Source of the DNA: an uncultured Actinomycetes bacterium
GTDB taxonomy: Bacteria; Actinomycetota; Acidimicrobiia; Acidimicrobiales; RAAP-2
Assembly (NCBI GenBank): GCA_903870905.1
Contig: CAIQEU010000032.1
Coordinates: 1-61,751 of the forward strand
Reading direction: 5' to 3'
Length of the DNA: 61,751 bases
A program made the position numbers and the translations under genes. This document shows, piece by piece, positions 1-61,751 of this stretch. Under the pieces are notes generated by a model. It saw only the letters and a program-made list of their open reading frames with translations, searched no databases and was not told the DNA's origin. Every line of letters begins with the position of its first letter. Within the stretch, counting starts at the first letter, position 1.

Positions 1-1
1 C

Positions 2-3000
2 GCCGGCTGGTCGACGAGTCCGACGGCAACGTCGGCAACCTACGTGGCCGGCAACACCTTCACCATCTCGGCCAACACCACCCTCTACGCCGTGTGGAAC
101 CCCTGTACGACCTACACCGTCACCTACAACGCCAACGGTGGAACCAACGCTCCGGTTGACGCGTCGTCTCCGTACGTCCCTGGTGTCACGGTGACCGTCC
201 TGGCCAAGGGTTCGATGACGGCTCCTGCCGGGTGCACCTTCGCGGGATGGGCGACCATTGCGAACGCAACGACGCCGACTTACGTTGCCGGCAGCACCTT
301 CCAGATCAACGCTGACGTCACCTTCTACGCCGTGTGGAACCCGTGTGCGAAGTACACGGTGACCTACGACGCGAACGGTGGCACCGGTGCCCCGGTTGAT
401 GGGCTCAGCCCCTACTCGGCCGGCGCAACCGTGACTGTCCTGTCGGGTTCCGGAATGACTCCTCCTGCAGGCTGCACCTTCGCCGGATGGACCAATGGCG
501 TCGGAACGACCTTCGCTGCAGGCAGCACCTTCACGATTAACGCGAACACGATCTTCTACGCCGTGTGGACGCCGTGCTCGACCTTCACCGTGACCTACAA
601 CGCCAACGGTGGTGCGAACCCTCCGGTTGATCCATCATCGCCCTACGTGCCGAACGCAACCGTCACGGTGCTCGCCAAGGGTGGGATGACTGGGCCGACG
701 GGCTGCACCTTCGCCGGTTGGTCGACGAGCTCAGTTGCGACCACTGCGACCTACGTCGCTGGCAACACGTTCTCAATCACCGAGAACACCACCCTCTACG
801 CCGTGTGGTCACCGTGCTCGAAGTACACCGTCTCCTACAACGCTAACGGTGGCACCGGTGCTCCGACTGACCCGAACAGCCCCTACAACGCGAGTGCAAC
901 GGTCACGGTGCTCCCCGGTGCCGGATTGACTGCTCCGGCCGGCTGCACCTTCGCAGGTTGGTCGACGGGAACTGGCACGACGTACGCCCCAGGGAGCACG
1001 TTCACGATCACTGCGAACACCACGCTGTTCGCAGTGTGGAACCCCTGCATCACCTTCACCGTCTTCTACAACGCCAATGGTGGCACCGGTGCCCCGACGG
1101 ATGGGTTCTCGCCGTACGCGCCCGGCTCAACGGTCACCGTGGTCAACAACCTCGGCATGACCGGACCTGCCGGGTGCTCCTTCGCGGGTTGGGCGACCAA
1201 CTCCAGCGCAAGCGCTGCGAACTACATCGCTGGCGACACCTTCACGATCTCGGCGAGCACCACGCTCTACGCGGTGTGGACGCCGTGTTCGACCTACACC
1301 GTGACCTACAACGCCAACGGCGGCTCTGGAGCTCCGACCGATGGGGCGAGTCCGTACATTCCCGGCTCAGCGGTGACCGTCCTCTCAGGCTCTGGTCTCA
1401 CGCCGCCGCCTGGGTGCACCTTCGGTGGCTGGGGAACGACCTCGAACGCCACGTTCCAGCCTGGTGACGAGTTCTCGATTGCGGGCAATGTGACCCTGTA
1501 CGCCCTCTGGGTGAACTGCGCCACCTTCACCGTCACCTACAACGCCAACGGTGGATCCAACCCACCGACTGACAGCAACGTCTACGCACCTGGCACCACG
1601 GTCTCGGTGCTGTCGAACCTCGGCATGACCGGTCCGGCTGGCTGCACCTTCGCTGGTTGGTCGACGAGCCCGAGCGCTCAGGTCAGTAACTACAGCCCAG
1701 CGTCGACGTTCACGATCAGCAGCAGCACCACGCTGTACGCCGTGTGGCACCCGTGCTCGACCTACCACATCACCTACAACCCCAACGGCGGAAGTGGCGC
1801 GGTGACGGACCCGACGTCGTACAGTCCCGGTTCGAACGCCACGGTGCTCGACGGCAGCGGCTTGACGCCGCCGACGGGCTGCTCATTCGACGGCTGGACG
1901 ACCAACGGCATCACGATTTACGACCCATCACAGAGCATCACCGTGACGGGGAACGTCACCCTCTACGCCCTGTGGTCGCCATGCATCACCTACTCCGTGA
2001 CCTACAACGCCAACGGTGGCACCGGTGCACCGGTGGATGGCCTCGACCCCTACGTCCCAGGCGCATCAGTGACCGCATTGTCGGGCCTTGGCATGACGGG
2101 ACCTGCAGGTTGCACCTTCGCCGGATGGTCGACGGATTCGAGCGCAGCAGTTCCGACCTACGTGGCCGGAGCAGTCTTCTCGATCTCGGCAAGCCTCACC
2201 CTCTACGCCGTGTGGAACCCGTGTGCGACCTACACCGTGACCTACAACGCCAACGGTGGATCTGGCGCTCCGACTGACCCGAACAGCCCGTACGTGCCTG
2301 GTTCGACGGTGACGGTGCTCAGCGGCTCGTCGCTCGTCGCTCCATCTGGTTGCACCTTCGGTGGTTGGACCTCTGCGGGTGCGACGACCTACCAGCCTGG
2401 TGCGTACTTCACGATCAACTCGAACGTCACCCTCTACGCGATCTGGAACGACTGCGCCACGTACACGGTGCTCTACGACGCCAACGGTGGCTCTGGTGCG
2501 CCAACTGACCAAGCCGGTCCGTACGTGCCCGGCGCAACGGTCACCGTCTTGTCGAACCTCGGCATGACCGCACCCAATGGCTGCAGCTTCTCGGGTTGGT
2601 CAACTGACGCCAACGCTCAGGTTGGAACGCTCGCCGGTGGTTCGACGTTCACGATTTCTGGGAACACCACGCTGTTCGCCATCTGGCACCCGTGTGTGAC
2701 GTACACCGTCCACTACAACCTGAACGGCGGCACCGGCACCACGCCGACCGACAACAACACCTACACCCCGGGATCCCAAGTGACCACGAAGTCCTCCTCG
2801 GGGATCACGCCTCCGGCAGGATGCACGTTCGCCGGATGGTCGATCGACGGATCCACGGTGATTGGTGGTAACACGCTGTTCACCCTCAACGGCAACGTCA
2901 CGCTCTACGCCGTGTGGGATCCCTGCGTCACCTACACCGTGACCTACAACGCCAACGGTGGCTCGGGTGCGCCGGCTGACAACCTCAACCCCTACGTGCC

Positions 3001-5899
3001 TGGCAGCTCGGTCACCGTCTTGTCGAACCTCGGCATGACGGGACCTGCGGGCTGCAGCTTCGCTGGCTGGTCAACCGACCCGAATGCCACGACTGCTGCC
3101 TACACCGCAGCCGGAACCTTCACGATCAGCGCAAGCCTGACCCTCTACGCGGTCTGGCACCCGTGTGCGAAGTACACGGTGACCTACAACGCCAATGGTG
3201 GAACCGGATCTGTGGTTGACCCCACGAGCCCCTACACCCCAGGCTCCACGGTGACGGTGCTCAGCGGATCCGGCCTCACCGCTCCGACTGGTTGCTCCTT
3301 CGGCGGCTGGTCGACGAGTGCGCAGACCACCTACGCAGCGAACGCGACTTTCACCATCAACTCGAACGTCACCCTCTACGCCATCTGGACGAACTGCGTC
3401 ACCTACACCGTGACCTACAACGCCAACGGTGGCTCGGGTGCGCCGACGGATGGATTCAACCCCTACGTCCCAGGAGCGTCTGCCACCGTCGTGTCGAACC
3501 TCGGCATGTCGGGCCCAGTTGGCTGTACCTTCGCTGGATGGTCCACGGACTCCAACGCGCTGAGTGCGACCTACCATGCTGGTGACGCCATCACCGTCAA
3601 TGGGAATGTCACGCTCTACGCCGTGTGGCACCCGTGCTCGACGTACCACGTCACCTACAACGCCAACGGTGGGACGGGATCCGCACCCACCGATGGCACG
3701 CAGTACACCCCGGGCCAGAATGCCACGGTGCTCCCTGGAACGTCGCTGACGGCTCCAGCCGGTTGCTCCTTCGGCGGATGGACGGCCAATGGTCTGACGG
3801 TCTACCACCCGAGTGACCTCCTCCCGGTGAACGGCAACGTCACGCTGTTCGCCCTGTGGGTCGGTTGCACCAACGTCGACGTGACCTACAACGCCAACGG
3901 GGGCACTGGTGCCCCGACGGACTCGACGGTCTACGTGGCAGGTGCCACGGTGACGGTCCTGTCGAACCTCGGCATGACGGCCCCGGCTGGATGCAGCTTC
4001 GCTGGTTGGTCGACGGATCAGAACGCGACGAGCGCCACCTACCTGGCGACCAACACGTTCACGATTCAGCAGAACACCACCCTGTACGCGGTGTGGCACC
4101 CGTGCTCGACCTACCACGTCACCTACAACGCCAACGGCGGATCAGGTGCGCCAACGGACAGCACGAACTACACCCCAGGCCAGACGGCAACGGTGAAGGC
4201 TGGCTCGGGAATGGTCCCGCCGACGGGCTGTTCCTTCGCTGGTTGGAAGTCCAACGCCAACACCACCTACCAGGCCAATAGCCAGTTCTCGGTGAACGGC
4301 AACATCACGCTGTTCGCAGTGTGGTCGTGCACCACCTACACCGTCACCTACAACGCCAACGGCGGATCAGGTGCGCCGACGGATGGCAATAGCCCGTACT
4401 ACTCGGGTTCGACGGTGGTCGTCCTCAACGGCCTTGGCCTCACCGTGCCGCCGTCCTGCTCCTTCGGTGGCTGGTCGACGGACAAGAACGCCACCATCGG
4501 CAGTTACACCGGTGGCGAGACCTTCACGATCACGAGCAGCGTCACTCTCTACGCAGTCTGGGTGTCGTGCAAGATCTACACGGTGACCTACAACGCCAAC
4601 GGCGGATCGAACCCCCCGAGCGATGTGGGAGGTCCATACGCCAAGGGTGCGAGCGTGAACGTCCTCGGTCAAGGTCTCATGACCGGCCCGAACGGGTGCT
4701 CCTTCGCTGGATGGTCCACCAATCAGAACGCTTCGTCGGCGACCTACGTCGGCGGCAGTTCGTTCACCTTGCAAGGCGACACCACGCTGTATGCCATCTG
4801 GCACCCGTGTGTGACCTACACCGTGTCGTTCAACCCAAGCGGTGGTTTCAACCCACCACCGAACGAAGGTCCCTTCCAACCAGGCGACAACGTCCCTGTT
4901 CCTCCTCAGGGTGGGATGACGGGGCCGACGGGGTGCAGCTTCCTCGGATGGTCCACGAACCCTGGTGCGACCACCGCGCAGTACGTGGCACCTGCAACCT
5001 TCCCGGCTGCGGCGAACCTGACGCTCTACGCAGTGTGGGGTGACTGTGCTCGCTACACCGTCACCTACGACGCCAATGGTGGTCTCAACCCGCCGACGGA
5101 CTCGACGGTGTATCACGCCGGTTCAACCTTCACGGTGAAGGCTGCTGGGGCAATGACGTCCGGTGGCTGCACCTTCGTTGGATGGAGCACGAGTTCCTCG
5201 GCGACGTCGGCGAACTACACCCCAGGCGGCAACTACACCATCAACTCCAACGTCACGCTGTACGCAGTGTGGAAGAACTGCGTCACCCTCACCGTGGTGA
5301 TCCGTGGAGGCAACGTCCACTACTGCGGTGTCGTTGCTCTGCGCGGGCACGTAGGAAAGCACTCCATTCCTTGTGGAACGCACAAATCGGTCACGGTGAC
5401 CAAGGTCGGAACGGTTGCCGACGTGTACATGCCGCCGCAGCAGAACTTTGAGACGGTGTGGTCCATCCGGAACCAACGGAACGGACACCTCATGCCGCTC
5501 AACTGTCACGGTTCGTATTGTCAGATTCCGATCAATCAGACGGAGTACGTGGTCGTGACCTATGTGTCGCTGCCGATCTTCCTCTTCAACACGGACGTCT
5601 ACAAGACATGGTTGCCGCTCACAGCGCACCAGAAGTTGATCCTCCTCGGTCAGTTGAAGCAGTTCGTGGTTGACGGGGTAACGACGGTCTACGTCCGTGG
5701 ATACGCCGACCCTCGTGCATCGACTGCCTATAACGAGGTTCTCTCGTTCCACCGCTCACGACAGGTGGTGCAGAGCTACCTGCGCCCGCTGGCGAGGCGA
5801 CTGCACTTCAAGTTGAAGTTCGTCATCTCAGCGATGGGCGCAACCACAAAGTTTGGTAGCTACCAGCAGAACCGTTCGGTTCGACTGAGCGCAGCCTGA
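2..5899 (+). CDS. Giant secreted InlB-repeat protein with OmpA-like C-terminus (5' partial)
   Basis: The reading frame is open from the first codon of the window, so the start and any signal peptide lie upstream; 1965 residues are visible. Nearly all of it is a tandem array of 75-80-residue repeats of the InlB B-repeat / Listeria-Bacteroides repeat type (consensus elements TYNANGG, GCTFAGW and LYAVW). These form small beta folds in surface proteins of other bacteria. A Cys-containing linker region follows at about 5279-5575. The last ~105 residues, from about 5578, look like a divergent OmpA-family C-terminal domain (GYADP, TTKFG, final NRSVRL). A surface or matrix adhesin role is inference. 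The last residues resemble those of the giant protein at 47216-50455. A strong hairpin follows the stop codon. Confidence 0.9.
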   Translation, partial: AGWSTSPTATSATYVAGNTFTISANTTLYAVWNPCTTYTVTYNANGGTNAPVDASSPYVPGVTVTVLAKGSMTAPAGCTFAGWATIANATTPTYVAGSTFQINADVTFYAVWNPCAKYTVTYDANGGTGAPVDGLSPYSAGATVTVLSGSGMTPPAGCTFAGWTNGVGTTFAAGSTFTINANTIFYAVWTPCSTFTVTYNANGGANPPVDPSSPYVPNATVTVLAKGGMTGPTGCTFAGWSTSSVATTATYVAGNTFSITENTTLYAVWSPCSKYTVSYNANGGTGAPTDPNSPYNASATVTVLPGAGLTAPAGCTFAGWSTGTGTTYAPGSTFTITANTTLFAVWNPCITFTVFYNANGGTGAPTDGFSPYAPGSTVTVVNNLGMTGPAGCSFAGWATNSSASAANYIAGDTFTISASTTLYAVWTPCSTYTVTYNANGGSGAPTDGASPYIPGSAVTVLSGSGLTPPPGCTFGGWGTTSNATFQPGDEFSIAGNVTLYALWVNCATFTVTYNANGGSNPPTDSNVYAPGTTVSVLSNLGMTGPAGCTFAGWSTSPSAQVSNYSPASTFTISSSTTLYAVWHPCSTYHITYNPNGGSGAVTDPTSYSPGSNATVLDGSGLTPPTGCSFDGWTTNGITIYDPSQSITVTGNVTLYALWSPCITYSVTYNANGGTGAPVDGLDPYVPGASVTALSGLGMTGPAGCTFAGWSTDSSAAVPTYVAGAVFSISASLTLYAVWNPCATYTVTYNANGGSGAPTDPNSPYVPGSTVTVLSGSSLVAPSGCTFGGWTSAGATTYQPGAYFTINSNVTLYAIWNDCATYTVLYDANGGSGAPTDQAGPYVPGATVTVLSNLGMTAPNGCSFSGWSTDANAQVGTLAGGSTFTISGNTTLFAIWHPCVTYTVHYNLNGGTGTTPTDNNTYTPGSQVTTKSSSGITPPAGCTFAGWSIDGSTVIGGNTLFTLNGNVTLYAVWDPCVTYTVTYNANGGSGAPADNLNPYVPGSSVTVLSNLGMTGPAGCSFAGWSTDPNATTAAYTAAGTFTISASLTLYAVWHPCAKYTVTYNANGGTGSVVDPTSPYTPGSTVTVLSGSGLTAPTGCSFGGWSTSAQTTYAANATFTINSNVTLYAIWTNCVTYTVTYNANGGSGAPTDGFNPYVPGASATVVSNLGMSGPVGCTFAGWSTDSNALSATYHAGDAITVNGNVTLYAVWHPCSTYHVTYNANGGTGSAPTDGTQYTPGQNATVLPGTSLTAPAGCSFGGWTANGLTVYHPSDLLPVNGNVTLFALWVGCTNVDVTYNANGGTGAPTDSTVYVAGATVTVLSNLGMTAPAGCSFAGWSTDQNATSATYLATNTFTIQQNTTLYAVWHPCSTYHVTYNANGGSGAPTDSTNYTPGQTATVKAGSGMVPPTGCSFAGWKSNANTTYQANSQFSVNGNITLFAVWSCTTYTVTYNANGGSGAPTDGNSPYYSGSTVVVLNGLGLTVPPSCSFGGWSTDKNATIGSYTGGETFTITSSVTLYAVWVSCKIYTVTYNANGGSNPPSDVGGPYAKGASVNVLGQGLMTGPNGCSFAGWSTNQNASSATYVGGSSFTLQGDTTLYAIWHPCVTYTVSFNPSGGFNPPPNEGPFQPGDNVPVPPQGGMTGPTGCSFLGWSTNPGATTAQYVAPATFPAAANLTLYAVWGDCARYTVTYDANGGLNPPTDSTVYHAGSTFTVKAAGAMTSGGCTFVGWSTSSSATSANYTPGGNYTINSNVTLYAVWKNCVTLTVVIRGGNVHYCGVVALRGHVGKHSIPCGTHKSVTVTKVGTVADVYMPPQQNFETVWSIRNQRNGHLMPLNCHGSYCQIPINQTEYVVVTYVSLPIFLFNTDVYKTWLPLTAHQKLILLGQLKQFVVDGVTTVYVRGYADPRASTAYNEVLSFHRSRQVVQSYLRPLARRLHFKLKFVISAMGATTKFGSYQQNRSVRLSAA
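104..5278 (+). repeat. 22 tandem repeats, mostly in alternating long/short pairs
   Basis: There are 22 complete coding repeats plus the end of one more. For the first 18, a long form (79-80 residues; middle usually LGMTGPAG, then GWSTDxNAxxATY) alternates with a short form (75-77 residues; middle usually SGSGLTPPxG, then GWxxxGxTTY). The true period is therefore about 157 residues, or 471 bp. The last four (from about 4330) are all of the long type, 78-80 residues. Nearly every repeat has two Cys, one at its first position and one just before the (T/S)F(A/G)GW element. At DNA level the stretch encoding YNANGG is nearly identical between copies, which favours recombination and length change. 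Confidence 0.9.
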
Positions 5900-5909
5900 T
5901 CCCTCGAAG

Positions 5910-5949
5910 CCCCCGCTGGGTTCGCTGTGTGCGGATGCAGCGGGGGTTT
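5910..5949 (+). terminator. Hairpin terminator after the giant repeat protein
   Basis: A perfect 9-bp stem (CCCCCGCTG at 5910-5918 with CAGCGGGGG at 5938-5946) encloses a 19-base loop. It is followed by TTTC and lies 11 bases after the stop codon. The T tract is short. Confidence 0.7.
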
Positions 5950-6025
5950 CGTCGCGTCCTGGTGGAAGTTCATTCTTCGTTCGTCGCCGTGCAGTACGGT
6001 GCACGGAGTCTGAGAGGTGGGGGAG

Positions 6026-6763
6026 ATGGAGCAACGATTCGCAGGAAAGGTCGCCCTCGTCACTGGGGCAGCTTCGGGGATCGGTCGAGCAACCGCTGAG
6101 CGCTTCGCTGAAGAAGGTGCGTCCGTGTTCGGCCTCGATCGAGATGCCGATGGCCTCGCTGCCCTCGAGTGTCTCGCTGGCCACGTGGTCCTCGACGTCA
6201 GCGACCGCTCGGCATGTGTGGCGGCTGTCGAACGCTGCGTTGCGGAGTTGGGTGGCGTCGACGTCCTCGCCAACATCGCCGGCATCGCTGGTGCACAACA
6301 CTTCACCGAACTCACCGAAGAGCGCTACCGCCAGTTCATGGGCGTCAACGTCGACGGTGTGGTGTGGATGTGCCAGGCCGCCATCCCGTCACTCCTCGAA
6401 CGCGGTGGGAATATCGTGAATTTGGCATCGAGCTCAGGGCTCATGGGTGGTGCCTACACCGTGGCCTACTGCGCCTCCAAGGGAGCAGTCGTGCAACTCA
6501 CCAGGGCTCTCGCCATGGAGTACGTGAAGACTCCGCTTCGAGTGAACGCCATTGCCCCAGGCAATGTGACGACGCCGCTCACGGCTGGGTTCTCCTTCCC
6601 GAGCGAGGGCATCGATTGGGACCTCGTGATGCGGTACTCCGGTCTCCGTGGTTCGGCTGCTCCCGAGGAGATCGCTGCGCTCGTGTGCTTCTTGGCTTCA
6701 GATGATGCCAAGAACATCGATGGTGCGATCATCTCCTCCGACGGAGCATTGACGACCGGCTGA
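6026..6763 (+). CDS. Short-chain dehydrogenase/reductase
   Basis: This 245-residue classical SDR should be an NAD(P)-dependent cytoplasmic oxidoreductase. It has the cofactor motif TGAASGIGRA near the N-terminus, an NIAG element, the catalytic Ser in LASSSG and the YCASK catalytic Tyr-Lys. The C-terminal end (IISSDGALTTG) is typical of the family. Of the two in-frame starts (GTG 6017, ATG 6026) I chose ATG because AGAGG at 6013-6017 sits 8 bases before it. The substrate cannot be read from sequence. Its neighbours suggest lipid, steroid or xenobiotic breakdown. It converges on the unknown gene at 6770-7564. Confidence 0.88.
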   Translation: MEQRFAGKVALVTGAASGIGRATAERFAEEGASVFGLDRDADGLAALECLAGHVVLDVSDRSACVAAVERCVAELGGVDVLANIAGIAGAQHFTELTEERYRQFMGVNVDGVVWMCQAAIPSLLERGGNIVNLASSSGLMGGAYTVAYCASKGAVVQLTRALAMEYVKTPLRVNAIAPGNVTTPLTAGFSFPSEGIDWDLVMRYSGLRGSAAPEEIAALVCFLASDDAKNIDGAIISSDGALTTG

Positions 6764-6769
6764 GTCGTC

Positions 6770-7564
6770 CTACCAGAGCTGGTCGGTGTAGTCGTCGGTA
6801 CCGATGTTGGTGGGCAGGAACGAACTCACGAACGTCGCCTCAGCCACGTCAGTGTCGAGGGCTTCGGCTGCTGCACGATAGCGCCGAACGGCATCAACGG
6901 CGGGACGGTCGCCGAAGATGAGGTGGACGAGCCGGTCTGGCTGGCCACCGTCGGTGCCGAGGGACATCGGTGCGTTGGCGTTCCCTTGGACCCCACCACC
7001 GCGGAGTCGCCACGAGGAGAGGATCCGAGTGGTGCCGTCGTTCAAGACGCCAGAGAACGCTGCTCGAACGGCATCGACGTGGGTCTGGTCGTCTGCGCCG
7101 CCACGAGGCTCAGTGACGACCACGCCGAGCGTCGGGAAGCGGTGGTCGAGGGCGAGCTCGATGGAGACCGTCTCACCGGGGGCGTAGACCGCGCCAGCGA
7201 AGTCGTAGAGGCAGGTGTGCGCGTGGCTGCGCTCCGTGAAGCCACGACCGTTCTGGTAGAGCCACCCCACCTGCTTCCCCGCCCAGTCGAAGTGCTCCTT
7301 CACGTGGCCGTCATGGATGAAGTAGAGGGCGAGGTAGGAACCGGCATCAACGGGGGAGGCGAAGGGACTCGTGGCCGGTGTCCGCAGGTCCTTGAGCGCC
7401 CGGGTGGCCACCCATCGACCCCCAGCCAGGATGCCGGGTCCGATCATGCAGCCACCGTAGAAGTGATCCCGCTCGTACCAGCGGTTGTAGGCCACCTCGT
7501 GGCCAACATGGGGATCCACCATCGTGAACAGCATGCTGCCGACTTTGACCGGGTACTCGTCCAT
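6770..7564 (-). CDS. Conserved hypothetical protein, possibly an alpha/beta-barrel (EthD-like) fold
   Basis: A 264-residue soluble protein with no signal peptide. The start is ATG at 7564 because AGAGGA lies 6 bases upstream; a longer in-frame GTG (7579) overlaps that ribosome-binding site. The N-terminal part is rich in aromatic and charged residues (YNRWYERDHFY, GGRWVATR). The spacing and alternation of strands and helices in two halves suggest a duplicated ferredoxin-like (dimeric alpha/beta barrel) fold, as in EthD-type proteins. That is a weak structural guess. I do not recognise a characterised family. The SDR next to it and the lipid genes further on suggest a catabolic role. Confidence 0.6.
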   Translation of the reverse strand: MDEYPVKVGSMLFTMVDPHVGHEVAYNRWYERDHFYGGCMIGPGILAGGRWVATRALKDLRTPATSPFASPVDAGSYLALYFIHDGHVKEHFDWAGKQVGWLYQNGRGFTERSHAHTCLYDFAGAVYAPGETVSIELALDHRFPTLGVVVTEPRGGADDQTHVDAVRAAFSGVLNDGTTRILSSWRLRGGGVQGNANAPMSLGTDGGQPDRLVHLIFGDRPAVDAVRRYRAAAEALDTDVAEATFVSSFLPTNIGTDDYTDQLW

Positions 7565-7619
7565 GGTGCGTCCTCTCACGTTGCGAGCCTTCTGGGCCGC
7601 TCGTTCCTCAAGATACCCG

Positions 7620-7657
7620 CGACGAGGGGGCCAGTCTTCTGACCGACCCCCTCGTCG
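7620..7657 (-). terminator. Hairpin terminator downstream of the VWA gene
   Basis: An 11-bp perfect stem (7620-7630 with 7647-7657) and 16-base loop lie 28 bases beyond the stop of the leftward gene at 7685-8359, between it and the next leftward gene. There is no U tract, as is common in high-GC actinobacteria. Confidence 0.6.
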
Positions 7658-7684
7658 TGCTGCTCGTCGTTGCGTCCGGTCGGA

Positions 7685-8359
7685 CTACGCCCGCTCCTCG
7701 AAGTCATCTTGTGCGGTGTGGTCCTCCAAGAGGTCAGCCTTGGAGTAGGCGATGCCACTGCGCATCATGGCCCGCTTGCGGGAGATGTTGGACGACAGGT
7801 CGCTGAAGACCGCGGCGGTGCCATCTTCATCGGCGATGAAGTTCGACACGTTGCCCCGAGAGAATCCGAGGTCTCGACCAACGGCGAAGGCGTCCTGATT
7901 GGCGCCGAGGTAGGCGAAGGTCCACCCGAGGGCTTCTTTGGCAGTGATCAGGTCAGCGATCGCGTCCTTGGAGTAGTTCGTACTCGAGTTCTCCTCGCCG
8001 TCGGTGACGATGACAACGAGGATTTCCTCGGGATCCTCACCAGCAGCCTTGCGGGCAGCCTCGCGCTCGGTTGCTCGCTTGATCGTGCCACCAATGGCGT
8101 CGAACAGCGGGGTCCCACCTCGAGGGCTGAAGGTTGCTGCGGTCAACGGCGTGAACGCATCGAGCGAAACCGCATCGCTCATGACCTCGAAGGGGTCCTG
8201 GCTGTCGAACTGCACGAAGGTCATGCAGGCATCGCGGCCGTCGGCACGCTGCTGGGTGACGAAGCTATTCACGCCGCCGATGATGTCGGTGGCGATGGTC
8301 TCCATTGACCCGGATCGGTCGAGGAGGAAGTAGAGATGGAGATACGTTGGTGCCGTCAT
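7685..8359 (-). CDS. von Willebrand factor A domain protein
   Basis: This 224-residue protein is essentially one VWA domain. It has an intact metal-ion-dependent adhesion site: DRSGS at residues 14-18, Thr83 in GGTPL, and Asp120 in VTDGEEN. VWA domains bind protein ligands through Mg2+ and often work with AAA+ ATPases or in TerY-like stress modules. No signal peptide or membrane segment is visible, so it is probably cytoplasmic. A strong AAAGGAG ribosome-binding site precedes the ATG. No ATPase partner is adjacent: downstream lies the unknown gene at 6770-7564, upstream a secreted protein. The exact function is unknown. Confidence 0.85.
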   Translation of the reverse strand: MTAPTYLHLYFLLDRSGSMETIATDIIGGVNSFVTQQRADGRDACMTFVQFDSQDPFEVMSDAVSLDAFTPLTAATFSPRGGTPLFDAIGGTIKRATEREAARKAAGEDPEEILVVIVTDGEENSSTNYSKDAIADLITAKEALGWTFAYLGANQDAFAVGRDLGFSRGNVSNFIADEDGTAAVFSDLSSNISRKRAMMRSGIAYSKADLLEDHTAQDDFEERA

Positions 8360-8540
8360 GGGCGCTCCTTTCAGCGTGTCGGCGTCACTCGAATGAGCAG
8401 CGGTCCCGACAGTTGGTGCGTCGCCTCTGTCGAGACCCCTCGCTCGTAGCGCAGCAGGTCAGCGGGGACATCGCTCCAACACCCCTCACGATACGGAGAG
8501 GGTGTGACACGCAACGGGGCGTCGTGTGGCGCCCACCTGA

Positions 8541-11015
<2,475 letters not shown>

Positions 11016-11018
11016 GCC

Positions 11019-11819
11019 ATGGCGACCATTGGAACGGAGAATCTGACCTTCGAGGTCGTCGGCGCAACCGCAGTGGTGACCATGAACCGGCCAGAGAAGA
11101 AGAACGCCCTCTCTGTTCCCATGCTCGTCGGCATGCTCGACGCGTGGATGGAGATCGACGGCAACGACGACATCCGGTGCGCGATTCTGACCGGAGCCGG
11201 GGGCACGTTCTGCTCCGGCATGGACTTAAAGCGCAGCGATAACCCTGCAGATGCCATCTACCAAGAGCGCATGGCTGCTGATCCTGATCTCCACTGGAAA
11301 GCCTTGCTGCGCCACTACACCTTGAAGAAGCCGCTCATCGCTGCGGTTGAGGGGTTCGCCCTCGCCGGTGGGACGGAAATTCTCCAAGCCACTGACATCA
11401 GGGTTGCTGGAACCTCTGCGGTGTTCGGCGTGACTGAGGTCACCCGTGGCCTCTTTCCGCTCGGTGGCTCCACGGTGCGACTCCGTCGTCAAATCCCCTA
11501 CACCGTCGCCATGGATCTGCTCCTCACCGGTCGACGCGTGTCGGCGTTTGAGGCGAAGGAGATTGGGCTGATTGGTCACGTCGTCGACGACGGCAAGGCG
11601 CTCACGAGAGCACTCGAGCTCGCCGAGATGATCTGTGCCAATGCCCCGCTGTCCGTGGAAGCGGTCAAGCGCTCCGTTGTTGAAACCGAAGGCATGAGCG
11701 AGGTGGACGGATTGGTCCGGGAACTGGAACTGGGCTGGCCCATCTTCGCCACGGAAGACTCCGTGGAAGGCATGACGGCCTTCGCCGGGAAGCGGACGCC
11801 GGAGTACAAGCGCAAGTGA
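11019..11819 (+). CDS. Enoyl-CoA hydratase/isomerase (crotonase family)
   Basis: A 266-residue crotonase-fold enzyme. The N-terminal NRPEKKNAL element, the first oxyanion-hole segment (GTFCSGMDL) and the second (FALAGGTEIL) are all present. The acidic residue in GGTEIL and the position of GGSTVRL fit a hydratase or isomerase acting on acyl-CoA. It lies between the thiolase (4 bases upstream) and a hotdog thioesterase whose GTG overlaps its stop (GTGA), so the three are probably co-translated for a beta-oxidation-type route. The substrate is not known. Confidence 0.9.
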   Translation: MATIGTENLTFEVVGATAVVTMNRPEKKNALSVPMLVGMLDAWMEIDGNDDIRCAILTGAGGTFCSGMDLKRSDNPADAIYQERMAADPDLHWKALLRHYTLKKPLIAAVEGFALAGGTEILQATDIRVAGTSAVFGVTEVTRGLFPLGGSTVRLRRQIPYTVAMDLLLTGRRVSAFEAKEIGLIGHVVDDGKALTRALELAEMICANAPLSVEAVKRSVVETEGMSEVDGLVRELELGWPIFATEDSVEGMTAFAGKRTPEYKRK

Positions 11820-12580
11820 CGATGACCCCGGCTGCGCCACGCGACGGCGAACCACTGTCCATCCAGCCATCCGCAATCAATCGGTTTGCTGCGGGCTTGC
11901 GCAGGCTCATCAACCTGAGTGTGGCGAGGGTGGTCGACGATGCAGCGCTCACCGCAGCAGCCGTCACCTTGGAGGAGATGGGCGAGACGCTGGAGCAGGC
12001 TGCGGTCCCTGGGCGTCGTCCTCGGGGCCACCCCATTGCCGAAGGGCATCCACAGGACTACTTCTGGACCTCGCCCATGGCGGGGCACGCCAACGCACTG
12101 TCGGTCCCCGCACGGTACTGGGCCGACGTCACCGACGAGGGACAGCCCTGCATTCGTGGGACGGTCAACGTTCCCCTCGCCTACGAAGGCCCGCCCACCT
12201 GTGTCCACGGTGGGGTCATCTCGCTGTTGTTCGATGAGCTGCTCGGCAACGCCAACATCATCTCCGGCCACGCGGGGATGACGGGCACCTTGACCGTTCG
12301 CTACCGCAAGCCCACGCCGCTCATGATGGACCTCGATCTGTGGGCCACCTTCGTTCGACAAGAGGGACGCAAGATTACGACGGTGGCCACGATCTCGGTT
12401 GGTGGCGTCGTCACCGCTGAGGCAGAGGGACTCTTCATCGAAGTCCCCCCACAGCAGATGCTCGGGATCGTGTCCGCCAACGCCGACCGTGCCGGTCGAG
12501 CCGTGCTCGACGACGAGCTCTCTCGCTTCGTCGACGGCACCGCTGCCAACGGCCTCACGACCAACGACGCCGAGGGCTAA
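11816..12580 (+). CDS. Hotdog-fold (PaaI-type) acyl-CoA thioesterase
   Basis: A 254-residue protein. Residues ~80-220 form a hotdog domain: the VPLAYEGPPTCVHGGVISLLFDELLG segment (given here as the helix with its HGG turn) is followed by the LTVRYRKPTPL strand typical of PaaI-family thioesterases. These hydrolyse acyl-CoA in the cytoplasm, freeing CoA. The N-terminal ~75 residues are helical and lack a clear match. The GTG start overlaps the crotonase stop by 3 bases; an ATG two codons in (11822) is an alternative. It ends 4 bases into the convergent secreted-protein gene. Confidence 0.82.
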   Translation: MTMTPAAPRDGEPLSIQPSAINRFAAGLRRLINLSVARVVDDAALTAAAVTLEEMGETLEQAAVPGRRPRGHPIAEGHPQDYFWTSPMAGHANALSVPARYWADVTDEGQPCIRGTVNVPLAYEGPPTCVHGGVISLLFDELLGNANIISGHAGMTGTLTVRYRKPTPLMMDLDLWATFVRQEGRKITTVATISVGGVVTAEAEGLFIEVPPQQMLGIVSANADRAGRAVLDDELSRFVDGTAANGLTTNDAEG

Positions 12581-13791
12581 CGGAGCGCAGCGATCTGGAG
12601 GTCGACCTCGACGAGGCGATTGTCCACGTTGTGGAGCGTCGGAAGGTAGTAGCTGACCACCAGGTGGCCATTGCCTGATTGCTCGGGATGGCCAACGATG
12701 GCGTAGCAGACCGTGGTGCCGACTGAGGCCTCGAAGATCGCTGCACACCCGGGGAGTTGGGCATGGGCGATCGTGGTCCACGGCCCAGTTGGCGTACCCG
12801 AGGACACGACGTCGATGAGACCGGTGGTGTCGGGCTGGGTGAGGGCGATGAACCGGCTAGGACCGCTCGCGGCCGGGTAGTACGCCACTGAGAGGAGGTG
12901 GGTACGCCACCTGGTCCCCGGTGCAGTCATCGTCGCCGTCTGTGGTGCGTGAGCGATGTCACGCAGGTTGGCCACCGTGGGGTTGATCGTCGTGACGTTG
13001 ACCGCGCCGGAGGTGCATACGTTCTTCACACCAGCGAGACAGGTCGAGGTGAAGAGGACCAATTCGGTTGGCGACTCGAAGATTGGGGAGATGTACCGCC
13101 GGGTCCAGGGCAAGACGTAGGCGGTCGTCCTTGGGAGGATGACTTCGGTGGCAGGAACGGAGAAGGTGTTGGTCGCCGTGTCGAAGATGGCGTAGCCCCA
13201 GCCCTCGACCGGATACGACGTCCTCGAGAGCGCGCAGACGTCGAAGAACGTGACGAAGACCTTGGTCGTGCCGGGGATCCGTGCGGCCCCAGTCGGCCAC
13301 CGTGCCGGGTAGCCCTGTCCGCTCACGGTGCAGACCTTCCCGACGTGACCGGGGACGTAGACCGCCCCGGGGAGGGGGAGGAAGTGGTGTGGTCCGGCGG
13401 CACCACCAGCGCTCGGGGGAACGCCCACCTGGATCTCCGCCAGCCCCGTTGGGGCGACCCCTGGTCCCGTTGGTCCGATGGCAGCGGTGGATGATGGGAA
13501 GAAGGAGGCGGCGCCTGCAGGCTTCGTCCCGCTGTAGTGGACCACGGTGTCGCCGAAGATCCACAGGGACTGGCCGCCGTCGAGCGCCACGCTCAGGCCC
13601 TCGTCGCGGTGGAGCTCGTAGATCCCCGACGCTTCGTTCGTCCCCTCCACAACGCCGAGCGGGGTGGCTGTCACCGTTGGGACCTGTGTCGACGCGTTGG
13701 CTGGACCACGTGCGGTGAGCCCCGACAAGGTCGCAACGAGCACAACGAGGACGACGTGGGTTCTCCGCCGCCGCGGTGAGGTGGGGCTCAT
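12577..13791 (-). CDS. Secreted propeller-like protein, paralogue 2
   Basis: A 404-residue exported protein homologous to that at 8541-9713. The ATG at 13791 gives a standard signal peptide (basic RRRRTH, then a hydrophobic run ending near ANAS). The mature part carries SLWIFGD, STAAIGPT, RWPTG, TSYPVEG, GPWT, LPGC and GHPE in the same order as its paralogue, with four Cys in common. The ATG overlaps the stop of the upstream SRPBCC gene (ATGA), so translation is probably coupled to it. The function is unknown. Longer in-frame starts would bury the signal peptide and are unlikely. Confidence 0.8.
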   Translation of the reverse strand: MSPTSPRRRRTHVVLVVLVATLSGLTARGPANASTQVPTVTATPLGVVEGTNEASGIYELHRDEGLSVALDGGQSLWIFGDTVVHYSGTKPAGAASFFPSSTAAIGPTGPGVAPTGLAEIQVGVPPSAGGAAGPHHFLPLPGAVYVPGHVGKVCTVSGQGYPARWPTGAARIPGTTKVFVTFFDVCALSRTSYPVEGWGYAIFDTATNTFSVPATEVILPRTTAYVLPWTRRYISPIFESPTELVLFTSTCLAGVKNVCTSGAVNVTTINPTVANLRDIAHAPQTATMTAPGTRWRTHLLSVAYYPAASGPSRFIALTQPDTTGLIDVVSSGTPTGPWTTIAHAQLPGCAAIFEASVGTTVCYAIVGHPEQSGNGHLVVSYYLPTLHNVDNRLVEVDLQIAALR

Positions 13792-14216
13792 GGTGCAGCA
13801 GCGAGGCCGTTCGCACATTTGGTGATGAACGCGGTGAGGAACTTCTGGAAGAACGCTCCGGTGCCTCGGATCTTCTCGGAGAACGATTCCGTCCAGGTGA
13901 TCGTGCATCCATCGCCATTGGGGGTCACGGCCAACGTGGCGACGTGGTCGGCGATGGGGAGGCCCTTCACGAGGCGGTAGGTGATCGACGTGCCGTCGAC
14001 GATCTCGGTGATGCGCTCGTGGCTCGTCGCCATGGCGGTCGAGAACTTCCGAATCGTGCCCACCTGTTCAGCTCCTGACGGCGACAGTGGCCCTCGGGCA
14101 GCTCGCCCAATGGGGGTCCATGACGGCCAAGTCGTGGCATCGACGGCCAGGGCGAAGCGACTCTCCGCCGAGGCGGCGCTGGTAGCGGTCACGGTGAAGG
14201 TGAAGGTCTTCGCCAC
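13788..14216 (-). CDS. SRPBCC-family (START-like) lipid/ligand-binding protein
   Basis: A 142-residue cytoplasmic protein of the polyketide cyclase/dehydrase (SRPBCC) superfamily: a small fold with a deep hydrophobic pocket. The pattern is typical: an N-terminal beta strand, then DATTWPSWTPIG, then strands ending in WTESF and a long C-terminal helix. It starts at GTG 14216, two bases after the acyl-CoA synthetase stop, and its own stop overlaps the ATG of the secreted protein. The three genes therefore look like one operon running left from the 15.8-kb regulatory region. The ligand is unknown; a lipid or steroid is plausible from context. Confidence 0.75.
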   Translation of the reverse strand: MAKTFTFTVTATSAASAESRFALAVDATTWPSWTPIGRAARGPLSPSGAEQVGTIRKFSTAMATSHERITEIVDGTSITYRLVKGLPIADHVATLAVTPNGDGCTITWTESFSEKIRGTGAFFQKFLTAFITKCANGLAAAP

Positions 14217-14218
14217 CC

Positions 14219-15772
<1,554 letters not shown>

Positions 15773-15814
15773 GTCATCCCCCTTGTCACCACGCCATCGG
15801 CGGTGGTTCGCATC

Positions 15815-15830
15815 GTAGAACGGGTTCTAC
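15815..15830. promoter_or_regulatory. KstR-type operator palindrome
   Basis: GTAGAAC-GG-GTTCTAC is a perfect inverted repeat with 7-bp arms. Its core fits TnnAACnnGTTnnA, the published KstR recognition pattern of mycobacterial cholesterol/lipid catabolism genes. It sits in the 112-base region between the divergent acyl-CoA synthetase and SDR genes, where a repressor would control both. No kstR-like gene is in the window. Confidence 0.65.
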
Positions 15831-15884
15831 CCCTCTCTGACGAACAGGGTACTCTTGGGCGGTTCGTAGAGAAAGGTGGGGAAA

Positions 15885-16793
15885 ATGGCAGGATTTCTCG
15901 AAGGCAAGGTCGTTGCCGTCACGGGTGCTGGCAACGGTATCGGCAAGGCGGTGGCGCTCGGCGCTGCAGCTGAAGGCGCCAAGGTCGTCGTCGCCGACTT
16001 CGGCGTGGGACTCGCTGGCGAAGAGCCAACCTCAGCGGTTGCCGATGGCGTGGTCGCAGAGATCGTGGCCGCCGGCGGCGAAGCCATCGCCGTAGCGGAC
16101 GACGTCGCCACGATGGATGGTGGCCGCCGCGTAATCGGTGCCGCCATGGACACCTGGGGCAGTATCGACGGCGTCGTGGCCGTCGCTGGCATCCTCCGGG
16201 AACGGATGCTGTTCAACATGTCCGAAGATGAGTGGGATGCGGTGATTCGAGTCCACCTGAAGGGTCACTTCACCGTGTTCCGTGAGGCCGCAGCCATCAT
16301 GCGCAAGCAGGAGACCGGTGGATCCCTCATCGGCTTCACCTCCGGAGCCTTCGCCGGTTCGGTTGCCCAGGCCAACTACGCCTCGGCCAAGGGTGGCATC
16401 GTCTCCTTAGTGCGTTCCGCTGCCGCTGGTCTCTACCGCTACAACATCAACGCCAACGCCATCGCTCCGGTGGCGCGCACCCGCATGTCGGCCAATGTGC
16501 CGATGGACCTCGCTGAGATGGGTGACCCTGAAGACATCGCTCCTATGGCCTGCTACCTGCTGTCTGACGCTGGTCGCCACGTCACCGGGCAGGTCTACAC
16601 CGTTGTCGGCAAGCGCATCTCGGTCTGGAACCAGCCCGTTGAGGTTCGCTCGATGTTCACCGAGGGTCGATGGACCCCAGAGGAGATCGCCGCTCGCCTC
16701 GACGGCGAAGTCGGCGTGGAGCGCCTCGGCCTCATCGACAAGCTCGAGGAGTACCGCCAAGCTGCAGCGTCAGGCGAGAAGCCCAACGCCTGA
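15885..16793 (+). CDS. SDR oxidoreductase, multifunctional-enzyme-2-like
   Basis: A 302-residue SDR of the group related to the dehydrogenase half of peroxisomal MFE-2 and mycobacterial 17-beta-hydroxysteroid dehydrogenases. It has TGAGNGIGKA near the N-terminus, a DFGV element where relatives have NDLG, the VAGIL element, the catalytic YASAK and the NAIAP turn. The C-terminal ~60 residues extend beyond the core SDR and are charged. ATG 15885 is preferred (GAAAGG about 10 bases upstream); a GTG lies three codons earlier. The KstR-type palindrome 54 bases upstream suggests a role in steroid or fatty acyl-CoA beta-oxidation, as 3-hydroxyacyl-CoA or hydroxysteroid dehydrogenase. Confidence 0.88.
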   Translation: MAGFLEGKVVAVTGAGNGIGKAVALGAAAEGAKVVVADFGVGLAGEEPTSAVADGVVAEIVAAGGEAIAVADDVATMDGGRRVIGAAMDTWGSIDGVVAVAGILRERMLFNMSEDEWDAVIRVHLKGHFTVFREAAAIMRKQETGGSLIGFTSGAFAGSVAQANYASAKGGIVSLVRSAAAGLYRYNINANAIAPVARTRMSANVPMDLAEMGDPEDIAPMACYLLSDAGRHVTGQVYTVVGKRISVWNQPVEVRSMFTEGRWTPEEIAARLDGEVGVERLGLIDKLEEYRQAAASGEKPNA

Positions 16794-16799
16794 GCCCCA

Positions 16800-17636
16800 T
16801 CAGTCGAGCAGTACGTGATCTGACGGCGTCGCTTCTGCGGCGCCGTCAGTCGCGTCTCGCCACTCCTTGAGCGCCCAAATCCCGAGCGCGGTGCCAGTGA
16901 TGATGAGGCCGAGACTGGCCCACTCGACGAGCAAGGAACCGAGGTTGCTCCCTCCATCGAGGAGGAAGTGCTCATCGAGCCCACGGGTGATCCCCCACAG
17001 CACCATGGCGCATGCGGTCACGAGACCGTGGGGTGGGTTGGCGATGCGGCGCGTCGTTCCTCGAGCAGCCAGCGCACGCTCAAGCGCGATGAGGATGGCG
17101 AAGGTTGCCGCATCTTCGATGGCTTGGATGATGGGCACGGGCACTCGCCGCCCGAACTGTCCGGCGTAGTTCATGGCGAACCACGCGGTTGAGGGGTGAC
17201 CACCGCCGGCGACCATCAGCTGTGGGCCGAGGAGGCGCCCAATGGCCCATGCGGCCATCAAGACCGGAGCGACGAGATCGGTTCCCGCCAACCTCGTGAG
17301 GGAGGGGCACCGGCGATGGGAGATGGCGAGTCCCAAGGGGACGGCAACGATGAGGCCACCGAAACTCGACAGACCACCGCGCCAGATCAAGACGGTCTCG
17401 CCGAGGTGGGTGCCGTAGTAGGACCAGTTGGTGATGACGTGCATGGCTCTGGCGCCGAGGATTGCCCCGATGACGACCGCCACGGTCATCCCTGCCACCC
17501 ACTCGGTTGGCTGCCCAGCTCTGGCGAGCCGCCGCTCGAGGTAGCGGAAGGCGACGAAGAAGGTGATGGCGAGCCCAAGCCCGTAGGTGTGGATCGTGAG
17601 CGGTCCGAGGTGGAACACCACGGGGATGGGCTTCAC
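16800..17636 (-). CDS. Divergent prolipoprotein diacylglyceryl transferase (Lgt)-like membrane protein
   Basis: A 278-residue polytopic protein with about seven membrane segments. The start (HTYGLGLAITFF) and the RGGLSSFGGLIVA segment align with Lgt, which moves diacylglycerol to lipoprotein Cys. Key Lgt features are altered. The family signature GRxGNFxNxExxG appears only as GRLLGPQLMVAGGG, keeping Gly-Arg but losing the Asn and Glu, and the His of the GGMSFHGG segment is Phe. It may be a paralogue with a changed function rather than the housekeeping Lgt. It converges on the SDR with 6 bases between them. Confidence 0.65.
   Translation of the reverse strand: MKPIPVVFHLGPLTIHTYGLGLAITFFVAFRYLERRLARAGQPTEWVAGMTVAVVIGAILGARAMHVITNWSYYGTHLGETVLIWRGGLSSFGGLIVAVPLGLAISHRRCPSLTRLAGTDLVAPVLMAAWAIGRLLGPQLMVAGGGHPSTAWFAMNYAGQFGRRVPVPIIQAIEDAATFAILIALERALAARGTTRRIANPPHGLVTACAMVLWGITRGLDEHFLLDGGSNLGSLLVEWASLGLIITGTALGIWALKEWRDATDGAAEATPSDHVLLD
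16820..16849 (+). terminator. Hairpin terminator for the SDR transcript
   Basis: A 13-bp stem with one G-T wobble (16820-16832 with 16837-16849) and a 4-base TTCT loop starts 27 bases after the SDR stop. It lies inside the 3' end of the convergent Lgt-like gene. There is no T tract. Confidence 0.55.
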
Positions 17637-17676
17637 GAGGTCACCCCGAGATGGAGGTGGTCAGGGTGCACCGAAC

Positions 17677-18765
17677 TTAGATGCGACCCGCACCTGCGAA
17701 GCCGTAGCCGAACCGGACTGGCGTGTTGTGCACGACCGCACCGGTGTAGGGCGCTTCGATCATCATCCCGCCGCCGATGTACATCGCCACGTGCTCAGAG
17801 CCACCAGGGCCGTAGAAGAGGAGGTCTCCGGGCTGGAGCGCGTTGGTTGGTACTGGGGTGGCCATGTCGTACTGCGCCCCCGAGTAGTGGGGGAGCGAGA
17901 TTCCAATGGCACCGAAGGCCAGCACCATGAGTCCCGAGCAGTCCATACCGGAGGGAGAAGCCCCTCCCCAGACGTAGGGCACGCCGAGGTACCGCTCTGC
18001 GGCGTTCACGAGAGCATCACCGTGACCAGTTGCCGGCGGCGGGGTGATGGGCGTCTGCGAGCCTTGGAAGCCAAAGCTGTGCCCTCGGAAGTCGTTCTGA
18101 CTCGCTGCGGCTGCTTGGGCGGCGGCTGCTGCGGCGTACGCAGCGGCGAGTGCACCCTTGGTCTGCTGGAGGAGCGCCTCCTGCTTGGCGATGAGTCCGT
18201 GGGCCTGCGAGAGGGCGGCACCTGCGGCAGCGGCTTGCTGATTGACCTGGCGTTCTTGCGCGGCCAGGTTCGTCGTCTCATCCTTCAGTCGGCCAACGGC
18301 ATTGGTGAGGTTGTCCACGGCGAGCGACAGGTCACCAGCGGCGACATCTTGGTAGACCTGGGTGCTCACCGCAGCGTTGTCGGAGCCCGAGAACACGCCG
18401 GTGCTGCTCGTCGTGGCACCGTTGTCGACGTAGGCGTTGACGGCGGCGACTCGGAGGATCTGCTGATTCGCCGTCACGGCGTGCTGGTCGCCAGCAATAG
18501 CAGCGCGGTCGGCCGCAATCTTCGCCTCGAGTTGCTGCTTGGCGTAGAGCGCACCGTCGTAGCGCTGGTTGAGCGCAGCGATCTGACTGCCGGTTGCGGC
18601 GATTTCCCGAGCGAGCTGATCGGCACGAGCTTTGAGGCTCGAAGCGGTCGCAGCAGTGGCGGGCCGCGACGAACCTACGACCGCCGAGGCGGACAGCGTC
18701 ACGATGGTCAGTGGGACGAGTCCCACTCGAAGTGCTCGAGCGAGCTGCTTCAGTGACCTCGGCAT
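17677..18765 (-). CDS. Secreted NlpC/P60 peptidoglycan endopeptidase
   Basis: A 362-residue exported cell-wall hydrolase like mycobacterial RipA/RipB-type proteins. A signal peptide (basic start, hydrophobic LVPLTIVTLSASAVV) is followed by a long Ala/Gln-rich coiled coil (~30-230), as in wall hydrolases activated by FtsEX-like partners. A short Pro-rich linker leads to the C-terminal NlpC/P60 domain. There the catalytic Cys is in MDCSGLM and the catalytic His in EHVAMYIGGG. It should cut peptide stems (D-Glu to diamino acid) outside the cell. ATG 18765 gives the proper signal peptide; a start 11 codons earlier does not. The flanking genes also concern the envelope. Confidence 0.88.
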   Translation of the reverse strand: MPRSLKQLARALRVGLVPLTIVTLSASAVVGSSRPATAATASSLKARADQLAREIAATGSQIAALNQRYDGALYAKQQLEAKIAADRAAIAGDQHAVTANQQILRVAAVNAYVDNGATTSSTGVFSGSDNAAVSTQVYQDVAAGDLSLAVDNLTNAVGRLKDETTNLAAQERQVNQQAAAAGAALSQAHGLIAKQEALLQQTKGALAAAYAAAAAAQAAAASQNDFRGHSFGFQGSQTPITPPPATGHGDALVNAAERYLGVPYVWGGASPSGMDCSGLMVLAFGAIGISLPHYSGAQYDMATPVPTNALQPGDLLFYGPGGSEHVAMYIGGGMMIEAPYTGAVVHNTPVRFGYGFAGAGRI

Positions 18766-18900
18766 TGGAGGGCGCCTATGGCGCACGACGTCATGCACGG
18801 CACCTACAGCCTGCCACAGATGGCGCCTCGGTTCTCGTCAGACCCGTCGACCTGGGAGCAATCACCCGCAGTGGGGCAGGTCACTTCCCGTGGCGAGTCC

Positions 18901-20475
18901 TCAGGGGACGGGGAGATTGGGCGTTGACGGTGCGTTGCCCGATGACGGGATTGCGGTCCGTCGCAGGAAGGCCACGTCGATTCCATCGACGTGTTGGAGC
19001 GCGATTACCGTGTACCCCTCCTTGGCCAACGTATCGAGGGTGACCCCACCGAGGATTGGGTTGTGAGAGCTATCCCAGTTCACGACTGCGCCGAGGGGCG
19101 CCTCGGCGACCTCCTTGGCGTACACGCCCTGCTCGTGCTGTGCGCCGAGTGCGTAGGCAATCGATGCGAAGGGGACGATGTCGACGAAGAGGTTTGGATG
19201 GTCGTTGATGTACGCCAGGGTCGCTGCGATGTAGGGGTGCCGGGTGGTGAGTTTGAGCGGTGGGGTGGCAACGATTCCGGCGACAATGGCGAGCGCCAGC
19301 AATCCGATCGCGAATGGGCGACGGATTGAGGGCGGCGTGAATCGAGCGATCAGGACGATGGCGATGAGCGCGACGACCGTGCACTGCATGATCCAGGTGG
19401 GGGTGTTCAGGTAGAGCTCCAAGATCGCTGCTGAGGAGAACAACCCGGCGAGGATGACGGCGCCGGCGTCGCGCCACCATGGCGTTGCCGCTGGATGACT
19501 CAGCTCATCGAGTCCTTGGAGCGCGAGGTACGCAATGGTGATTGAGATCGTGACGAGGTAGATCGGCGTCGGGTAGGTCTGGAAGGAACCGAACTCCCAC
19601 GAGGCTGCGTAGAAGATCGACATCACCACGACGATGGCTGGAACGAGCGGATCGCCACCGCGGAAACGGAAGAGGCCGAAGAGTGCGAGTGCTCCAACGA
19701 TTCCTCCGGCGGTGATCGGGAGGCTGGAGAAGAAGTAGTGGAACCCGGCCGCCTCGTACTTGGTATGGGTGGTGAGGAAGGTGTTTGCCTTCCAGAGCCA
19801 TAGCGGGTCGCCGTAGGCAATCCAACCGAGGAGCGCCCAGAGGACAACACCGATGCCGAGGAGGGGTGCAGTCTTGAATCGGCGGGCGAGGAGTTCGAGC
19901 ACGAACCAGATTCCGACGATCACGATGCCTTCGAGGCGAGCGAGTGGGAGGAACGACGCGACGACGAGGGACGCAACTGGGTAGGGCGATCGTCGGAGGT
20001 AGAGCGCTGCGGCGAGGACAACCGCGAAGGGGAGCTGTGGCATCGCTCCGAAGCTCACGATCCCGAAGAGGGGTTGGGCCAAGAGGAGGAGGCCCGCAGC
20101 CGGCCACCACCGGAAGTTCGATACCCACGCACCCCCGAGGAGGAGTCCGAGGCAGAGGGCCACGAGGACGGCGTCTTCAACGTGCACCGTTGAGAGGCCA
20201 CCCCTCGCTGCGGGGAGGTACATCGCCGTGGTGACTGGCCGCCCCCACACCGACAGGACGCTCTGCCACTCGTTCAAGGTGTGGCGGCTGTAGAGGAGAT
20301 GCTCCCAGTCATCGCCGAAGAACACGTCGGTGGACGCGAACATCTGGTGGAGGAGCCAGAGGTACTGCAGGACGGTTGCGCCGAGGAGGCTCCAGGTGAG
20401 GGATCGAGCAAGGGGTGCCGTTGTCCGTGGATCGGTCGCTTCGACGACTCCATCGGGACGAGTCTCGGTGGTCAT
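18901..20475 (-). CDS. Polytopic membrane protein, GT-C glycosyltransferase-like
   Basis: A 524-residue protein with about ten to twelve hydrophobic segments. After the first membrane segment comes an extracytoplasmic loop with FFGDDWEHLL; an Asp-rich motif at this place is typical of GT-C transferases that use polyprenyl-phosphate sugars. The last ~100 residues form a soluble domain. The general architecture resembles the membrane protein at 58921-60633, which has GDQGDARL at the same place. The donor and acceptor are unknown; cell-envelope glycan or protein mannosylation is an inference. The start is uncertain: ATG 20475 lacks a strong ribosome-binding site, and an upstream in-frame ATG at 20526 exists. 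Confidence 0.68.
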   Translation of the reverse strand: MTTETRPDGVVEATDPRTTAPLARSLTWSLLGATVLQYLWLLHQMFASTDVFFGDDWEHLLYSRHTLNEWQSVLSVWGRPVTTAMYLPAARGGLSTVHVEDAVLVALCLGLLLGGAWVSNFRWWPAAGLLLLAQPLFGIVSFGAMPQLPFAVVLAAALYLRRSPYPVASLVVASFLPLARLEGIVIVGIWFVLELLARRFKTAPLLGIGVVLWALLGWIAYGDPLWLWKANTFLTTHTKYEAAGFHYFFSSLPITAGGIVGALALFGLFRFRGGDPLVPAIVVVMSIFYAASWEFGSFQTYPTPIYLVTISITIAYLALQGLDELSHPAATPWWRDAGAVILAGLFSSAAILELYLNTPTWIMQCTVVALIAIVLIARFTPPSIRRPFAIGLLALAIVAGIVATPPLKLTTRHPYIAATLAYINDHPNLFVDIVPFASIAYALGAQHEQGVYAKEVAEAPLGAVVNWDSSHNPILGGVTLDTLAKEGYTVIALQHVDGIDVAFLRRTAIPSSGNAPSTPNLPVP

Positions 20476-20728
20476 GAGCGAGGCGTATCGGGAGTGGAGA
20501 AGCGTGGGCGGGGATGGCGTTCCCATGCAGTCTCACCGCTCGACGTCATTGCATGGGGTCAACCCAGCGCCTCGCCGAGCGTCCACGTGATCAGTACTGC
20601 GGTGTTCGGCACCAGAGCGCTCCCGGCCCCTCAGGCGATCGTGCGTCCGAGCAGCAGCGGAAATTCGGGTGGGGTGCTGAGCCGGAGCCAACGCTCATCG
20701 CCGAATGGGTGCAGCTTGGCTGGCGGAG
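20476..20728. other. Intergenic region, nothing recognised
   Basis: This is the longest gene-free stretch in the window (253 bases). Short open frames here have no protein-like character or ribosome-binding sites. I see no RNA gene, terminator or operator. Confidence 0.4.
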
Positions 20729-22342
20729 TTAGGCCGCAGATCCCTCGAGCAACCGACGTGCGATGACCTTGATGCAGAGGGTTTCGTCGGCACCTTCGAA
20801 GATGGAGAGGACTCGAGCATCGACGAAGTAGCGGCTCACGGCGTACTCCTCGGCGTAACCCATGCCGCCATGGATCTGCATGGCTTCTCGGGTCACCCAC
20901 TCTGCGGCCCGACAGACGTAGGCCTTCGCCATCGACGCCTCAAGGGTTCCTTCGCCCATGGCCATGAGTCTGGCCACCTCGTAGGAGTACTGCCGACAGG
21001 CTTGGATAATCGCCGTCATCCGACCGAGCTTCACCTTGGTCAGTTCATAGTCGAAGATTGGCGATCCGAACACCTTGCGGTCGAGCGCGTAGGCGTGGGC
21101 GGCTTCGTAGGCCGCCTGCATGAGACCGACCGCTCGAGCGGCGGTCTGAATGCGACCATTCTCGAATCCCGCCATCTGGGAGTAGAACCCCCGTCCGACA
21201 CCCTCTTCGCCACCGATCACGTTCGCGTCAGGCACGAACCAGTTGTCGAAGGACAGTTCGTAGGAGTGCATGCCGCGGTAGCCAATCGTGTCGATCGGTC
21301 GACCTTCGAGCTTGCCGTTGGCGTCGCTGCGACCTTCGGCGGCGGCATCTTGGGTGAGGACGAAGCCCTCGGAGTCGGTGATGGGCTTCGGCACCAAGAA
21401 CTGCGTGAGTCCCCGGTGGGTCTTCGAGCGATCGGGGTCGGTTCGCGCCAAGAGGAGCAAGACGGTCGCTCGAGCGGCGAAGGTGCACCAGGTCTTGGTG
21501 CCGGTGATGAGCCATCCTCCGTTGGTGCGGGTTGCGGCGGTGACCACGCCGGCGACATCGGAGCCGAAGTCCGGCTCTGTGACGGCAATCGCGGCCATCT
21601 CTTCGGTGGTCGACAACTTCGGGAGCCAGTACTGGCGTTGCGCTTCGGTGCCACCGAACATGAGGGAGCGGCAGATGATCTCAGGGCGAGTGATCATGGC
21701 GCCACCAATGGCGAGGGATCCCCAGGTCAGCTCTTCAGTGGCGACGCACATGCCGATGTAGTCCGACTCGCCGCCGGTGGCGAAGCCTTCGTACTCTTCA
21801 GGGACCGAGAGGCCGAATCCACCGATCTCCGCGAGCCCGGCAATCAGGTCTTCGGGAACATCGGCGTTCGTGCGGTGGACGTGTTCGGCGTGGGGGCGAA
21901 TCTGGTCGGCGGCGAAGCGGTGGAAGGTGTCGCCAACGAGTTCGAAGTCGGCATCGAGGTGGCGCGGTCCAGGACTCGAGGCCAGCGAGGCGACGAAGGC
22001 GGGATCCCGGTACGTGGTCACGAAGGCCGACGCACCGTCAATCCACGATGGCGTGAGTCCGAAGAGTGCCTCTCGACCAATGAACTTCGCCGCCATTTCG
22101 GCAATGGCGTCGGCGATGAATGCTGCAGCCAGGCGGGACTCGAGGGGGCCCTTGGTGCCGTAGGTCAACATCGAACTCGCCGTTGCCAGTGCAGATGCAG
22201 CGTGGCTCACGTCGTAGGCGACGACCTGGTTGGCGTCGGCACCGCCGGCAGCCTTCAGTGCCTGAACGGCAGTGGCAAGCGCAGCATCGGCGACAGCAAT
22301 CGCAGCGGCGGCCTCGGTCAAGTCAACGGGAGCGTCGGTCAT
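20729..22342 (-). CDS. mcd: Acyl-CoA dehydrogenase, probable (2S)-methylsuccinyl-CoA dehydrogenase
   Basis: A 537-residue flavoprotein of the acyl-CoA dehydrogenase family, longer than usual because of a ~130-residue helical N-terminal extension, as in methylsuccinyl-CoA dehydrogenase (Mcd) of the ethylmalonyl-CoA pathway. From memory of Mcd sequences, the shared segments include GYRGMHSYELSFD, ENGRIQTAARA, and the ending SRYFVDAR with IFEGA and VIARRLLEG. The FAD-site TEPDFGSD is intact. Mcd oxidises methylsuccinyl-CoA to mesaconyl-CoA; the matching hydratase candidate is at 23516-24016. It follows a methyltransferase gene in the same direction (10-base gap) but may also have its own leaderless promoter. 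Confidence 0.8.
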   Translation of the reverse strand: MTDAPVDLTEAAAAIAVADAALATAVQALKAAGGADANQVVAYDVSHAASALATASSMLTYGTKGPLESRLAAAFIADAIAEMAAKFIGREALFGLTPSWIDGASAFVTTYRDPAFVASLASSPGPRHLDADFELVGDTFHRFAADQIRPHAEHVHRTNADVPEDLIAGLAEIGGFGLSVPEEYEGFATGGESDYIGMCVATEELTWGSLAIGGAMITRPEIICRSLMFGGTEAQRQYWLPKLSTTEEMAAIAVTEPDFGSDVAGVVTAATRTNGGWLITGTKTWCTFAARATVLLLLARTDPDRSKTHRGLTQFLVPKPITDSEGFVLTQDAAAEGRSDANGKLEGRPIDTIGYRGMHSYELSFDNWFVPDANVIGGEEGVGRGFYSQMAGFENGRIQTAARAVGLMQAAYEAAHAYALDRKVFGSPIFDYELTKVKLGRMTAIIQACRQYSYEVARLMAMGEGTLEASMAKAYVCRAAEWVTREAMQIHGGMGYAEEYAVSRYFVDARVLSIFEGADETLCIKVIARRLLEGSAA

Positions 22343-22349
22343 ACTCCCG

Positions 22350-22355
22350 AATCTA
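22350..22355 (-). promoter_or_regulatory. -10 element of a leaderless promoter for the mcd-like gene
   Basis: TAGATT on the minus strand ends 7 bases before the ATG at 22342, so transcription would start at or next to the start codon. It overlaps the stop of the upstream gene. GGGAG between them could instead act as a poorly spaced ribosome-binding site. Confidence 0.35.
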
Positions 22356-23003
22356 TCGGGATGGCCTCCGAGCGACGACGGTGACGAGTGGCGGCAGCAC
22401 GATTGAGTCCATCTCGGGATCGACCCCAGTGAGCGATTCGAGGTAGGAGGCGACGGGCCCAGGACCAGCACCCGCTGGTGCTTCAGCCCACGCGTCGACG
22501 ATCTCGAGGCCCGCCTCGAGGCAAAGGCCCGGAAGCAGAGCGCCGATGTCGGGGTGGCGCGCCTCGGGGTAGGAGAAGGGTTCACCGTCGATGCGTCCCG
22601 CTGAGGTGATGGGTTCTTGGGCGACCACACACCCACCTGGAGCGACCGCTGCGGCCATCTTGGTGAGGACTCGGATCGGACTTGCGACGTGGAGGAGCAA
22701 GAACCGGCAGAAGGCCAGATCCACCGGTACCGGCAAGCTGAGTTCTTCGCCGGCCTGGGTGATGGCGAAGACCTGGGCGAATGCTGCGGCTCGGGCGGCG
22801 ACGGCATTCCGAGCACCGGGGTCAACGTCAACGGCGAAGATTCGCCCCGTTGCCCCCACGACTTCAGCGAGTGCCACCGAGACCTCGCCGCCTCCGGCGC
22901 CGACGTCAGCACAGGTCCAACCTTCACCGAGCTCGATGCGCTCGAGTGCGGTGGCCAGTGGTCGCCGATAGACGTCGTCTCGCAGTCCAAATGGAGTAGT
23001 CAC
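22353..23003 (-). CDS. Class I SAM-dependent methyltransferase
   Basis: A 216-residue cytoplasmic methyltransferase with a Rossmann SAM-binding fold. Motif I is DVGAGGGEVS (residues ~33-42), the acidic end of strand 2 is AVDVDPGA, and a later strand is DLAFCRFLLLHV. This resembles UbiE/arsM-like small-molecule methyltransferases. The acceptor is not readable from sequence. It precedes the mcd-like gene by 10 bases on the same strand, so they may be cotranscribed. I see no functional link. Confidence 0.8.
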   Translation of the reverse strand: MTTPFGLRDDVYRRPLATALERIELGEGWTCADVGAGGGEVSVALAEVVGATGRIFAVDVDPGARNAVAARAAAFAQVFAITQAGEELSLPVPVDLAFCRFLLLHVASPIRVLTKMAAAVAPGGCVVAQEPITSAGRIDGEPFSYPEARHPDIGALLPGLCLEAGLEIVDAWAEAPAGAGPGPVASYLESLTGVDPEMDSIVLPPLVTVVARRPSR

Positions 23004-23039
23004 TCGTCAAGTCTTCCATGGTGCCCTCGGCGGAGTGGG

Positions 23040-23045
23040 TAGCCT
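23040..23045 (+). promoter_or_regulatory. -10 element of a leaderless promoter
   Basis: TAGCCT lies exactly 6 bases before the ATG at 23052, and no ribosome-binding site is present. The arrangement matches seven other starts in the window. Confidence 0.3.
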
Positions 23046-23051
23046 TCGGGC

Positions 23052-23504
23052 ATGAACGTGACCATGATGCTGTGCGATAGCGCTGTTGTTGCCGAGAACA
23101 AGTTGTTCATCCTCGGCGGAGGGTGGTCCGTGACCGGACCAGACCCGCGCCCCATGTCGGTGGCCATCAAGCTCGAGCTCGAAGCGAACTACGATGAGCG
23201 AGAGGTGCACTGGGAACTCTTCCTCGAGAACGACGAGGGCCTGCAGGTGATGCTGCAGACACCAGCTGGCCTCCAAGCCGTTGAGGCCATGGGCAACGTC
23301 ATCTTGCCGGCACGGGATCTGGCCCTCGACGCTCGCCCCTTCGACGTGTGCCTCGCCATTAACTTCCCGCCACTGGAGCTCAACCAGGGTCAGGACTACC
23401 AGTGGAAACTGAGCATCGACGGCGAGGTCGTCAGCGGAGCGTCGGTGCCGTTCTCCATCGCCACGGCCAACGGCGGTGGCTTCGGCGATGGCCTGGTCGG
23501 CTAG
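23052..23504 (+). CDS. Conserved hypothetical protein, DUF6941-like
   Basis: A 150-residue soluble protein. The N-terminal segment (CDSAVVAENKLFILGGGWS) and a later beta-rich region ending in WKLSIDG resemble the DUF6941 family of actinobacterial proteins, which has no known function; I recall this from memory, so treat it as tentative. It is followed 11 bases later by the mesaconyl-CoA-hydratase-like gene and may be cotranscribed with it. There is no signal peptide or membrane segment. Confidence 0.7.
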   Translation: MNVTMMLCDSAVVAENKLFILGGGWSVTGPDPRPMSVAIKLELEANYDEREVHWELFLENDEGLQVMLQTPAGLQAVEAMGNVILPARDLALDARPFDVCLAINFPPLELNQGQDYQWKLSIDGEVVSGASVPFSIATANGGGFGDGLVG

Positions 23505-23515
23505 AACGGAGAACT

Positions 23516-24016
23516 ATGAGCACGATTGATCGACCATTTGGACGCGCCTTTGAAGACTTCGAGCCGGGGGATGTCTACCGCCACTGGCCCGGAAAGACCA
23601 TCACGGAGTACGACGACCACCTGTTCTGCATGATCACGATGAACCACCACCCGTTGCACACCAACGCGTGGTTCGCCGAGCAGGACACACCGCAGGGCAA
23701 GAACGTGGTCGTCGGCAACCTCGTCTACTCCTTGGTGCTCGGTATGAGCGTTCCTGATGTGTCGGGATCTGCCATTGCCAACTTGGAGATCGAGACGCTC
23801 CAGCACAAGAACCCGACCTTCCACGGGGACACGATCTACGCGGTGACCGAGGTCATTAACAAGGTTCCCTCCTCGTCCAAGCCCGATCGGGGCGTCGTCA
23901 CCGTGGAGACGAGAGGCTTCAACCAAGATGGCATCGAAGTGTGCTTCTTCCGTCGCAAGGTCCTCGTCTGGCGTCGAGATGCCCTCCCACAGCGCCGTTT
24001 CCCCTACGCCGACTGA
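23516..24016 (+). CDS. MaoC-type dehydratase, probable mesaconyl-CoA hydratase
   Basis: A 166-residue single hotdog-fold hydratase. The sequence (HWPGKTITEYDDHLFCMITMNHHPLH shown here only by its elements WPGKT, TEYDDH and NHHPLH; then GKNVVVGN, GMSVPDVSG and PTFHGDT) closely matches the short actinobacterial MaoC protein encoded in Streptomyces ethylmalonyl-CoA clusters, where it serves as mesaconyl-CoA hydratase. It would convert mesaconyl-CoA to beta-methylmalyl-CoA, the substrate of Mcl1 at 31022-32086. The catalytic Asp/His lie in the YDDH region. ATG 23516 follows GGAG by 4 bases. Its 3' end overlaps mutY by 38 bases. Confidence 0.82.
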   Translation: MSTIDRPFGRAFEDFEPGDVYRHWPGKTITEYDDHLFCMITMNHHPLHTNAWFAEQDTPQGKNVVVGNLVYSLVLGMSVPDVSGSAIANLEIETLQHKNPTFHGDTIYAVTEVINKVPSSSKPDRGVVTVETRGFNQDGIEVCFFRRKVLVWRRDALPQRRFPYAD

Positions 24017-24890
24017 CGCGCCGCCTCGCCGACTGGCTGCACTCGGGCGGGCAATCGACGCGGCAATGGGCCCCCGGCTCCGATCGTTCCCGTGGCGACA
24101 GACGCGAGATCCGTGGGTCATCTTGGTGGCCGAGGTGCTGCTCCAGCAGACCCAGGCCCAGCGGGTCGCTGATCGATTCGACGAGATCCTGGAGTTGTTC
24201 GGTACCCCGGAGGCAGTCGTGGCGCTCGGCCAAGCAGGAGTCGTCGAGCGCTGGAGTGGCTTTGGGTATAACTCTCGAGCTGTCCGGCTGTTCCGCTGCG
24301 CGCAGACTGTGGTCGCTGTCCACGGTGGCGTCGTGCCACACCGACGCGACGATCTCCTCGCCCTCCCTGGGATCGGCCCCTACACCGCAGCGGCAATTCG
24401 GGCATTCGCCTTCGAAGAGGACGTCGCGGTCTACGACACCAACGTCGCTCGAGTCATCGCTCGCGCTGCGCTCGGTGCGCCGGTCGCCGCCGGAGCGGGT
24501 TGGGCAACCGCCCAGCAGATGGTGCCGAACGAGCGCGGCTGGCACTACAACCAAGCGGTGCTCGATTTCGGGGCGACGATCTGCACTGCTCGTCGACCGG
24601 CCTGTGAGCGCTGTCCGATCTCCCGCCGCTGCGCGTATGCCCGAGCGGGGTTCAGCGGGGATGATCCCGCCCGGACGACCGCCGGGACGGCGCGTCGGCA
24701 AGGAACGTTTCGGGGTTCGCGTCGAGAGGCGCGTGGCGCCATCGTTGAGGTCCTCCGCCAAGGCCCGCGAACTCGTCAGGAACTCCAAGAAGCGACCGGG
24801 ATGCACGCGCACTTCGACGCGGCACTCGATGGACTGATCGCTGATGGGCTTGTCACCTCGAGCACAGAGCGGCTCGCGCTCAGCAACTGA
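23979..24890 (+). CDS. mutY: A/G-specific adenine glycosylase (MutY), short form
   Basis: A 303-residue base-excision repair glycosylase that removes adenine mispaired with 8-oxoguanine. It has the HhH-GPD fold with catalytic Glu52 (AEVLLQQTQ), the helix-hairpin-helix LPGIGPYTAAAI carrying Tyr where endonuclease III has the catalytic Lys, and catalytic Asp153 (YDTNVARV). A 4Fe-4S site C-x6-C-x2-C-x5-C follows (Cys202, 209, 212, 218). The C-terminal Nudix-like domain of classical MutY is absent; the last ~60 residues instead look like a small winged helix. ATG 23979 lies inside the MaoC gene in another frame. The stop abuts the convergent hydrolase gene. Confidence 0.88.
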   Translation: MPSHSAVSPTPTDAPPRRLAALGRAIDAAMGPRLRSFPWRQTRDPWVILVAEVLLQQTQAQRVADRFDEILELFGTPEAVVALGQAGVVERWSGFGYNSRAVRLFRCAQTVVAVHGGVVPHRRDDLLALPGIGPYTAAAIRAFAFEEDVAVYDTNVARVIARAALGAPVAAGAGWATAQQMVPNERGWHYNQAVLDFGATICTARRPACERCPISRRCAYARAGFSGDDPARTTAGTARRQGTFRGSRREARGAIVEVLRQGPRTRQELQEATGMHAHFDAALDGLIADGLVTSSTERLALSN

Positions 24891-25760
24891 TCAGTTCGAG
24901 AGCCACTCCAGAATGAGGCGGTTGACGACCGCTGGTTGCTGGAGCTGCAAGAAGTGCCCTGCGTCCTCCACGATTTCGAACCTCGAACCTTCGGCGAGGA
25001 ATGCCAGGGGATCGCCAATCACGTCGACGCCGAAGCACCCGTCGTTGCGACCGTGGAGGTAGAGCGTCGGGACCGACGTTGGCATCGCAGAAGCAGCCTG
25101 CGCTTCGGCGAGTTCGTCGTCTTGGTAGGCCGGATTGAACATGGCGCGGTAGTACGAGAGAGCGGCCATCAGGTTCTCCGGCGTGCCGAGTGCCGCCTTG
25201 ATGGAGATGAGATCCTCGGCAGCGTCGTAGCCCGGACTCCAGTCAGCCCAGAGACGGTCGATGAACGCCAAGTTGTCCATCTCGACGACCATTGGGGCCA
25301 AGTCGTTCTGGAAGAAGAACATGTACCAACTGCGCTTCAACTGGTCGATGTTGAAGAAGGCGCCACCAACAGCCCCAAGTGGGGGCACGTTCGCGGTCAC
25401 TGCCTTGCGCCACCGATTCGGCTCCAAGTTCAGCGCGGTGTAGGCGGTCATCGCACCCCAGTCGTGGCCGATGATCACCGCTCGATCATCCCCACCGAGC
25501 GCCTCGTGGAGGGCGTTGGCATCGAGGCCGAGTTGCCCGAGTTGGTAGCGCCCGTTCTTCGGGATCTCGGTTGGGGCGTAGCCACGCTGCGCCGGGGCCA
25601 CGGCGTGGTACCCGGCAGCGGCAAGCTCAGGGAGCAGGTGGCGCCAGGTGAACGGTGAGTCGGGAAATCCGTGGAAGAGCAGCGCGAGCGGCCCATCGGC
25701 TGGCCCCGCTTCTAAGTACGAGAAGGTGAGGTCGTTCGCGATGATCGTTGTGAAGTCCAT
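24891..25760 (-). CDS. Alpha/beta hydrolase, epoxide-hydrolase-like
   Basis: A 289-residue alpha/beta hydrolase. The HGFPDSPFTW segment (residues 30-39) forms the oxyanion hole. The nucleophile elbow GHDWG carries Asp100, as in epoxide hydrolases and dehalogenases rather than the Ser of esterases. Asp240 (GRND) and His269 (DAGHFLQ) complete the triad. Epoxide hydrolysis is the best guess, haloalkane or haloacid hydrolysis the alternative. It diverges from a flavin reductase gene, with 59 bases between the two starts. A -10-like TAGGTT lies 7 bases before the ATG, with no ribosome-binding site, so the mRNA may be leaderless. Confidence 0.85.
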   Translation of the reverse strand: MDFTTIIANDLTFSYLEAGPADGPLALLFHGFPDSPFTWRHLLPELAAAGYHAVAPAQRGYAPTEIPKNGRYQLGQLGLDANALHEALGGDDRAVIIGHDWGAMTAYTALNLEPNRWRKAVTANVPPLGAVGGAFFNIDQLKRSWYMFFFQNDLAPMVVEMDNLAFIDRLWADWSPGYDAAEDLISIKAALGTPENLMAALSYYRAMFNPAYQDDELAEAQAASAMPTSVPTLYLHGRNDGCFGVDVIGDPLAFLAEGSRFEIVEDAGHFLQLQQPAVVNRLILEWLSN

Positions 25761-25767
25761 AGGCGAG

Positions 25768-25773
25768 AACCTA
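25768..25773 (-). promoter_or_regulatory. -10 element of a leaderless promoter
   Basis: TAGGTT on the minus strand lies 7 bases upstream of the ATG at 25760. No Shine-Dalgarno sequence is present. Confidence 0.35.
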
Positions 25774-25819
25774 CAACGGCGGTCTCGCTAGCGTGGGAGA
25801 TGACCGAGGAGGCCAACCC

Positions 25820-26305
25820 ATGGCGACCAGCAACGCTGCAGATCCATCGCACTACCGGTCGGTCCTGTCGCACTTCGCCACCGGGGTGACCATTGTCACC
25901 GGCATGGACCACGCCACGCCGGTTGGGTTCACCTGTCAGTCCTTCTCGGCGCTCAGTCTGGATCCGCCGCTCATTTGGATTGCCCCATCGCGCTCGTCGA
26001 CGTCGTGGCCCAAAATCGCGGCTGGCGGATCCTTCACCGTCAACGTGCTTGCCGCCGATCAAGAAGATCTCTGTCGCCAGTTCTCCACCTCAGGGGTGGA
26101 CAAGTTCGCAGGCGTGGACTTCACCCTCGGGGTGACCGGCACGCCTCGAATTGCTGGCGCGCTCGCCACCGTCGACTGCACGATTTCGCAGGTGACGACC
26201 GCTGGCGATCACTTCATGGTGGTGGGCGACGTTGCTGCACTCGACGCTCGGAGCGGAATGCCGCTGCTCTACTTCCGGGGCGGGTTCGGTCAATTCGCTC
26301 TGTGA
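25820..26305 (+). CDS. Flavin reductase-domain protein (HpaC/HsaB-like)
   Basis: A 161-residue FMN-binding split-barrel protein of the short flavin:NAD(P)H reductase family. Typical elements are FATGVTIVTG near the N-terminus, then FTCQSFSALSLDPPL, and FTVNVLAADQ. Such proteins supply reduced flavin to two-component monooxygenases (HpaC for 4-hydroxyphenylacetate, HsaB in steroid ring degradation). No oxygenase partner is in the window. ATG 25820 follows GAGGAGG with 7 bases between. The companion across the divergent promoter is an epoxide-hydrolase-like protein, consistent with oxidative catabolism. Confidence 0.82.
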   Translation: MATSNAADPSHYRSVLSHFATGVTIVTGMDHATPVGFTCQSFSALSLDPPLIWIAPSRSSTSWPKIAAGGSFTVNVLAADQEDLCRQFSTSGVDKFAGVDFTLGVTGTPRIAGALATVDCTISQVTTAGDHFMVVGDVAALDARSGMPLLYFRGGFGQFAL

Positions 26306-26390
26306 GAAGACCCCGGCGGTATCGTGGGGCTATGCACGTGCGTGAACGATCGTCGCGACGTGGCACTCCCGACGAACGACGGTCGTCGAC

Positions 26391-27287
26391 GTGACCGCCA
26401 TTCTCCTCCTCGTGGCGATCGTTGGCGTCGTGGCTGGCGGAGCGTGGCTCCGGCAACGGCGATCCGATCGTGAGATCTCCTCGATCGACCAGCATCGCTC
26501 CACGCTGACCACCCTGGCGTCGATTGAGCGCAGGACCGATGTGCGGAGTCTCCGGCGATCGCGTCCATCGGACTCCGCCGCTCCCGTACTCCCTCGAGTG
26601 GACCCAGGGAACGATCACCTCCACGTTGAAGATCGCGGGTTCGGCGAACAGGTCTACGTCTTCGACGATGCCAAGCCCTTCACCGATGCTCCCTCGCTCG
26701 ACGTGGAAGAACAGCGGCGGGCCGATTGGGCCATCCACCACATGGGGAGCAACCACCGGGGTCGACACCCACTCGGCCTCTGGATGGCGGTTGGCCTCTT
26801 GGCGGTCGCGGTCGCCATTGGCGCCCTCGTCGAGCACCAGTCGGGCACGACGCCGGTCGTCACCTTGCCGCCGTCGTCAACCACGACGACGTCGACCACC
26901 ACGACGACGCTGCCTGCTGCGGTTCCTCCGGTGAGCTCGGGACCAGGGGTGGCAACCTACGCCGTGTCGACACCGACCTACGCAATCACCGTGCACCCGG
27001 CCTCGCCCTGCTGGGTGCAGATCACGGGAACGGGATCGTCGACCACGTTGTTCGCGGCAACGGTGCCGGTGCATGGAGGGGCAACCATTCCACTCACCGA
27101 GGGGGCTTCGGTCTCCATTGGCTCGCCGAGTGGTGTTCAAATCCTCCTCAACGGAGCGCCCATCAAGCTGCCGACCTTGGCCTCACCGACGGTGCTGACC
27201 TTCACGGTGCCGGTCCCGAGCTCGACCACCTCAACGGTCCCGTCGGCAACCACTACGACCTTGCCGAGCAACGTCCTCACGGGTTGA
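26391..27287 (+). CDS. Membrane protein with RodZ-type (DUF4115-like) extracytoplasmic domain
   Basis: A 298-residue protein starting at GTG. One membrane helix lies near the N-terminus (residues ~3-20) and a second at ~127-148, with a ~105-residue charged stretch between them. A Thr/Ser linker (TTTTSTTTTTLP) leads to a beta-rich domain with CWVQITG, GGATIPL and an NGAPI-type ending, which resembles the C-terminal domain of RodZ, a cell-shape protein. The N-terminal helix-turn-helix of RodZ is absent, and a second Thr-rich tail closes the protein. It may act in cell-shape or wall organisation (inference). Its last 11 bases overlap the convergent ptrB gene. Confidence 0.7.
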   Translation: MTAILLLVAIVGVVAGGAWLRQRRSDREISSIDQHRSTLTTLASIERRTDVRSLRRSRPSDSAAPVLPRVDPGNDHLHVEDRGFGEQVYVFDDAKPFTDAPSLDVEEQRRADWAIHHMGSNHRGRHPLGLWMAVGLLAVAVAIGALVEHQSGTTPVVTLPPSSTTTTSTTTTTLPAAVPPVSSGPGVATYAVSTPTYAITVHPASPCWVQITGTGSSTTLFAATVPVHGGATIPLTEGASVSIGSPSGVQILLNGAPIKLPTLASPTVLTFTVPVPSSTTSTVPSATTTTLPSNVLTG

Positions 27288-29421
27288 GGGTCGAACTACC
27301 GATCCCGACGCAGGCGCAGATGAACGCGAAGACTTGCGCTTCGTCGGCCCAGATTTCGTAGCGACCCGAGGGCCCTCCGTGGCCAGCCCCGAGTTCACTG
27401 TGGAAGTAGACGACGTTTTCGGGGTTCACCGCCCGAAGTTTCGCGACCCATTTCGCTGGCTCGAAGTAGGACACCAGCGGATCGTTGAGGCCGCAGGTGA
27501 CGTACATCGGTGGGTAGCGCCGTGGCGTGCCATCGGCGTTGGTGGCGACCACGTTGTCGTAGGGGGAGTAACCGAGCATCGTGGCGAATGCTGCAGGGTC
27601 GTCTGATGGATTGCCCCACTCTTCGTACTCCCCAACGGTGAGGGGGAGTGAGGCGTCGAGCATGGTGGTCAGACAGTCGACGAAGGGAACCTCGGCCACG
27701 ATGCCGGCGAAGAGCGTTGGCTCCATGTTGGCCACGGCACCCATGAGGAGACCACCAGCTGAGCCACCACGAGCGACGAGCTGCGACGCAGTGGTCCAAC
27801 CGGTATCGATCAGGGCGTGCGCGCAGGCGAGGAAGTCGGTGAAGGTGTTCATCTTGTTGGCCAACTTGCCCTGGTCGTACCAGGCACGCCCCATCTCTCC
27901 ACCACCGCGAACGTGGGCGATGGCGAAGGTGAACCCTCGGTCGAGGAGCGAGAGTCGAAGGGAGGAGAAGGCGGGGTCTTCGCAGGCCTCGTAGGAGCCA
28001 TACCCGTAGAGGAGGCAGGGTCGAGGTCCCGGCGTTTCGGCGGCCAGATCGCTCCGATAGACGAGGCTGATCGGGATCTCCGTGCCATCTGCAGCGGTGG
28101 CGACGTGACGCTCGGTTTGGTAGCGAGTGGCGTCGAAGTCCCCCTTCACCTGTTGGCGCTTGCGGACCACGGTGGTTCCCGTATCGAGGTCGAGCTCGGC
28201 GATGACCGACGGCGTGGCCAGTGAGGTCTCGCCGTATCGGAGGTGTCGCTGGGTGAACTCGGGATTCTCGCCCTCCCAGGTGGTCGCCGGGCTGGTCGTG
28301 GTTGGAACGAGGTGGCTCATCGCGAACGCCGACGCGCCATCGTGGCCAGAGAAGGGGCAGATGCGCAGTCGGCGCTCGGCGTTGATCCGTTCGTCGATGA
28401 CGAGAAAGGTGGAGAACGCGTCGACCCCATCGATACGGGTTCCAGGTCGGTGCGGGATGAGGGTGGTCCTCGGTCCTCCGGAGCGCTCCTGCACCGAGAG
28501 GCTGAAGTCGGGCCCATCGTCGTTGGCGAGGATGAGGAGGCGGTCAACCCCGTCGGTGCCGTGGTGGTGCTCTACGGCGTAGTCGACGCCCTCGGTGCGA
28601 GGTGCCACGCAGGTGGGGTTCTCGAGGGGGGCGTTCGGGTCGAGCAACCACACCTCTGCCGTCGTCTTCGAGCCCGAATGGATCACGATGGCCCGGCGGT
28701 CCTTGGTCGAACCCACACTCAGGGAGAATCGTGCGTCGGCCTCTTCGAAGACGCAGACGTCGGTCGACGGGTCGCCGTCGACCTGGTGGCGCCAGACTTG
28801 GAAGGGGCGGAGTGCGGCATCGGTCTTCGTGTAGAAGACGGTGGCGTTGTCGTTGGCCCATGCCAAGCCGTAGCTCGTGTCCTCAATCGCCTCCTGTGCC
28901 TCGTAGCCATCCCTCAGGCGTCGGAACGTCAGCGTGTAGCGCTGGTCGCCGCGGGATTCGCTACCAACGGCCAACCACTCGTGGTCGGGACTGACGCTCA
29001 AGGTCCCAACGGCGAAGTAGTCGTGGCCTTGAGCAGCGAGATTCTCATCGAACACGATCTGCTCTGCCGCACTGTCGTCGTCGAGATTCGGTGGAGCCTC
29101 GCCGATCGGTCCGGCGGGGCGCCGGCAGGCGATGGGGTAGTCGAGGCCTTCGACGGTGCGCTGGTAGTACCAGAACGGCCCAGAACGAGCCGGAACCGAC
29201 AGGTCGTTCTGCTCAATGCGGGAAATGAACTCGGCGTAGAGGGTGCTCCGGAGGGGTTCGAGGTGGGCGAGGGAGGCTCGCACGTGCTCGTTGTTGGCCA
29301 CGAGGTAGGCCAAGACCTCAGGGTTGTCCTTCTCGTGCAACCAGAAGTAGGGGTCCTCGCGCGTGAGCCCGTGGTTGGTCATCGAGTGAGGTCGCGCAGC
29401 GAGCGAAGGAGGAAGGAGCAT
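27277..29421 (-). CDS. ptrB: Oligopeptidase B (prolyl oligopeptidase family, S9A)
   Basis: A 714-residue serine peptidase cutting short peptides after basic residues. The N-terminal start (RPHSMTNHG, then DPYFWLHE) and the seven-bladed propeller region (~70-420) fit oligopeptidase B. The catalytic hydrolase domain (~430-714) has the Ser in RGGSAGG, an Asp in the NDPLV segment and the His in GAGHGG. No signal peptide is present, so it acts in the cytoplasm. The length is normal for the family. It is divergent from sufB. Confidence 0.92.
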   Translation of the reverse strand: MLLPPSLAARPHSMTNHGLTREDPYFWLHEKDNPEVLAYLVANNEHVRASLAHLEPLRSTLYAEFISRIEQNDLSVPARSGPFWYYQRTVEGLDYPIACRRPAGPIGEAPPNLDDDSAAEQIVFDENLAAQGHDYFAVGTLSVSPDHEWLAVGSESRGDQRYTLTFRRLRDGYEAQEAIEDTSYGLAWANDNATVFYTKTDAALRPFQVWRHQVDGDPSTDVCVFEEADARFSLSVGSTKDRRAIVIHSGSKTTAEVWLLDPNAPLENPTCVAPRTEGVDYAVEHHHGTDGVDRLLILANDDGPDFSLSVQERSGGPRTTLIPHRPGTRIDGVDAFSTFLVIDERINAERRLRICPFSGHDGASAFAMSHLVPTTTSPATTWEGENPEFTQRHLRYGETSLATPSVIAELDLDTGTTVVRKRQQVKGDFDATRYQTERHVATAADGTEIPISLVYRSDLAAETPGPRPCLLYGYGSYEACEDPAFSSLRLSLLDRGFTFAIAHVRGGGEMGRAWYDQGKLANKMNTFTDFLACAHALIDTGWTTASQLVARGGSAGGLLMGAVANMEPTLFAGIVAEVPFVDCLTTMLDASLPLTVGEYEEWGNPSDDPAAFATMLGYSPYDNVVATNADGTPRRYPPMYVTCGLNDPLVSYFEPAKWVAKLRAVNPENVVYFHSELGAGHGGPSGRYEIWADEAQVFAFICACVGIGSSTLNP

Positions 29422-29483
29422 TCCTCTAGCCTGTCAGGCGGCTTCACTCCCTCAATCACCGCCGGTTGATCGAGCGGTGGAGT

Positions 29484-29492
29484 TGCTACAAT
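29484..29492 (+). promoter_or_regulatory. Extended -10 promoter of sufB
   Basis: TGCTACAAT contains TGn followed by TACAAT, one of the best sigma-70-type -10 matches in the window. A weak -35 (TTGATC, 29466-29471) sits 15 bases upstream of the hexamer. Transcription would start near 29499, leaving a ~47-base leader before sufB. No SufR-type operator is evident. Confidence 0.55.
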
Positions 29493-29546
29493 CGGCATTG
29501 GAGAAACCCTCCCCGTGTATCTGCGGACACTGATGACGGAGTGACC

Positions 29547-30947
29547 ATGGCCATCGACGATCTCGACCTCGGGCGCTACCAACTGGGCTGGTCGGACGAA
29601 GAGGACTACGTCTTCAAGCCCAAGAAGGGCCTCTCTGAAGAGATCGTCCGTGAGATGTCGGCCATGAAGAACGAGCCGACCTGGATGCGGGATTTCCGAC
29701 TCGCAGCACTCAAGCGCTTCGAACGCAAGCCAATGCTCGACTGGTTCGCAACGAAGATGCCGGACCTCAACTTCGACGACATCTACTACTACATCAAGCC
29801 AACCGGCGGGCAGGTCGATGACTGGAACGACCTCCCCGACGCCATCAAGAACACCTACGAGAAGCTCGGCATCCCCGAAGCTGAGCGCAAGTACTTAGCT
29901 GGTGTGACCGCGCAGTACGAGTCCGAAGTCGTGTTCCACCGCAACCGCGAGGACTTGGAGCGCCTCGGCGTCTTGTTCTGCGACATGGACACCGCGGTTC
30001 GGGAGTACCCCGAGCTCGTGAAGAAGTGGTTCGGATCGATCATTCCTCCGAACGACAACAAGTTCGCTGCTCTCAACTCCGCCGTGTGGTCGGGAGGCTC
30101 CTTCATCTACGTGCCACCTGGCGTCGTGGTCGACCAGCCACTGCAGGCGTACTTCCGGATCAACGCCGAGAACATGGGGCAGTTCGAGCGGACGCTCATC
30201 ATCGCGGATGAGGGATCTCAGGTCCACTACGTCGAGGGCTGCTCGGCACCGGTGTACTCGACGGACTCACTCCACTCTGCAGTCGTGGAACTCGTGGCGC
30301 TCCCTGGCAGCCGCATCACGTACACGACCATCCAGAACTGGTCGAACAACGTCTACAACTTGGTCACCAAGCGCGCCCGCGCCGAAGCCGAGGCCCACGT
30401 GGAGTGGATCGACGGCAACATCGGCTCTCGCTTGACCATGAAGTACCCGAGCGTCTACCTCATGGGGCCGAAGGCTTCTGGTGAGGTGCTCTCGGTTGCC
30501 TACGCAGGACCTGGCCAGCAGCAAGACGCCGGCGCCAAGATGGTCCACGCAGCTCCTGAGACCACGTCCACCATCGTGAGCAAGTCCATCTCCAAAGACG
30601 GTGGAGCCACGACCTACCGTGGTCTCGTCCACGTCGACGAGGGTGCGACGGGATCGAAGTCCTTCGTCCGCTGCGACGCCCTCCTGCTCGATGACCGGTC
30701 GATTTCTGAGACCAAGCCCTACATGGAGGTCAACGAGCGCGACGCTCGCATTGGCCACGAGGCGACGGTCTCGAAGGTCGGCGACGACCAGCTCTTCTAC
30801 CTCATGAGCCGAGGACTCTCTGAGTCCCAAGCCATGGGCATGATCGTGAACGGCTTCATCGAGCCCATCACCCGCACGCTCCCCATGGAGTACGCGGTGG
30901 AGTGGAGTCGCCTCATCGAGCTGCAGATGGAAGGCTCCATCGGCTAG
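29547..30947 (+). CDS. sufB: Fe-S cluster assembly scaffold SufB
   Basis: A 466-residue scaffold subunit of the SufBCD complex, on which nascent 4Fe-4S clusters form. The N-terminal half has [12 protein letters not shown] and the [13 protein letters not shown] strand of the family; the beta-helix core includes VEGCSAP. The C-terminal part has the conserved [10 protein letters not shown] and the functional [13 protein letters not shown] 29547 follows GGAG with 5 bases between; a GTG 6 bases upstream is an alternative. Its partners SufD and SufC lie 3.4-5.7 kb downstream, separated by mcl1-mcl2 and three other genes, which is unusual. Confidence 0.95.
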
Positions 30948-31021
30948 TGCGCCGGGCGAGGCTCACGACCCGCCTCGTCCGTCCCCTACATTTGGAGTCG
31001 TCCCTCGACCCTGGAGGCCCT

Positions 31022-32086
31022 GTGCGTTCCCCGAAAGACTTCTTCCGCCCGCTCGCAGTCGGTGCCCCGGCTCCCCTTCGAGAGGTGCCATTTCGCCCGT
31101 CGCGGATGATTCACTTCTTTCCGGCGTCGAATCCGAAGATGGTGGCGAAGCTCCCTGACCTCGCCACCAAGGTCGACGTGCTGCTCGCGAACTTAGAAGA
31201 CGGCGTTCCCGCCACCGAGAAGGAGGCAGCACGCGCTGGTCTCGTGAATGTGGGCAAGACCGTGGACTTCGGCACCGCCCAGTTCTGGACCCGGGTGAAC
31301 TCCCTCGACTCGCCGTGGGGTCTCGATGACCTCATCACCGCCGTCACCGAAGTGGGCCATGTGCTCGACGTCATCATGATCCCGAAGGTGGAGGGCGCCG
31401 AGGACATCCACTACGTCGACCGCCTCCTCGCCCAACTCGAAGCCAAGGCTGGTCTCACGCGTCCGATCATGGTGCACGCCATTTTGGAAACCGCACGTGG
31501 CGTCATGAACGTCGAGGAGATCTGCGCAGCCTCGCCGCGCATGCAGGGCCTCTCGCTCGGACCGGCAGACTTGGCGGCCAATCGTCGCATGAAGACGACC
31601 CGAGTTGGTGGGGGCCACCCGGACTACCTCGTCCGCCAAGATCCTCGCGACGGCGACATCCACGGCGACCGGGCGATCTACCAGCAAGACCTCTGGCACT
31701 ACACGATTGCCCGCATGGTCGATGCCTGCCAGGCCAACGGCATCTCCGCCTACTACGGCCCCTTCGGCGACATCGCCGACGTGGTGGCCTGTGAGGACCA
31801 GTTCCGCAACGCCTACCTCCTCGGCTGCGTCGGTGCGTGGTCGCTCCACCCGGCCCAGATCGACATCGCTCGCAAGGTCTTCTCCCCGAGCGTCGCCGAC
31901 GTGCGCCACGCCCGTCGGGTCATCGCCGCCATGGGTGACGGCACCGGTGCGGTGATGCTCGACGGGAAGATGGAAGATGACGCGTCGGTGAAGCAATGCC
32001 GCGTCATGGTGGAACTCGCCAACGACCTCGCCGCCCGTGACCCTGAGCTCGCAGCGCTCTACGCCACCATCTCCTTGGAGGACTGA
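31022..32086 (+). CDS. mcl: Malyl-CoA / beta-methylmalyl-CoA lyase (HpcH/HpaI aldolase family)
   Basis: A 354-residue lyase. From memory it strongly resembles Chloroflexus malyl-CoA lyase: [13 protein letters not shown] at the N-terminus, then [41 protein letters not shown] and [14 protein letters not shown]. It would split beta-methylmalyl-CoA into glyoxylate and propionyl-CoA (and malyl-CoA into glyoxylate and acetyl-CoA), using Mg2+ held by the acidic residues in these motifs. GTG 31022 matches the family N-terminus and follows GGAGG. The thioesterase mcl2 follows with one base between them. Pathway partners are the Mcd and Mch candidates at 20729-24016. Confidence 0.88.
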
Positions 32087-32087
32087 C

Positions 32088-32963
32088 ATGTCGACCAACC
32101 TTCGCCCACGTCGCAGCGTGCTGTACATGCCGGCCGCCAACGAGCGGGCGCTCGAGAAGGCCAAGGCTATTCCCGCCGACGCCCTCATCTTCGACCTCGA
32201 AGACGCCGTGGCCCCCGACGCCAAGGCTGAAGCCCGTGAGCGCGCCTGTGCGATGTTCGCTGGAGGGGGTTATGGCAATCGAGAGATCACCATTCGGGCC
32301 AACGGCATCGGCACGCCGTGGCACGACGATGACCTCGCAGCGATCGCTGCAGCTGGCCCCGATGGCATCGTCATCCCGAAGGTGAACTCCGCGGAGGAAG
32401 TCCGGGCCATCGAAACTGCCTTGGAGCGCCACGGTGCTCCTGATCGCACGAAGATCTGGGCGATGCTCGAGACCCCGGTCGCCATGCTCCACGCCGAGGA
32501 GATCTGCGGCGCTTCGGAGCGCCTGGCGGTGTTGGTGATGGGAACGAACGACTTGGCGAAGGAGCTCCACGCCAAGCGCGTACCCGATCGGTCACCCCTC
32601 ATGGGAGGGCTCTACCTGAGCCTGCTCGCGGCGAGAGCCACCGACAAGGTCATCTTGGACGGCGTCTTCAACGACATCAAGGACGAAGCTGGATTCGCCG
32701 CCGAGTGCGCACAGGGTCGTGCCATGGGTTTTGACGGCAAGACGCTCATCCACCCGAGCCAGGTCGACGGCTGCAACGCTGCGTTCTCACCCGAGGACGA
32801 CGAGATCGACCTCGCCGTGCGTATCATTTCGGCCTTCGAAGAGGCCGAGCGTGATGGTCGAGGCGTCGTCACTGTGGACGGTCGCATGATCGAGAACCTC
32901 CACGTCGACGAAGCTCGACGGGTCCTCGCCATTCGCGACGCCATTGCTCAGGCGCAGGCCTGA
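32088..32963 (+). CDS. mcl2: (3S)-malyl-CoA thioesterase (Mcl2-like, CitE family)
   Basis: A 291-residue protein of the CitE-like family. It matches, from memory, Rhodobacter Mcl2: RRSVLYMPA, FDLEDAVAPD, VMGTNDLAKEL, MGFDGKTLIHPSQ and FEEAERDGRG. Mcl2 hydrolyses (3S)-malyl-CoA to malate and CoA, which pulls the glyoxylate condensation toward malate. It sits one base after mcl1, almost certainly in one operon. Together with Mcl1, Mcd and the MaoC hydratase it completes the last part of the ethylmalonyl-CoA pathway. A citramalyl-CoA lyase (CLYBL-like) role is the main alternative. Confidence 0.85.
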   Translation: MSTNLRPRRSVLYMPAANERALEKAKAIPADALIFDLEDAVAPDAKAEARERACAMFAGGGYGNREITIRANGIGTPWHDDDLAAIAAAGPDGIVIPKVNSAEEVRAIETALERHGAPDRTKIWAMLETPVAMLHAEEICGASERLAVLVMGTNDLAKELHAKRVPDRSPLMGGLYLSLLAARATDKVILDGVFNDIKDEAGFAAECAQGRAMGFDGKTLIHPSQVDGCNAAFSPEDDEIDLAVRIISAFEEAERDGRGVVTVDGRMIENLHVDEARRVLAIRDAIAQAQA

Positions 32964-32998
32964 TTCGATCTGGGTGCTCGCAACCGACCACTCGGTTC

Positions 32999-33004
32999 TA
33001 GGAT
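32999..33004 (+). promoter_or_regulatory. -10 element of a leaderless promoter
   Basis: TAGGAT lies 6 bases before the ATG at 33011. No ribosome-binding site is present, and no clear -35 is visible. Confidence 0.4.
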
Positions 33005-33010
33005 GCGCGC

Positions 33011-33352
33011 ATGGGGATGAACGAGCAGTGCAAGCACTTTCAGTCCCGGACCTACGACTCCGGTGAAGCGGCGCGCTACTGTGCCCTCGGTCTCGCCCCA
33101 CAGGCTCCATGGGCCTGTCCAGACCCCTGCGCACAGTTCGCCCCTCGCCTCGTCGATGTGGGCTGGAGCCACGGAAGCCTCATCCCAAAGCCGGTGGAGC
33201 CACGCCCCGACGTGCCCATCGATGAGATGACCGCACTCCTCGGTGATGCCGAGGCGATCGTGGCTGCGGCCTCAGCAGTGATCAGCGACGAGCAAGCCGA
33301 GTTGCCGAGTGGGGTCCGAAAGTTCTGGCGCCGGTTGCGAGGCCAGGGCTAG
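33011..33352 (+). CDS. Small Cys-rich conserved hypothetical protein
   Basis: A 113-residue soluble protein. The N-terminal third carries four Cys and a His (CKHF, then YCALGLAPQAPWACPDPCAQF), a pattern that suggests a metal or Fe-S site; the C-terminal two thirds are an ordinary acidic/helical region ending in a basic RKFWRRLRGQG. I believe related proteins occur in other actinobacteria, but no function is known to me. Its place between mcl2 and a crotonase, inside the split suf locus, makes an Fe-S or metal link worth testing. It ends 4 bases from the convergent crotonase stop. Confidence 0.65.
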   Translation: MGMNEQCKHFQSRTYDSGEAARYCALGLAPQAPWACPDPCAQFAPRLVDVGWSHGSLIPKPVEPRPDVPIDEMTALLGDAEAIVAAASAVISDEQAELPSGVRKFWRRLRGQG

Positions 33353-33356
33353 GGCT

Positions 33357-34187
33357 CTAGTTGCCGGTGAAGTTCGGTGGTCGCTTCTCCATGAAGGCGG
33401 TCATCGCCTCGCCGAGGTCTGCCGACGCCAAGAACCCAGCGTTCCACACGCCGACGAAGTCGAGGCCTTGTTCGACGGTCTGGTACTCCCCAGCGGCAAG
33501 CACGGCCTTGGTGCCAGCGACGACGAGGGGGGAGTTGGCGGCGATCTCGGCGGCCACGCCCATGGCGATCGTCGTCGCCTCAGCCTCGGTGGCCCCCACC
33601 TCATTCACGAGCCCCATGCTGGCAGCTCTCGCTGCGGTGACGTCTCGTCCCGTCAGGGCGAGTTCGTTCACGAAGCCTTGCCCGATGATGGCGGGGAGGC
33701 GTTGGAGGCTGCCGAGATCGGCCACGATGGCGATCTTGGTCTCGCGCACCGAGAAGATGGCGTCAGCGCTGGCGTAGCGGAGGTCGCAGGCAGTGATGAG
33801 GTCGACACCTCCACCAATGCAGTAACCATGCACGATCGCGATGGTCGCTTTCTCTGAGTTGGCGAGCGCGGTGATGCCAGCCTGCATCTCTTTGAGGGTC
33901 ACTCGGAATCGAGCAGCCTTGGTCGCCTGTGAGGTGCCACTCCCACCGCCGCTGAGCGACATCTGCTTCAAGTCGAGACCAACGGAGAAGTGGGGACCTC
34001 GAGCAGCTACGACGATGACGCGAACCTCATCATCAGCGTCGAGCGCAGCGACAGCTCCTGGGAGGTCGGCGAAGAACGCTGTGCCCATGGCGTTTCGAGC
34101 TTCTGGTCGATCGAGCCACAAGGTGGCGATGTGTCCAGACCGCTCAATGGTCAAGACGTCAGAAGTGAAGGTCGTGCAATCGGTCAT
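33357..34187 (-). CDS. Enoyl-CoA hydratase/isomerase family protein
   Basis: A 276-residue crotonase-fold protein. The LDRPEARNAMG start, the first oxyanion-hole segment HFSVGLDLK and the second (GYCIGGGVDLITACDLRYAS) are typical. The sequence near SVRETKIAIVADLGSLQRLP resembles delta(3,5)-delta(2,4)-dienoyl-CoA isomerases (ECH1-like), where the Glu and Asp are catalytic, so isomerase is as likely as hydratase. ATG 34187 has no Shine-Dalgarno sequence, but TACGAT sits 6 bases before it, suggesting leaderless transcription. It lies on the opposite strand inside the suf locus, between the small Cys protein and sufD. Confidence 0.85.
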   Translation of the reverse strand: MTDCTTFTSDVLTIERSGHIATLWLDRPEARNAMGTAFFADLPGAVAALDADDEVRVIVVAARGPHFSVGLDLKQMSLSGGGSGTSQATKAARFRVTLKEMQAGITALANSEKATIAIVHGYCIGGGVDLITACDLRYASADAIFSVRETKIAIVADLGSLQRLPAIIGQGFVNELALTGRDVTAARAASMGLVNEVGATEAEATTIAMGVAAEIAANSPLVVAGTKAVLAAGEYQTVEQGLDFVGVWNAGFLASADLGEAMTAFMEKRPPNFTGN

Positions 34188-34193
34188 CGTGGC

Positions 34194-34199
34194 ATCGTA
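34194..34199 (-). promoter_or_regulatory. -10 element of a leaderless promoter
   Basis: TACGAT on the minus strand ends 6 bases before the ATG at 34187. Confidence 0.35.
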
Positions 34200-34233
34200 G
34201 GCCAATGGTGCAGTGCACCCCTTGTGTGCCGAG

Positions 34234-34248
34234 AGGGGTCGAACCCCT
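34234..34248. promoter_or_regulatory. Inverted repeat upstream of sufD
   Basis: AGGGGT-CGA-ACCCCT is a perfect 6-bp inverted repeat, 60 bases before the sufD start. It overlaps a -10-like TAGGAT (34248-34253). It could be an operator for sufD or simply a chance GC palindrome. It is not part of a tRNA. Confidence 0.3.
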
Positions 34249-34308
34249 AGGATGGAGCGGCTCGCACCGATCCGTGGTGCTGGGACTGAGGAAGGTTCGA
34301 CCGCCACG

Positions 34309-35568
34309 ATGACCACCACCTTTGCGCCGGCCGCCGGTGGCCCCGCCTGGCTGGAAGTGATTCGCCGCGATGCTGCTCTTCGCTTGAACGAACTTCCCGT
34401 CCCGTCGGCAACTGAAGAACGCTGGCGTTACTCGCCAATCAACGACCTTGACCTTGCGACCTTCACACCTGCGGTGGCACCGCGGAGCGCAGGAGCAGGT
34501 GCAGGTGCAGGCGCAACGGTTGCGGATGCCGCGGCACTCGTCACCATGCTGGACGGGTTCGTCGTCTCGGTCGAGACCGCCGGTCTCCCAACTGGCGTGA
34601 CGATTCGCCTCGCCAATGAACTCGGAGCCGACGGGATCCCGGGTGCCTTCGGGTCCGGCGAAGAGGATTACCTCTCGGCACTCCATCACGCCCTCGCTCC
34701 ATCGCTCCTCGTGATCGACGTCGCCGCTGGAGTGACGGTTGAGGAACCAATCGTGCTCGCCTCATCGGTCAGCGCCACTGATGGCATCTTGACAGCACCA
34801 TGGGTCCGCGTCGTGCTCGGTCGGGGGGCATCGGCTGCCATTGTCGAGCTCGTCACCGGTGGTGCTCGAACCTTGACCCTCTCGCGCACCGAGTTCGACC
34901 TCGCTGACGGGGCTCGGCTCCGCCACGTTGCGCTCCAAGAGACATCTGAAGACGCATGGCACCTCGCTCGCCAAGTCGCCGTCGTTGGGCGAGATGCGAG
35001 CATCACGAGTTTCTCGGTTGGCCTCGGTGCTGCGTACGACCGTATTGAGACCGACGTTGCTGTCACCGGTCGCGGTGGATCCTCGACGCTGCGCAACCTC
35101 TACCTCGGCACCGGCACGCAGGTCCACGATGTGCGCACCTTGCAGGACCACGCCGCAGACCACACCACCTCTGATCTTCTGTGCAAGGGGGCGGTCGCTG
35201 ACTCGGCGCGCTCGATCTACACCGGCACCATCCGGATCCGTAACGGTGCCGTCCGGTCTGATGCCGCCCAGACCAACCACAACTTGGTCCTCGGGGAGCA
35301 CGCACAAGCAGACTCGGTTCCGAACCTCGACATCAACGAGAACGACGTCCGCTGCTCGCACGGTTCAACCGTTGGCCCCGTCGACGAAGACCAGCGCTAC
35401 TACTTGGAGTCCCGTGGTATCGCCCCCGAAGTGGCCGAGCGTCTCCTCATCTCGGGATTCTTCGCCGATGCCCTCGAGCAACTGCCCATTCCATCGGCCA
35501 TGGGTGTCGTCGCTCGAGCACTGGCTGCACGGCTTGCGCACCTGACTGCAGGTCTCGACGATGCCTGA
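34309..35568 (+). CDS. sufD: Fe-S cluster assembly protein SufD
   Basis: A 419-residue SufD subunit, paralogous to SufB, of the SufBCD scaffold. It has the N-terminal EERWRYSPI element and a C-terminal core with LGTGTQVHDVRTLQDH, the conserved His region in AQTNHNLVLGEHA, and CSHGSTVG. An Ala-Gly run near residues 60-67 comes from a short DNA repeat (about 34488-34515). ATG 34309 is chosen because the homologous N-terminus begins just after it; GGAAGG is 13 bases upstream. It overlaps the Rieske gene by 8 bases, and the sufC gene then overlaps that: a tight sufD-Rieske-sufC operon. Confidence 0.92.
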   Translation: MTTTFAPAAGGPAWLEVIRRDAALRLNELPVPSATEERWRYSPINDLDLATFTPAVAPRSAGAGAGAGATVADAAALVTMLDGFVVSVETAGLPTGVTIRLANELGADGIPGAFGSGEEDYLSALHHALAPSLLVIDVAAGVTVEEPIVLASSVSATDGILTAPWVRVVLGRGASAAIVELVTGGARTLTLSRTEFDLADGARLRHVALQETSEDAWHLARQVAVVGRDASITSFSVGLGAAYDRIETDVAVTGRGGSSTLRNLYLGTGTQVHDVRTLQDHAADHTTSDLLCKGAVADSARSIYTGTIRIRNGAVRSDAAQTNHNLVLGEHAQADSVPNLDINENDVRCSHGSTVGPVDEDQRYYLESRGIAPEVAERLLISGFFADALEQLPIPSAMGVVARALAARLAHLTAGLDDA

Positions 35569-35875
35569 GGTCACGGTGTGCACCACCTCCACCATCGCCG
35601 ATGGAACGGCGCAGCGCTTCGACGTCGAGGGGCACCGCATCGCTATTGCCCGAGTGGGCGAGACCTACTACGCCCTCGGTGATCGCTGCAGCCATGAAGA
35701 TTTCTCGCTGAGCCTCGGTGAGGTAGATCCCGAGACCTGCGAGATCGAGTGCGCACGCCACGGAGCGGCATTCGACCTTCGAACGGGAGAACCCATGTCT
35801 TTCCCTGCCACCCAAGCAGTTGCGACCTACGAGGTCATCGTCCACGGCGATGCCGTTTCGGTGGTGCTCCCATGA
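35561..35875 (+). CDS. Rieske-type [2Fe-2S] ferredoxin of the suf operon
   Basis: A 104-residue Rieske ferredoxin. The cluster ligands are Cys43 and His45 (CSH) and Cys64 and His67 (CARH). It has no membrane anchor, so it is a soluble electron carrier like the ferredoxin subunits of ring-hydroxylating dioxygenases. Such a gene between sufD and sufC is common in actinobacteria and probably supplies electrons for, or receives, clusters made by Suf. It overlaps sufD by 8 bases and sufC by 4 (ATGA). Confidence 0.92.
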   Translation: MPEVTVCTTSTIADGTAQRFDVEGHRIAIARVGETYYALGDRCSHEDFSLSLGEVDPETCEIECARHGAAFDLRTGEPMSFPATQAVATYEVIVHGDAVSVVLP

Positions 35876-36642
35876 GCCGGCTCGTCATCACTGACCTCCA
35901 CGCCACCGTTGCCGGCAAGGAGATCCTCCACGGCATCTCCCTCGAGGTTGGTCCTGGTGAGATCCACGCCGTCATGGGTCCGAACGGCTCGGGGAAGTCC
36001 ACGCTAGCCCACGCCATCATGGGCCGCCCCGGAACGACGGTGACGTCCGGTTCGATTGCGTTGGACGGCGAAGAACTGGTTGGTCGACCAACACATGAGC
36101 GAGCACGGGCTGGACTCTTCCTCGCGCTCCAACAGCCACTCGAGGTGCCTGGTGTCGGACTCGCTGAAGCGCTGAGCGCTGCCAATCCCGGTGCAGGGAC
36201 CGCAGCAGTGACCCACGCCCTCGAGGTGGCAGCGCAGGCGATCGGCCTCCGACCTGATCTCCTCGATCGGGCCTTGAACGTCGGCCTCTCTGGTGGTGAG
36301 CGCAAGCGCTCTGAAATCGTGCAGCTCGACGTGCTGCGACGTCCATTCGCGCTCCTCGACGAGATTGACTCCGGCCTCGACGTCGACGCCCTCGCCGCCA
36401 TTGGCAAGCACCTGAGTGCGGCGTCGAAGGATGCGGACCGTCAACTCTCAGTCCTCGCGATCACCCACTTCCGTCGACTCCTCGACGTGTTGACCCCGGA
36501 CCGGATCCACGTCCTCGTGAGTGGAGAACTCGTCGACAGCGGTGGACCTGAACTCGTGACGACCCTTGAGGCTGAGGGCTACGCCCGCTACAAGGTGACG
36601 ACGCCGTCAACGGCGAGCGCGGCAGATCCCTTCGGGTTCTAG
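35872..36642 (+). CDS. sufC: SufC ATPase, copy 1
   Basis: A 256-residue ABC-type ATPase of the SufBCD complex. Walker A is GPNGSGKST, the Q-loop region reads LQQPLEVPGV, the signature is LSGGERKRSEI and Walker B is ALLDEIDSGLD. It is somewhat diverged from the usual SufC (GEKKRNE, LDETDSGLD), whereas the second copy at 38411-39169 keeps those exact forms. The ATG overlaps the Rieske stop, so it is cotranslated with sufD-Rieske. It converges on sufU. Confidence 0.93.
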   Translation: MSRLVITDLHATVAGKEILHGISLEVGPGEIHAVMGPNGSGKSTLAHAIMGRPGTTVTSGSIALDGEELVGRPTHERARAGLFLALQQPLEVPGVGLAEALSAANPGAGTAAVTHALEVAAQAIGLRPDLLDRALNVGLSGGERKRSEIVQLDVLRRPFALLDEIDSGLDVDALAAIGKHLSAASKDADRQLSVLAITHFRRLLDVLTPDRIHVLVSGELVDSGGPELVTTLEAEGYARYKVTTPSTASAADPFGF

Positions 36643-36698
36643 GCGCTGTCCCGTTTGAGCTGACGTCGAGCATGAGGAGCCATGGGCTCCGGCTCGGG

Positions 36699-37166
36699 TC
36701 AGTCTGCGGCGATCTCGTCGAGGCCTTGGGCCAAGGTGTTCCACGACAACGTCGCGCACTTAATGCGCACGGGGAACTTGGCCACACCTTGGAGGGCGGC
36801 GAGTTCGCCGAGGGACCTGAGGTTGACCGGAGTCGGCTCGACGGACGGGTCGTGCTCGCCTTCGTCGCCAACCGACAGCATGCCCTTGAAGGTGGCGAGG
36901 AGCTCGCGGACGTCGTCGACCGTCTTGCCCTTCACCGCTGCTGACATGAGTGACCCTGAACTCGTGGAGATCGAGCACCCAGACCCACCGACCTTGACGT
37001 CGGTGACGACGCCATCGGTGACGGCCAGGCTCAAGACGATCTCGTCACCGCACAGAGGGTTGAACCCTTCGACCCGAATTGCCGGCGGGTCGAGTTCGCC
37101 GCGGTTTCGGGGGTTGCGGTAGTGGTCGAGGATGATCTCTCGGTACAGCTCTTCTAAATCAGCCAT
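36699..37166 (-). CDS. sufU: Fe-S assembly sulfurtransferase SufU
   Basis: A 155-residue SufU-type IscU homologue. The Zn/sulfur-acceptor ligands are Cys39 with Asp41 (NPLCGD), Cys64 (SGCSIS) and Cys137 (IKCATL), and the SufU-type insertion between the second and third Cys is present. SufU takes persulfide sulfur from SufS and passes it to SufB. It lies 12 bases downstream of sufS on the same strand, with a GGGGAG ribosome-binding site. Confidence 0.94.
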   Translation of the reverse strand: MADLEELYREIILDHYRNPRNRGELDPPAIRVEGFNPLCGDEIVLSLAVTDGVVTDVKVGGSGCSISTSSGSLMSAAVKGKTVDDVRELLATFKGMLSVGDEGEHDPSVEPTPVNLRSLGELAALQGVAKFPVRIKCATLSWNTLAQGLDEIAAD

Positions 37167-37178
37167 GGTGTGCTCCCC

Positions 37179-38410
37179 TCAGGCGAACATGGTGACAGTG
37201 GCCTGGAGGGCCTCCACCAGTAGGTCGATGTCATCGCGGTCGTTGTAGATGCCGAAACTCGCCCGTGCCGTGGCGTTGACACCGAGGCGACGCATGAGCG
37301 GCTTGGCGCAGTGGTGCCCCGGTCGCACACAAACGCCGTAGGTGTCGAGCACCTGGGCGATGTCATGGGCGTGGACGCCGTCGACGGTCAAGCTCAGCAC
37401 GCCAGCACGATTCGGTCCATCGGCGGGTCCTTGGACCTTCACGGTGTCGCCGAAGGTCGACGCAATGGCCGACAGGGCGTAGGTGGTCAGGCTGCGATGG
37501 TGGGCGTGAATCGCGTCGAGGCCGAGACCGGAGACGTAGGCGAGGGCAGCGGAGAGACCGACGGCTTCAGCGATGGGGGGTGTGCCCGCTTCGAATCGCT
37601 GCGGTCCATCGGCGGCCAAGAATCCGTCGAGGCGGACGTCTTTGATCATGCCGCCGCCACCGAGGAAGGGCGGCATGGCGTCCAAGTGCTCCGCCTTGGC
37701 GTAGAGCACGCCGATGCCGGTCGGACCGTAGACCTTGTGCGGGCTGAAGGCGAGGAAGTCGAGGTCGAGCGCCGACACGTCGATGCTGGCGTGGGGGACT
37801 GCTTGAGCTCCGTCCACAGCAATCAGGGCTCCCGCTGCGTGTGCAGCGCTTGCGAGCTCGGCAATGGGGTTCACGGTGCCGAGCACGTTGGAGGTTGCAG
37901 TGACCGACAACAGGGCTGCGCCGTCGAGGAGTTGGTCGAGGTTCGACAGATCGAGCGTCCGGTCCTCAGCAACGGAGAGGTAACGGATCTCAAAGCCGAG
38001 TCGGGTTTGGAGTTGGAGCCACGGGACGATGTTGGCGTGGTGCTCCATCTCGGTGAGCACGATGGCGCTGTTGGGCCCAAGGTTCGCGAGCCCCCAACTC
38101 TGCGCCAAGAGGTTGAACGCCTCGGTGCAGTTCTTGGTGAAGACGATCTCACTGGCCGGCTTGGCAGCCCCGATGAAGCGACCGACGTCGATGCGCGCTT
38201 GCTCGTAGAGGTGGGTGGCACGCTCAGCGGTGGCGTAGACACCCCGGTGCACGTTGGCGTGCGTCGTCTCTTGGTAGGTGGCCATGGCTGCAACCACCTG
38301 GTGGGGTGGGAGCGCAGAGGCGCCCGAGTCGAGGTAGGTGATGCGCTTGCCGTCACGGACTTGGGCGAGGAGGGGGAAGTCCTTCCGGATCGTGGCGACG
38401 TCGAGGGAGG

Positions 38411-38423
<13 letters not shown>
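37179..38423 (-). CDS. sufS: Cysteine desulfurase SufS
   Basis: A 414-residue PLP enzyme that takes sulfur from cysteine for Fe-S assembly. The PLP Lys230 sits in SPHKVYGP; EMEHHAN binds the cofactor ring; the catalytic Cys372 is in RPGHHCAKP, the group-II desulfurase form that works with SufU. Its start overlaps the end of the upstream second sufC by 13 bases. The order sufC-sufS-sufU here faces the sufD-Rieske-sufC operon. Confidence 0.95.
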
Positions 38424-39169
<746 letters not shown>

Positions 39170-39176
39170 AGGCCAA

Positions 39177-39182
39177 ATCCTA
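39177..39182 (-). promoter_or_regulatory. -10 element of a leaderless promoter for the second sufC
   Basis: TAGGAT on the minus strand ends 7 bases before GTG 39169. The -35 region is weak. It would drive sufC-sufS-sufU. Confidence 0.35.
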
Positions 39183-39211
39183 GTGGCGTGGTCAACAATT
39201 GCCACCGGCTG

Positions 39212-39829
39212 CTACCACCCGCGCGCGGCCCATTCGTCGAGGTGTGGTCGCTCGGCGCCGAGCGTGGTTGCGGCGCCGTGGCCGGGGAGGACCACGGTTG
39301 CAGCGCTGAAGGGAGTGAAGAGTCGCTCGTCAATGGAGCGGAGAATCGTGGTGAAGTCCTCGGCGTTGCCGAAGGTGTTGCCCGGACCGCCGGGGAACAG
39401 CGTGTCCCCGGTGAAGAGCAAGGGAGTGTCCGTGAGGGCGAAGCAAATGGATCCAGGGGTGTGCCCCGGCGTCCAGATGGTCCGGATCCGCAGGTCCCCA
39501 ACGGCGAGGTCGACGTCGTCGTCCAAGAGGAGGTCGTAACTCGGCAGCATCGACGCGTCCGAAGCGGTGACACTGACGGGAATTCCTGCTTCTCGAACCG
39601 CTGCGACGGCGCCGATGTGGTCCCAGTGGCCGTGCGTTTCGACCACCGAGGTCACCCCGAATTGTCGGCAGAGATCGAGCAGGAGCTCGTGCTCATTGGC
39701 GGCGTCGATGAGGAGGCCTTCGCCAGTGCGCTGGCACCGGACGATGTAGACGTTGTTGTCGACGGGGCCAACGACCACGCTGTGGACGGCAACTCGAGCA
39801 TCGGCGTAGACAGTGGTGGTTTCAGCCAT
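39212..39829 (-). CDS. Metallo-beta-lactamase fold hydrolase (glyoxalase II-like)
   Basis: A 205-residue MBL-fold enzyme. The metal ligands are intact: THGHWDH (HxHxDH), the His of GHTPGS, the Asp of FTGDTLF and the His of LPGHG. The DNNVYIV start and length fit the glyoxalase II/ hydroxyacylglutathione-hydrolase-like thioesterases common in actinobacteria, which lack glutathione, so the substrate may be another thioester. It lies just upstream of the second sufC on the same strand (42 bases), opposite to the acyl-CoA dehydrogenase. Confidence 0.85.
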   Translation of the reverse strand: MAETTTVYADARVAVHSVVVGPVDNNVYIVRCQRTGEGLLIDAANEHELLLDLCRQFGVTSVVETHGHWDHIGAVAAVREAGIPVSVTASDASMLPSYDLLLDDDVDLAVGDLRIRTIWTPGHTPGSICFALTDTPLLFTGDTLFPGGPGNTFGNAEDFTTILRSIDERLFTPFSAATVVLPGHGAATTLGAERPHLDEWAARGW

Positions 39830-39940
39830 GGCACCAGTCTTGCACCCACCATGTCGCTTGGGTCGATGCGATTGGTAAGGTGTGCACGTTCACCTCCGGG
39901 CGAGCCGGCAAGCAGCCGAGCGACTATTGAAGGGTACGAC

Positions 39941-41056
39941 ATGAACTTCGTCTTCACCGAAGAGCAGGATGAGCTTCGCAAGGCCGTCAACCGGTTCCTA
40001 GCCGAGAAGTCCCCAGAGACCGAAGTGCGCCGCCTGATGGAGACCGACGAGGGCTACGACCCCTCGGTGTGGACCCAGATGGCCGAGCAGCTCGGCCTCC
40101 AGAGCCTGGCGATTCCTGAGGAGTTCGGTGGTTCGGGCTTCACGTTCGTCGAGTTGTCGATCGTCCTCGAAGAGATGGGCGCTGCGCTCCTTTGCGCCCC
40201 GTTCTTCTCGACCGTGGTCTTGGCTGCCAACGCCATCTTGGAGTCCGGTGACGACACCGCCAAGGCGGAGTACCTCCCCGGCATCGCCGACGGCTCCACC
40301 ATTGCCACCTTGGCCCTCGCCGAGGACAACGGCCGGCCTGAACTGTCGGCCGTGACCTGCGCTGCCTCGGCTGCCGATGGTGGCTACGTGCTGAATGGGC
40401 ACAAGAACTACGTGATCGACGGTCACCTCGCCAACTTGATCATCGTCGCTGCGGTCACCGACAAGGGCCTCTCGCTCTTCGCTGTCGCCGGAGATGCAGC
40501 GGGCCTCACGAAGACCCAGTTGCCGACCATGGACCAGACCCGCAAGCAGGCTCGTCTCGAGTTCATGAACACCCCGGCCCGACTCATCGGCACCGACGGT
40601 GACGCACTCGCCGGTCTGACCAAGACCCTCGACCTCGTGGCCGTGGGCTTGGCTGCCGAGCAAGTCGGTGGCGCACAGCGTTGCCTCGACGCTTCCGTCG
40701 ACTACGCCAAGAACCGCATCCAGTTCGGTCGCCCGATTGGGTCCTTCCAGGCCATCAAGCACAAGTGCGCCGACATGCTCCTCGAAGTGGAGTCGGCTAA
40801 GTCCGCTGCCTACTACGCGAGTTTCGCTGCCGCTGAGGACTCCGACGAGTTGCCGGTCGTGGCATCGCTCGCCAAGAGCTACTGCTCAGAGGCCTACTTC
40901 CACGCAGCTGCGGAGAACATCCAGATCCACGGTGGCATTGGCTTCACCTGGGAACACCCAGCGCACCTCTACTTCAAGCGGGCGAAGTCCTCAGAGCTGC
41001 TCTTCGGCGACCCGACCTACCACCGCGAGCAGCTCGCACAGCGCATCGGCCTCTAG
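39941..41056 (+). CDS. Acyl-CoA dehydrogenase (FadE-type)
   Basis: A 371-residue FAD-dependent acyl-CoA dehydrogenase. Elements are EEFGGSG, a mid-domain LALAEDNGRPE where other members have TEP.GS (diverged), FGRPIGSFQAIKHK, and the C-terminal IHGGIGFTWE then FGDPTYHREQLA. This type, with the altered flavin-contact segment, is frequent among actinobacterial lipid and steroid FadE proteins, which can be heterodimeric. ATG 39941 follows GAAGGG by 6 bases. It ends before a perfect 12-bp hairpin. The substrate is unknown. Confidence 0.9.
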   Translation: MNFVFTEEQDELRKAVNRFLAEKSPETEVRRLMETDEGYDPSVWTQMAEQLGLQSLAIPEEFGGSGFTFVELSIVLEEMGAALLCAPFFSTVVLAANAILESGDDTAKAEYLPGIADGSTIATLALAEDNGRPELSAVTCAASAADGGYVLNGHKNYVIDGHLANLIIVAAVTDKGLSLFAVAGDAAGLTKTQLPTMDQTRKQARLEFMNTPARLIGTDGDALAGLTKTLDLVAVGLAAEQVGGAQRCLDASVDYAKNRIQFGRPIGSFQAIKHKCADMLLEVESAKSAAYYASFAAAEDSDELPVVASLAKSYCSEAYFHAAAENIQIHGGIGFTWEHPAHLYFKRAKSSELLFGDPTYHREQLAQRIGL

Positions 41057-41092
41057 TCCCTGCGCTCGTACCGAGCTCAACTGCTGCAACCT

Positions 41093-41119
41093 CACTGCCC
41101 CGCCTCTGGCGGGGCAGTG
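41093..41119. terminator. Bidirectional hairpin between two convergent genes
   Basis: A perfect 12-bp stem (CACTGCCCCGCC with GGCGGGGCAGTG) with a 3-base TCT loop lies 36 bases after the acyl-CoA dehydrogenase and 5 bases from the thiE stop. It has no T tract on either strand. Confidence 0.75.
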
Positions 41120-41124
41120 GTGCG

Positions 41125-41748
41125 TCAGGACGAGAACTCTGCGTCGATCGCGCTCCGCAGCGCTCGAGCTGCAGCTCCGGGGTCAGCGGCTTCGGTGAGC
41201 GCACGTACCACCACGAAGTGGGAAATGCCCTCGGCAGCGAGTGGTCCGATGTGGGCTGGGGTGATCCCGCCGGTCACGAACACTGGAACGCTCGCTCGCT
41301 CGGTGGCGGCGGCAGCGTAGGACACGCCCGTCCCGATCCTTCCGGGCTTCGTTGGCGTCGCTTCGATGGGGCCGGCCGAGAGGTAGGTCACTGGCTCAGC
41401 GAGGGCAGGCGTCAACTCCTCCAAGGCATGGGTGGAGAGCCCGATGATGGCGTCGGGTCCGAGCAGGGTGCGACAGAGCGCAACTGGTGCGTCGTCTTGG
41501 CCAACGTGGACGCCGTCGGCGCCCAAGTGGAGAGCGAGGTCCGGTCGGTCGTTGAGGATGAACGGGACGCCGTAGGAGTGGCAGAGTTCCTGCACCAGCG
41601 CGGCGCGCTCCAAAATCACTCGAGCATCGGCATGCTTGTCGCGCAGTTGGACGATGTCGACGCCTCCGTCGAGCACCGCGGTCACGAACTCGGCGAGGTC
41701 TGGCCGGTCCGGCGTGCAGAGGTAGAGGCGTCGCAAGGAGAAGTCCAC
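41125..41748 (-). CDS. thiE: Thiamine-phosphate synthase
   Basis: A 207-residue TIM-barrel enzyme that joins hydroxymethylpyrimidine diphosphate and thiazole phosphate. Motifs are VQLRDKHAD near residue 33, the NDRPDLAL pyrimidine-site strand, GVHVGQDD, GLSTH, the PTKPG phosphate loop and FVTGGI. The length is standard. It begins at GTG 41748, with GGAGGG directly before the start and a -10-like CACAAT further up. It stands alone and convergent with the acyl-CoA dehydrogenase; no other thiamine gene is in the window and I see no TPP riboswitch. Confidence 0.93.
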   Translation of the reverse strand: MDFSLRRLYLCTPDRPDLAEFVTAVLDGGVDIVQLRDKHADARVILERAALVQELCHSYGVPFILNDRPDLALHLGADGVHVGQDDAPVALCRTLLGPDAIIGLSTHALEELTPALAEPVTYLSAGPIEATPTKPGRIGTGVSYAAAATERASVPVFVTGGITPAHIGPLAAEGISHFVVVRALTEAADPGAAARALRSAIDAEFSS

Positions 41749-41799
41749 CCCTCCATTGTGCAGGAGCGGAGTCGCTGGTCCTGCAATTTCCGAGCGGAC

Positions 41800-41814
41800 C
41801 GGTCGAAACGACCG
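41800..41814. promoter_or_regulatory. Palindrome upstream of the Rrf2 gene
   Basis: CGGTCG-AAA-CGACCG is a perfect 6-bp inverted repeat, 40 bases before the rrf2 start; one more CGGTCG half-site lies at 41827-41832. It may be an autoregulatory operator for the Rrf2 protein. Confidence 0.4.
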
Positions 41815-41854
41815 ATGACGGTGTGTCGGTCGGGAAGTAGGGCAAGATGGAACC

Positions 41855-42310
41855 GTGCAGATTGCGGCGAAGGTGGACTACGGGGTTCGGGCCATGTTGA
41901 CCCTGGCCACCGCAGACCGACCGCTCACGACCGAAGAGATCGCCACACTCCAAGGACTTCCGAGCCGATTCCTCGGTGCGATCATGACCGATCTCCGTCG
42001 GGCCGAACTGGTGGCCAGTCAGCGTGGCGTCTCGGGTGGGTACCGTCTCGCCCGACCTGCCTCGACGATCCTGTTGGCGGAGATCATGCGAGCCCTCGAC
42101 GGTCCACTCGCAGGTGTGCGAGGGGAGCGGCCGGAGAAGGTCGTCTACGAGGGCGCGGCGAGCTCGCTCCAAGATGTCTGGGTCGCTGCCCGTGCCGCGC
42201 TGCGCATGGTGCTCGACCACGTGACGTTGGAACAAGTGGCGACGGGCAAGCTCCCGAAGGCGGTCACGGACTTCACCAAGGATCCTCAAGCCTGGATCAC
42301 GATCCGCTGA
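41855..42310 (+). CDS. Rrf2-family transcription regulator without cysteines
   Basis: A 151-residue winged-helix regulator of the Rrf2 family. The first helices (AAKVDYGVRAMLTLA) and the wing with GVSGGYRLARP are clear. Rrf2 members that sense through Fe-S clusters (IscR, NsrR, RsrR) use Cys; this protein contains no Cys, so it either binds no cluster or uses a different ligand, like CymR-type members. It starts at GTG 41855. It heads a rightward run with rnhA, lpd, the lipB-lipA fusion and an FAH-family gene. A CGGTCG palindrome lies just upstream. Confidence 0.88.
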   Translation: MQIAAKVDYGVRAMLTLATADRPLTTEEIATLQGLPSRFLGAIMTDLRRAELVASQRGVSGGYRLARPASTILLAEIMRALDGPLAGVRGERPEKVVYEGAASSLQDVWVAARAALRMVLDHVTLEQVATGKLPKAVTDFTKDPQAWITIR

Positions 42311-42311
42311 T

Positions 42312-42776
42312 ATGGCGCCGATCACCGTCTACGCCGATGGCTCATGTCTCGGCAATCCTGGTCCTGGTGGCTGGGCCTGGGCAGTGCCGGGTGGCGCATA
42401 CGCGGCCGGACCCGATGCGCACACCACCAATCAGCGTATGGAGGTCAACGCCGTCATCGAGGCGTTGACCGCCCTCATCGACACGGCAGAAGCGCAGGGC
42501 GGGATCACGGTGATCTCCGATTCCACCTACGTCATCAAGTGCTTCCAGGACCGATGGCACGCGGGCTGGCTCCGCCGTGGCTGGAAGAACAGCCAAGGGC
42601 AACCCGTGGCTAATCGAGACCTTTGGGAGCGACTCTTCGCACTGGCCCTCGAACCCGTGGTGCCGCTCACCTGGAAATGGGTGAAGGGGCACTCTGGCGA
42701 CCAGTGGAACGACGTGGTCGACGAACTGGCCCTCGCAGCAGCGACGACGCAGCGGCCCACGTCGGGCACTCGCTGA
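42312..42776 (+). CDS. rnhA: Ribonuclease HI
   Basis: A 154-residue RNase HI cutting the RNA strand of RNA-DNA hybrids in the cytoplasm. The catalytic acids are Asp9 (YADGSCLGNPGPGG), Glu44 (RMEVNAVIEAL), Asp70 (ISDSTYV) and an Asp near residue 137 (VVDEL), with His in WVKGHSGD. The length is standard. ATG 42312 is one base after the Rrf2 stop, suggesting cotranscription. Confidence 0.94.
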   Translation: MAPITVYADGSCLGNPGPGGWAWAVPGGAYAAGPDAHTTNQRMEVNAVIEALTALIDTAEAQGGITVISDSTYVIKCFQDRWHAGWLRRGWKNSQGQPVANRDLWERLFALALEPVVPLTWKWVKGHSGDQWNDVVDELALAAATTQRPTSGTR

Positions 42777-42803
42777 CCCACGTGGTGGCCAATGGCCTCC
42801 CGG

Positions 42804-42809
42804 TAGGAT
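42804..42809 (+). promoter_or_regulatory. -10 element of a leaderless promoter for lpd
   Basis: TAGGAT lies exactly 6 bases before GTG 42816. There is no ribosome-binding site. It would start an mRNA covering lpd, the lipB-lipA fusion and the FAH gene. Confidence 0.45.
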
Positions 42810-42815
42810 CAGCCT

Positions 42816-44231
42816 GTGGCCACACCTGACCCCTCCGCCCAGCCGGACTTCGTCGTCATCGGTGGAGGCCCTGCCGGTTACGGCGCAGCGCTCACCGCAG
42901 CCAACGCCGGAGCATCCGTGGTGCTCGTCGATGCCGGTGGCCTCGGTGGCACCTGCCTGCAGCGTGGGTGCATCCCTGCCAAGTACTTCCTCGAAGCGGC
43001 TTCGGTCTTCCGAAGCGTTTCGCATGCCGCCACCTTCGGCATCACCACGTCGGCGCCAGGAATCGATTTCTCGGTGACTCAGAAGAACAAGGCGACGCTC
43101 GTGGGATCGATCGCCACCGGGCTCGGAAAGCTCTTGAAGCTCCGTGGCGTCAGGGTGCTCAACGGGCGTGGAACGCTCCACGCTGATCGCATGGTCACGG
43201 TCGACGTTGATGGCGCAGTCACCACCTTCGCTCCACGATTCGTGATCCTGGCCACGGGGAGTCGTCCCCGTGCGCTCGACGCCCTCCCCGTCGATGGTGC
43301 GGTGGTCGTGGATTCCGATGGGTTCTTGAACCTCGAGCGGTTGCCATCATCGGCGATTGTCGTCGGTGGCGGGGCAATCGGCTGTGAGTTCGCATCGATG
43401 CTGTCCGACCTCGGTGTCTCCGTGCACCTCGTGGAAGGGCTCGATCGAATCCTCGCTGGTTGCGACGGCGACGTGTCGAAAGTGGTGCACCGATCCTTTA
43501 CCAAGCGCGGGATTGCGGTGACGACCGGGGTGCAGGTCCTCGGCCGCACGCTGTCGCCAGATGGAGCGACGGTGGAGCTGTCGAGTGGTGCGACGATCAC
43601 CGCGGATCTCGTGGTGGTTGCCGTCGGGCGAGAACCCGTCACCACGGCGCTGGCTGAGGGTCTCGAGCTCGACCACGCCGGCTCCGGTGCACTCATCGCC
43701 ACCGAGCAGCAGATGACGTCCATGCCCGGCGTCTACGCCGTTGGCGACCTCGTCGCAGGGCGACCGCAACTCGCCCACGTTGGCTTCGCCGAAGCACAGA
43801 TCGCCGTCGGCCACGCACTCGGCAGTCCACTCCCGCCGCTCGACGTCGACGGCGTTCCATGGGCCATCTACTGCCGACCAGAGGTGGCCTTCGTGGGGTT
43901 GACCGAAGAGGAGGCCACCCGGCGCGGTCTCTCCATTGTGACCAAGCGTGAACCAATTGGTGGAAACTCCCGGGCCCAGATCATCGGGGAGACCGAGGGA
44001 CTCGTGAAGGTGATCTGCGCCGCCGAGCCCGACGGAACGGCTGGGGCAATCCTCGGGGTGCACCTCGTTGGGCCGTGGGCAACGGAGCAACTCGGCCACG
44101 GCGAACTCGCCGTCAACCTCGGCCTCGACGTCGAGGCCGTGGCGCGCTTCATCCAACCCCACCCATCGCTCACGGAGCAGTACGGCGAAACCTTGCTCGC
44201 CTTGTCGGGACGGGGCATGCATGTCCGCTGA
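42816..44231 (+). CDS. lpd: Dihydrolipoyl dehydrogenase
   Basis: A 471-residue class I flavoprotein disulfide reductase that reoxidises dihydrolipoyl groups of the 2-oxoacid dehydrogenase and glycine cleavage complexes. FAD site GGGPAGYGAA, redox-active disulfide CLQRGC, NAD site VVGGGAIGCEFA, second FAD site YAVGDL, and the active-site His-Glu pair in HPSLTEQYGE are all intact. GTG start; TAGGAT 6 bases upstream suggests a leaderless mRNA. The lipoate-synthesis fusion starts inside its last codons, linking production of lipoyl groups with their use. Confidence 0.92.
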   Translation: MATPDPSAQPDFVVIGGGPAGYGAALTAANAGASVVLVDAGGLGGTCLQRGCIPAKYFLEAASVFRSVSHAATFGITTSAPGIDFSVTQKNKATLVGSIATGLGKLLKLRGVRVLNGRGTLHADRMVTVDVDGAVTTFAPRFVILATGSRPRALDALPVDGAVVVDSDGFLNLERLPSSAIVVGGGAIGCEFASMLSDLGVSVHLVEGLDRILAGCDGDVSKVVHRSFTKRGIAVTTGVQVLGRTLSPDGATVELSSGATITADLVVVAVGREPVTTALAEGLELDHAGSGALIATEQQMTSMPGVYAVGDLVAGRPQLAHVGFAEAQIAVGHALGSPLPPLDVDGVPWAIYCRPEVAFVGLTEEEATRRGLSIVTKREPIGGNSRAQIIGETEGLVKVICAAEPDGTAGAILGVHLVGPWATEQLGHGELAVNLGLDVEAVARFIQPHPSLTEQYGETLLALSGRGMHVR

Positions 44232-45927
44232 GTGTGATCGCCAGTCGCCGATGCCTCGTGGGGTCGACCCCGTGGAGCTCCGATTCCTCGGACGCGTGCA
44301 CTACGAGGAAGGTCTCGCGCTCCAGCGGTCCCTCGCCGAACACGCATCCTCGGACTACGTCCTCGTCCTCGAGCACCCTGAGGTCATCACCCTCGGCCGT
44401 TCAGCCGACCGCGACCACGTCCTCGCTGGTGCGAGTGCTCCGGTCATCGCGACTGACCGCGGGGGTGACGTCACCTGGCACGGCCCGGGCCAAGTCGTGG
44501 TGTACCCGATCGTGGATCTCGGCGACGATCCAGGAGCCCCGAAGTCGCACGTCTGCCTCCTCGAGCGCGTGGTCGCCGAGGTCGTGGCCGACCTGCTCCC
44601 CGATGCGCCACCGGGTTCGATTGGTCGACTCGAGGGTCATCCGGGGGTCTGGGTTGGTCTCGACACCGCCGCTCCAGCCAAGATCGCCGCAGTTGGGATC
44701 CGCTCCATACGGTCGAGTGATGGACGCCGCCGATCGCTGCACGGCATTGCCCTCAACGTGGCCCCCGACCTCGAAGCCTTCGGCCAGATCGTCCCCTGCG
44801 GGCTCACGCGCCCAGTGACGTCCCTGCGGGTACTTGGGTGCGCCCTCGACCCCGATGCGGTCGCTCGGCGCCTCGGTGAGGGCATCGCCGATGCTCTCGC
44901 AGCAGGGCGCACCGTGCGATCTCAGGCCGTGGTGGCTGGTCGGACCGACGCCGAGACGTCGACCCCGATTCGCCTCCGGCGATTGGCGCAAGCGGGCGTC
45001 GATGCGTCCACTGCGGTGTCGATTTCGCAGCGCAAGCCCGAGTGGCTCCGAGCACCGGTCACGCTCGGATCGGGACTGCGCAGCACTGAGCAGACGGTGC
45101 ACGGCGGGGGTCTCGTGACCGTGTGTGAAGAAGCTGGGTGCCCGAACCGCTCGGAGTGCTGGGCCGATGGCACCGCCACCTTCATGGTGAACGGCGCCGA
45201 CTGCACCCGTGCCTGTGGGTTCTGCCAGATTGGCACGGCCAAGCCAGCGCCCCTCGACCCCACGGAGCCACACCGCGTGGCCGCAGCGGTTGCGCAGCTC
45301 GCCCTCGATCACGCAGTCGTCACCTGCGTGGCGCGTGATGACCTCGCCGATGGGGGAGCAGGCGCCATCGCCGACACCATCCGGGCCATTCGAGCGGTGC
45401 GACCGATGACCACGGTTGAGGTGCTCATCTCGGACTGCAAGGGTGACGGGGGGTCGCTCCAGCGGATCTTCGATGAACGTCCCGACGTCTGCAACCACAA
45501 CCTCGAGACGGTTGCCCGGCTCCAGCGAGCGGTCCGGCCGTCAGCGGGGTACGCCAGGAGTCTCGGCGTCCTCGCCGCTGCTCGAGCAGCAGGCCTCGTC
45601 ACGAAGTCCGGCCTCATGGTCGGCCTCGGTGAAACCGACGACGAGGTCCACGCGGCTATGGCCGATCTCCGAAGCGTCGGCACCCAAATTTTGACCATTG
45701 GCCAGTACCTCCGACCGACGACCACCCACCTGCCAGTGGCTCGGTTCTGGACGCCGGAGGAGTTCGACCGGCTCGCTGCGATTGGTGACGACCTCGGATT
45801 CGACCACGTCGAGGCCTCGCCGCTCACCCGTTCGAGCTACCACGCCAAGGCTGGAGCGAGGGCAGTCGGCCAACCCACTACGGTGGCAGTTTCGCTCGTC
45901 TCGAAAGGTTCCACCCCATGCGCATAG
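44221..45927 (+). CDS. LipB-LipA fusion: octanoyltransferase joined to lipoyl synthase
   Basis: One 568-residue frame carries both steps of lipoyl-group synthesis. Residues ~15-225 are LipB, which moves octanoyl from acyl carrier protein to lipoyl domains: RGGDVTWHGPG, catalytic Lys154 (AKIAAVGIR) and Cys193 (VPCG). After a ~35-residue linker, residues ~265-568 are LipA, the radical-SAM sulfur inserter: auxiliary cluster Cys302, 307 and 313 (CEEAGCPNRSEC), radical-SAM Cys328, 332 and 335 (CTRACGFC), and RSSY at 537-540. No stop or frameshift lies between them. ATG 44221 overlaps lpd by 11 bases; an in-frame ATG at 44251 is possible. The FAH-family gene overlaps its 3' end by 10 bases. Confidence 0.9.
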   Translation: MSAECDRQSPMPRGVDPVELRFLGRVHYEEGLALQRSLAEHASSDYVLVLEHPEVITLGRSADRDHVLAGASAPVIATDRGGDVTWHGPGQVVVYPIVDLGDDPGAPKSHVCLLERVVAEVVADLLPDAPPGSIGRLEGHPGVWVGLDTAAPAKIAAVGIRSIRSSDGRRRSLHGIALNVAPDLEAFGQIVPCGLTRPVTSLRVLGCALDPDAVARRLGEGIADALAAGRTVRSQAVVAGRTDAETSTPIRLRRLAQAGVDASTAVSISQRKPEWLRAPVTLGSGLRSTEQTVHGGGLVTVCEEAGCPNRSECWADGTATFMVNGADCTRACGFCQIGTAKPAPLDPTEPHRVAAAVAQLALDHAVVTCVARDDLADGGAGAIADTIRAIRAVRPMTTVEVLISDCKGDGGSLQRIFDERPDVCNHNLETVARLQRAVRPSAGYARSLGVLAAARAAGLVTKSGLMVGLGETDDEVHAAMADLRSVGTQILTIGQYLRPTTTHLPVARFWTPEEFDRLAAIGDDLGFDHVEASPLTRSSYHAKAGARAVGQPTTVAVSLVSKGSTPCA

Positions 45928-46754
45928 CGGCCATCAACCACCGAGCTCACCTCGTGCTCGACGACGGAGCGGTCGATCTCGAGCAGGCATCGGGTGGACG
46001 TTTCAGGAGTGACCTCATGGAGGCCATCGCTCGAGCAGACGAGATCGCAGCGTTCGCCGCTCAATCGGAGCTCGTCGGAGCGCCGTTCGACGTGTTGGAG
46101 CTCACCTGTCCCGTGCCTCGGCCGAGCCAGGTGGTGGCCATTGGGGTGAACTACGCCGATCACGCCACCGAGATGGGCATCGACCTCGCGCCGGAGCCCG
46201 TGGTCTTCACCAAGTTCCCCACCTGCATCGCGGGGCCGAACGAGGTCGTGACCTTGCCGAACAACACGGTGGACTGGGAGGTCGAGATGGTCCTCGTCAT
46301 GGGACGCGACGCCTTCCAGTTGACTGAGGAGGAGGCCTGGGATGCGGTGGCCTTCGTGACCGTGGGTCAAGACCTCTCCGACCGAGACCTCCAGTTCGCC
46401 GCTGGACGACAGTTCGCCCTCGGCAAGTCCCGTCCCGGGTTCGGCCCGATCGGCCCCTGGCTCGTCACCCCCGATTCCTTACCGAACCGTGATGACCTCC
46501 AGCTCACCTGCAGTGTGGATGGCGAGGTCGTCCAAGACGGCCGCACCTCGTCGATGATTCGCCCAGTCAGCACCCTGCTCGCCGAGGTCACCCAGTACCT
46601 AGAGCTCCGCCAGGGCGATGTGATCTTCACGGGGACTCCCTCTGGGGCAGGAATGGGTCGTACACCCCAGCGCTACCTCCTGCCCCACGAGACGCTCGTC
46701 TCGACGATTGAAGGCATCGGCACCATCACCACGACCTTCGTCGACGGCCGCTGA
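45918..46754 (+). CDS. Fumarylacetoacetate hydrolase-family enzyme
   Basis: A 278-residue member of the FAH superfamily (acylpyruvases, fumarylpyruvate hydrolases, 2-oxo-acid decarboxylases). The core has GVNYADH, FTKFPTC, the metal-binding DWEVEMVLVMG with its Glu, GQDLSDRDLQ and the FTGTPSGAGMG ending. Substrate is not clear: oxaloacetate decarboxylase or acylpyruvase are as likely as an aromatic-pathway enzyme. It overlaps the lipB-lipA fusion by 10 bases, so coexpression with lipoate metabolism is likely. Confidence 0.88.
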   Translation: MRIAAINHRAHLVLDDGAVDLEQASGGRFRSDLMEAIARADEIAAFAAQSELVGAPFDVLELTCPVPRPSQVVAIGVNYADHATEMGIDLAPEPVVFTKFPTCIAGPNEVVTLPNNTVDWEVEMVLVMGRDAFQLTEEEAWDAVAFVTVGQDLSDRDLQFAAGRQFALGKSRPGFGPIGPWLVTPDSLPNRDDLQLTCSVDGEVVQDGRTSSMIRPVSTLLAEVTQYLELRQGDVIFTGTPSGAGMGRTPQRYLLPHETLVSTIEGIGTITTTFVDGR

Positions 46755-46764
46755 TCGGCCGACC

Positions 46765-47133
46765 GTGGCACCGTCGATCCCGCAGCGCTCGAGGTGGGGG
46801 AGGTTCACCGAGGAACTGCGGTACCTCGTCGTGGGTCCTCGCCCGGGCGGACGGTGGCACGATGGCCACCGCTGCATTGACGACGGCCACGACCACGCTC
46901 GGTGTACGCACCTCGTCTGCGAAGACCTGACGTGCGAGGTGGATGGTTGCCACGTGGTTTCCGTTCCGCTCTCGGGCACGATTGCCTATGAGTGGCGCCA
47001 CCACCCCATCTGGCATCGAGAGGTGCTCGAGCGGCGGCGCAAACTCGATGCCGGCGGCATGACGCTCAAGGAGTACAAGCGGTCACTGTGGACCGGGCGC
47101 CGAGACGAACGCCATGATCCACGAGTCCGGTGA
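46765..47133 (+). CDS. Small Cys/His-rich hypothetical protein
   Basis: A possible 122-residue protein starting at GTG 46765. A middle stretch holds four Cys and several His within about 40 residues (CIDDGHDHARC, then CEDLTCEVDGC), hinting at a metal site. The C-terminal third (IWHREVLERRRKLDAGGMTLKEYKRSLW) is a charged helix resembling the SHOCT-type short domains. I know no family. It starts 10 bases after the FAH gene and would be the last gene of that run. The start and even the coding status are uncertain; the protein-like C-terminus argues for it. Confidence 0.5.
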   Translation: MAPSIPQRSRWGRFTEELRYLVVGPRPGGRWHDGHRCIDDGHDHARCTHLVCEDLTCEVDGCHVVSVPLSGTIAYEWRHHPIWHREVLERRRKLDAGGMTLKEYKRSLWTGRRDERHDPRVR

Positions 47134-47202
47134 CCGACAACCTCCCGAGGTCACCGATCACTTCGTGAGCTCCGCTAAAGTAAGAAAAATTCTCTAGCAC
47201 TG

Positions 47203-47214
47203 TGGGGCGCCCCA
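47203..47214. promoter_or_regulatory. Perfect 12-bp palindrome at the start of the giant secreted-protein gene
   Basis: TGGGGCGCCCCA is fully self-complementary and ends one base before the ATG at 47216. The gene has no visible ribosome-binding site, and an A/T-rich patch (47176-47197) that could hold a -10 element lies just upstream. A dimeric regulator site is possible. Confidence 0.35.
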
Positions 47215-47215
47215 A

Positions 47216-50200
47216 ATGCAACCCTTCTCTTCTCTTCGTCGCACCCTCACCGCGTGTGTTGTCGCAGTTGCCTCGGTGGTGGTCGCTGCAACTGGCGTGG
47301 TTGGCAATGCTGGAGCGTCCACCAACCTCCCCTGCGATGCCGTCGTGGCCTACTCGTCCCTCAACTCCGGTGGCCAATGCGAGCTCGACGTCACCGGGAT
47401 CTCCCAGGTCGACACGGTGACGTTCGCCTATCCCGTCCAGAGCGCAACGGTCGTCGTGACGGGTGGGAGCGGACAGGCGAGCGCCGGGCATACTGCTGGT
47501 TCGGCGGAGCAAATTGTGGCCACCGTCGATGCGTCGAGCGCACCGACGGTGGAGATCTCGACGGGTGGCAGCAACGGTGCGAACTGCCACGATGGATCGC
47601 TCGTCAGCGGCGGCCCGGCAGCATCGATTGCCGGTCCCGGCGGCCTCGCCATCGTGGCCGGTGGCGGTGGGGGGTCAGGGTGCTCGAGCGACACCGGGAT
47701 CGGCGGGAACGGCGGTTCTGCTGGCGACCTTGCTGCGGGCACGCTGCCGCTCGAGGCTGATGGACAGCCGGGCACGCCCAACACGGACCTCACCGGTACC
47801 GTCCTATCGCCAACCGGTGGTGGCGGAGGCGGTGCGGTTTCGGCAGGCGGCGCCGGTGGTGATTGGGCCAACTCCATCAGTGGTGGCAATGGCGCCAGCG
47901 GCTTCGGGTGGGGACCAACGGACGCCGGGAACGATGGCGGCACCGGCGGTGGATGCGATTCCATGGGCGGCGGTGGCGGCGCTGGGTACTTCGGTGGTGG
48001 CGGCGGCGGATGCTCGGGGTACGACGGCACGAGCGGCGGCGGTGGAGGATCGTCGTACCTGAGTGGCGCGACCTACGTCTCGAGCACGCTCGTGGCATCG
48101 ACCCCTGACAACCAAGCCTCAGTCATCTTCACCTTCGACCCATTGAGCGCAGACTTCCTCACCGTGTCGCCTATTGACTTTGGCACCACCGCAGTTGGCG
48201 TTCCATCGACGCAGGTGGCCACCCTGACCAACGTGGGATTCACGTCCCTGACCTACACCGGTGCGATACCGAGCGGAGCGGATACCTCGGTCACCTCAGG
48301 CGGAACCTGCGTCGTTGGCGCGACCCTCGCCGTCGGCGCGAGTTGCACGATTGCCGTGCAGTGGGATCCGACCGACGTGACGTCAGATCCCGGTTCAGTC
48401 ACCGTGTACTACAACGCCATTGACTACGCCTCACAAGTCTTCACCTTGTCGGGGAACGTCATCGCTGCCGGTCCGCTCACCACCAGTGGGGCGAACTTCG
48501 GCAACCTCGCCGTCGGCGCAACGGCATCGATCCGAGCCAAGGTCATCAACACGGGCTCTGACACGGCCACCCTGACCGCATTCGCCACGCAGGGAGACGG
48601 GACGATGACCGTCGTTGGCAGTGACTGTGCTGTGGGCACCGTGCTCGGTCCATCACAAGGTTGCGTGGTGTTCTTGGAGTGGGCACCAACCTCAACGGTG
48701 TCGAGTCCCGGAGGACTCTCGGTCTCCTACGACGGGACGCCGCTCGCCGGAGGGACCCAGCATGGCCAAGAGGTCCTCACTGTGGCAGGGACCGTCTTCG
48801 GTGCTGGACCGATCACTGGATCGGGAACGTCGTTCGGCTCGGTTCTCGTTGGGGTGGCGGCCGCAACGACCGCAACGCTCACGAACACGGGGAATGACCA
48901 GGCGTCGATTACCGGGCTCAGTCTCACCGGCGACGGAACGGGTTCGATTACCGGTGGCAGCTGCGCGGTCGAGGTCGAGTTGGCACCGGGAGATTCGTGC
49001 ACAGTTGAGCTTGAGTGGACGCCAACGAGTCTTCATGCTGCACCCGGAACGATCGTGGTCTCCTACGACGGAACCCCGAATGGTGGTGTGACCCAACACA
49101 GCACTGACGACGTTGCCCTTTCGGGAACTGTGGCGTACCCGTCGGCAACGATCAACGGCGCGACCTCGACCTTCCCCTTCACAGCCGCCGGTGTGACGAG
49201 TCGCATCTCGTCGACGTGGATCAACACCGGTACTGGTGATGGCACCATCACGTCGCTCAGTGTCGTTGGCCGATGGGCCAGCGTCGTCGGTGGGTCGTGT
49301 GCCGTCGGCGTCGTCGTCCACCCGACAGAGAGCTGCACGGTGGTGCTCTCGTGGACGCCGACAACCCAAGATCCGTCACCCGGTGACGTCGCAATGTCGT
49401 GGTCCGATGCATCGGGCGGCGGGTCATCATCGACCACGTACTCCGAGGAATCCACTGGCGCAGGACCGATTTTGTTCACCCACACCGCGCTCACGCCCGC
49501 TGCTGCGGGCTCCTCGAGCGTCTCGGATGTGGTGGTGGCGAACGGTGGATCGACCACGCTCGACCTCTTCAGTGCCACGGTGTTCTTCGGAGCTGTGACG
49601 ATCACCGGCGGAACCTGCGTGCCAGGGGTGACGGCGCTGGCCCCGGGAGCATCGTGCACCCTCGAGATGACCTACGCGCCAAGCGAGAGCGACCTCGGCA
49701 CCATCGCCGGGGTACTTGGCGTCCTCACTGAGGCGGGGATGGACATTGGTTTCCTCACCACCAGTGCCGTCCCGGAGAACCTGCAGCCCGGTCCGCTCAC
49801 CTTCTCTGGAGCGACCTTCGGGCCGACCCTCATTGGCTTTTCCTCATCAACGGTGCTGGTGGTGACCAATAGTGGCCCCGGCTCGCTCACGCTCTCATCG
49901 GTCCGTGGGCCGGGACATGGGGTCACCATCACCGGGGGCACCTGCGTGTCGGGTCGTCAACTCGCCTCCGGTGCATCGTGTGCACTCGATCTGTCGTGGA
50001 AACCAACAACCATCGGGGTCCTCCACGGCATCGTGCAGTTCTCCTACCCAGGAGCGGGAGGAAGTGGGTTCGACGGTTCGGGGTTGACCGGTACCGCCAT
50101 CGCTCCGTCAGTGAGCGGGCTGTCGACGTCCTTCGGACTCAACTCGTCTGTGCTCACCTCGTCGCAGACGCTGGCGATCGCCAAGCTCGCTCGCCAAATC

Positions 50201-50455
50201 GCGGCCAAGGGGTACACGGTGGTGTCGTTGGCCGGGTACGCCAACCCGGGTGAGCGGGGGAAGAACACCCTCATCCTCAGCACGCAGCGGGCGACGAACT
50301 TTGCTGCGGCGCTCCACACGGCGCTGGTCACCCTCGGCGACCACAACGTCGTGATCACCGCCGTTGGCAAGGGTGGCACCACGAAGTTTGGGAAGGTGAC
50401 CGCCGCCGGCGGGTCGCCGAAGAATCGGATCGTGACCTACACCTTGGGGAACTAG
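47216..50455 (+). CDS. Giant secreted protein: Gly-rich domain, six Ig-like modules, OmpA-like C-terminus
   Basis: A 1079-residue exported protein. The signal peptide covers ~1-36. Residues ~40-300 form a Gly-rich domain with long Gly runs and Cys, like the glycine-rich modules of other actinobacterial surface proteins. From about residue 304, six beta-sandwich modules of ~105 residues follow (ASH/choice-of-anchor style); several begin with a motif like DFGTTAVG and most carry a Cys pair (GGTC then GASCT). The last ~110 residues, from about 50120, resemble the OmpA-like end of the protein at 2-5899 (GYANPG, TTKFG, NRIVTY). A cell-surface adhesive or structural role is inference. No sortase signal or membrane anchor is visible. 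Confidence 0.85.
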   Translation: MQPFSSLRRTLTACVVAVASVVVAATGVVGNAGASTNLPCDAVVAYSSLNSGGQCELDVTGISQVDTVTFAYPVQSATVVVTGGSGQASAGHTAGSAEQIVATVDASSAPTVEISTGGSNGANCHDGSLVSGGPAASIAGPGGLAIVAGGGGGSGCSSDTGIGGNGGSAGDLAAGTLPLEADGQPGTPNTDLTGTVLSPTGGGGGGAVSAGGAGGDWANSISGGNGASGFGWGPTDAGNDGGTGGGCDSMGGGGGAGYFGGGGGGCSGYDGTSGGGGGSSYLSGATYVSSTLVASTPDNQASVIFTFDPLSADFLTVSPIDFGTTAVGVPSTQVATLTNVGFTSLTYTGAIPSGADTSVTSGGTCVVGATLAVGASCTIAVQWDPTDVTSDPGSVTVYYNAIDYASQVFTLSGNVIAAGPLTTSGANFGNLAVGATASIRAKVINTGSDTATLTAFATQGDGTMTVVGSDCAVGTVLGPSQGCVVFLEWAPTSTVSSPGGLSVSYDGTPLAGGTQHGQEVLTVAGTVFGAGPITGSGTSFGSVLVGVAAATTATLTNTGNDQASITGLSLTGDGTGSITGGSCAVEVELAPGDSCTVELEWTPTSLHAAPGTIVVSYDGTPNGGVTQHSTDDVALSGTVAYPSATINGATSTFPFTAAGVTSRISSTWINTGTGDGTITSLSVVGRWASVVGGSCAVGVVVHPTESCTVVLSWTPTTQDPSPGDVAMSWSDASGGGSSSTTYSEESTGAGPILFTHTALTPAAAGSSSVSDVVVANGGSTTLDLFSATVFFGAVTITGGTCVPGVTALAPGASCTLEMTYAPSESDLGTIAGVLGVLTEAGMDIGFLTTSAVPENLQPGPLTFSGATFGPTLIGFSSSTVLVVTNSGPGSLTLSSVRGPGHGVTITGGTCVSGRQLASGASCALDLSWKPTTIGVLHGIVQFSYPGAGGSGFDGSGLTGTAIAPSVSGLSTSFGLNSSVLTSSQTLAIAKLARQIAAKGYTVVSLAGYANPGERGKNTLILSTQRATNFAAALHTALVTLGDHNVVITAVGKGGTTKFGKVTAAGGSPKNRIVTYTLGN

Positions 50456-50519
50456 GCGCCAGCAGTCCTGCTCCGTCGCGCAGCCGATCCGTAGATTTCG
50501 TAGGGATGAGGAGGTAGCG

Positions 50520-50843
50520 ATGGAGCAGGAACTGACCCTCCAGCAGCGTCGGCACAACGAGGTGTCCATGCACTTCTGGGCGACACTGCGAGAGGACGGC
50601 AGCTTCACCTTGAACGGGCTCGACCTCGGTGTTGGTCCGTCCAACGGCGACTTCGAATACGAGTGGATCGTGACGGTGAAGGCTGAGGATCTCCCAGCAT
50701 TACGAGTGCTGCTCGATTGCCAGGATGGTGAAGATCTCTTCGATGTCCTGCGGCGAGTGTGGCTTCCCGTCGAAGGCGCTGGACTCGAGAAGCTGATCCG
50801 AGATAGCACGGTTCCTTCTGAGTTCTGGTGTTGGCGTTCGTGA
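50520..50843 (+). CDS. Small conserved hypothetical protein
   Basis: A 107-residue acidic soluble protein with a good ribosome-binding site (GAGGAGG, 6 bases before the ATG). Elements such as EYEWIVTVKAEDLPAL and the C-terminal VPSEFWCWRS recur, as far as I remember, in small actinobacterial proteins of unknown function. There are no membrane segments or known catalytic motifs. It lies between the giant secreted protein and a convergent FnIII-like protein. No function is proposed. Confidence 0.7.
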   Translation: MEQELTLQQRRHNEVSMHFWATLREDGSFTLNGLDLGVGPSNGDFEYEWIVTVKAEDLPALRVLLDCQDGEDLFDVLRRVWLPVEGAGLEKLIRDSTVPSEFWCWRS

Positions 50844-50898
50844 GAACGGCATCGCTCGGCCGGTCGTCGCGGACGACCGAGGAGTCGCTGCGGGCGAG

Positions 50899-51297
50899 TT
50901 AGCGAGTCGTCGACGCGTGGATGACGTTCGACGCTGCTCCCGCTCCAGCTGCCGAGATTGCCCGGACGCTGAGGGCGTAAGGGGTGTGCTGGGGCAGTCC
51001 CATCATGGAGATCGACGTTCCCGTGGTTCCCGTCGGTCGGTTGACCCACGTTGCACCACCGGTGAGCGAGTACTGATACGTCGTGATCGGACTGCTGCCT
51101 CGGTGCTTCGGCGGCGTGAAGAACATGATGAAGCCGCTGTGCTCAGGAACCACCTTGGTGAGCGTTGGCGCTGATGGAGCGAAAGCGCCTGCGGCGATCG
51201 TGGTCGACGTCGTCGTTGTCGAATCCGTCGCGGCGCCGACTGGTGCGCCAACAACAGCGATGATCGCTGCGCTCACGAGAATGCTCCTGGCGGACAT
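50899..51297 (-). CDS. Secreted fibronectin type III-domain protein
   Basis: A 132-residue exported protein: signal peptide (SARSILVSAAIIAVVGAPVGA), a short Thr-rich linker (TTTTSTTI), then one FnIII domain of ~90 residues with PSAPTLTKVVP, ITTYQYSLTGG and YALSVRAISAAGAG. FnIII domains mediate binding in extracellular proteins. ATG 51297 follows GAAGGGAG. The target is not known. It is downstream of metH on the opposite side of a 93-base gap. Confidence 0.82.
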   Translation of the reverse strand: MSARSILVSAAIIAVVGAPVGAATDSTTTTSTTIAAGAFAPSAPTLTKVVPEHSGFIMFFTPPKHRGSSPITTYQYSLTGGATWVNRPTGTTGTSISMMGLPQHTPYALSVRAISAAGAGAASNVIHASTTR

Positions 51298-51390
51298 GAC
51301 CGTGCTCCCTTCAGACCCCTGCACGGTAGTGGGCACACTTCAGCAGCGATGCAGAGTGGAGGGTGCCGCCCGATGCCGGGTACTCAGGGC

Positions 51391-54300
51391 TTAGGCGACG
51401 AAGTACTTCGCCTGAGGGTGGTGGCAGATGATGGCGTCGGTCGTTTGTTCGGGGTGCAGCTGGAACCCCTCGGAGACCTCAACGCCGATGCGACCCGCCT
51501 CTAAGAGTTCGACCACGGTGGCGTTGTCGTTCAGGTTCGGGCACGCCGGGTAGCCCCACGAGTAGCGGCCACCTCGGTACTGCTGCCGGAAGAGCCCGGT
51601 CAGGGTTGGCCCATCTTCGTCAGCGAAGCCGAGCTCTTGGCGAATGCGGTGGTGCCAGTACTCAGCGAGGGCTTCCGCCATCTCGACGCCGAGGCCGTGC
51701 AGGAACAGGTACTCCTGGTAGCGGTTCTCGGCGAAGAGCTCCGCAGCACGCTCGGAGACCCGAGAGCCCATGGTAACCACCATGAATGAGGCGTAGTCCT
51801 TCTCCAAAGAACCGACAGGTCGGAAGAAGTCCGAGATGCACAGGTAGGGGTCGACGCTCTGGCGCGGGAAGTGGAACCGAGTCCGCTCCGTGGTCCGGTC
51901 ATCATCGGTCCAGATGATGAGGTCTTGGCCATCGGCGTTGGCGGGGAAGTGGCCGTAGGCGACTTGGGGGATGAGGAGGTCATCTTCCTTCGCAATGGCG
52001 AGCTGCTCGCGAAGCGTGGCCCGCACCCTGGTCTTGAACGCCGGGTCATCTTCACCGTCTTCGGGTCGGAATCCCCACTGGTTGCGGAAGAGGGCAGTCT
52101 CGTTGAGGTAGGTGGCGATCTCGTCGATGCCGATGCCCTTGGCCACTCGACTGCCGAGGAACGGCGGCGTGAAGAGGGGGTTGTCGAGGGCGACCGACGG
52201 CGCCCGTTCGGGGAGACCCTCGGGTGCCTCGGCTTCGCCTCGGAACCGTCGGTTCACGTTCTTGGTCGACAATTCGCGACCGAAGAGCGGGTCGTCTTCT
52301 CCCGTGCGCTTGAGCTCTTGGAGGCGGTCCATCGTGCGCAATCCCTCGAAGGCGTCACGGCCGTAGAAGACCCGACCCTGGTAGGTCTCACGAAGGTCTC
52401 GCTCGACGTAGGTACGGGTGAGGGCTGCACCGCCGAGGAGGACCGGGATCTGGCTGAGGCCCCGAGCGTTGAGCTCTTCTAAGTTCTCGCGCATGATGAG
52501 CGTCGACTTCACGAGGAGACCCGACATGCCGAGGGCATCGGCGTCGTGCTCCTCGACCGCTTGGATCATCTCGGCGATGCCGATCTTGATGCCGAGGTTG
52601 ATGACCTCGTAGCCGTTGTTGGTGAAGATGATGTCCACCAAGTTCTTGCCGATGTCGTGGACGTCACCCTTCACCGTGGCCAAGACAATGGTGCCCTTGC
52701 CGCCTTGGTCAGCCTTCTCCATCTTCGGTTCCAAGTAGGCAACCGCCTGCTTCATGGTCTCGGCTGAGGAGAGCACGAAGGGGAGCTGCATCTCGCCGCT
52801 GGCGAAGAGATCGCCGACGACCTTCATCCCCTCGAGGAGGAGGTCGTTGACGATGGAGAGCGGGGCGTAGCCGGCGGTGATGGCGGCTTCCAAGTCGTCG
52901 TCGAGTCCGACCCGATTCCCGTCGATGATGCGACGCTTCAAGCGCTCTTCGATGGGGAGGTTGGCGTCCATGGCGTTGTCGGCCTTGGCCGTGGTCTTGC
53001 CCTCGAAGAGCTGGAGGAGCTTCTGCAGCGGGTCGTAGTCCGCGGTGCGACGGTCGTAGATGAGGTCGAGGCAGGTTTCCCGGGCCTCGGGGTCAATCTT
53101 GGCCAGCGGCATGATCTTGCTGGCGTGGACGATGGCCGCGTCGAGTCCGGCTTCCACACATTCGTGGAGGAACACCGAGTTGAGCACTTGGCGGGCTGCG
53201 GGGTTGAGGCCGAAGCTCACGTTGGAGAGGCCGAGTACCGTCGTCGCTCCAGGGAGCTCGGCCTTGATGCGGCGGATGCCCTCGATGGTCTCGATGCCAT
53301 CTCGGCGAGATTCCTCCATGCCGGTCGACAACGGAAGAGCGAGTGCGTCCACCATGATGTCCGATGCAGGGAGGCCGTAAGTCTGCGTGGCGAGGTCGTA
53401 GATGGCCTTGGCCGATCGGAGCTTCCACTCCGCGGTTCGCGCCTGGCCCTCTTCGTCGATGCAGGTGGCGACGACGGCAGCCCCGAACTCCCGAGCCAAC
53501 GTCAAGAACGTGTCGAGACGAGTGCCCGGAGCGGCGCCCTCTTCTAAGTTGACCGAGTTGAGGATGGCCTTGCCGCCGAGCCAGGCCAGCGCCGTGGCGG
53601 CAACCGGACCTTCGGTGGTGTCCACCATGATCGGCACCGAGGACTGGGTGGCCAGGCGAGAAATGACTTCGCCCATGTCGGCAACCCCGTCGGCACCGGT
53701 GTAGTCCACGCACACGTCGATGACGTGGCTGCCCTCGCGAACCTGTTCCTTGGCCATGGCCACAGTCGTGTCCCAGTCGCCGTCGAGCATCGCTTCACGG
53801 AACTTCTTCGAACCGTTGGCATTCGTGCGCTCGCCGACCACGAGGAACGAGGAGTCCTGTGCGTAGGGGACGGCGGTGTAGATCGATGCCAAACCTGGTT
53901 CCGGCACCGGGCTTCGTCGAGCTGGGGTTGCGCCACCGAGGCGCTCAATGACCGCAGCCAAGTGCGCCGGCGTGGTGCCGCAGCAGCCGCCAACGGCGTT
54001 GATCCCAAGCTCGGTCACGAATCGATAGTGGTAGTCAGCGAGCTGCTCAGGGGTGAGGTCGTAGTGCATGGCCCCGTTCACGACGGAGGGGAGTCCGGCG
54101 TTGGGCAGGCAGGAGATCGGGATCTGCGCGTGCTCGGCGAGGTAGCGCAGCGGCTCACCCATCTCTTGGGGGCCGGTCGCGCAGTTGAGGCCGATGACGT
54201 CGATCTGCATGGCCTCGAGGGCGGTCAACGCCGCTCCGATTTCGGTGCCCGGCAGCATACGACCGGTGAGTTCAATGGTGACCTGGACTTGGAGGGGAAT

Positions 54301-54894
54301 CCGGCGACCAACCTCGGCCATGGCGAGGCGACAGGCGTTGATGGCCGCCTTCGCCCCGAGGAGGTCGAACATCGTCTCGATGATGAACAGGTCTGCCCCG
54401 CCTTCCAAGATGGCCCGGGCTTGGTCGACGTAGCTGGCTCGGAGATCGGCGTAGGGGATTTGGCCGAGGGTTGGGAACTTCGTTCCTGGTCCAATCGACC
54501 CGGCCACGAATCGAGGCTTCCCCGGCGTCGAGTACGCGTCAGCCGCTCGGCGGGCAATGTCGGTAGCGGTGCGGCTGAGCTCGGTCGCTCGGTGTTCGAG
54601 GCCGTACTCAGCGAGCACGATGGAGAAGGATCCGAAGGTGTCGGTCTCGACGACGTCGCAGCCGACCTCCAAGAACGAGCGGTGGAGGCGGTCGATGGCG
54701 TCGGGCTTGGTGGCGACGAGGACCTCGTTGCACCCAGCCAAGTGCTCGCCACCGAAGTCCTCGGGGCTCAAGTCCATGAGCTGGAGGTTCGTGCCGGTTG
54801 CACCGTCGAAGACGAGGACGCGTTCGCTGAGTGCGGTCAGATAGGCAGAGTCGTCGAGCGAGAGTCGACCGGCGAGGAAGGGGGAGGAAGCCAT
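51391..54894 (-). CDS. metH: Cobalamin-dependent methionine synthase
   Basis: A 1167-residue MetH that methylates homocysteine from methyltetrahydrofolate through methylcobalamin. Order: homocysteine domain (~20-320; FDGATGTNLQ, Zn-binding Cys in GLNCATG and GGCCGTTP); pterin domain (~345-620; NANGSKKF, NSVNLEEG); cobalamin cap and binding domains (~640-880; lower-ligand DVHDIG); and AdoMet reactivation domain (~915-1165; RGGRYSWGYP). It is complete and normal in length. It diverges from a cobalamin adenosyltransferase gene; 45 bases separate the two starts, too short for a cobalamin riboswitch. Confidence 0.95.
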   Translation of the reverse strand: MASSPFLAGRLSLDDSAYLTALSERVLVFDGATGTNLQLMDLSPEDFGGEHLAGCNEVLVATKPDAIDRLHRSFLEVGCDVVETDTFGSFSIVLAEYGLEHRATELSRTATDIARRAADAYSTPGKPRFVAGSIGPGTKFPTLGQIPYADLRASYVDQARAILEGGADLFIIETMFDLLGAKAAINACRLAMAEVGRRIPLQVQVTIELTGRMLPGTEIGAALTALEAMQIDVIGLNCATGPQEMGEPLRYLAEHAQIPISCLPNAGLPSVVNGAMHYDLTPEQLADYHYRFVTELGINAVGGCCGTTPAHLAAVIERLGGATPARRSPVPEPGLASIYTAVPYAQDSSFLVVGERTNANGSKKFREAMLDGDWDTTVAMAKEQVREGSHVIDVCVDYTGADGVADMGEVISRLATQSSVPIMVDTTEGPVAATALAWLGGKAILNSVNLEEGAAPGTRLDTFLTLAREFGAAVVATCIDEEGQARTAEWKLRSAKAIYDLATQTYGLPASDIMVDALALPLSTGMEESRRDGIETIEGIRRIKAELPGATTVLGLSNVSFGLNPAARQVLNSVFLHECVEAGLDAAIVHASKIMPLAKIDPEARETCLDLIYDRRTADYDPLQKLLQLFEGKTTAKADNAMDANLPIEERLKRRIIDGNRVGLDDDLEAAITAGYAPLSIVNDLLLEGMKVVGDLFASGEMQLPFVLSSAETMKQAVAYLEPKMEKADQGGKGTIVLATVKGDVHDIGKNLVDIIFTNNGYEVINLGIKIGIAEMIQAVEEHDADALGMSGLLVKSTLIMRENLEELNARGLSQIPVLLGGAALTRTYVERDLRETYQGRVFYGRDAFEGLRTMDRLQELKRTGEDDPLFGRELSTKNVNRRFRGEAEAPEGLPERAPSVALDNPLFTPPFLGSRVAKGIGIDEIATYLNETALFRNQWGFRPEDGEDDPAFKTRVRATLREQLAIAKEDDLLIPQVAYGHFPANADGQDLIIWTDDDRTTERTRFHFPRQSVDPYLCISDFFRPVGSLEKDYASFMVVTMGSRVSERAAELFAENRYQEYLFLHGLGVEMAEALAEYWHHRIRQELGFADEDGPTLTGLFRQQYRGGRYSWGYPACPNLNDNATVVELLEAGRIGVEVSEGFQLHPEQTTDAIICHHPQAKYFVA

Positions 54895-54927
54895 GGGACT
54901 CCTAGGCTACAAGCGTCGCTCGACCGC

Positions 54928-54933
54928 TAGCAT
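54928..54933 (+). promoter_or_regulatory. -10 element of a leaderless promoter for the adenosyltransferase
   Basis: TAGCAT lies exactly 6 bases before the ATG at 54940, with no ribosome-binding site. It lies in the 45-base region shared with metH. Confidence 0.4.
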
Positions 54934-54939
54934 TCGACG

Positions 54940-55494
54940 ATGACGATCTACACCCGAAAAGGCGACGACGGAACGACTGGACTCTTCTACGGCGGCCGGG
55001 TGGCGAAGAACGATCCCGCCATTGAGCTCCTCGGAGCGGTCGATGAAGCGCAGGCCTTCCTCGGCCTCGCTCGGGCGGCCACCGGTGAAGGTTCCGAGCT
55101 CGACGCACTGCTCATCTCGCTGGAGCGGGACCTCTGGGTGCTCATGGCTGAAGTGGCGACCGACGATGCGAATCGGGACAAGTTGACCGACGGAGCTACC
55201 AAGGTCAGCCCGGCAATGGTGGACCGCCTCGAAGGGTTGATCGACACCTACACGGCGAAGTTCGAGCCGCTGAAGGAGTTCGTCGTTCCCGGGGGCAACT
55301 CCCTCTCGGCAGCGCTCGATGTGGCGCGGACCGTGGTTCGGCGAGCAGAGCGGGCCACGGTGGCACTGCCCGAGACCGACAGCCTCGTCGCCCCCTACCT
55401 CAACCGGCTCTCGGACCTCGTGTGGACCTTGGCTCGGTGGCAAGATGGAGACCACCAACTGCGGACACGATCGGTCGGACCCGCAGCGAACTAG
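54940..55494 (+). CDS. ATP:cob(I)alamin adenosyltransferase (PduO type)
   Basis: A 184-residue PduO-family enzyme that makes adenosylcobalamin from ATP and cobalamin. The N-terminal TRKGDDGTTGLFYGG binds ATP; RRAERATVAL and NRLSDLVWTLAR hold the conserved Arg, Glu, Asn and Asp of the active site. Adenosylcobalamin is the cofactor of methylmalonyl-CoA and ethylmalonyl-CoA mutases, which fits the ethylmalonyl-CoA genes seen elsewhere in the window, whereas the neighbouring metH uses methylcobalamin. Confidence 0.93.
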   Translation: MTIYTRKGDDGTTGLFYGGRVAKNDPAIELLGAVDEAQAFLGLARAATGEGSELDALLISLERDLWVLMAEVATDDANRDKLTDGATKVSPAMVDRLEGLIDTYTAKFEPLKEFVVPGGNSLSAALDVARTVVRRAERATVALPETDSLVAPYLNRLSDLVWTLARWQDGDHQLRTRSVGPAAN

Positions 55495-55520
55495 CTGGTT
55501 GCCCAGCGCAAAGGAGCACC

Positions 55521-56984
55521 ATGACCACGATTCCCGTTGCACCGTCCAAGGTCGCCGATCTCGGTGAGGTCGACCTCCTCGTGCTCCCGGTTCGAGACGA
55601 TGACGGAGCCGTGCTCGCCGTTGCCGTTCCAGAGAACGTCGCTGGTTTCTCAGTGCCACAGGTCTTCGACGAGGACTTCGCTCGCAGCACCGGAACCGGA
55701 GCTGGTGAGTCGACCGCGATCCGTGGATTCGGTGGGCCCACCCTGCTGCTCGTCGGCATTGGGAGCGGAGACCTCGAAGGATGGCGCAGGTTCGGTGCTG
55801 CGGCGTCGAGAGCTGGCCGACCGGGTCAGCACGTGGCACTCGTGGTGCCGCCGAAGGATGCTGCTGCCCAAGAAGCTGCCGCCCTCGGTGCCCTGCTCGC
55901 CACCTACCGCTTCGACCGCCACCGCTCCACGCAGCGTGAGGGGGTCGGCTCGATTGCGGTCGCCTCGTCGTCCATCGTGGGCCTCGACAAGGCAGTAGCG
56001 AGTGCTGCGACCACGGCCGATGCCGTCGCCTTCGCCAAGGACCTGATCAACGAACCGGCTGGTCACCTCTCGCCCAGCGAGATGGCCAAGCGCGCCGCCA
56101 CTCGTCTGAAGGCCGCCAAGCACACGACGGTTGAGGTCTGGGAGAAGGCTCGGATCGAGAAGGAGAAGCTCGGTGGGCTCCTCGGCGTGGCCCAAGGCTC
56201 CCTTGAGCCTCCTCGTCTGGTGATCGGTCGCTACGTGCCGGAGAAGGCCACGGCCAAGACCCCGCACATCGTCCTCGTGGGGAAGGGCGTGACCTTCGAC
56301 TCTGGTGGTCTGTCGCTCAAGACTGGCGCCGGCATGATGACCATGAAGACCGACATGTCCGGTGCTGCGATTGTCGTGGCCGCCCTCGGCGCCTGCGATG
56401 ACCTCGGCGTCAAGGTCAAGGTAACCGCCATTGCTCCGATGACCGAGAACATGCCGTCGGGCTCTGCGGTGCGCCCTGGCGATGTGCTGACCGCCCGCAA
56501 CGGCAAGACCATGGAGATCTTGAACACCGATGCCGAAGGTCGCCTCATCTTGGCTGACGCGCTCTGCATCGGTGCGGAGATGGAGCCCACGGTCATGATC
56601 GACGTGGCGACGTTGACCGGTGCACAGGTTGTGGCGCTGGGTTCTGACATCGCTGCGAGCTACGCCACCGATCAGGCCCTGTCGAACGCCCTCTTCGATG
56701 CCGGTGAGGCCGAAGGTGAGCACAACTGGCCCATGCCGTTGCCTGCCTACTACCGCAGCCACATCGACTCCGAAGTGGCCGACATGAAGAACATCGGCAA
56801 GACCGGCGAAGCGGGGTCGGTCTCTGCGGCGCTCTTCCTGCAGGAGTTCGTCGGTGAGACCACCTGGGCCCACTTGGACATCGCCGGTCCGGGACGCTCT
56901 GAGGTGGAGTCTGGCTACAAGACCCGGGGGGCGACGGCCTTCAGCCTGCGCACCCTCCTCACCTACCTCCGCACGCTCCGCTAA
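55521..56984 (+). CDS. pepA: Leucyl aminopeptidase (M17)
   Basis: A 487-residue cytosolic aminopeptidase removing N-terminal residues, with a two-metal active site. The C-terminal catalytic domain has GKGVTFDSGGLSLK, the metal site MKTDMSGAA and the family signature NTDAEGRL. The N-terminal domain (~1-165) is variable. ATG 55521 follows AAGGAG by 5 bases. It starts 26 bases after the adenosyltransferase on the same strand. Its end overlaps the convergent nitroreductase by 4 bases. Confidence 0.94.
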   Translation: MTTIPVAPSKVADLGEVDLLVLPVRDDDGAVLAVAVPENVAGFSVPQVFDEDFARSTGTGAGESTAIRGFGGPTLLLVGIGSGDLEGWRRFGAAASRAGRPGQHVALVVPPKDAAAQEAAALGALLATYRFDRHRSTQREGVGSIAVASSSIVGLDKAVASAATTADAVAFAKDLINEPAGHLSPSEMAKRAATRLKAAKHTTVEVWEKARIEKEKLGGLLGVAQGSLEPPRLVIGRYVPEKATAKTPHIVLVGKGVTFDSGGLSLKTGAGMMTMKTDMSGAAIVVAALGACDDLGVKVKVTAIAPMTENMPSGSAVRPGDVLTARNGKTMEILNTDAEGRLILADALCIGAEMEPTVMIDVATLTGAQVVALGSDIAASYATDQALSNALFDAGEAEGEHNWPMPLPAYYRSHIDSEVADMKNIGKTGEAGSVSAALFLQEFVGETTWAHLDIAGPGRSEVESGYKTRGATAFSLRTLLTYLRTLR

Positions 56985-57598
56985 GCCGACCGAGCGCTGA
57001 AGCCGCCGAAATGGAGTCGAGACGATCGGGGAACTGTTCGATCGAGCGACGCTGAGCGGTGGTCGCCACCGTCGGGGTGGCCGAGGAGCACGGTGGCGAA
57101 GAGCTCCCAGGTTGGCGGAATGGCGAAGGCCTCCTTGATGGCATCCACGCCACGGAACGCGCCGAGGAACGCTGCGCCGAGGTCGTGGGCTGCAGCACCG
57201 AGGAGGAGTCCCATGGCAACGAAGGCTGCGTCGCCGAACCAGTAGGGAACTGGCCACACCTCGACACCTTCGCCCAATCCCGAGTTCGCCTTGTCCGAGG
57301 CGGCGTAGCGCTCGACGTAGGCAGCCGGCTCGCACAGGACGAGCACGATGACCGGAGCTCGCCGCAGCCCCGCGAAACGGGCACTGCGCGCTCGCCACGC
57401 CGCATCGGTCGACGCCTCCCAGTAGGCCGCTCGGTCAGGGTCATCGGTCAGGACGACGAGTGCGGTGCCTTGAGTGTTGCCGGCCGTTGGCGCCCGCAGG
57501 GCGTCGTCACACAGTTCTGTGAGCAACGCGTCGTCGATGGGGCGATCAGCGAAGCTCCGAGTCATCGACCGTCGAGCGAGGAGTTGATGGAGGTCCAC
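56981..57598 (-). CDS. Nitroreductase-family FMN protein
   Basis: A 205-residue nitroreductase-fold protein. The N-terminal RRSMTRSF with basic residues contacts FMN, and ALRAPTAGNTQG is the second FMN loop; the C-terminal helix region with GHPDGGD fits. Members reduce nitro compounds, flavins or quinones, or act as F420-independent oxidoreductases; the substrate is unknown. It starts at GTG 57598. It diverges from the rhodanese-ThiF gene. Confidence 0.87.
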   Translation of the reverse strand: MDLHQLLARRSMTRSFADRPIDDALLTELCDDALRAPTAGNTQGTALVVLTDDPDRAAYWEASTDAAWRARSARFAGLRRAPVIVLVLCEPAAYVERYAASDKANSGLGEGVEVWPVPYWFGDAAFVAMGLLLGAAAHDLGAAFLGAFRGVDAIKEAFAIPPTWELFATVLLGHPDGGDHRSASLDRTVPRSSRLHFGGFSARSA

Positions 57599-57672
57599 TG
57601 GTGCAGTTTGGCGCGATTTGGAATGTTGACCTAACTGGTAGGGTTTTCACCACCACCGAGTGAGGAGCTCAG

Positions 57673-58830
57673 ATGTCTACTCCCCGTGAACTACTGAACG
57701 CAGCGAAAGCAGAGATCGTCGAAGCCGAAGGTGCCGCCGTTGCGCCCCTCGTCGGAACGGTCACGTTCCTCGACGTCCGTGAGCCCGACGAGTACGAGCA
57801 AGGTGCGGTTCCTGGCGCCGTGCACCTTCCCCGAGGCCACCTCGAATTCCAGGTTGAAGGCAAGATCCCGAACAAGACCGCGCCGATCGTGGTCTACTGC
57901 GCTGGTGGCGTTCGTTCAGCCTTCGCGGCCAAGACGCTCCAAGACCTCGGCTACACCGACGTCACCTCCGTCATCGGTGGCTTCAACAAGTGGAAGGACG
58001 ATGGGCTCCCCTGGACGACGCCGCGAACCCTGACCCCGGCCCAGCGCAACCGCTACCAGCGCCACCTCTTGCTCCCTGAAGTGGGGGAGAAGGGTCAGCA
58101 GAAGCTGCTCGACGCCAAGGTGCTCATGCTCGGCGCTGGTGGCCTCGGGTCACCGTCTGCCCTCTACTTGGCAGCTGCTGGCGTGGGCAACATCGGCATC
58201 ATCGACATGGACGTCGTCGACGAGTCCAACCTGCAGCGCCAAATCCTGCACAACCTCGACCGGGTGGGTATGCGGAAGGTGGAGTCCGCCAAGGTGGCGC
58301 TCACCTCCATCAACCCCGACCTGACCGTCACCACCTACGACACTCGTCTCGGTGCGGACAACATCTTGGACATCATCGATGGCTACGACGTCATCGTCGA
58401 CGGGACCGACAACTTCCCGACCCGCTACCTCGTGAACGACGCCACCTTGCTCAAGAAGATCCCCGTAGTCCATGGTTCGATCTTCCGGTTCGAGGGCCAG
58501 GTGACGGTCTTCGATCCCTACAACGGTCCCTGCTACCGCTGCCTCATCCCTGAGCCACCTCCGGCCGAGCTGGCGCCGAGTTGCGCAGAAGCCGGAGTGC
58601 TCGGCGTGCTCCCGGGCATCGTGGGCTCCATCCAGGCCCTCGAGGCCATCAAGATGATCCTCGGTCTCGGCGAACCCCTCGTCGGTCGTCTCTTGGCATT
58701 CGATGCCTTGGAGGAGTCCTTCCGCTCCTTCAAGGTCCGACGCGACCCGGACTGCCCAGCCTGTGGGCCCAACGCCGGTCCGATCGTGATCGCCGAGTAC
58801 GACGACCTCTGTATGCCACACGCTGGCTGA
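57673..58830 (+). CDS. Rhodanese-ThiF fusion (MoeZ/MoeB-like), rhodanese first
   Basis: A 385-residue two-domain sulfur-transfer protein. Residues ~15-115 are a rhodanese domain with active Cys76 (VVYCAGGVRSA). Residues ~120-385 are a ThiF/E1-like adenylyltransferase: ATP loop GAGGLGSP, NLQRQ, the DGTDNF segment, the conserved Cys in PSCAEAGVLG and a Zn site (CYRC and CPAC). Such proteins adenylate and thiocarboxylate small sulfur carriers (ThiS, MoaD, CysO). Classical MoeZ has ThiF first and rhodanese last; here the order is reversed. ATG follows GAGGAG. No carrier protein is adjacent. Confidence 0.9.
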   Translation: MSTPRELLNAAKAEIVEAEGAAVAPLVGTVTFLDVREPDEYEQGAVPGAVHLPRGHLEFQVEGKIPNKTAPIVVYCAGGVRSAFAAKTLQDLGYTDVTSVIGGFNKWKDDGLPWTTPRTLTPAQRNRYQRHLLLPEVGEKGQQKLLDAKVLMLGAGGLGSPSALYLAAAGVGNIGIIDMDVVDESNLQRQILHNLDRVGMRKVESAKVALTSINPDLTVTTYDTRLGADNILDIIDGYDVIVDGTDNFPTRYLVNDATLLKKIPVVHGSIFRFEGQVTVFDPYNGPCYRCLIPEPPPAELAPSCAEAGVLGVLPGIVGSIQALEAIKMILGLGEPLVGRLLAFDALEESFRSFKVRRDPDCPACGPNAGPIVIAEYDDLCMPHAG

Positions 58831-58855
58831 GCGTCGTTCCTTGACTGCAGTGCCT

Positions 58856-58887
58856 TCGTGGCGACGCTTCCTCGAGCGTCGCCACGA
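58856..58887 (+). terminator. Hairpin terminator after the rhodanese-ThiF gene
   Basis: A perfect 13-bp stem (58856-58868 with 58875-58887) with a 6-base loop lies 26 bases after the stop. There is no T tract. Confidence 0.7.
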
Positions 58888-58920
58888 TCGCTGTGCGGGG
58901 ACCGTGGAGGTCGCAGTACC

Positions 58921-60633
58921 GTGACCGCCGTGTCCGAGCAACGCCTGACGCCGACGACCGATGGGGTTCGCAGCGCTGAGCGACTCCGCACTGCAGTTGC
59001 GCACGTGGCCGTGTGGCTCATCGGGGCGTCGGTGTTCTTCTCGCAGGTCTTGGCATCGGGGTTCACCCGCCTCGTCGGGGATCAAGGTGACGCCCGATTG
59101 ACGGTCTACCTCGACGAGTGGTGGTTCTCCGTCCTGCACGGTCGTGGACCGTGGCGCACGCCCCCGTTCTTCACCCCGGTGTCGAATACCCTCGGCCTCA
59201 CTGATACCTATCTCATCGATCAGGTGGCCTACGCACCGCTCCGACTCCTCGGTGCTGATCCCTTCCTCGCCTACCAAGTGACCGCCATTGCCCTCACCGC
59301 TGTTGGATTCGCTGGGTGGTCGCTCATGGTGCAGCGGTTGTTCGACGTCCGGCTCCCGGTCCGGCTGCTCTCATCGACGCTGTTCGCCTTCAGCGGTGGA
59401 CTCGCGCTCCACGGTGAGCACCCCCAGCTCTTCGGTATCGAGGTCATCCCGTGGATCGTGGTCGCCCTGTGCGCCTCGTGGGCTGCACCGACCAAGAAGG
59501 GGCAGTTCGCCCTCGGGGGAGCAGCGGGACTGCTCGCTTTGGTCGAGGCTGCCAGCACCTTCTACGTCTGGTACTTCGCGGTGCTCGCTGCCGTGGCGTT
59601 CGCCCTACTCCGGGTGGCACTCGACCCACGAGGTGTGTGGGCTGCGGCGCGTCTCCGCCTGTTGAGCGTGCCGATGGCGGCTCTAGGCGCGGTTGTCGGT
59701 ACCGTGCTCGGAGGAGCGCTCTTCGCCTCCATCTACCTCCCGACCTTCCGAGCTGTGGGTGGGTACTCGCGAGCCATGGTGCTGTCGTACGCACCGACCC
59801 CCGTCGACCTCGTGAACCTCAGCTCGACCGACCTCCTCTGGGGCAAGGTGTCGACGTGGGTCGCTGGTGCTGCGGCGTCCAATGGTGGCGAGGTCTCCTA
59901 CGGATCGAGCCCCATCCTGCTCGCTGTCACCGTGGCACTGATCGCCCTCGTGTGGCTGGCGCGGCGATCGGTGCGGGAGGTGGCAACCCCGCTCTGCCTC
60001 CTCGCTGTCTCCCTCGGTGGCGCGGTCGTCGCCGTGCGGTTCGGAACCTTCTTTGCCTGGGACCTCGTTCGGTGGCTGCCGGGAGCGAGTGCGATTCGAG
60101 CGGTTGGGCGCACAGGCCTGGTGGCCAACGCCGTCCTCCTCCTCGCCTGCTGCGCTGCGTGTGCACCGAACCGGTGGTCGTGGTTGACCATGCCCCGCCG
60201 CCGACCGCTCATCGCCTGCGCCGTGGCGATCTGCACGCTGTTAGTCATGGAACAGATCCACACCAGCGAGCCGGTGTACCTCTCGCGACCGACTGAGCTG
60301 TCCGTCCTGGCCGCGGTCCCGCAGGCTCCACCAACTTGTCGCTACTTCGCCCTGGAGTCGTTCGGCCAAACGAAGCGCTTAGTCGACGTCCAGACCGAAG
60401 CCATGATGCTCTCGCTCAGACTCGGGCTCCCGACGGTGAACGGCTACTCCGGGTCGTTCCCAAAGGGGTGGAACCTCTTCGTCACGACGTCGCCGTCGTA
60501 TCGCCACGCCATCGCGACGTGGGCAGCGGCCCGACACCTCAAGGGGCAAGGGTGTATCTACAACGCCACCACCACGCAGTGGTCAGCCCTCGTGCCCATC
60601 CGTCGACTCAACTGGCCCTTCTTCGGCGTCTGA
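58921..60633 (+). CDS. Polytopic membrane protein, GT-C glycosyltransferase-like
   Basis: A 570-residue protein with about ten membrane segments. The first extracytoplasmic loop carries GDQGDARL, the acidic motif position of GT-C enzymes that take sugars from polyprenyl-phosphate donors; the last ~130 residues are a soluble extracytoplasmic domain. The architecture is like that of 18901-20475. GTG 58921 follows GGAGG by 10 bases; upstream in-frame codons belong to the terminator hairpin. Its last 51 bases overlap the convergent glycosyltransferase gene. Substrate unknown. Confidence 0.68.
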   Translation: MTAVSEQRLTPTTDGVRSAERLRTAVAHVAVWLIGASVFFSQVLASGFTRLVGDQGDARLTVYLDEWWFSVLHGRGPWRTPPFFTPVSNTLGLTDTYLIDQVAYAPLRLLGADPFLAYQVTAIALTAVGFAGWSLMVQRLFDVRLPVRLLSSTLFAFSGGLALHGEHPQLFGIEVIPWIVVALCASWAAPTKKGQFALGGAAGLLALVEAASTFYVWYFAVLAAVAFALLRVALDPRGVWAAARLRLLSVPMAALGAVVGTVLGGALFASIYLPTFRAVGGYSRAMVLSYAPTPVDLVNLSSTDLLWGKVSTWVAGAAASNGGEVSYGSSPILLAVTVALIALVWLARRSVREVATPLCLLAVSLGGAVVAVRFGTFFAWDLVRWLPGASAIRAVGRTGLVANAVLLLACCAACAPNRWSWLTMPRRRPLIACAVAICTLLVMEQIHTSEPVYLSRPTELSVLAAVPQAPPTCRYFALESFGQTKRLVDVQTEAMMLSLRLGLPTVNGYSGSFPKGWNLFVTTSPSYRHAIATWAAARHLKGQGCIYNATTTQWSALVPIRRLNWPFFGV

Positions 60634-61751
60634 GTCTTGCGCCACTCGGCTTCGGTTCTTGGCGTCCATGATCTCCCAGAGGCGCTTCACCATCTCGCCG
60701 CCTGTGCGCTGCTGATCGAAGCGGTAGTCCACTGTCCGCTTCCCTGCCGCCCCCATTGCTGCTCGCAGTGCATGGTCGCTGGCGAGGAGGCGCATCCACT
60801 CCGCAGCCTGGTTGAGGTCTGGGTCGGCCCAGAGGAGGCCATTCGTGTAGATCGTCAAGAGCTCCGGGTTGTAGAAGACATCTTCTCGGGTGATCTCTCG
60901 GACCGTGAACCCAACGAGGCAGGCAGAGGCGTGGTCGAGGAACACTCGGTTGCCGGAGAACCCCGTGGCGATGACGGGGATGCCGAGGCTCATGGCCTCT
61001 GCCATTCCGAGGCCGAGCCCCTCGGCTCGGTGGAGTGAGACGTAGACGTCTGCTGCTGCCATCAAGTTGGTGAACTCTTGGTCGGAGTAGGTGGCGTCAA
61101 CGAGGATGCCACCGACGCTCTCGACAACCGGCTCGAACCAATCCCGGTACGCACCGATGACGTCGAGGCTGTGGGTCTTGATGATGAGCTGGGCGTCGTC
61201 CGTTCGCCCTCCGAATGCCCGACGGAAGGCTTCAACCACGCCATCGGGGTTCTTCCGGGCGGGGACAGACCTGGCGTCGAAGGTGCACAGAAAAGTCGGG
61301 CGATCCTCGCTCAGGCCGAGGTCACTGAGGACCTCAGCACGAGAACGATTCGGGCTGAAGGGTCGAAGCGATTGCTGGAAGACCTGAACCGGTGCGTCCG
61401 TCGCCCCGAAGAGTGCGGAGCGAATGGTGGGACTCGCGACCCAGAGCTCATCGACTCGCCGTGCTTGAGCGGCGAGATGATCTGGCATCGACGGTGTCTC
61501 CCACCACCAGGTACCAATGTTGTAGCGGTCGGCATCTCGCGGATGGAAGTCCTCGTCGTCAATGAGGTGGAACTCGACGGTGTTCTGCGTCCAGATGTGG
61601 AGGTAGGAATCTGAGGAGCGTTCGAGATCGTGGAAGTCTTCGTCGAGGAGGTCGGGAGCGAGTGGAGTCACCCCGCCGAAATCGTCCAACGTGACCGTCA
61701 CCCCTGCGGCGAGCAGGTCGGCGACCACTCGTCGGCTCGCGGCACTCAGGC
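60583..61751 (-). CDS. Glycosyltransferase family 4 protein (5' partial)
   Basis: A glycosyltransferase of the GT-B, GT4 type; the reading frame stays open to the window edge (LSAASRR before the first possible GTG at 61728), so the start lies outside. Visible: an acceptor-side N-terminal domain (WTQNTVEF, GTWWWETPSMP), the linker with FDARSVPARKNPDGVVEAF, and a donor domain with the EGLGLGMAEAMSLG element where GT4 enzymes keep the nucleotide-sugar E-x7-E motif, both Glu present. It lies next to a GT-C-like membrane protein, consistent with envelope glycan assembly. Confidence 0.85.
   Translation of the reverse strand, partial: LSAASRRVVADLLAAGVTVTLDDFGGVTPLAPDLLDEDFHDLERSSDSYLHIWTQNTVEFHLIDDEDFHPRDADRYNIGTWWWETPSMPDHLAAQARRVDELWVASPTIRSALFGATDAPVQVFQQSLRPFSPNRSRAEVLSDLGLSEDRPTFLCTFDARSVPARKNPDGVVEAFRRAFGGRTDDAQLIIKTHSLDVIGAYRDWFEPVVESVGGILVDATYSDQEFTNLMAAADVYVSLHRAEGLGLGMAEAMSLGIPVIATGFSGNRVFLDHASACLVGFTVREITREDVFYNPELLTIYTNGLLWADPDLNQAAEWMRLLASDHALRAAMGAAGKRTVDYRFDQQRTGGEMVKRLWEIMDAKNRSRVAQDSDAEEGPVESTDGHEG

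Follow-up and report, generated by a model that had tools for sequence, protein, structure and literature searches.

A fused, probably bifunctional LipB-LipA protein that is widespread in the class Acidimicrobiia

The systems closest to the one described here are built from two well-known enzymes, the octanoyltransferase LipB and the lipoyl synthase LipA, both of which have solved structures from M. tuberculosis (1w66 for LipB, 5exi/5exk for LipA) and are stand-alone proteins in that organism. A related type of fusion is already known to NCBI curators, as the NCBIfam family NF053790 (LplA_LipA_fuse, bifunctional lipoate--protein ligase/lipoyl synthase) shows; in it an attachment enzyme, named LplA, likewise stands ahead of LipA. 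In other Actinomycetota the genes lipB and lipA lie close together in two frames at 13 of the 20 loci that were read (with lipA first in L089 and L090), which is likely the precursor state of the fusion described below. UniProt assigns automatic names to fusions of this kind, and our searches of open-access literature gave no description of a fused LipB-LipA enzyme. Passages of PMC10332631, PMC3904984, PMC3917532, PMC4398509 and PMC7186572 deal with LplA-LplB fusions, reporter fusions, the Shewanella lipBA operon or the LipB-LipA pathway, and a fused LipB-LipA enzyme is absent from these passages.

The gene considered here, lipBA, lies in a window (the whole stretch of DNA analysed, 61,751 nucleotides) from an uncultured bacterium of the Acidimicrobiales, and encodes a fused, probably bifunctional LipB-LipA protein, of which the fusion itself is well supported. 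Its features and immediate neighbours are as follows:

42816..44231, + strand: lpd, presumably dihydrolipoyl dehydrogenase; same neighbour in four congeners
44221..45927, + strand: lipBA, coding sequence of the fused octanoyltransferase-lipoyl synthase, 568 aa, ATG at 44221, TAG at 45925-45927
44266..44931, + strand: LipB octanoyltransferase domain, residues 16-237 (PRK14345, TIGR00214, LplA-B_cat, 1w66)
44680..44682, + strand: Lys154, presumed catalytic lysine of LipB; invariant in an alignment of 16 fused proteins
44797..44799, + strand: Cys193, presumed acyl-thioester cysteine of LipB; invariant in the same alignment
44932..45012, + strand: inter-domain linker, residues 238-264; length varies among relatives
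45013..45861, + strand: LipA lipoyl synthase domain, residues 265-547 (PRK12928, PRK05481, TIGR00510, 5exi)
45124..45159, + strand: presumed auxiliary [4Fe-4S] cluster motif CX4CX5C, Cys302/Cys307/Cys313; invariant in the same alignment
45202..45225, + strand: presumed radical-SAM cluster motif CX3CX2C, Cys328/Cys332/Cys335; invariant in the same alignment
45829..45840, + strand: RSSY motif, residues 537-540, located in the same alignment
45918..46754, + strand: presumably a fumarylacetoacetate-hydrolase-like gene; same neighbour in four congeners

A reading of this DNA made from its sequence only had described a single uninterrupted 568-codon frame, and translation of 44221-45927 bears this out, giving 568 residues with zero internal stops; the ATG at 44251 (Met11) is a possible alternative start. 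With the start placed at 44221, the upstream gene, which we take to be lpd, as the sequence-only reading named it, ends at 44231 and overlaps lipBA by 11 bases. The downstream gene, whose name is likewise our assumption from its sequence, overlaps the 3' end of lipBA by 10 bases.

Both halves of the protein are recognized by equivalog models in an NCBIfam scan: TIGR00214 (lipB) matches residues 40-203 with 100.7 bits against a cut-off of 83.55, and TIGR00510 (lipA) matches residues 265-543 with 335 bits against a cut-off of 310.25. The LipA half is clear by four NCBIfam models, with PRK12928 (residues 265-544) and PRK05481 (residues 272-547) both above cut-off. For the LipB half, four of the five models fall below their cut-offs, PRK14345 slightly so (residues 16-237, 147 bits against 155) and PRK14341, PRK14342 and PRK14343 far below. 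Pfam places the LplA/B catalytic domain (LplA-B_cat) at residues 28-221 and a radical-SAM domain at 328-482; the LIAS_N domain (PF16881), which is matched in 9 of 14 control genomes, has no match at E 0.001 in the window's own genome. The protein is not a member of NF053790, which it matches with 348.1 bits against a cut-off of 800 and only over the LipA part (positions 330-604 of 606); the N-terminal part of that family is named LplA, whereas that of the window protein is LipB. The solved proteins that match best in sequence are the two M. tuberculosis enzymes, and the likeness extends over both halves: 1w66 is matched in sequence over residues 16-226 and in fold at 39% identity with the Lys/Cys pair common to both, and LipA is matched in sequence over residues 261-542 (5exi) and in fold at about 50% identity, with shared cluster cysteines and RSSY motif. 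In the 16 fused proteins, including that of the window, Lys154, Cys193, Cys302/307/313, Cys328/332/335 and Arg537-Ser538-Ser539 are invariant, and Tyr540 is kept in all rows except one, where it is replaced by His. The catalytic roles of Lys154 and Cys193, the roles of the two cluster motifs and the RSSY motif are those presumed from the two families. An earlier claim that an intact octanoyltransferase is followed by an intact lipoyl synthase is thus upheld by models above cut-off and by the presence of the named residues, with the single Tyr540 substitution.

Far from being peculiar to the window's genome, the fusion characterizes most of the class genomes sampled. Among 149 class genomes of completeness 90 or more, 142 contain a match to the protein and 141 carry LipB and LipA in one frame (141 of the 142 with a match). 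A single match spans both domains in 112 class genomes, and in 27 more the match is partial, within a frame that is 510 codons long or longer. As a criterion of fusion a long open frame proved too weak, given that four loci from other classes passed it and yet turned out to be separate genes with stops inside. Doubtful class rows were therefore read directly: this comprised all 22 spanning matches that contain stops and all 27 partial matches, and at each of these 49 loci both domains share one frame. The remaining 90 spanning matches are stop-free. Both domains also share one frame in G487 and G553, where the pieces are cut by contig ends, and in G507 the gene is split across two contigs. No LipA model exceeds 30 bits in seven class genomes (G395, G478, G480, G501, G521, G533 and G544), of which three (G478, G480 and G501) have an LplA/B-type domain above cut-off, one (G395) has such a domain below it and three have none; this would fit lipoate scavenging, loss or draft gaps. 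When the own genome and its relatives are taken together, 57 of 61 match the protein; in the four relatives that do not (G006, G010, G023 and G046) there is no LipA above 30 bits, and an LplA/B-type domain is above cut-off in three of them. At the Acidimicrobiales locus L060 the match is scattered over several frames.

Irregular copies were seen at a few of these loci. Frame changes occur inside the LipA part in G553 (loci L175, G553:C13, and L176, G553:C28) and in the relative L022, each being a broken copy or an assembly fault. In G475 there is, among the matches listed, a second, stand-alone LipA match in addition to the fusion (G475:C83:2397-3296, 51% identity, in a 326-codon frame), representing either contamination or a true second copy.

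Outside the class, 20 loci of other Actinomycetota, picked from 396 genomes (323 with a match), were read, and none of the 20 shows a LipB-LipA fusion: at 14 a LipB match is found in a different frame on the same strand (weak in L100, with 58 bits, which was dropped from the tree; lipA precedes lipB in L089 and L090), and at six only LipA. Among 47 loci from the collection of named genomes, three from Chloroflexota (L042-L044) are fused with the same domain order (frame lengths 527, 605 and 514 codons), and two others (L057 and L061) consist of two overlapping frames. The fusion in Chloroflexota is known from these three loci only. Quick trees with long branches were computed for 76 LipA and 72 LipB rows; L060, known duplicates, most of L002-L030 and any piece shorter than 150 residues were excluded. 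In the LipA tree the 37 class rows fall on one side of a branch with weak support (42); in the free LipB tree the class rows are not together, and the AU test does not reject a single clade for them (p 0.589). Within the class, a single fusion event joining adjacent lipB and lipA genes is the most likely origin. The Chloroflexota rows, three in number, are placed apart from these in the trees, and their fusion is perhaps a second, separate event. Grouping every fusion in a single clade is rejected for LipA (AU p 0.022) and not for LipB (AU p 0.24); given this split, in quick trees with long branches, a common origin or transfer may instead link the class and Chloroflexota fusions.

The LipB-LipA fusion is a real and uncommon architecture made from two well-known enzymes and widespread in its class. 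LipB and then LipA act on the same carrier domain, and with two proteins it is hard to test whether the carrier passes straight from one to the other or is let go in between; a natural fusion present in 141 of 149 class genomes, and also in Chloroflexota, is a ready construct for such a test. As a single gene, lipBA is also a candidate means of lipoylating proteins in other hosts. An annotation pipeline that named the fusion by one of its halves would miss the second function.

We consider it very likely that lipBA specifies a bifunctional enzyme on one polypeptide, in which the LipB half octanoylates the carrier and the LipA half inserts the sulphurs. The bifunctional reading is supported by the single frame, the equivalog models, the invariant residues, the conservation in the class, the lack of any further LplA/B-type domain or protein match in the own genome, the operon order and the AlphaFold2 model. 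Octanoyl transfer and sulphur insertion by the respective halves are what knowledge of the two families would predict: the LipB domain would accept octanoate from octanoyl-ACP, bind it to Cys193 as a thioester and pass it to the lipoyl lysine of the carrier protein, after which the LipA domain, with its auxiliary and radical-SAM iron-sulphur clusters, would add two sulphurs at C6 and C8. The advantage of such an arrangement might lie in a fixed 1:1 ratio and in two active sites close to one carrier.

AlphaFold2 modelled the window protein, from a shallow alignment of 16 fused sequences, with a mean pLDDT of 85.7 and a pTM of 0.84, and the solved structures closest to the model are LipA and LipB. 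The pTM suggests docked domains with one preferred arrangement, which would make the direct hand-off of the octanoylated carrier advanced in the sequence-only reading plausible. For the Chloroflexota protein L044, modelled from 13 sequences, the pLDDT is 85.6 and the pTM 0.57; the comparison is limited by the difference in near relatives between the two alignments, and indicates that a high pTM is not automatic in predictions of two-domain fusions. The distance between the matched parts ranges from 26 to 141 residues across 62 class loci (including five designed duplicates and one extra pair from one genome) and is 13, 27 and 13 residues in the Chloroflexota loci; the spread in the class argues against a strictly fixed geometry. 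We give about even chances to a reading that is itself compatible with bifunctionality, namely that the domains are made together and work independently on a flexible linker, so that the fusion sets stoichiometry and expression only and involves no hand-off. The variable spacing favours it, as does the low pTM of L044 at equal pLDDT, which is expected where domain orientation is not fixed; the pTM of 0.84 for the window protein speaks against it, albeit with no more than 16 sequences in a shallow alignment. The more elaborate proposal, in which pre-docked domains would octanoylate and sulphurate the carrier without its leaving, and in which the protein would be, in this genus, a machine dedicated to GcvH after loss of E2 (see below), is rather unlikely.

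It is more doubtful still, and quite improbable in our estimate, that an internal start or cleavage yields the LipA half as a separate protein, be it as an additional or as the main form. In a count over 57 linkers (duplicates removed except for G038, counted twice, and with one linker, L114, mis-measured) an in-frame ATG, GTG or TTG is found in 55, an ATG in 30 and a Shine-Dalgarno-like stretch before a start codon in 25; against this, GTG is frequent by chance in GC-rich DNA, 27 linkers have no ATG and two have no start codon whatsoever. That the genes are really separate and the fused frame an artefact of an overlooked stop or frameshift, as the proximity of separate lipB and lipA genes in other Actinomycetota could hint, has practically no likelihood, since four congeners and 141 of the 142 matching class genomes show the fused frame as well. 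The four congeners, at 62-66% identity, are all fused in one frame, and the frame in the window has no internal stop. In the own genome (completeness 97.67%) the sole LplA/B-type domain and the sole protein match are those of lipBA itself, with no other LipB/LplA-type protein or LipA. A broken copy at this locus, or separate copies elsewhere, both raised in the sequence-only reading, are thus rejected by conservation and by the searches of the own genome.

In eight of nine chosen relatives the gene order is lpd - E2 - lipBA, with an E2-like protein between the two (having a longer predicted N-terminus in L035) that contains a TDKVD sequence, which we take to be its lipoyl motif; the exception is L118, where lpd is directly upstream of lipBA. 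In the window and its four congeners lpd abuts lipBA and the intervening E2 gene is missing; lpd also abuts lipBA in L017 and L022. The 2-oxoacid dehydrogenase E2 domain (PF00198) is found neither in the own genome nor in three of the four congeners nor in G010, of the same family, all of these being drafts; it is present once in the congener G002 and at least once in 11 of 12 further relatives. E2 thus seems to have been lost from the window's operon. Given its absence between lpd and lipBA, lpd may here provide the glycine cleavage system with its L-protein, instead of supplying a component of pyruvate or 2-oxoglutarate dehydrogenase. The sequence-only reading had stated that lipBA overlaps lpd, the enzyme that uses its product: the overlap stands, whereas the role shifts with the missing E2, with lpd perhaps serving glycine cleavage. 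Matches to PF01855, a 2-oxoacid:ferredoxin-oxidoreductase family, occur in the own genome and in three congeners, with none in G002.

The Biotin_lipoyl domain has five matches in the own genome, of which four carry an xMKM motif, presumably that of biotin carriers, and the fifth lies inside GcvH, where ESTKSVSE is presumably the lipoyl site. GcvP matches share a contig with GcvH. With E2 apparently lost from the operon, GcvH is left as the likely single client, and, as judged from draft genomes, it is probably the sole lipoylation client in the own genome. Further along the + strand of the window, after lipBA, a 1079-aa frame at 47216-50455 is rich in Gly, Ser and Thr, contains repeated units and looks by eye like a secreted protein.
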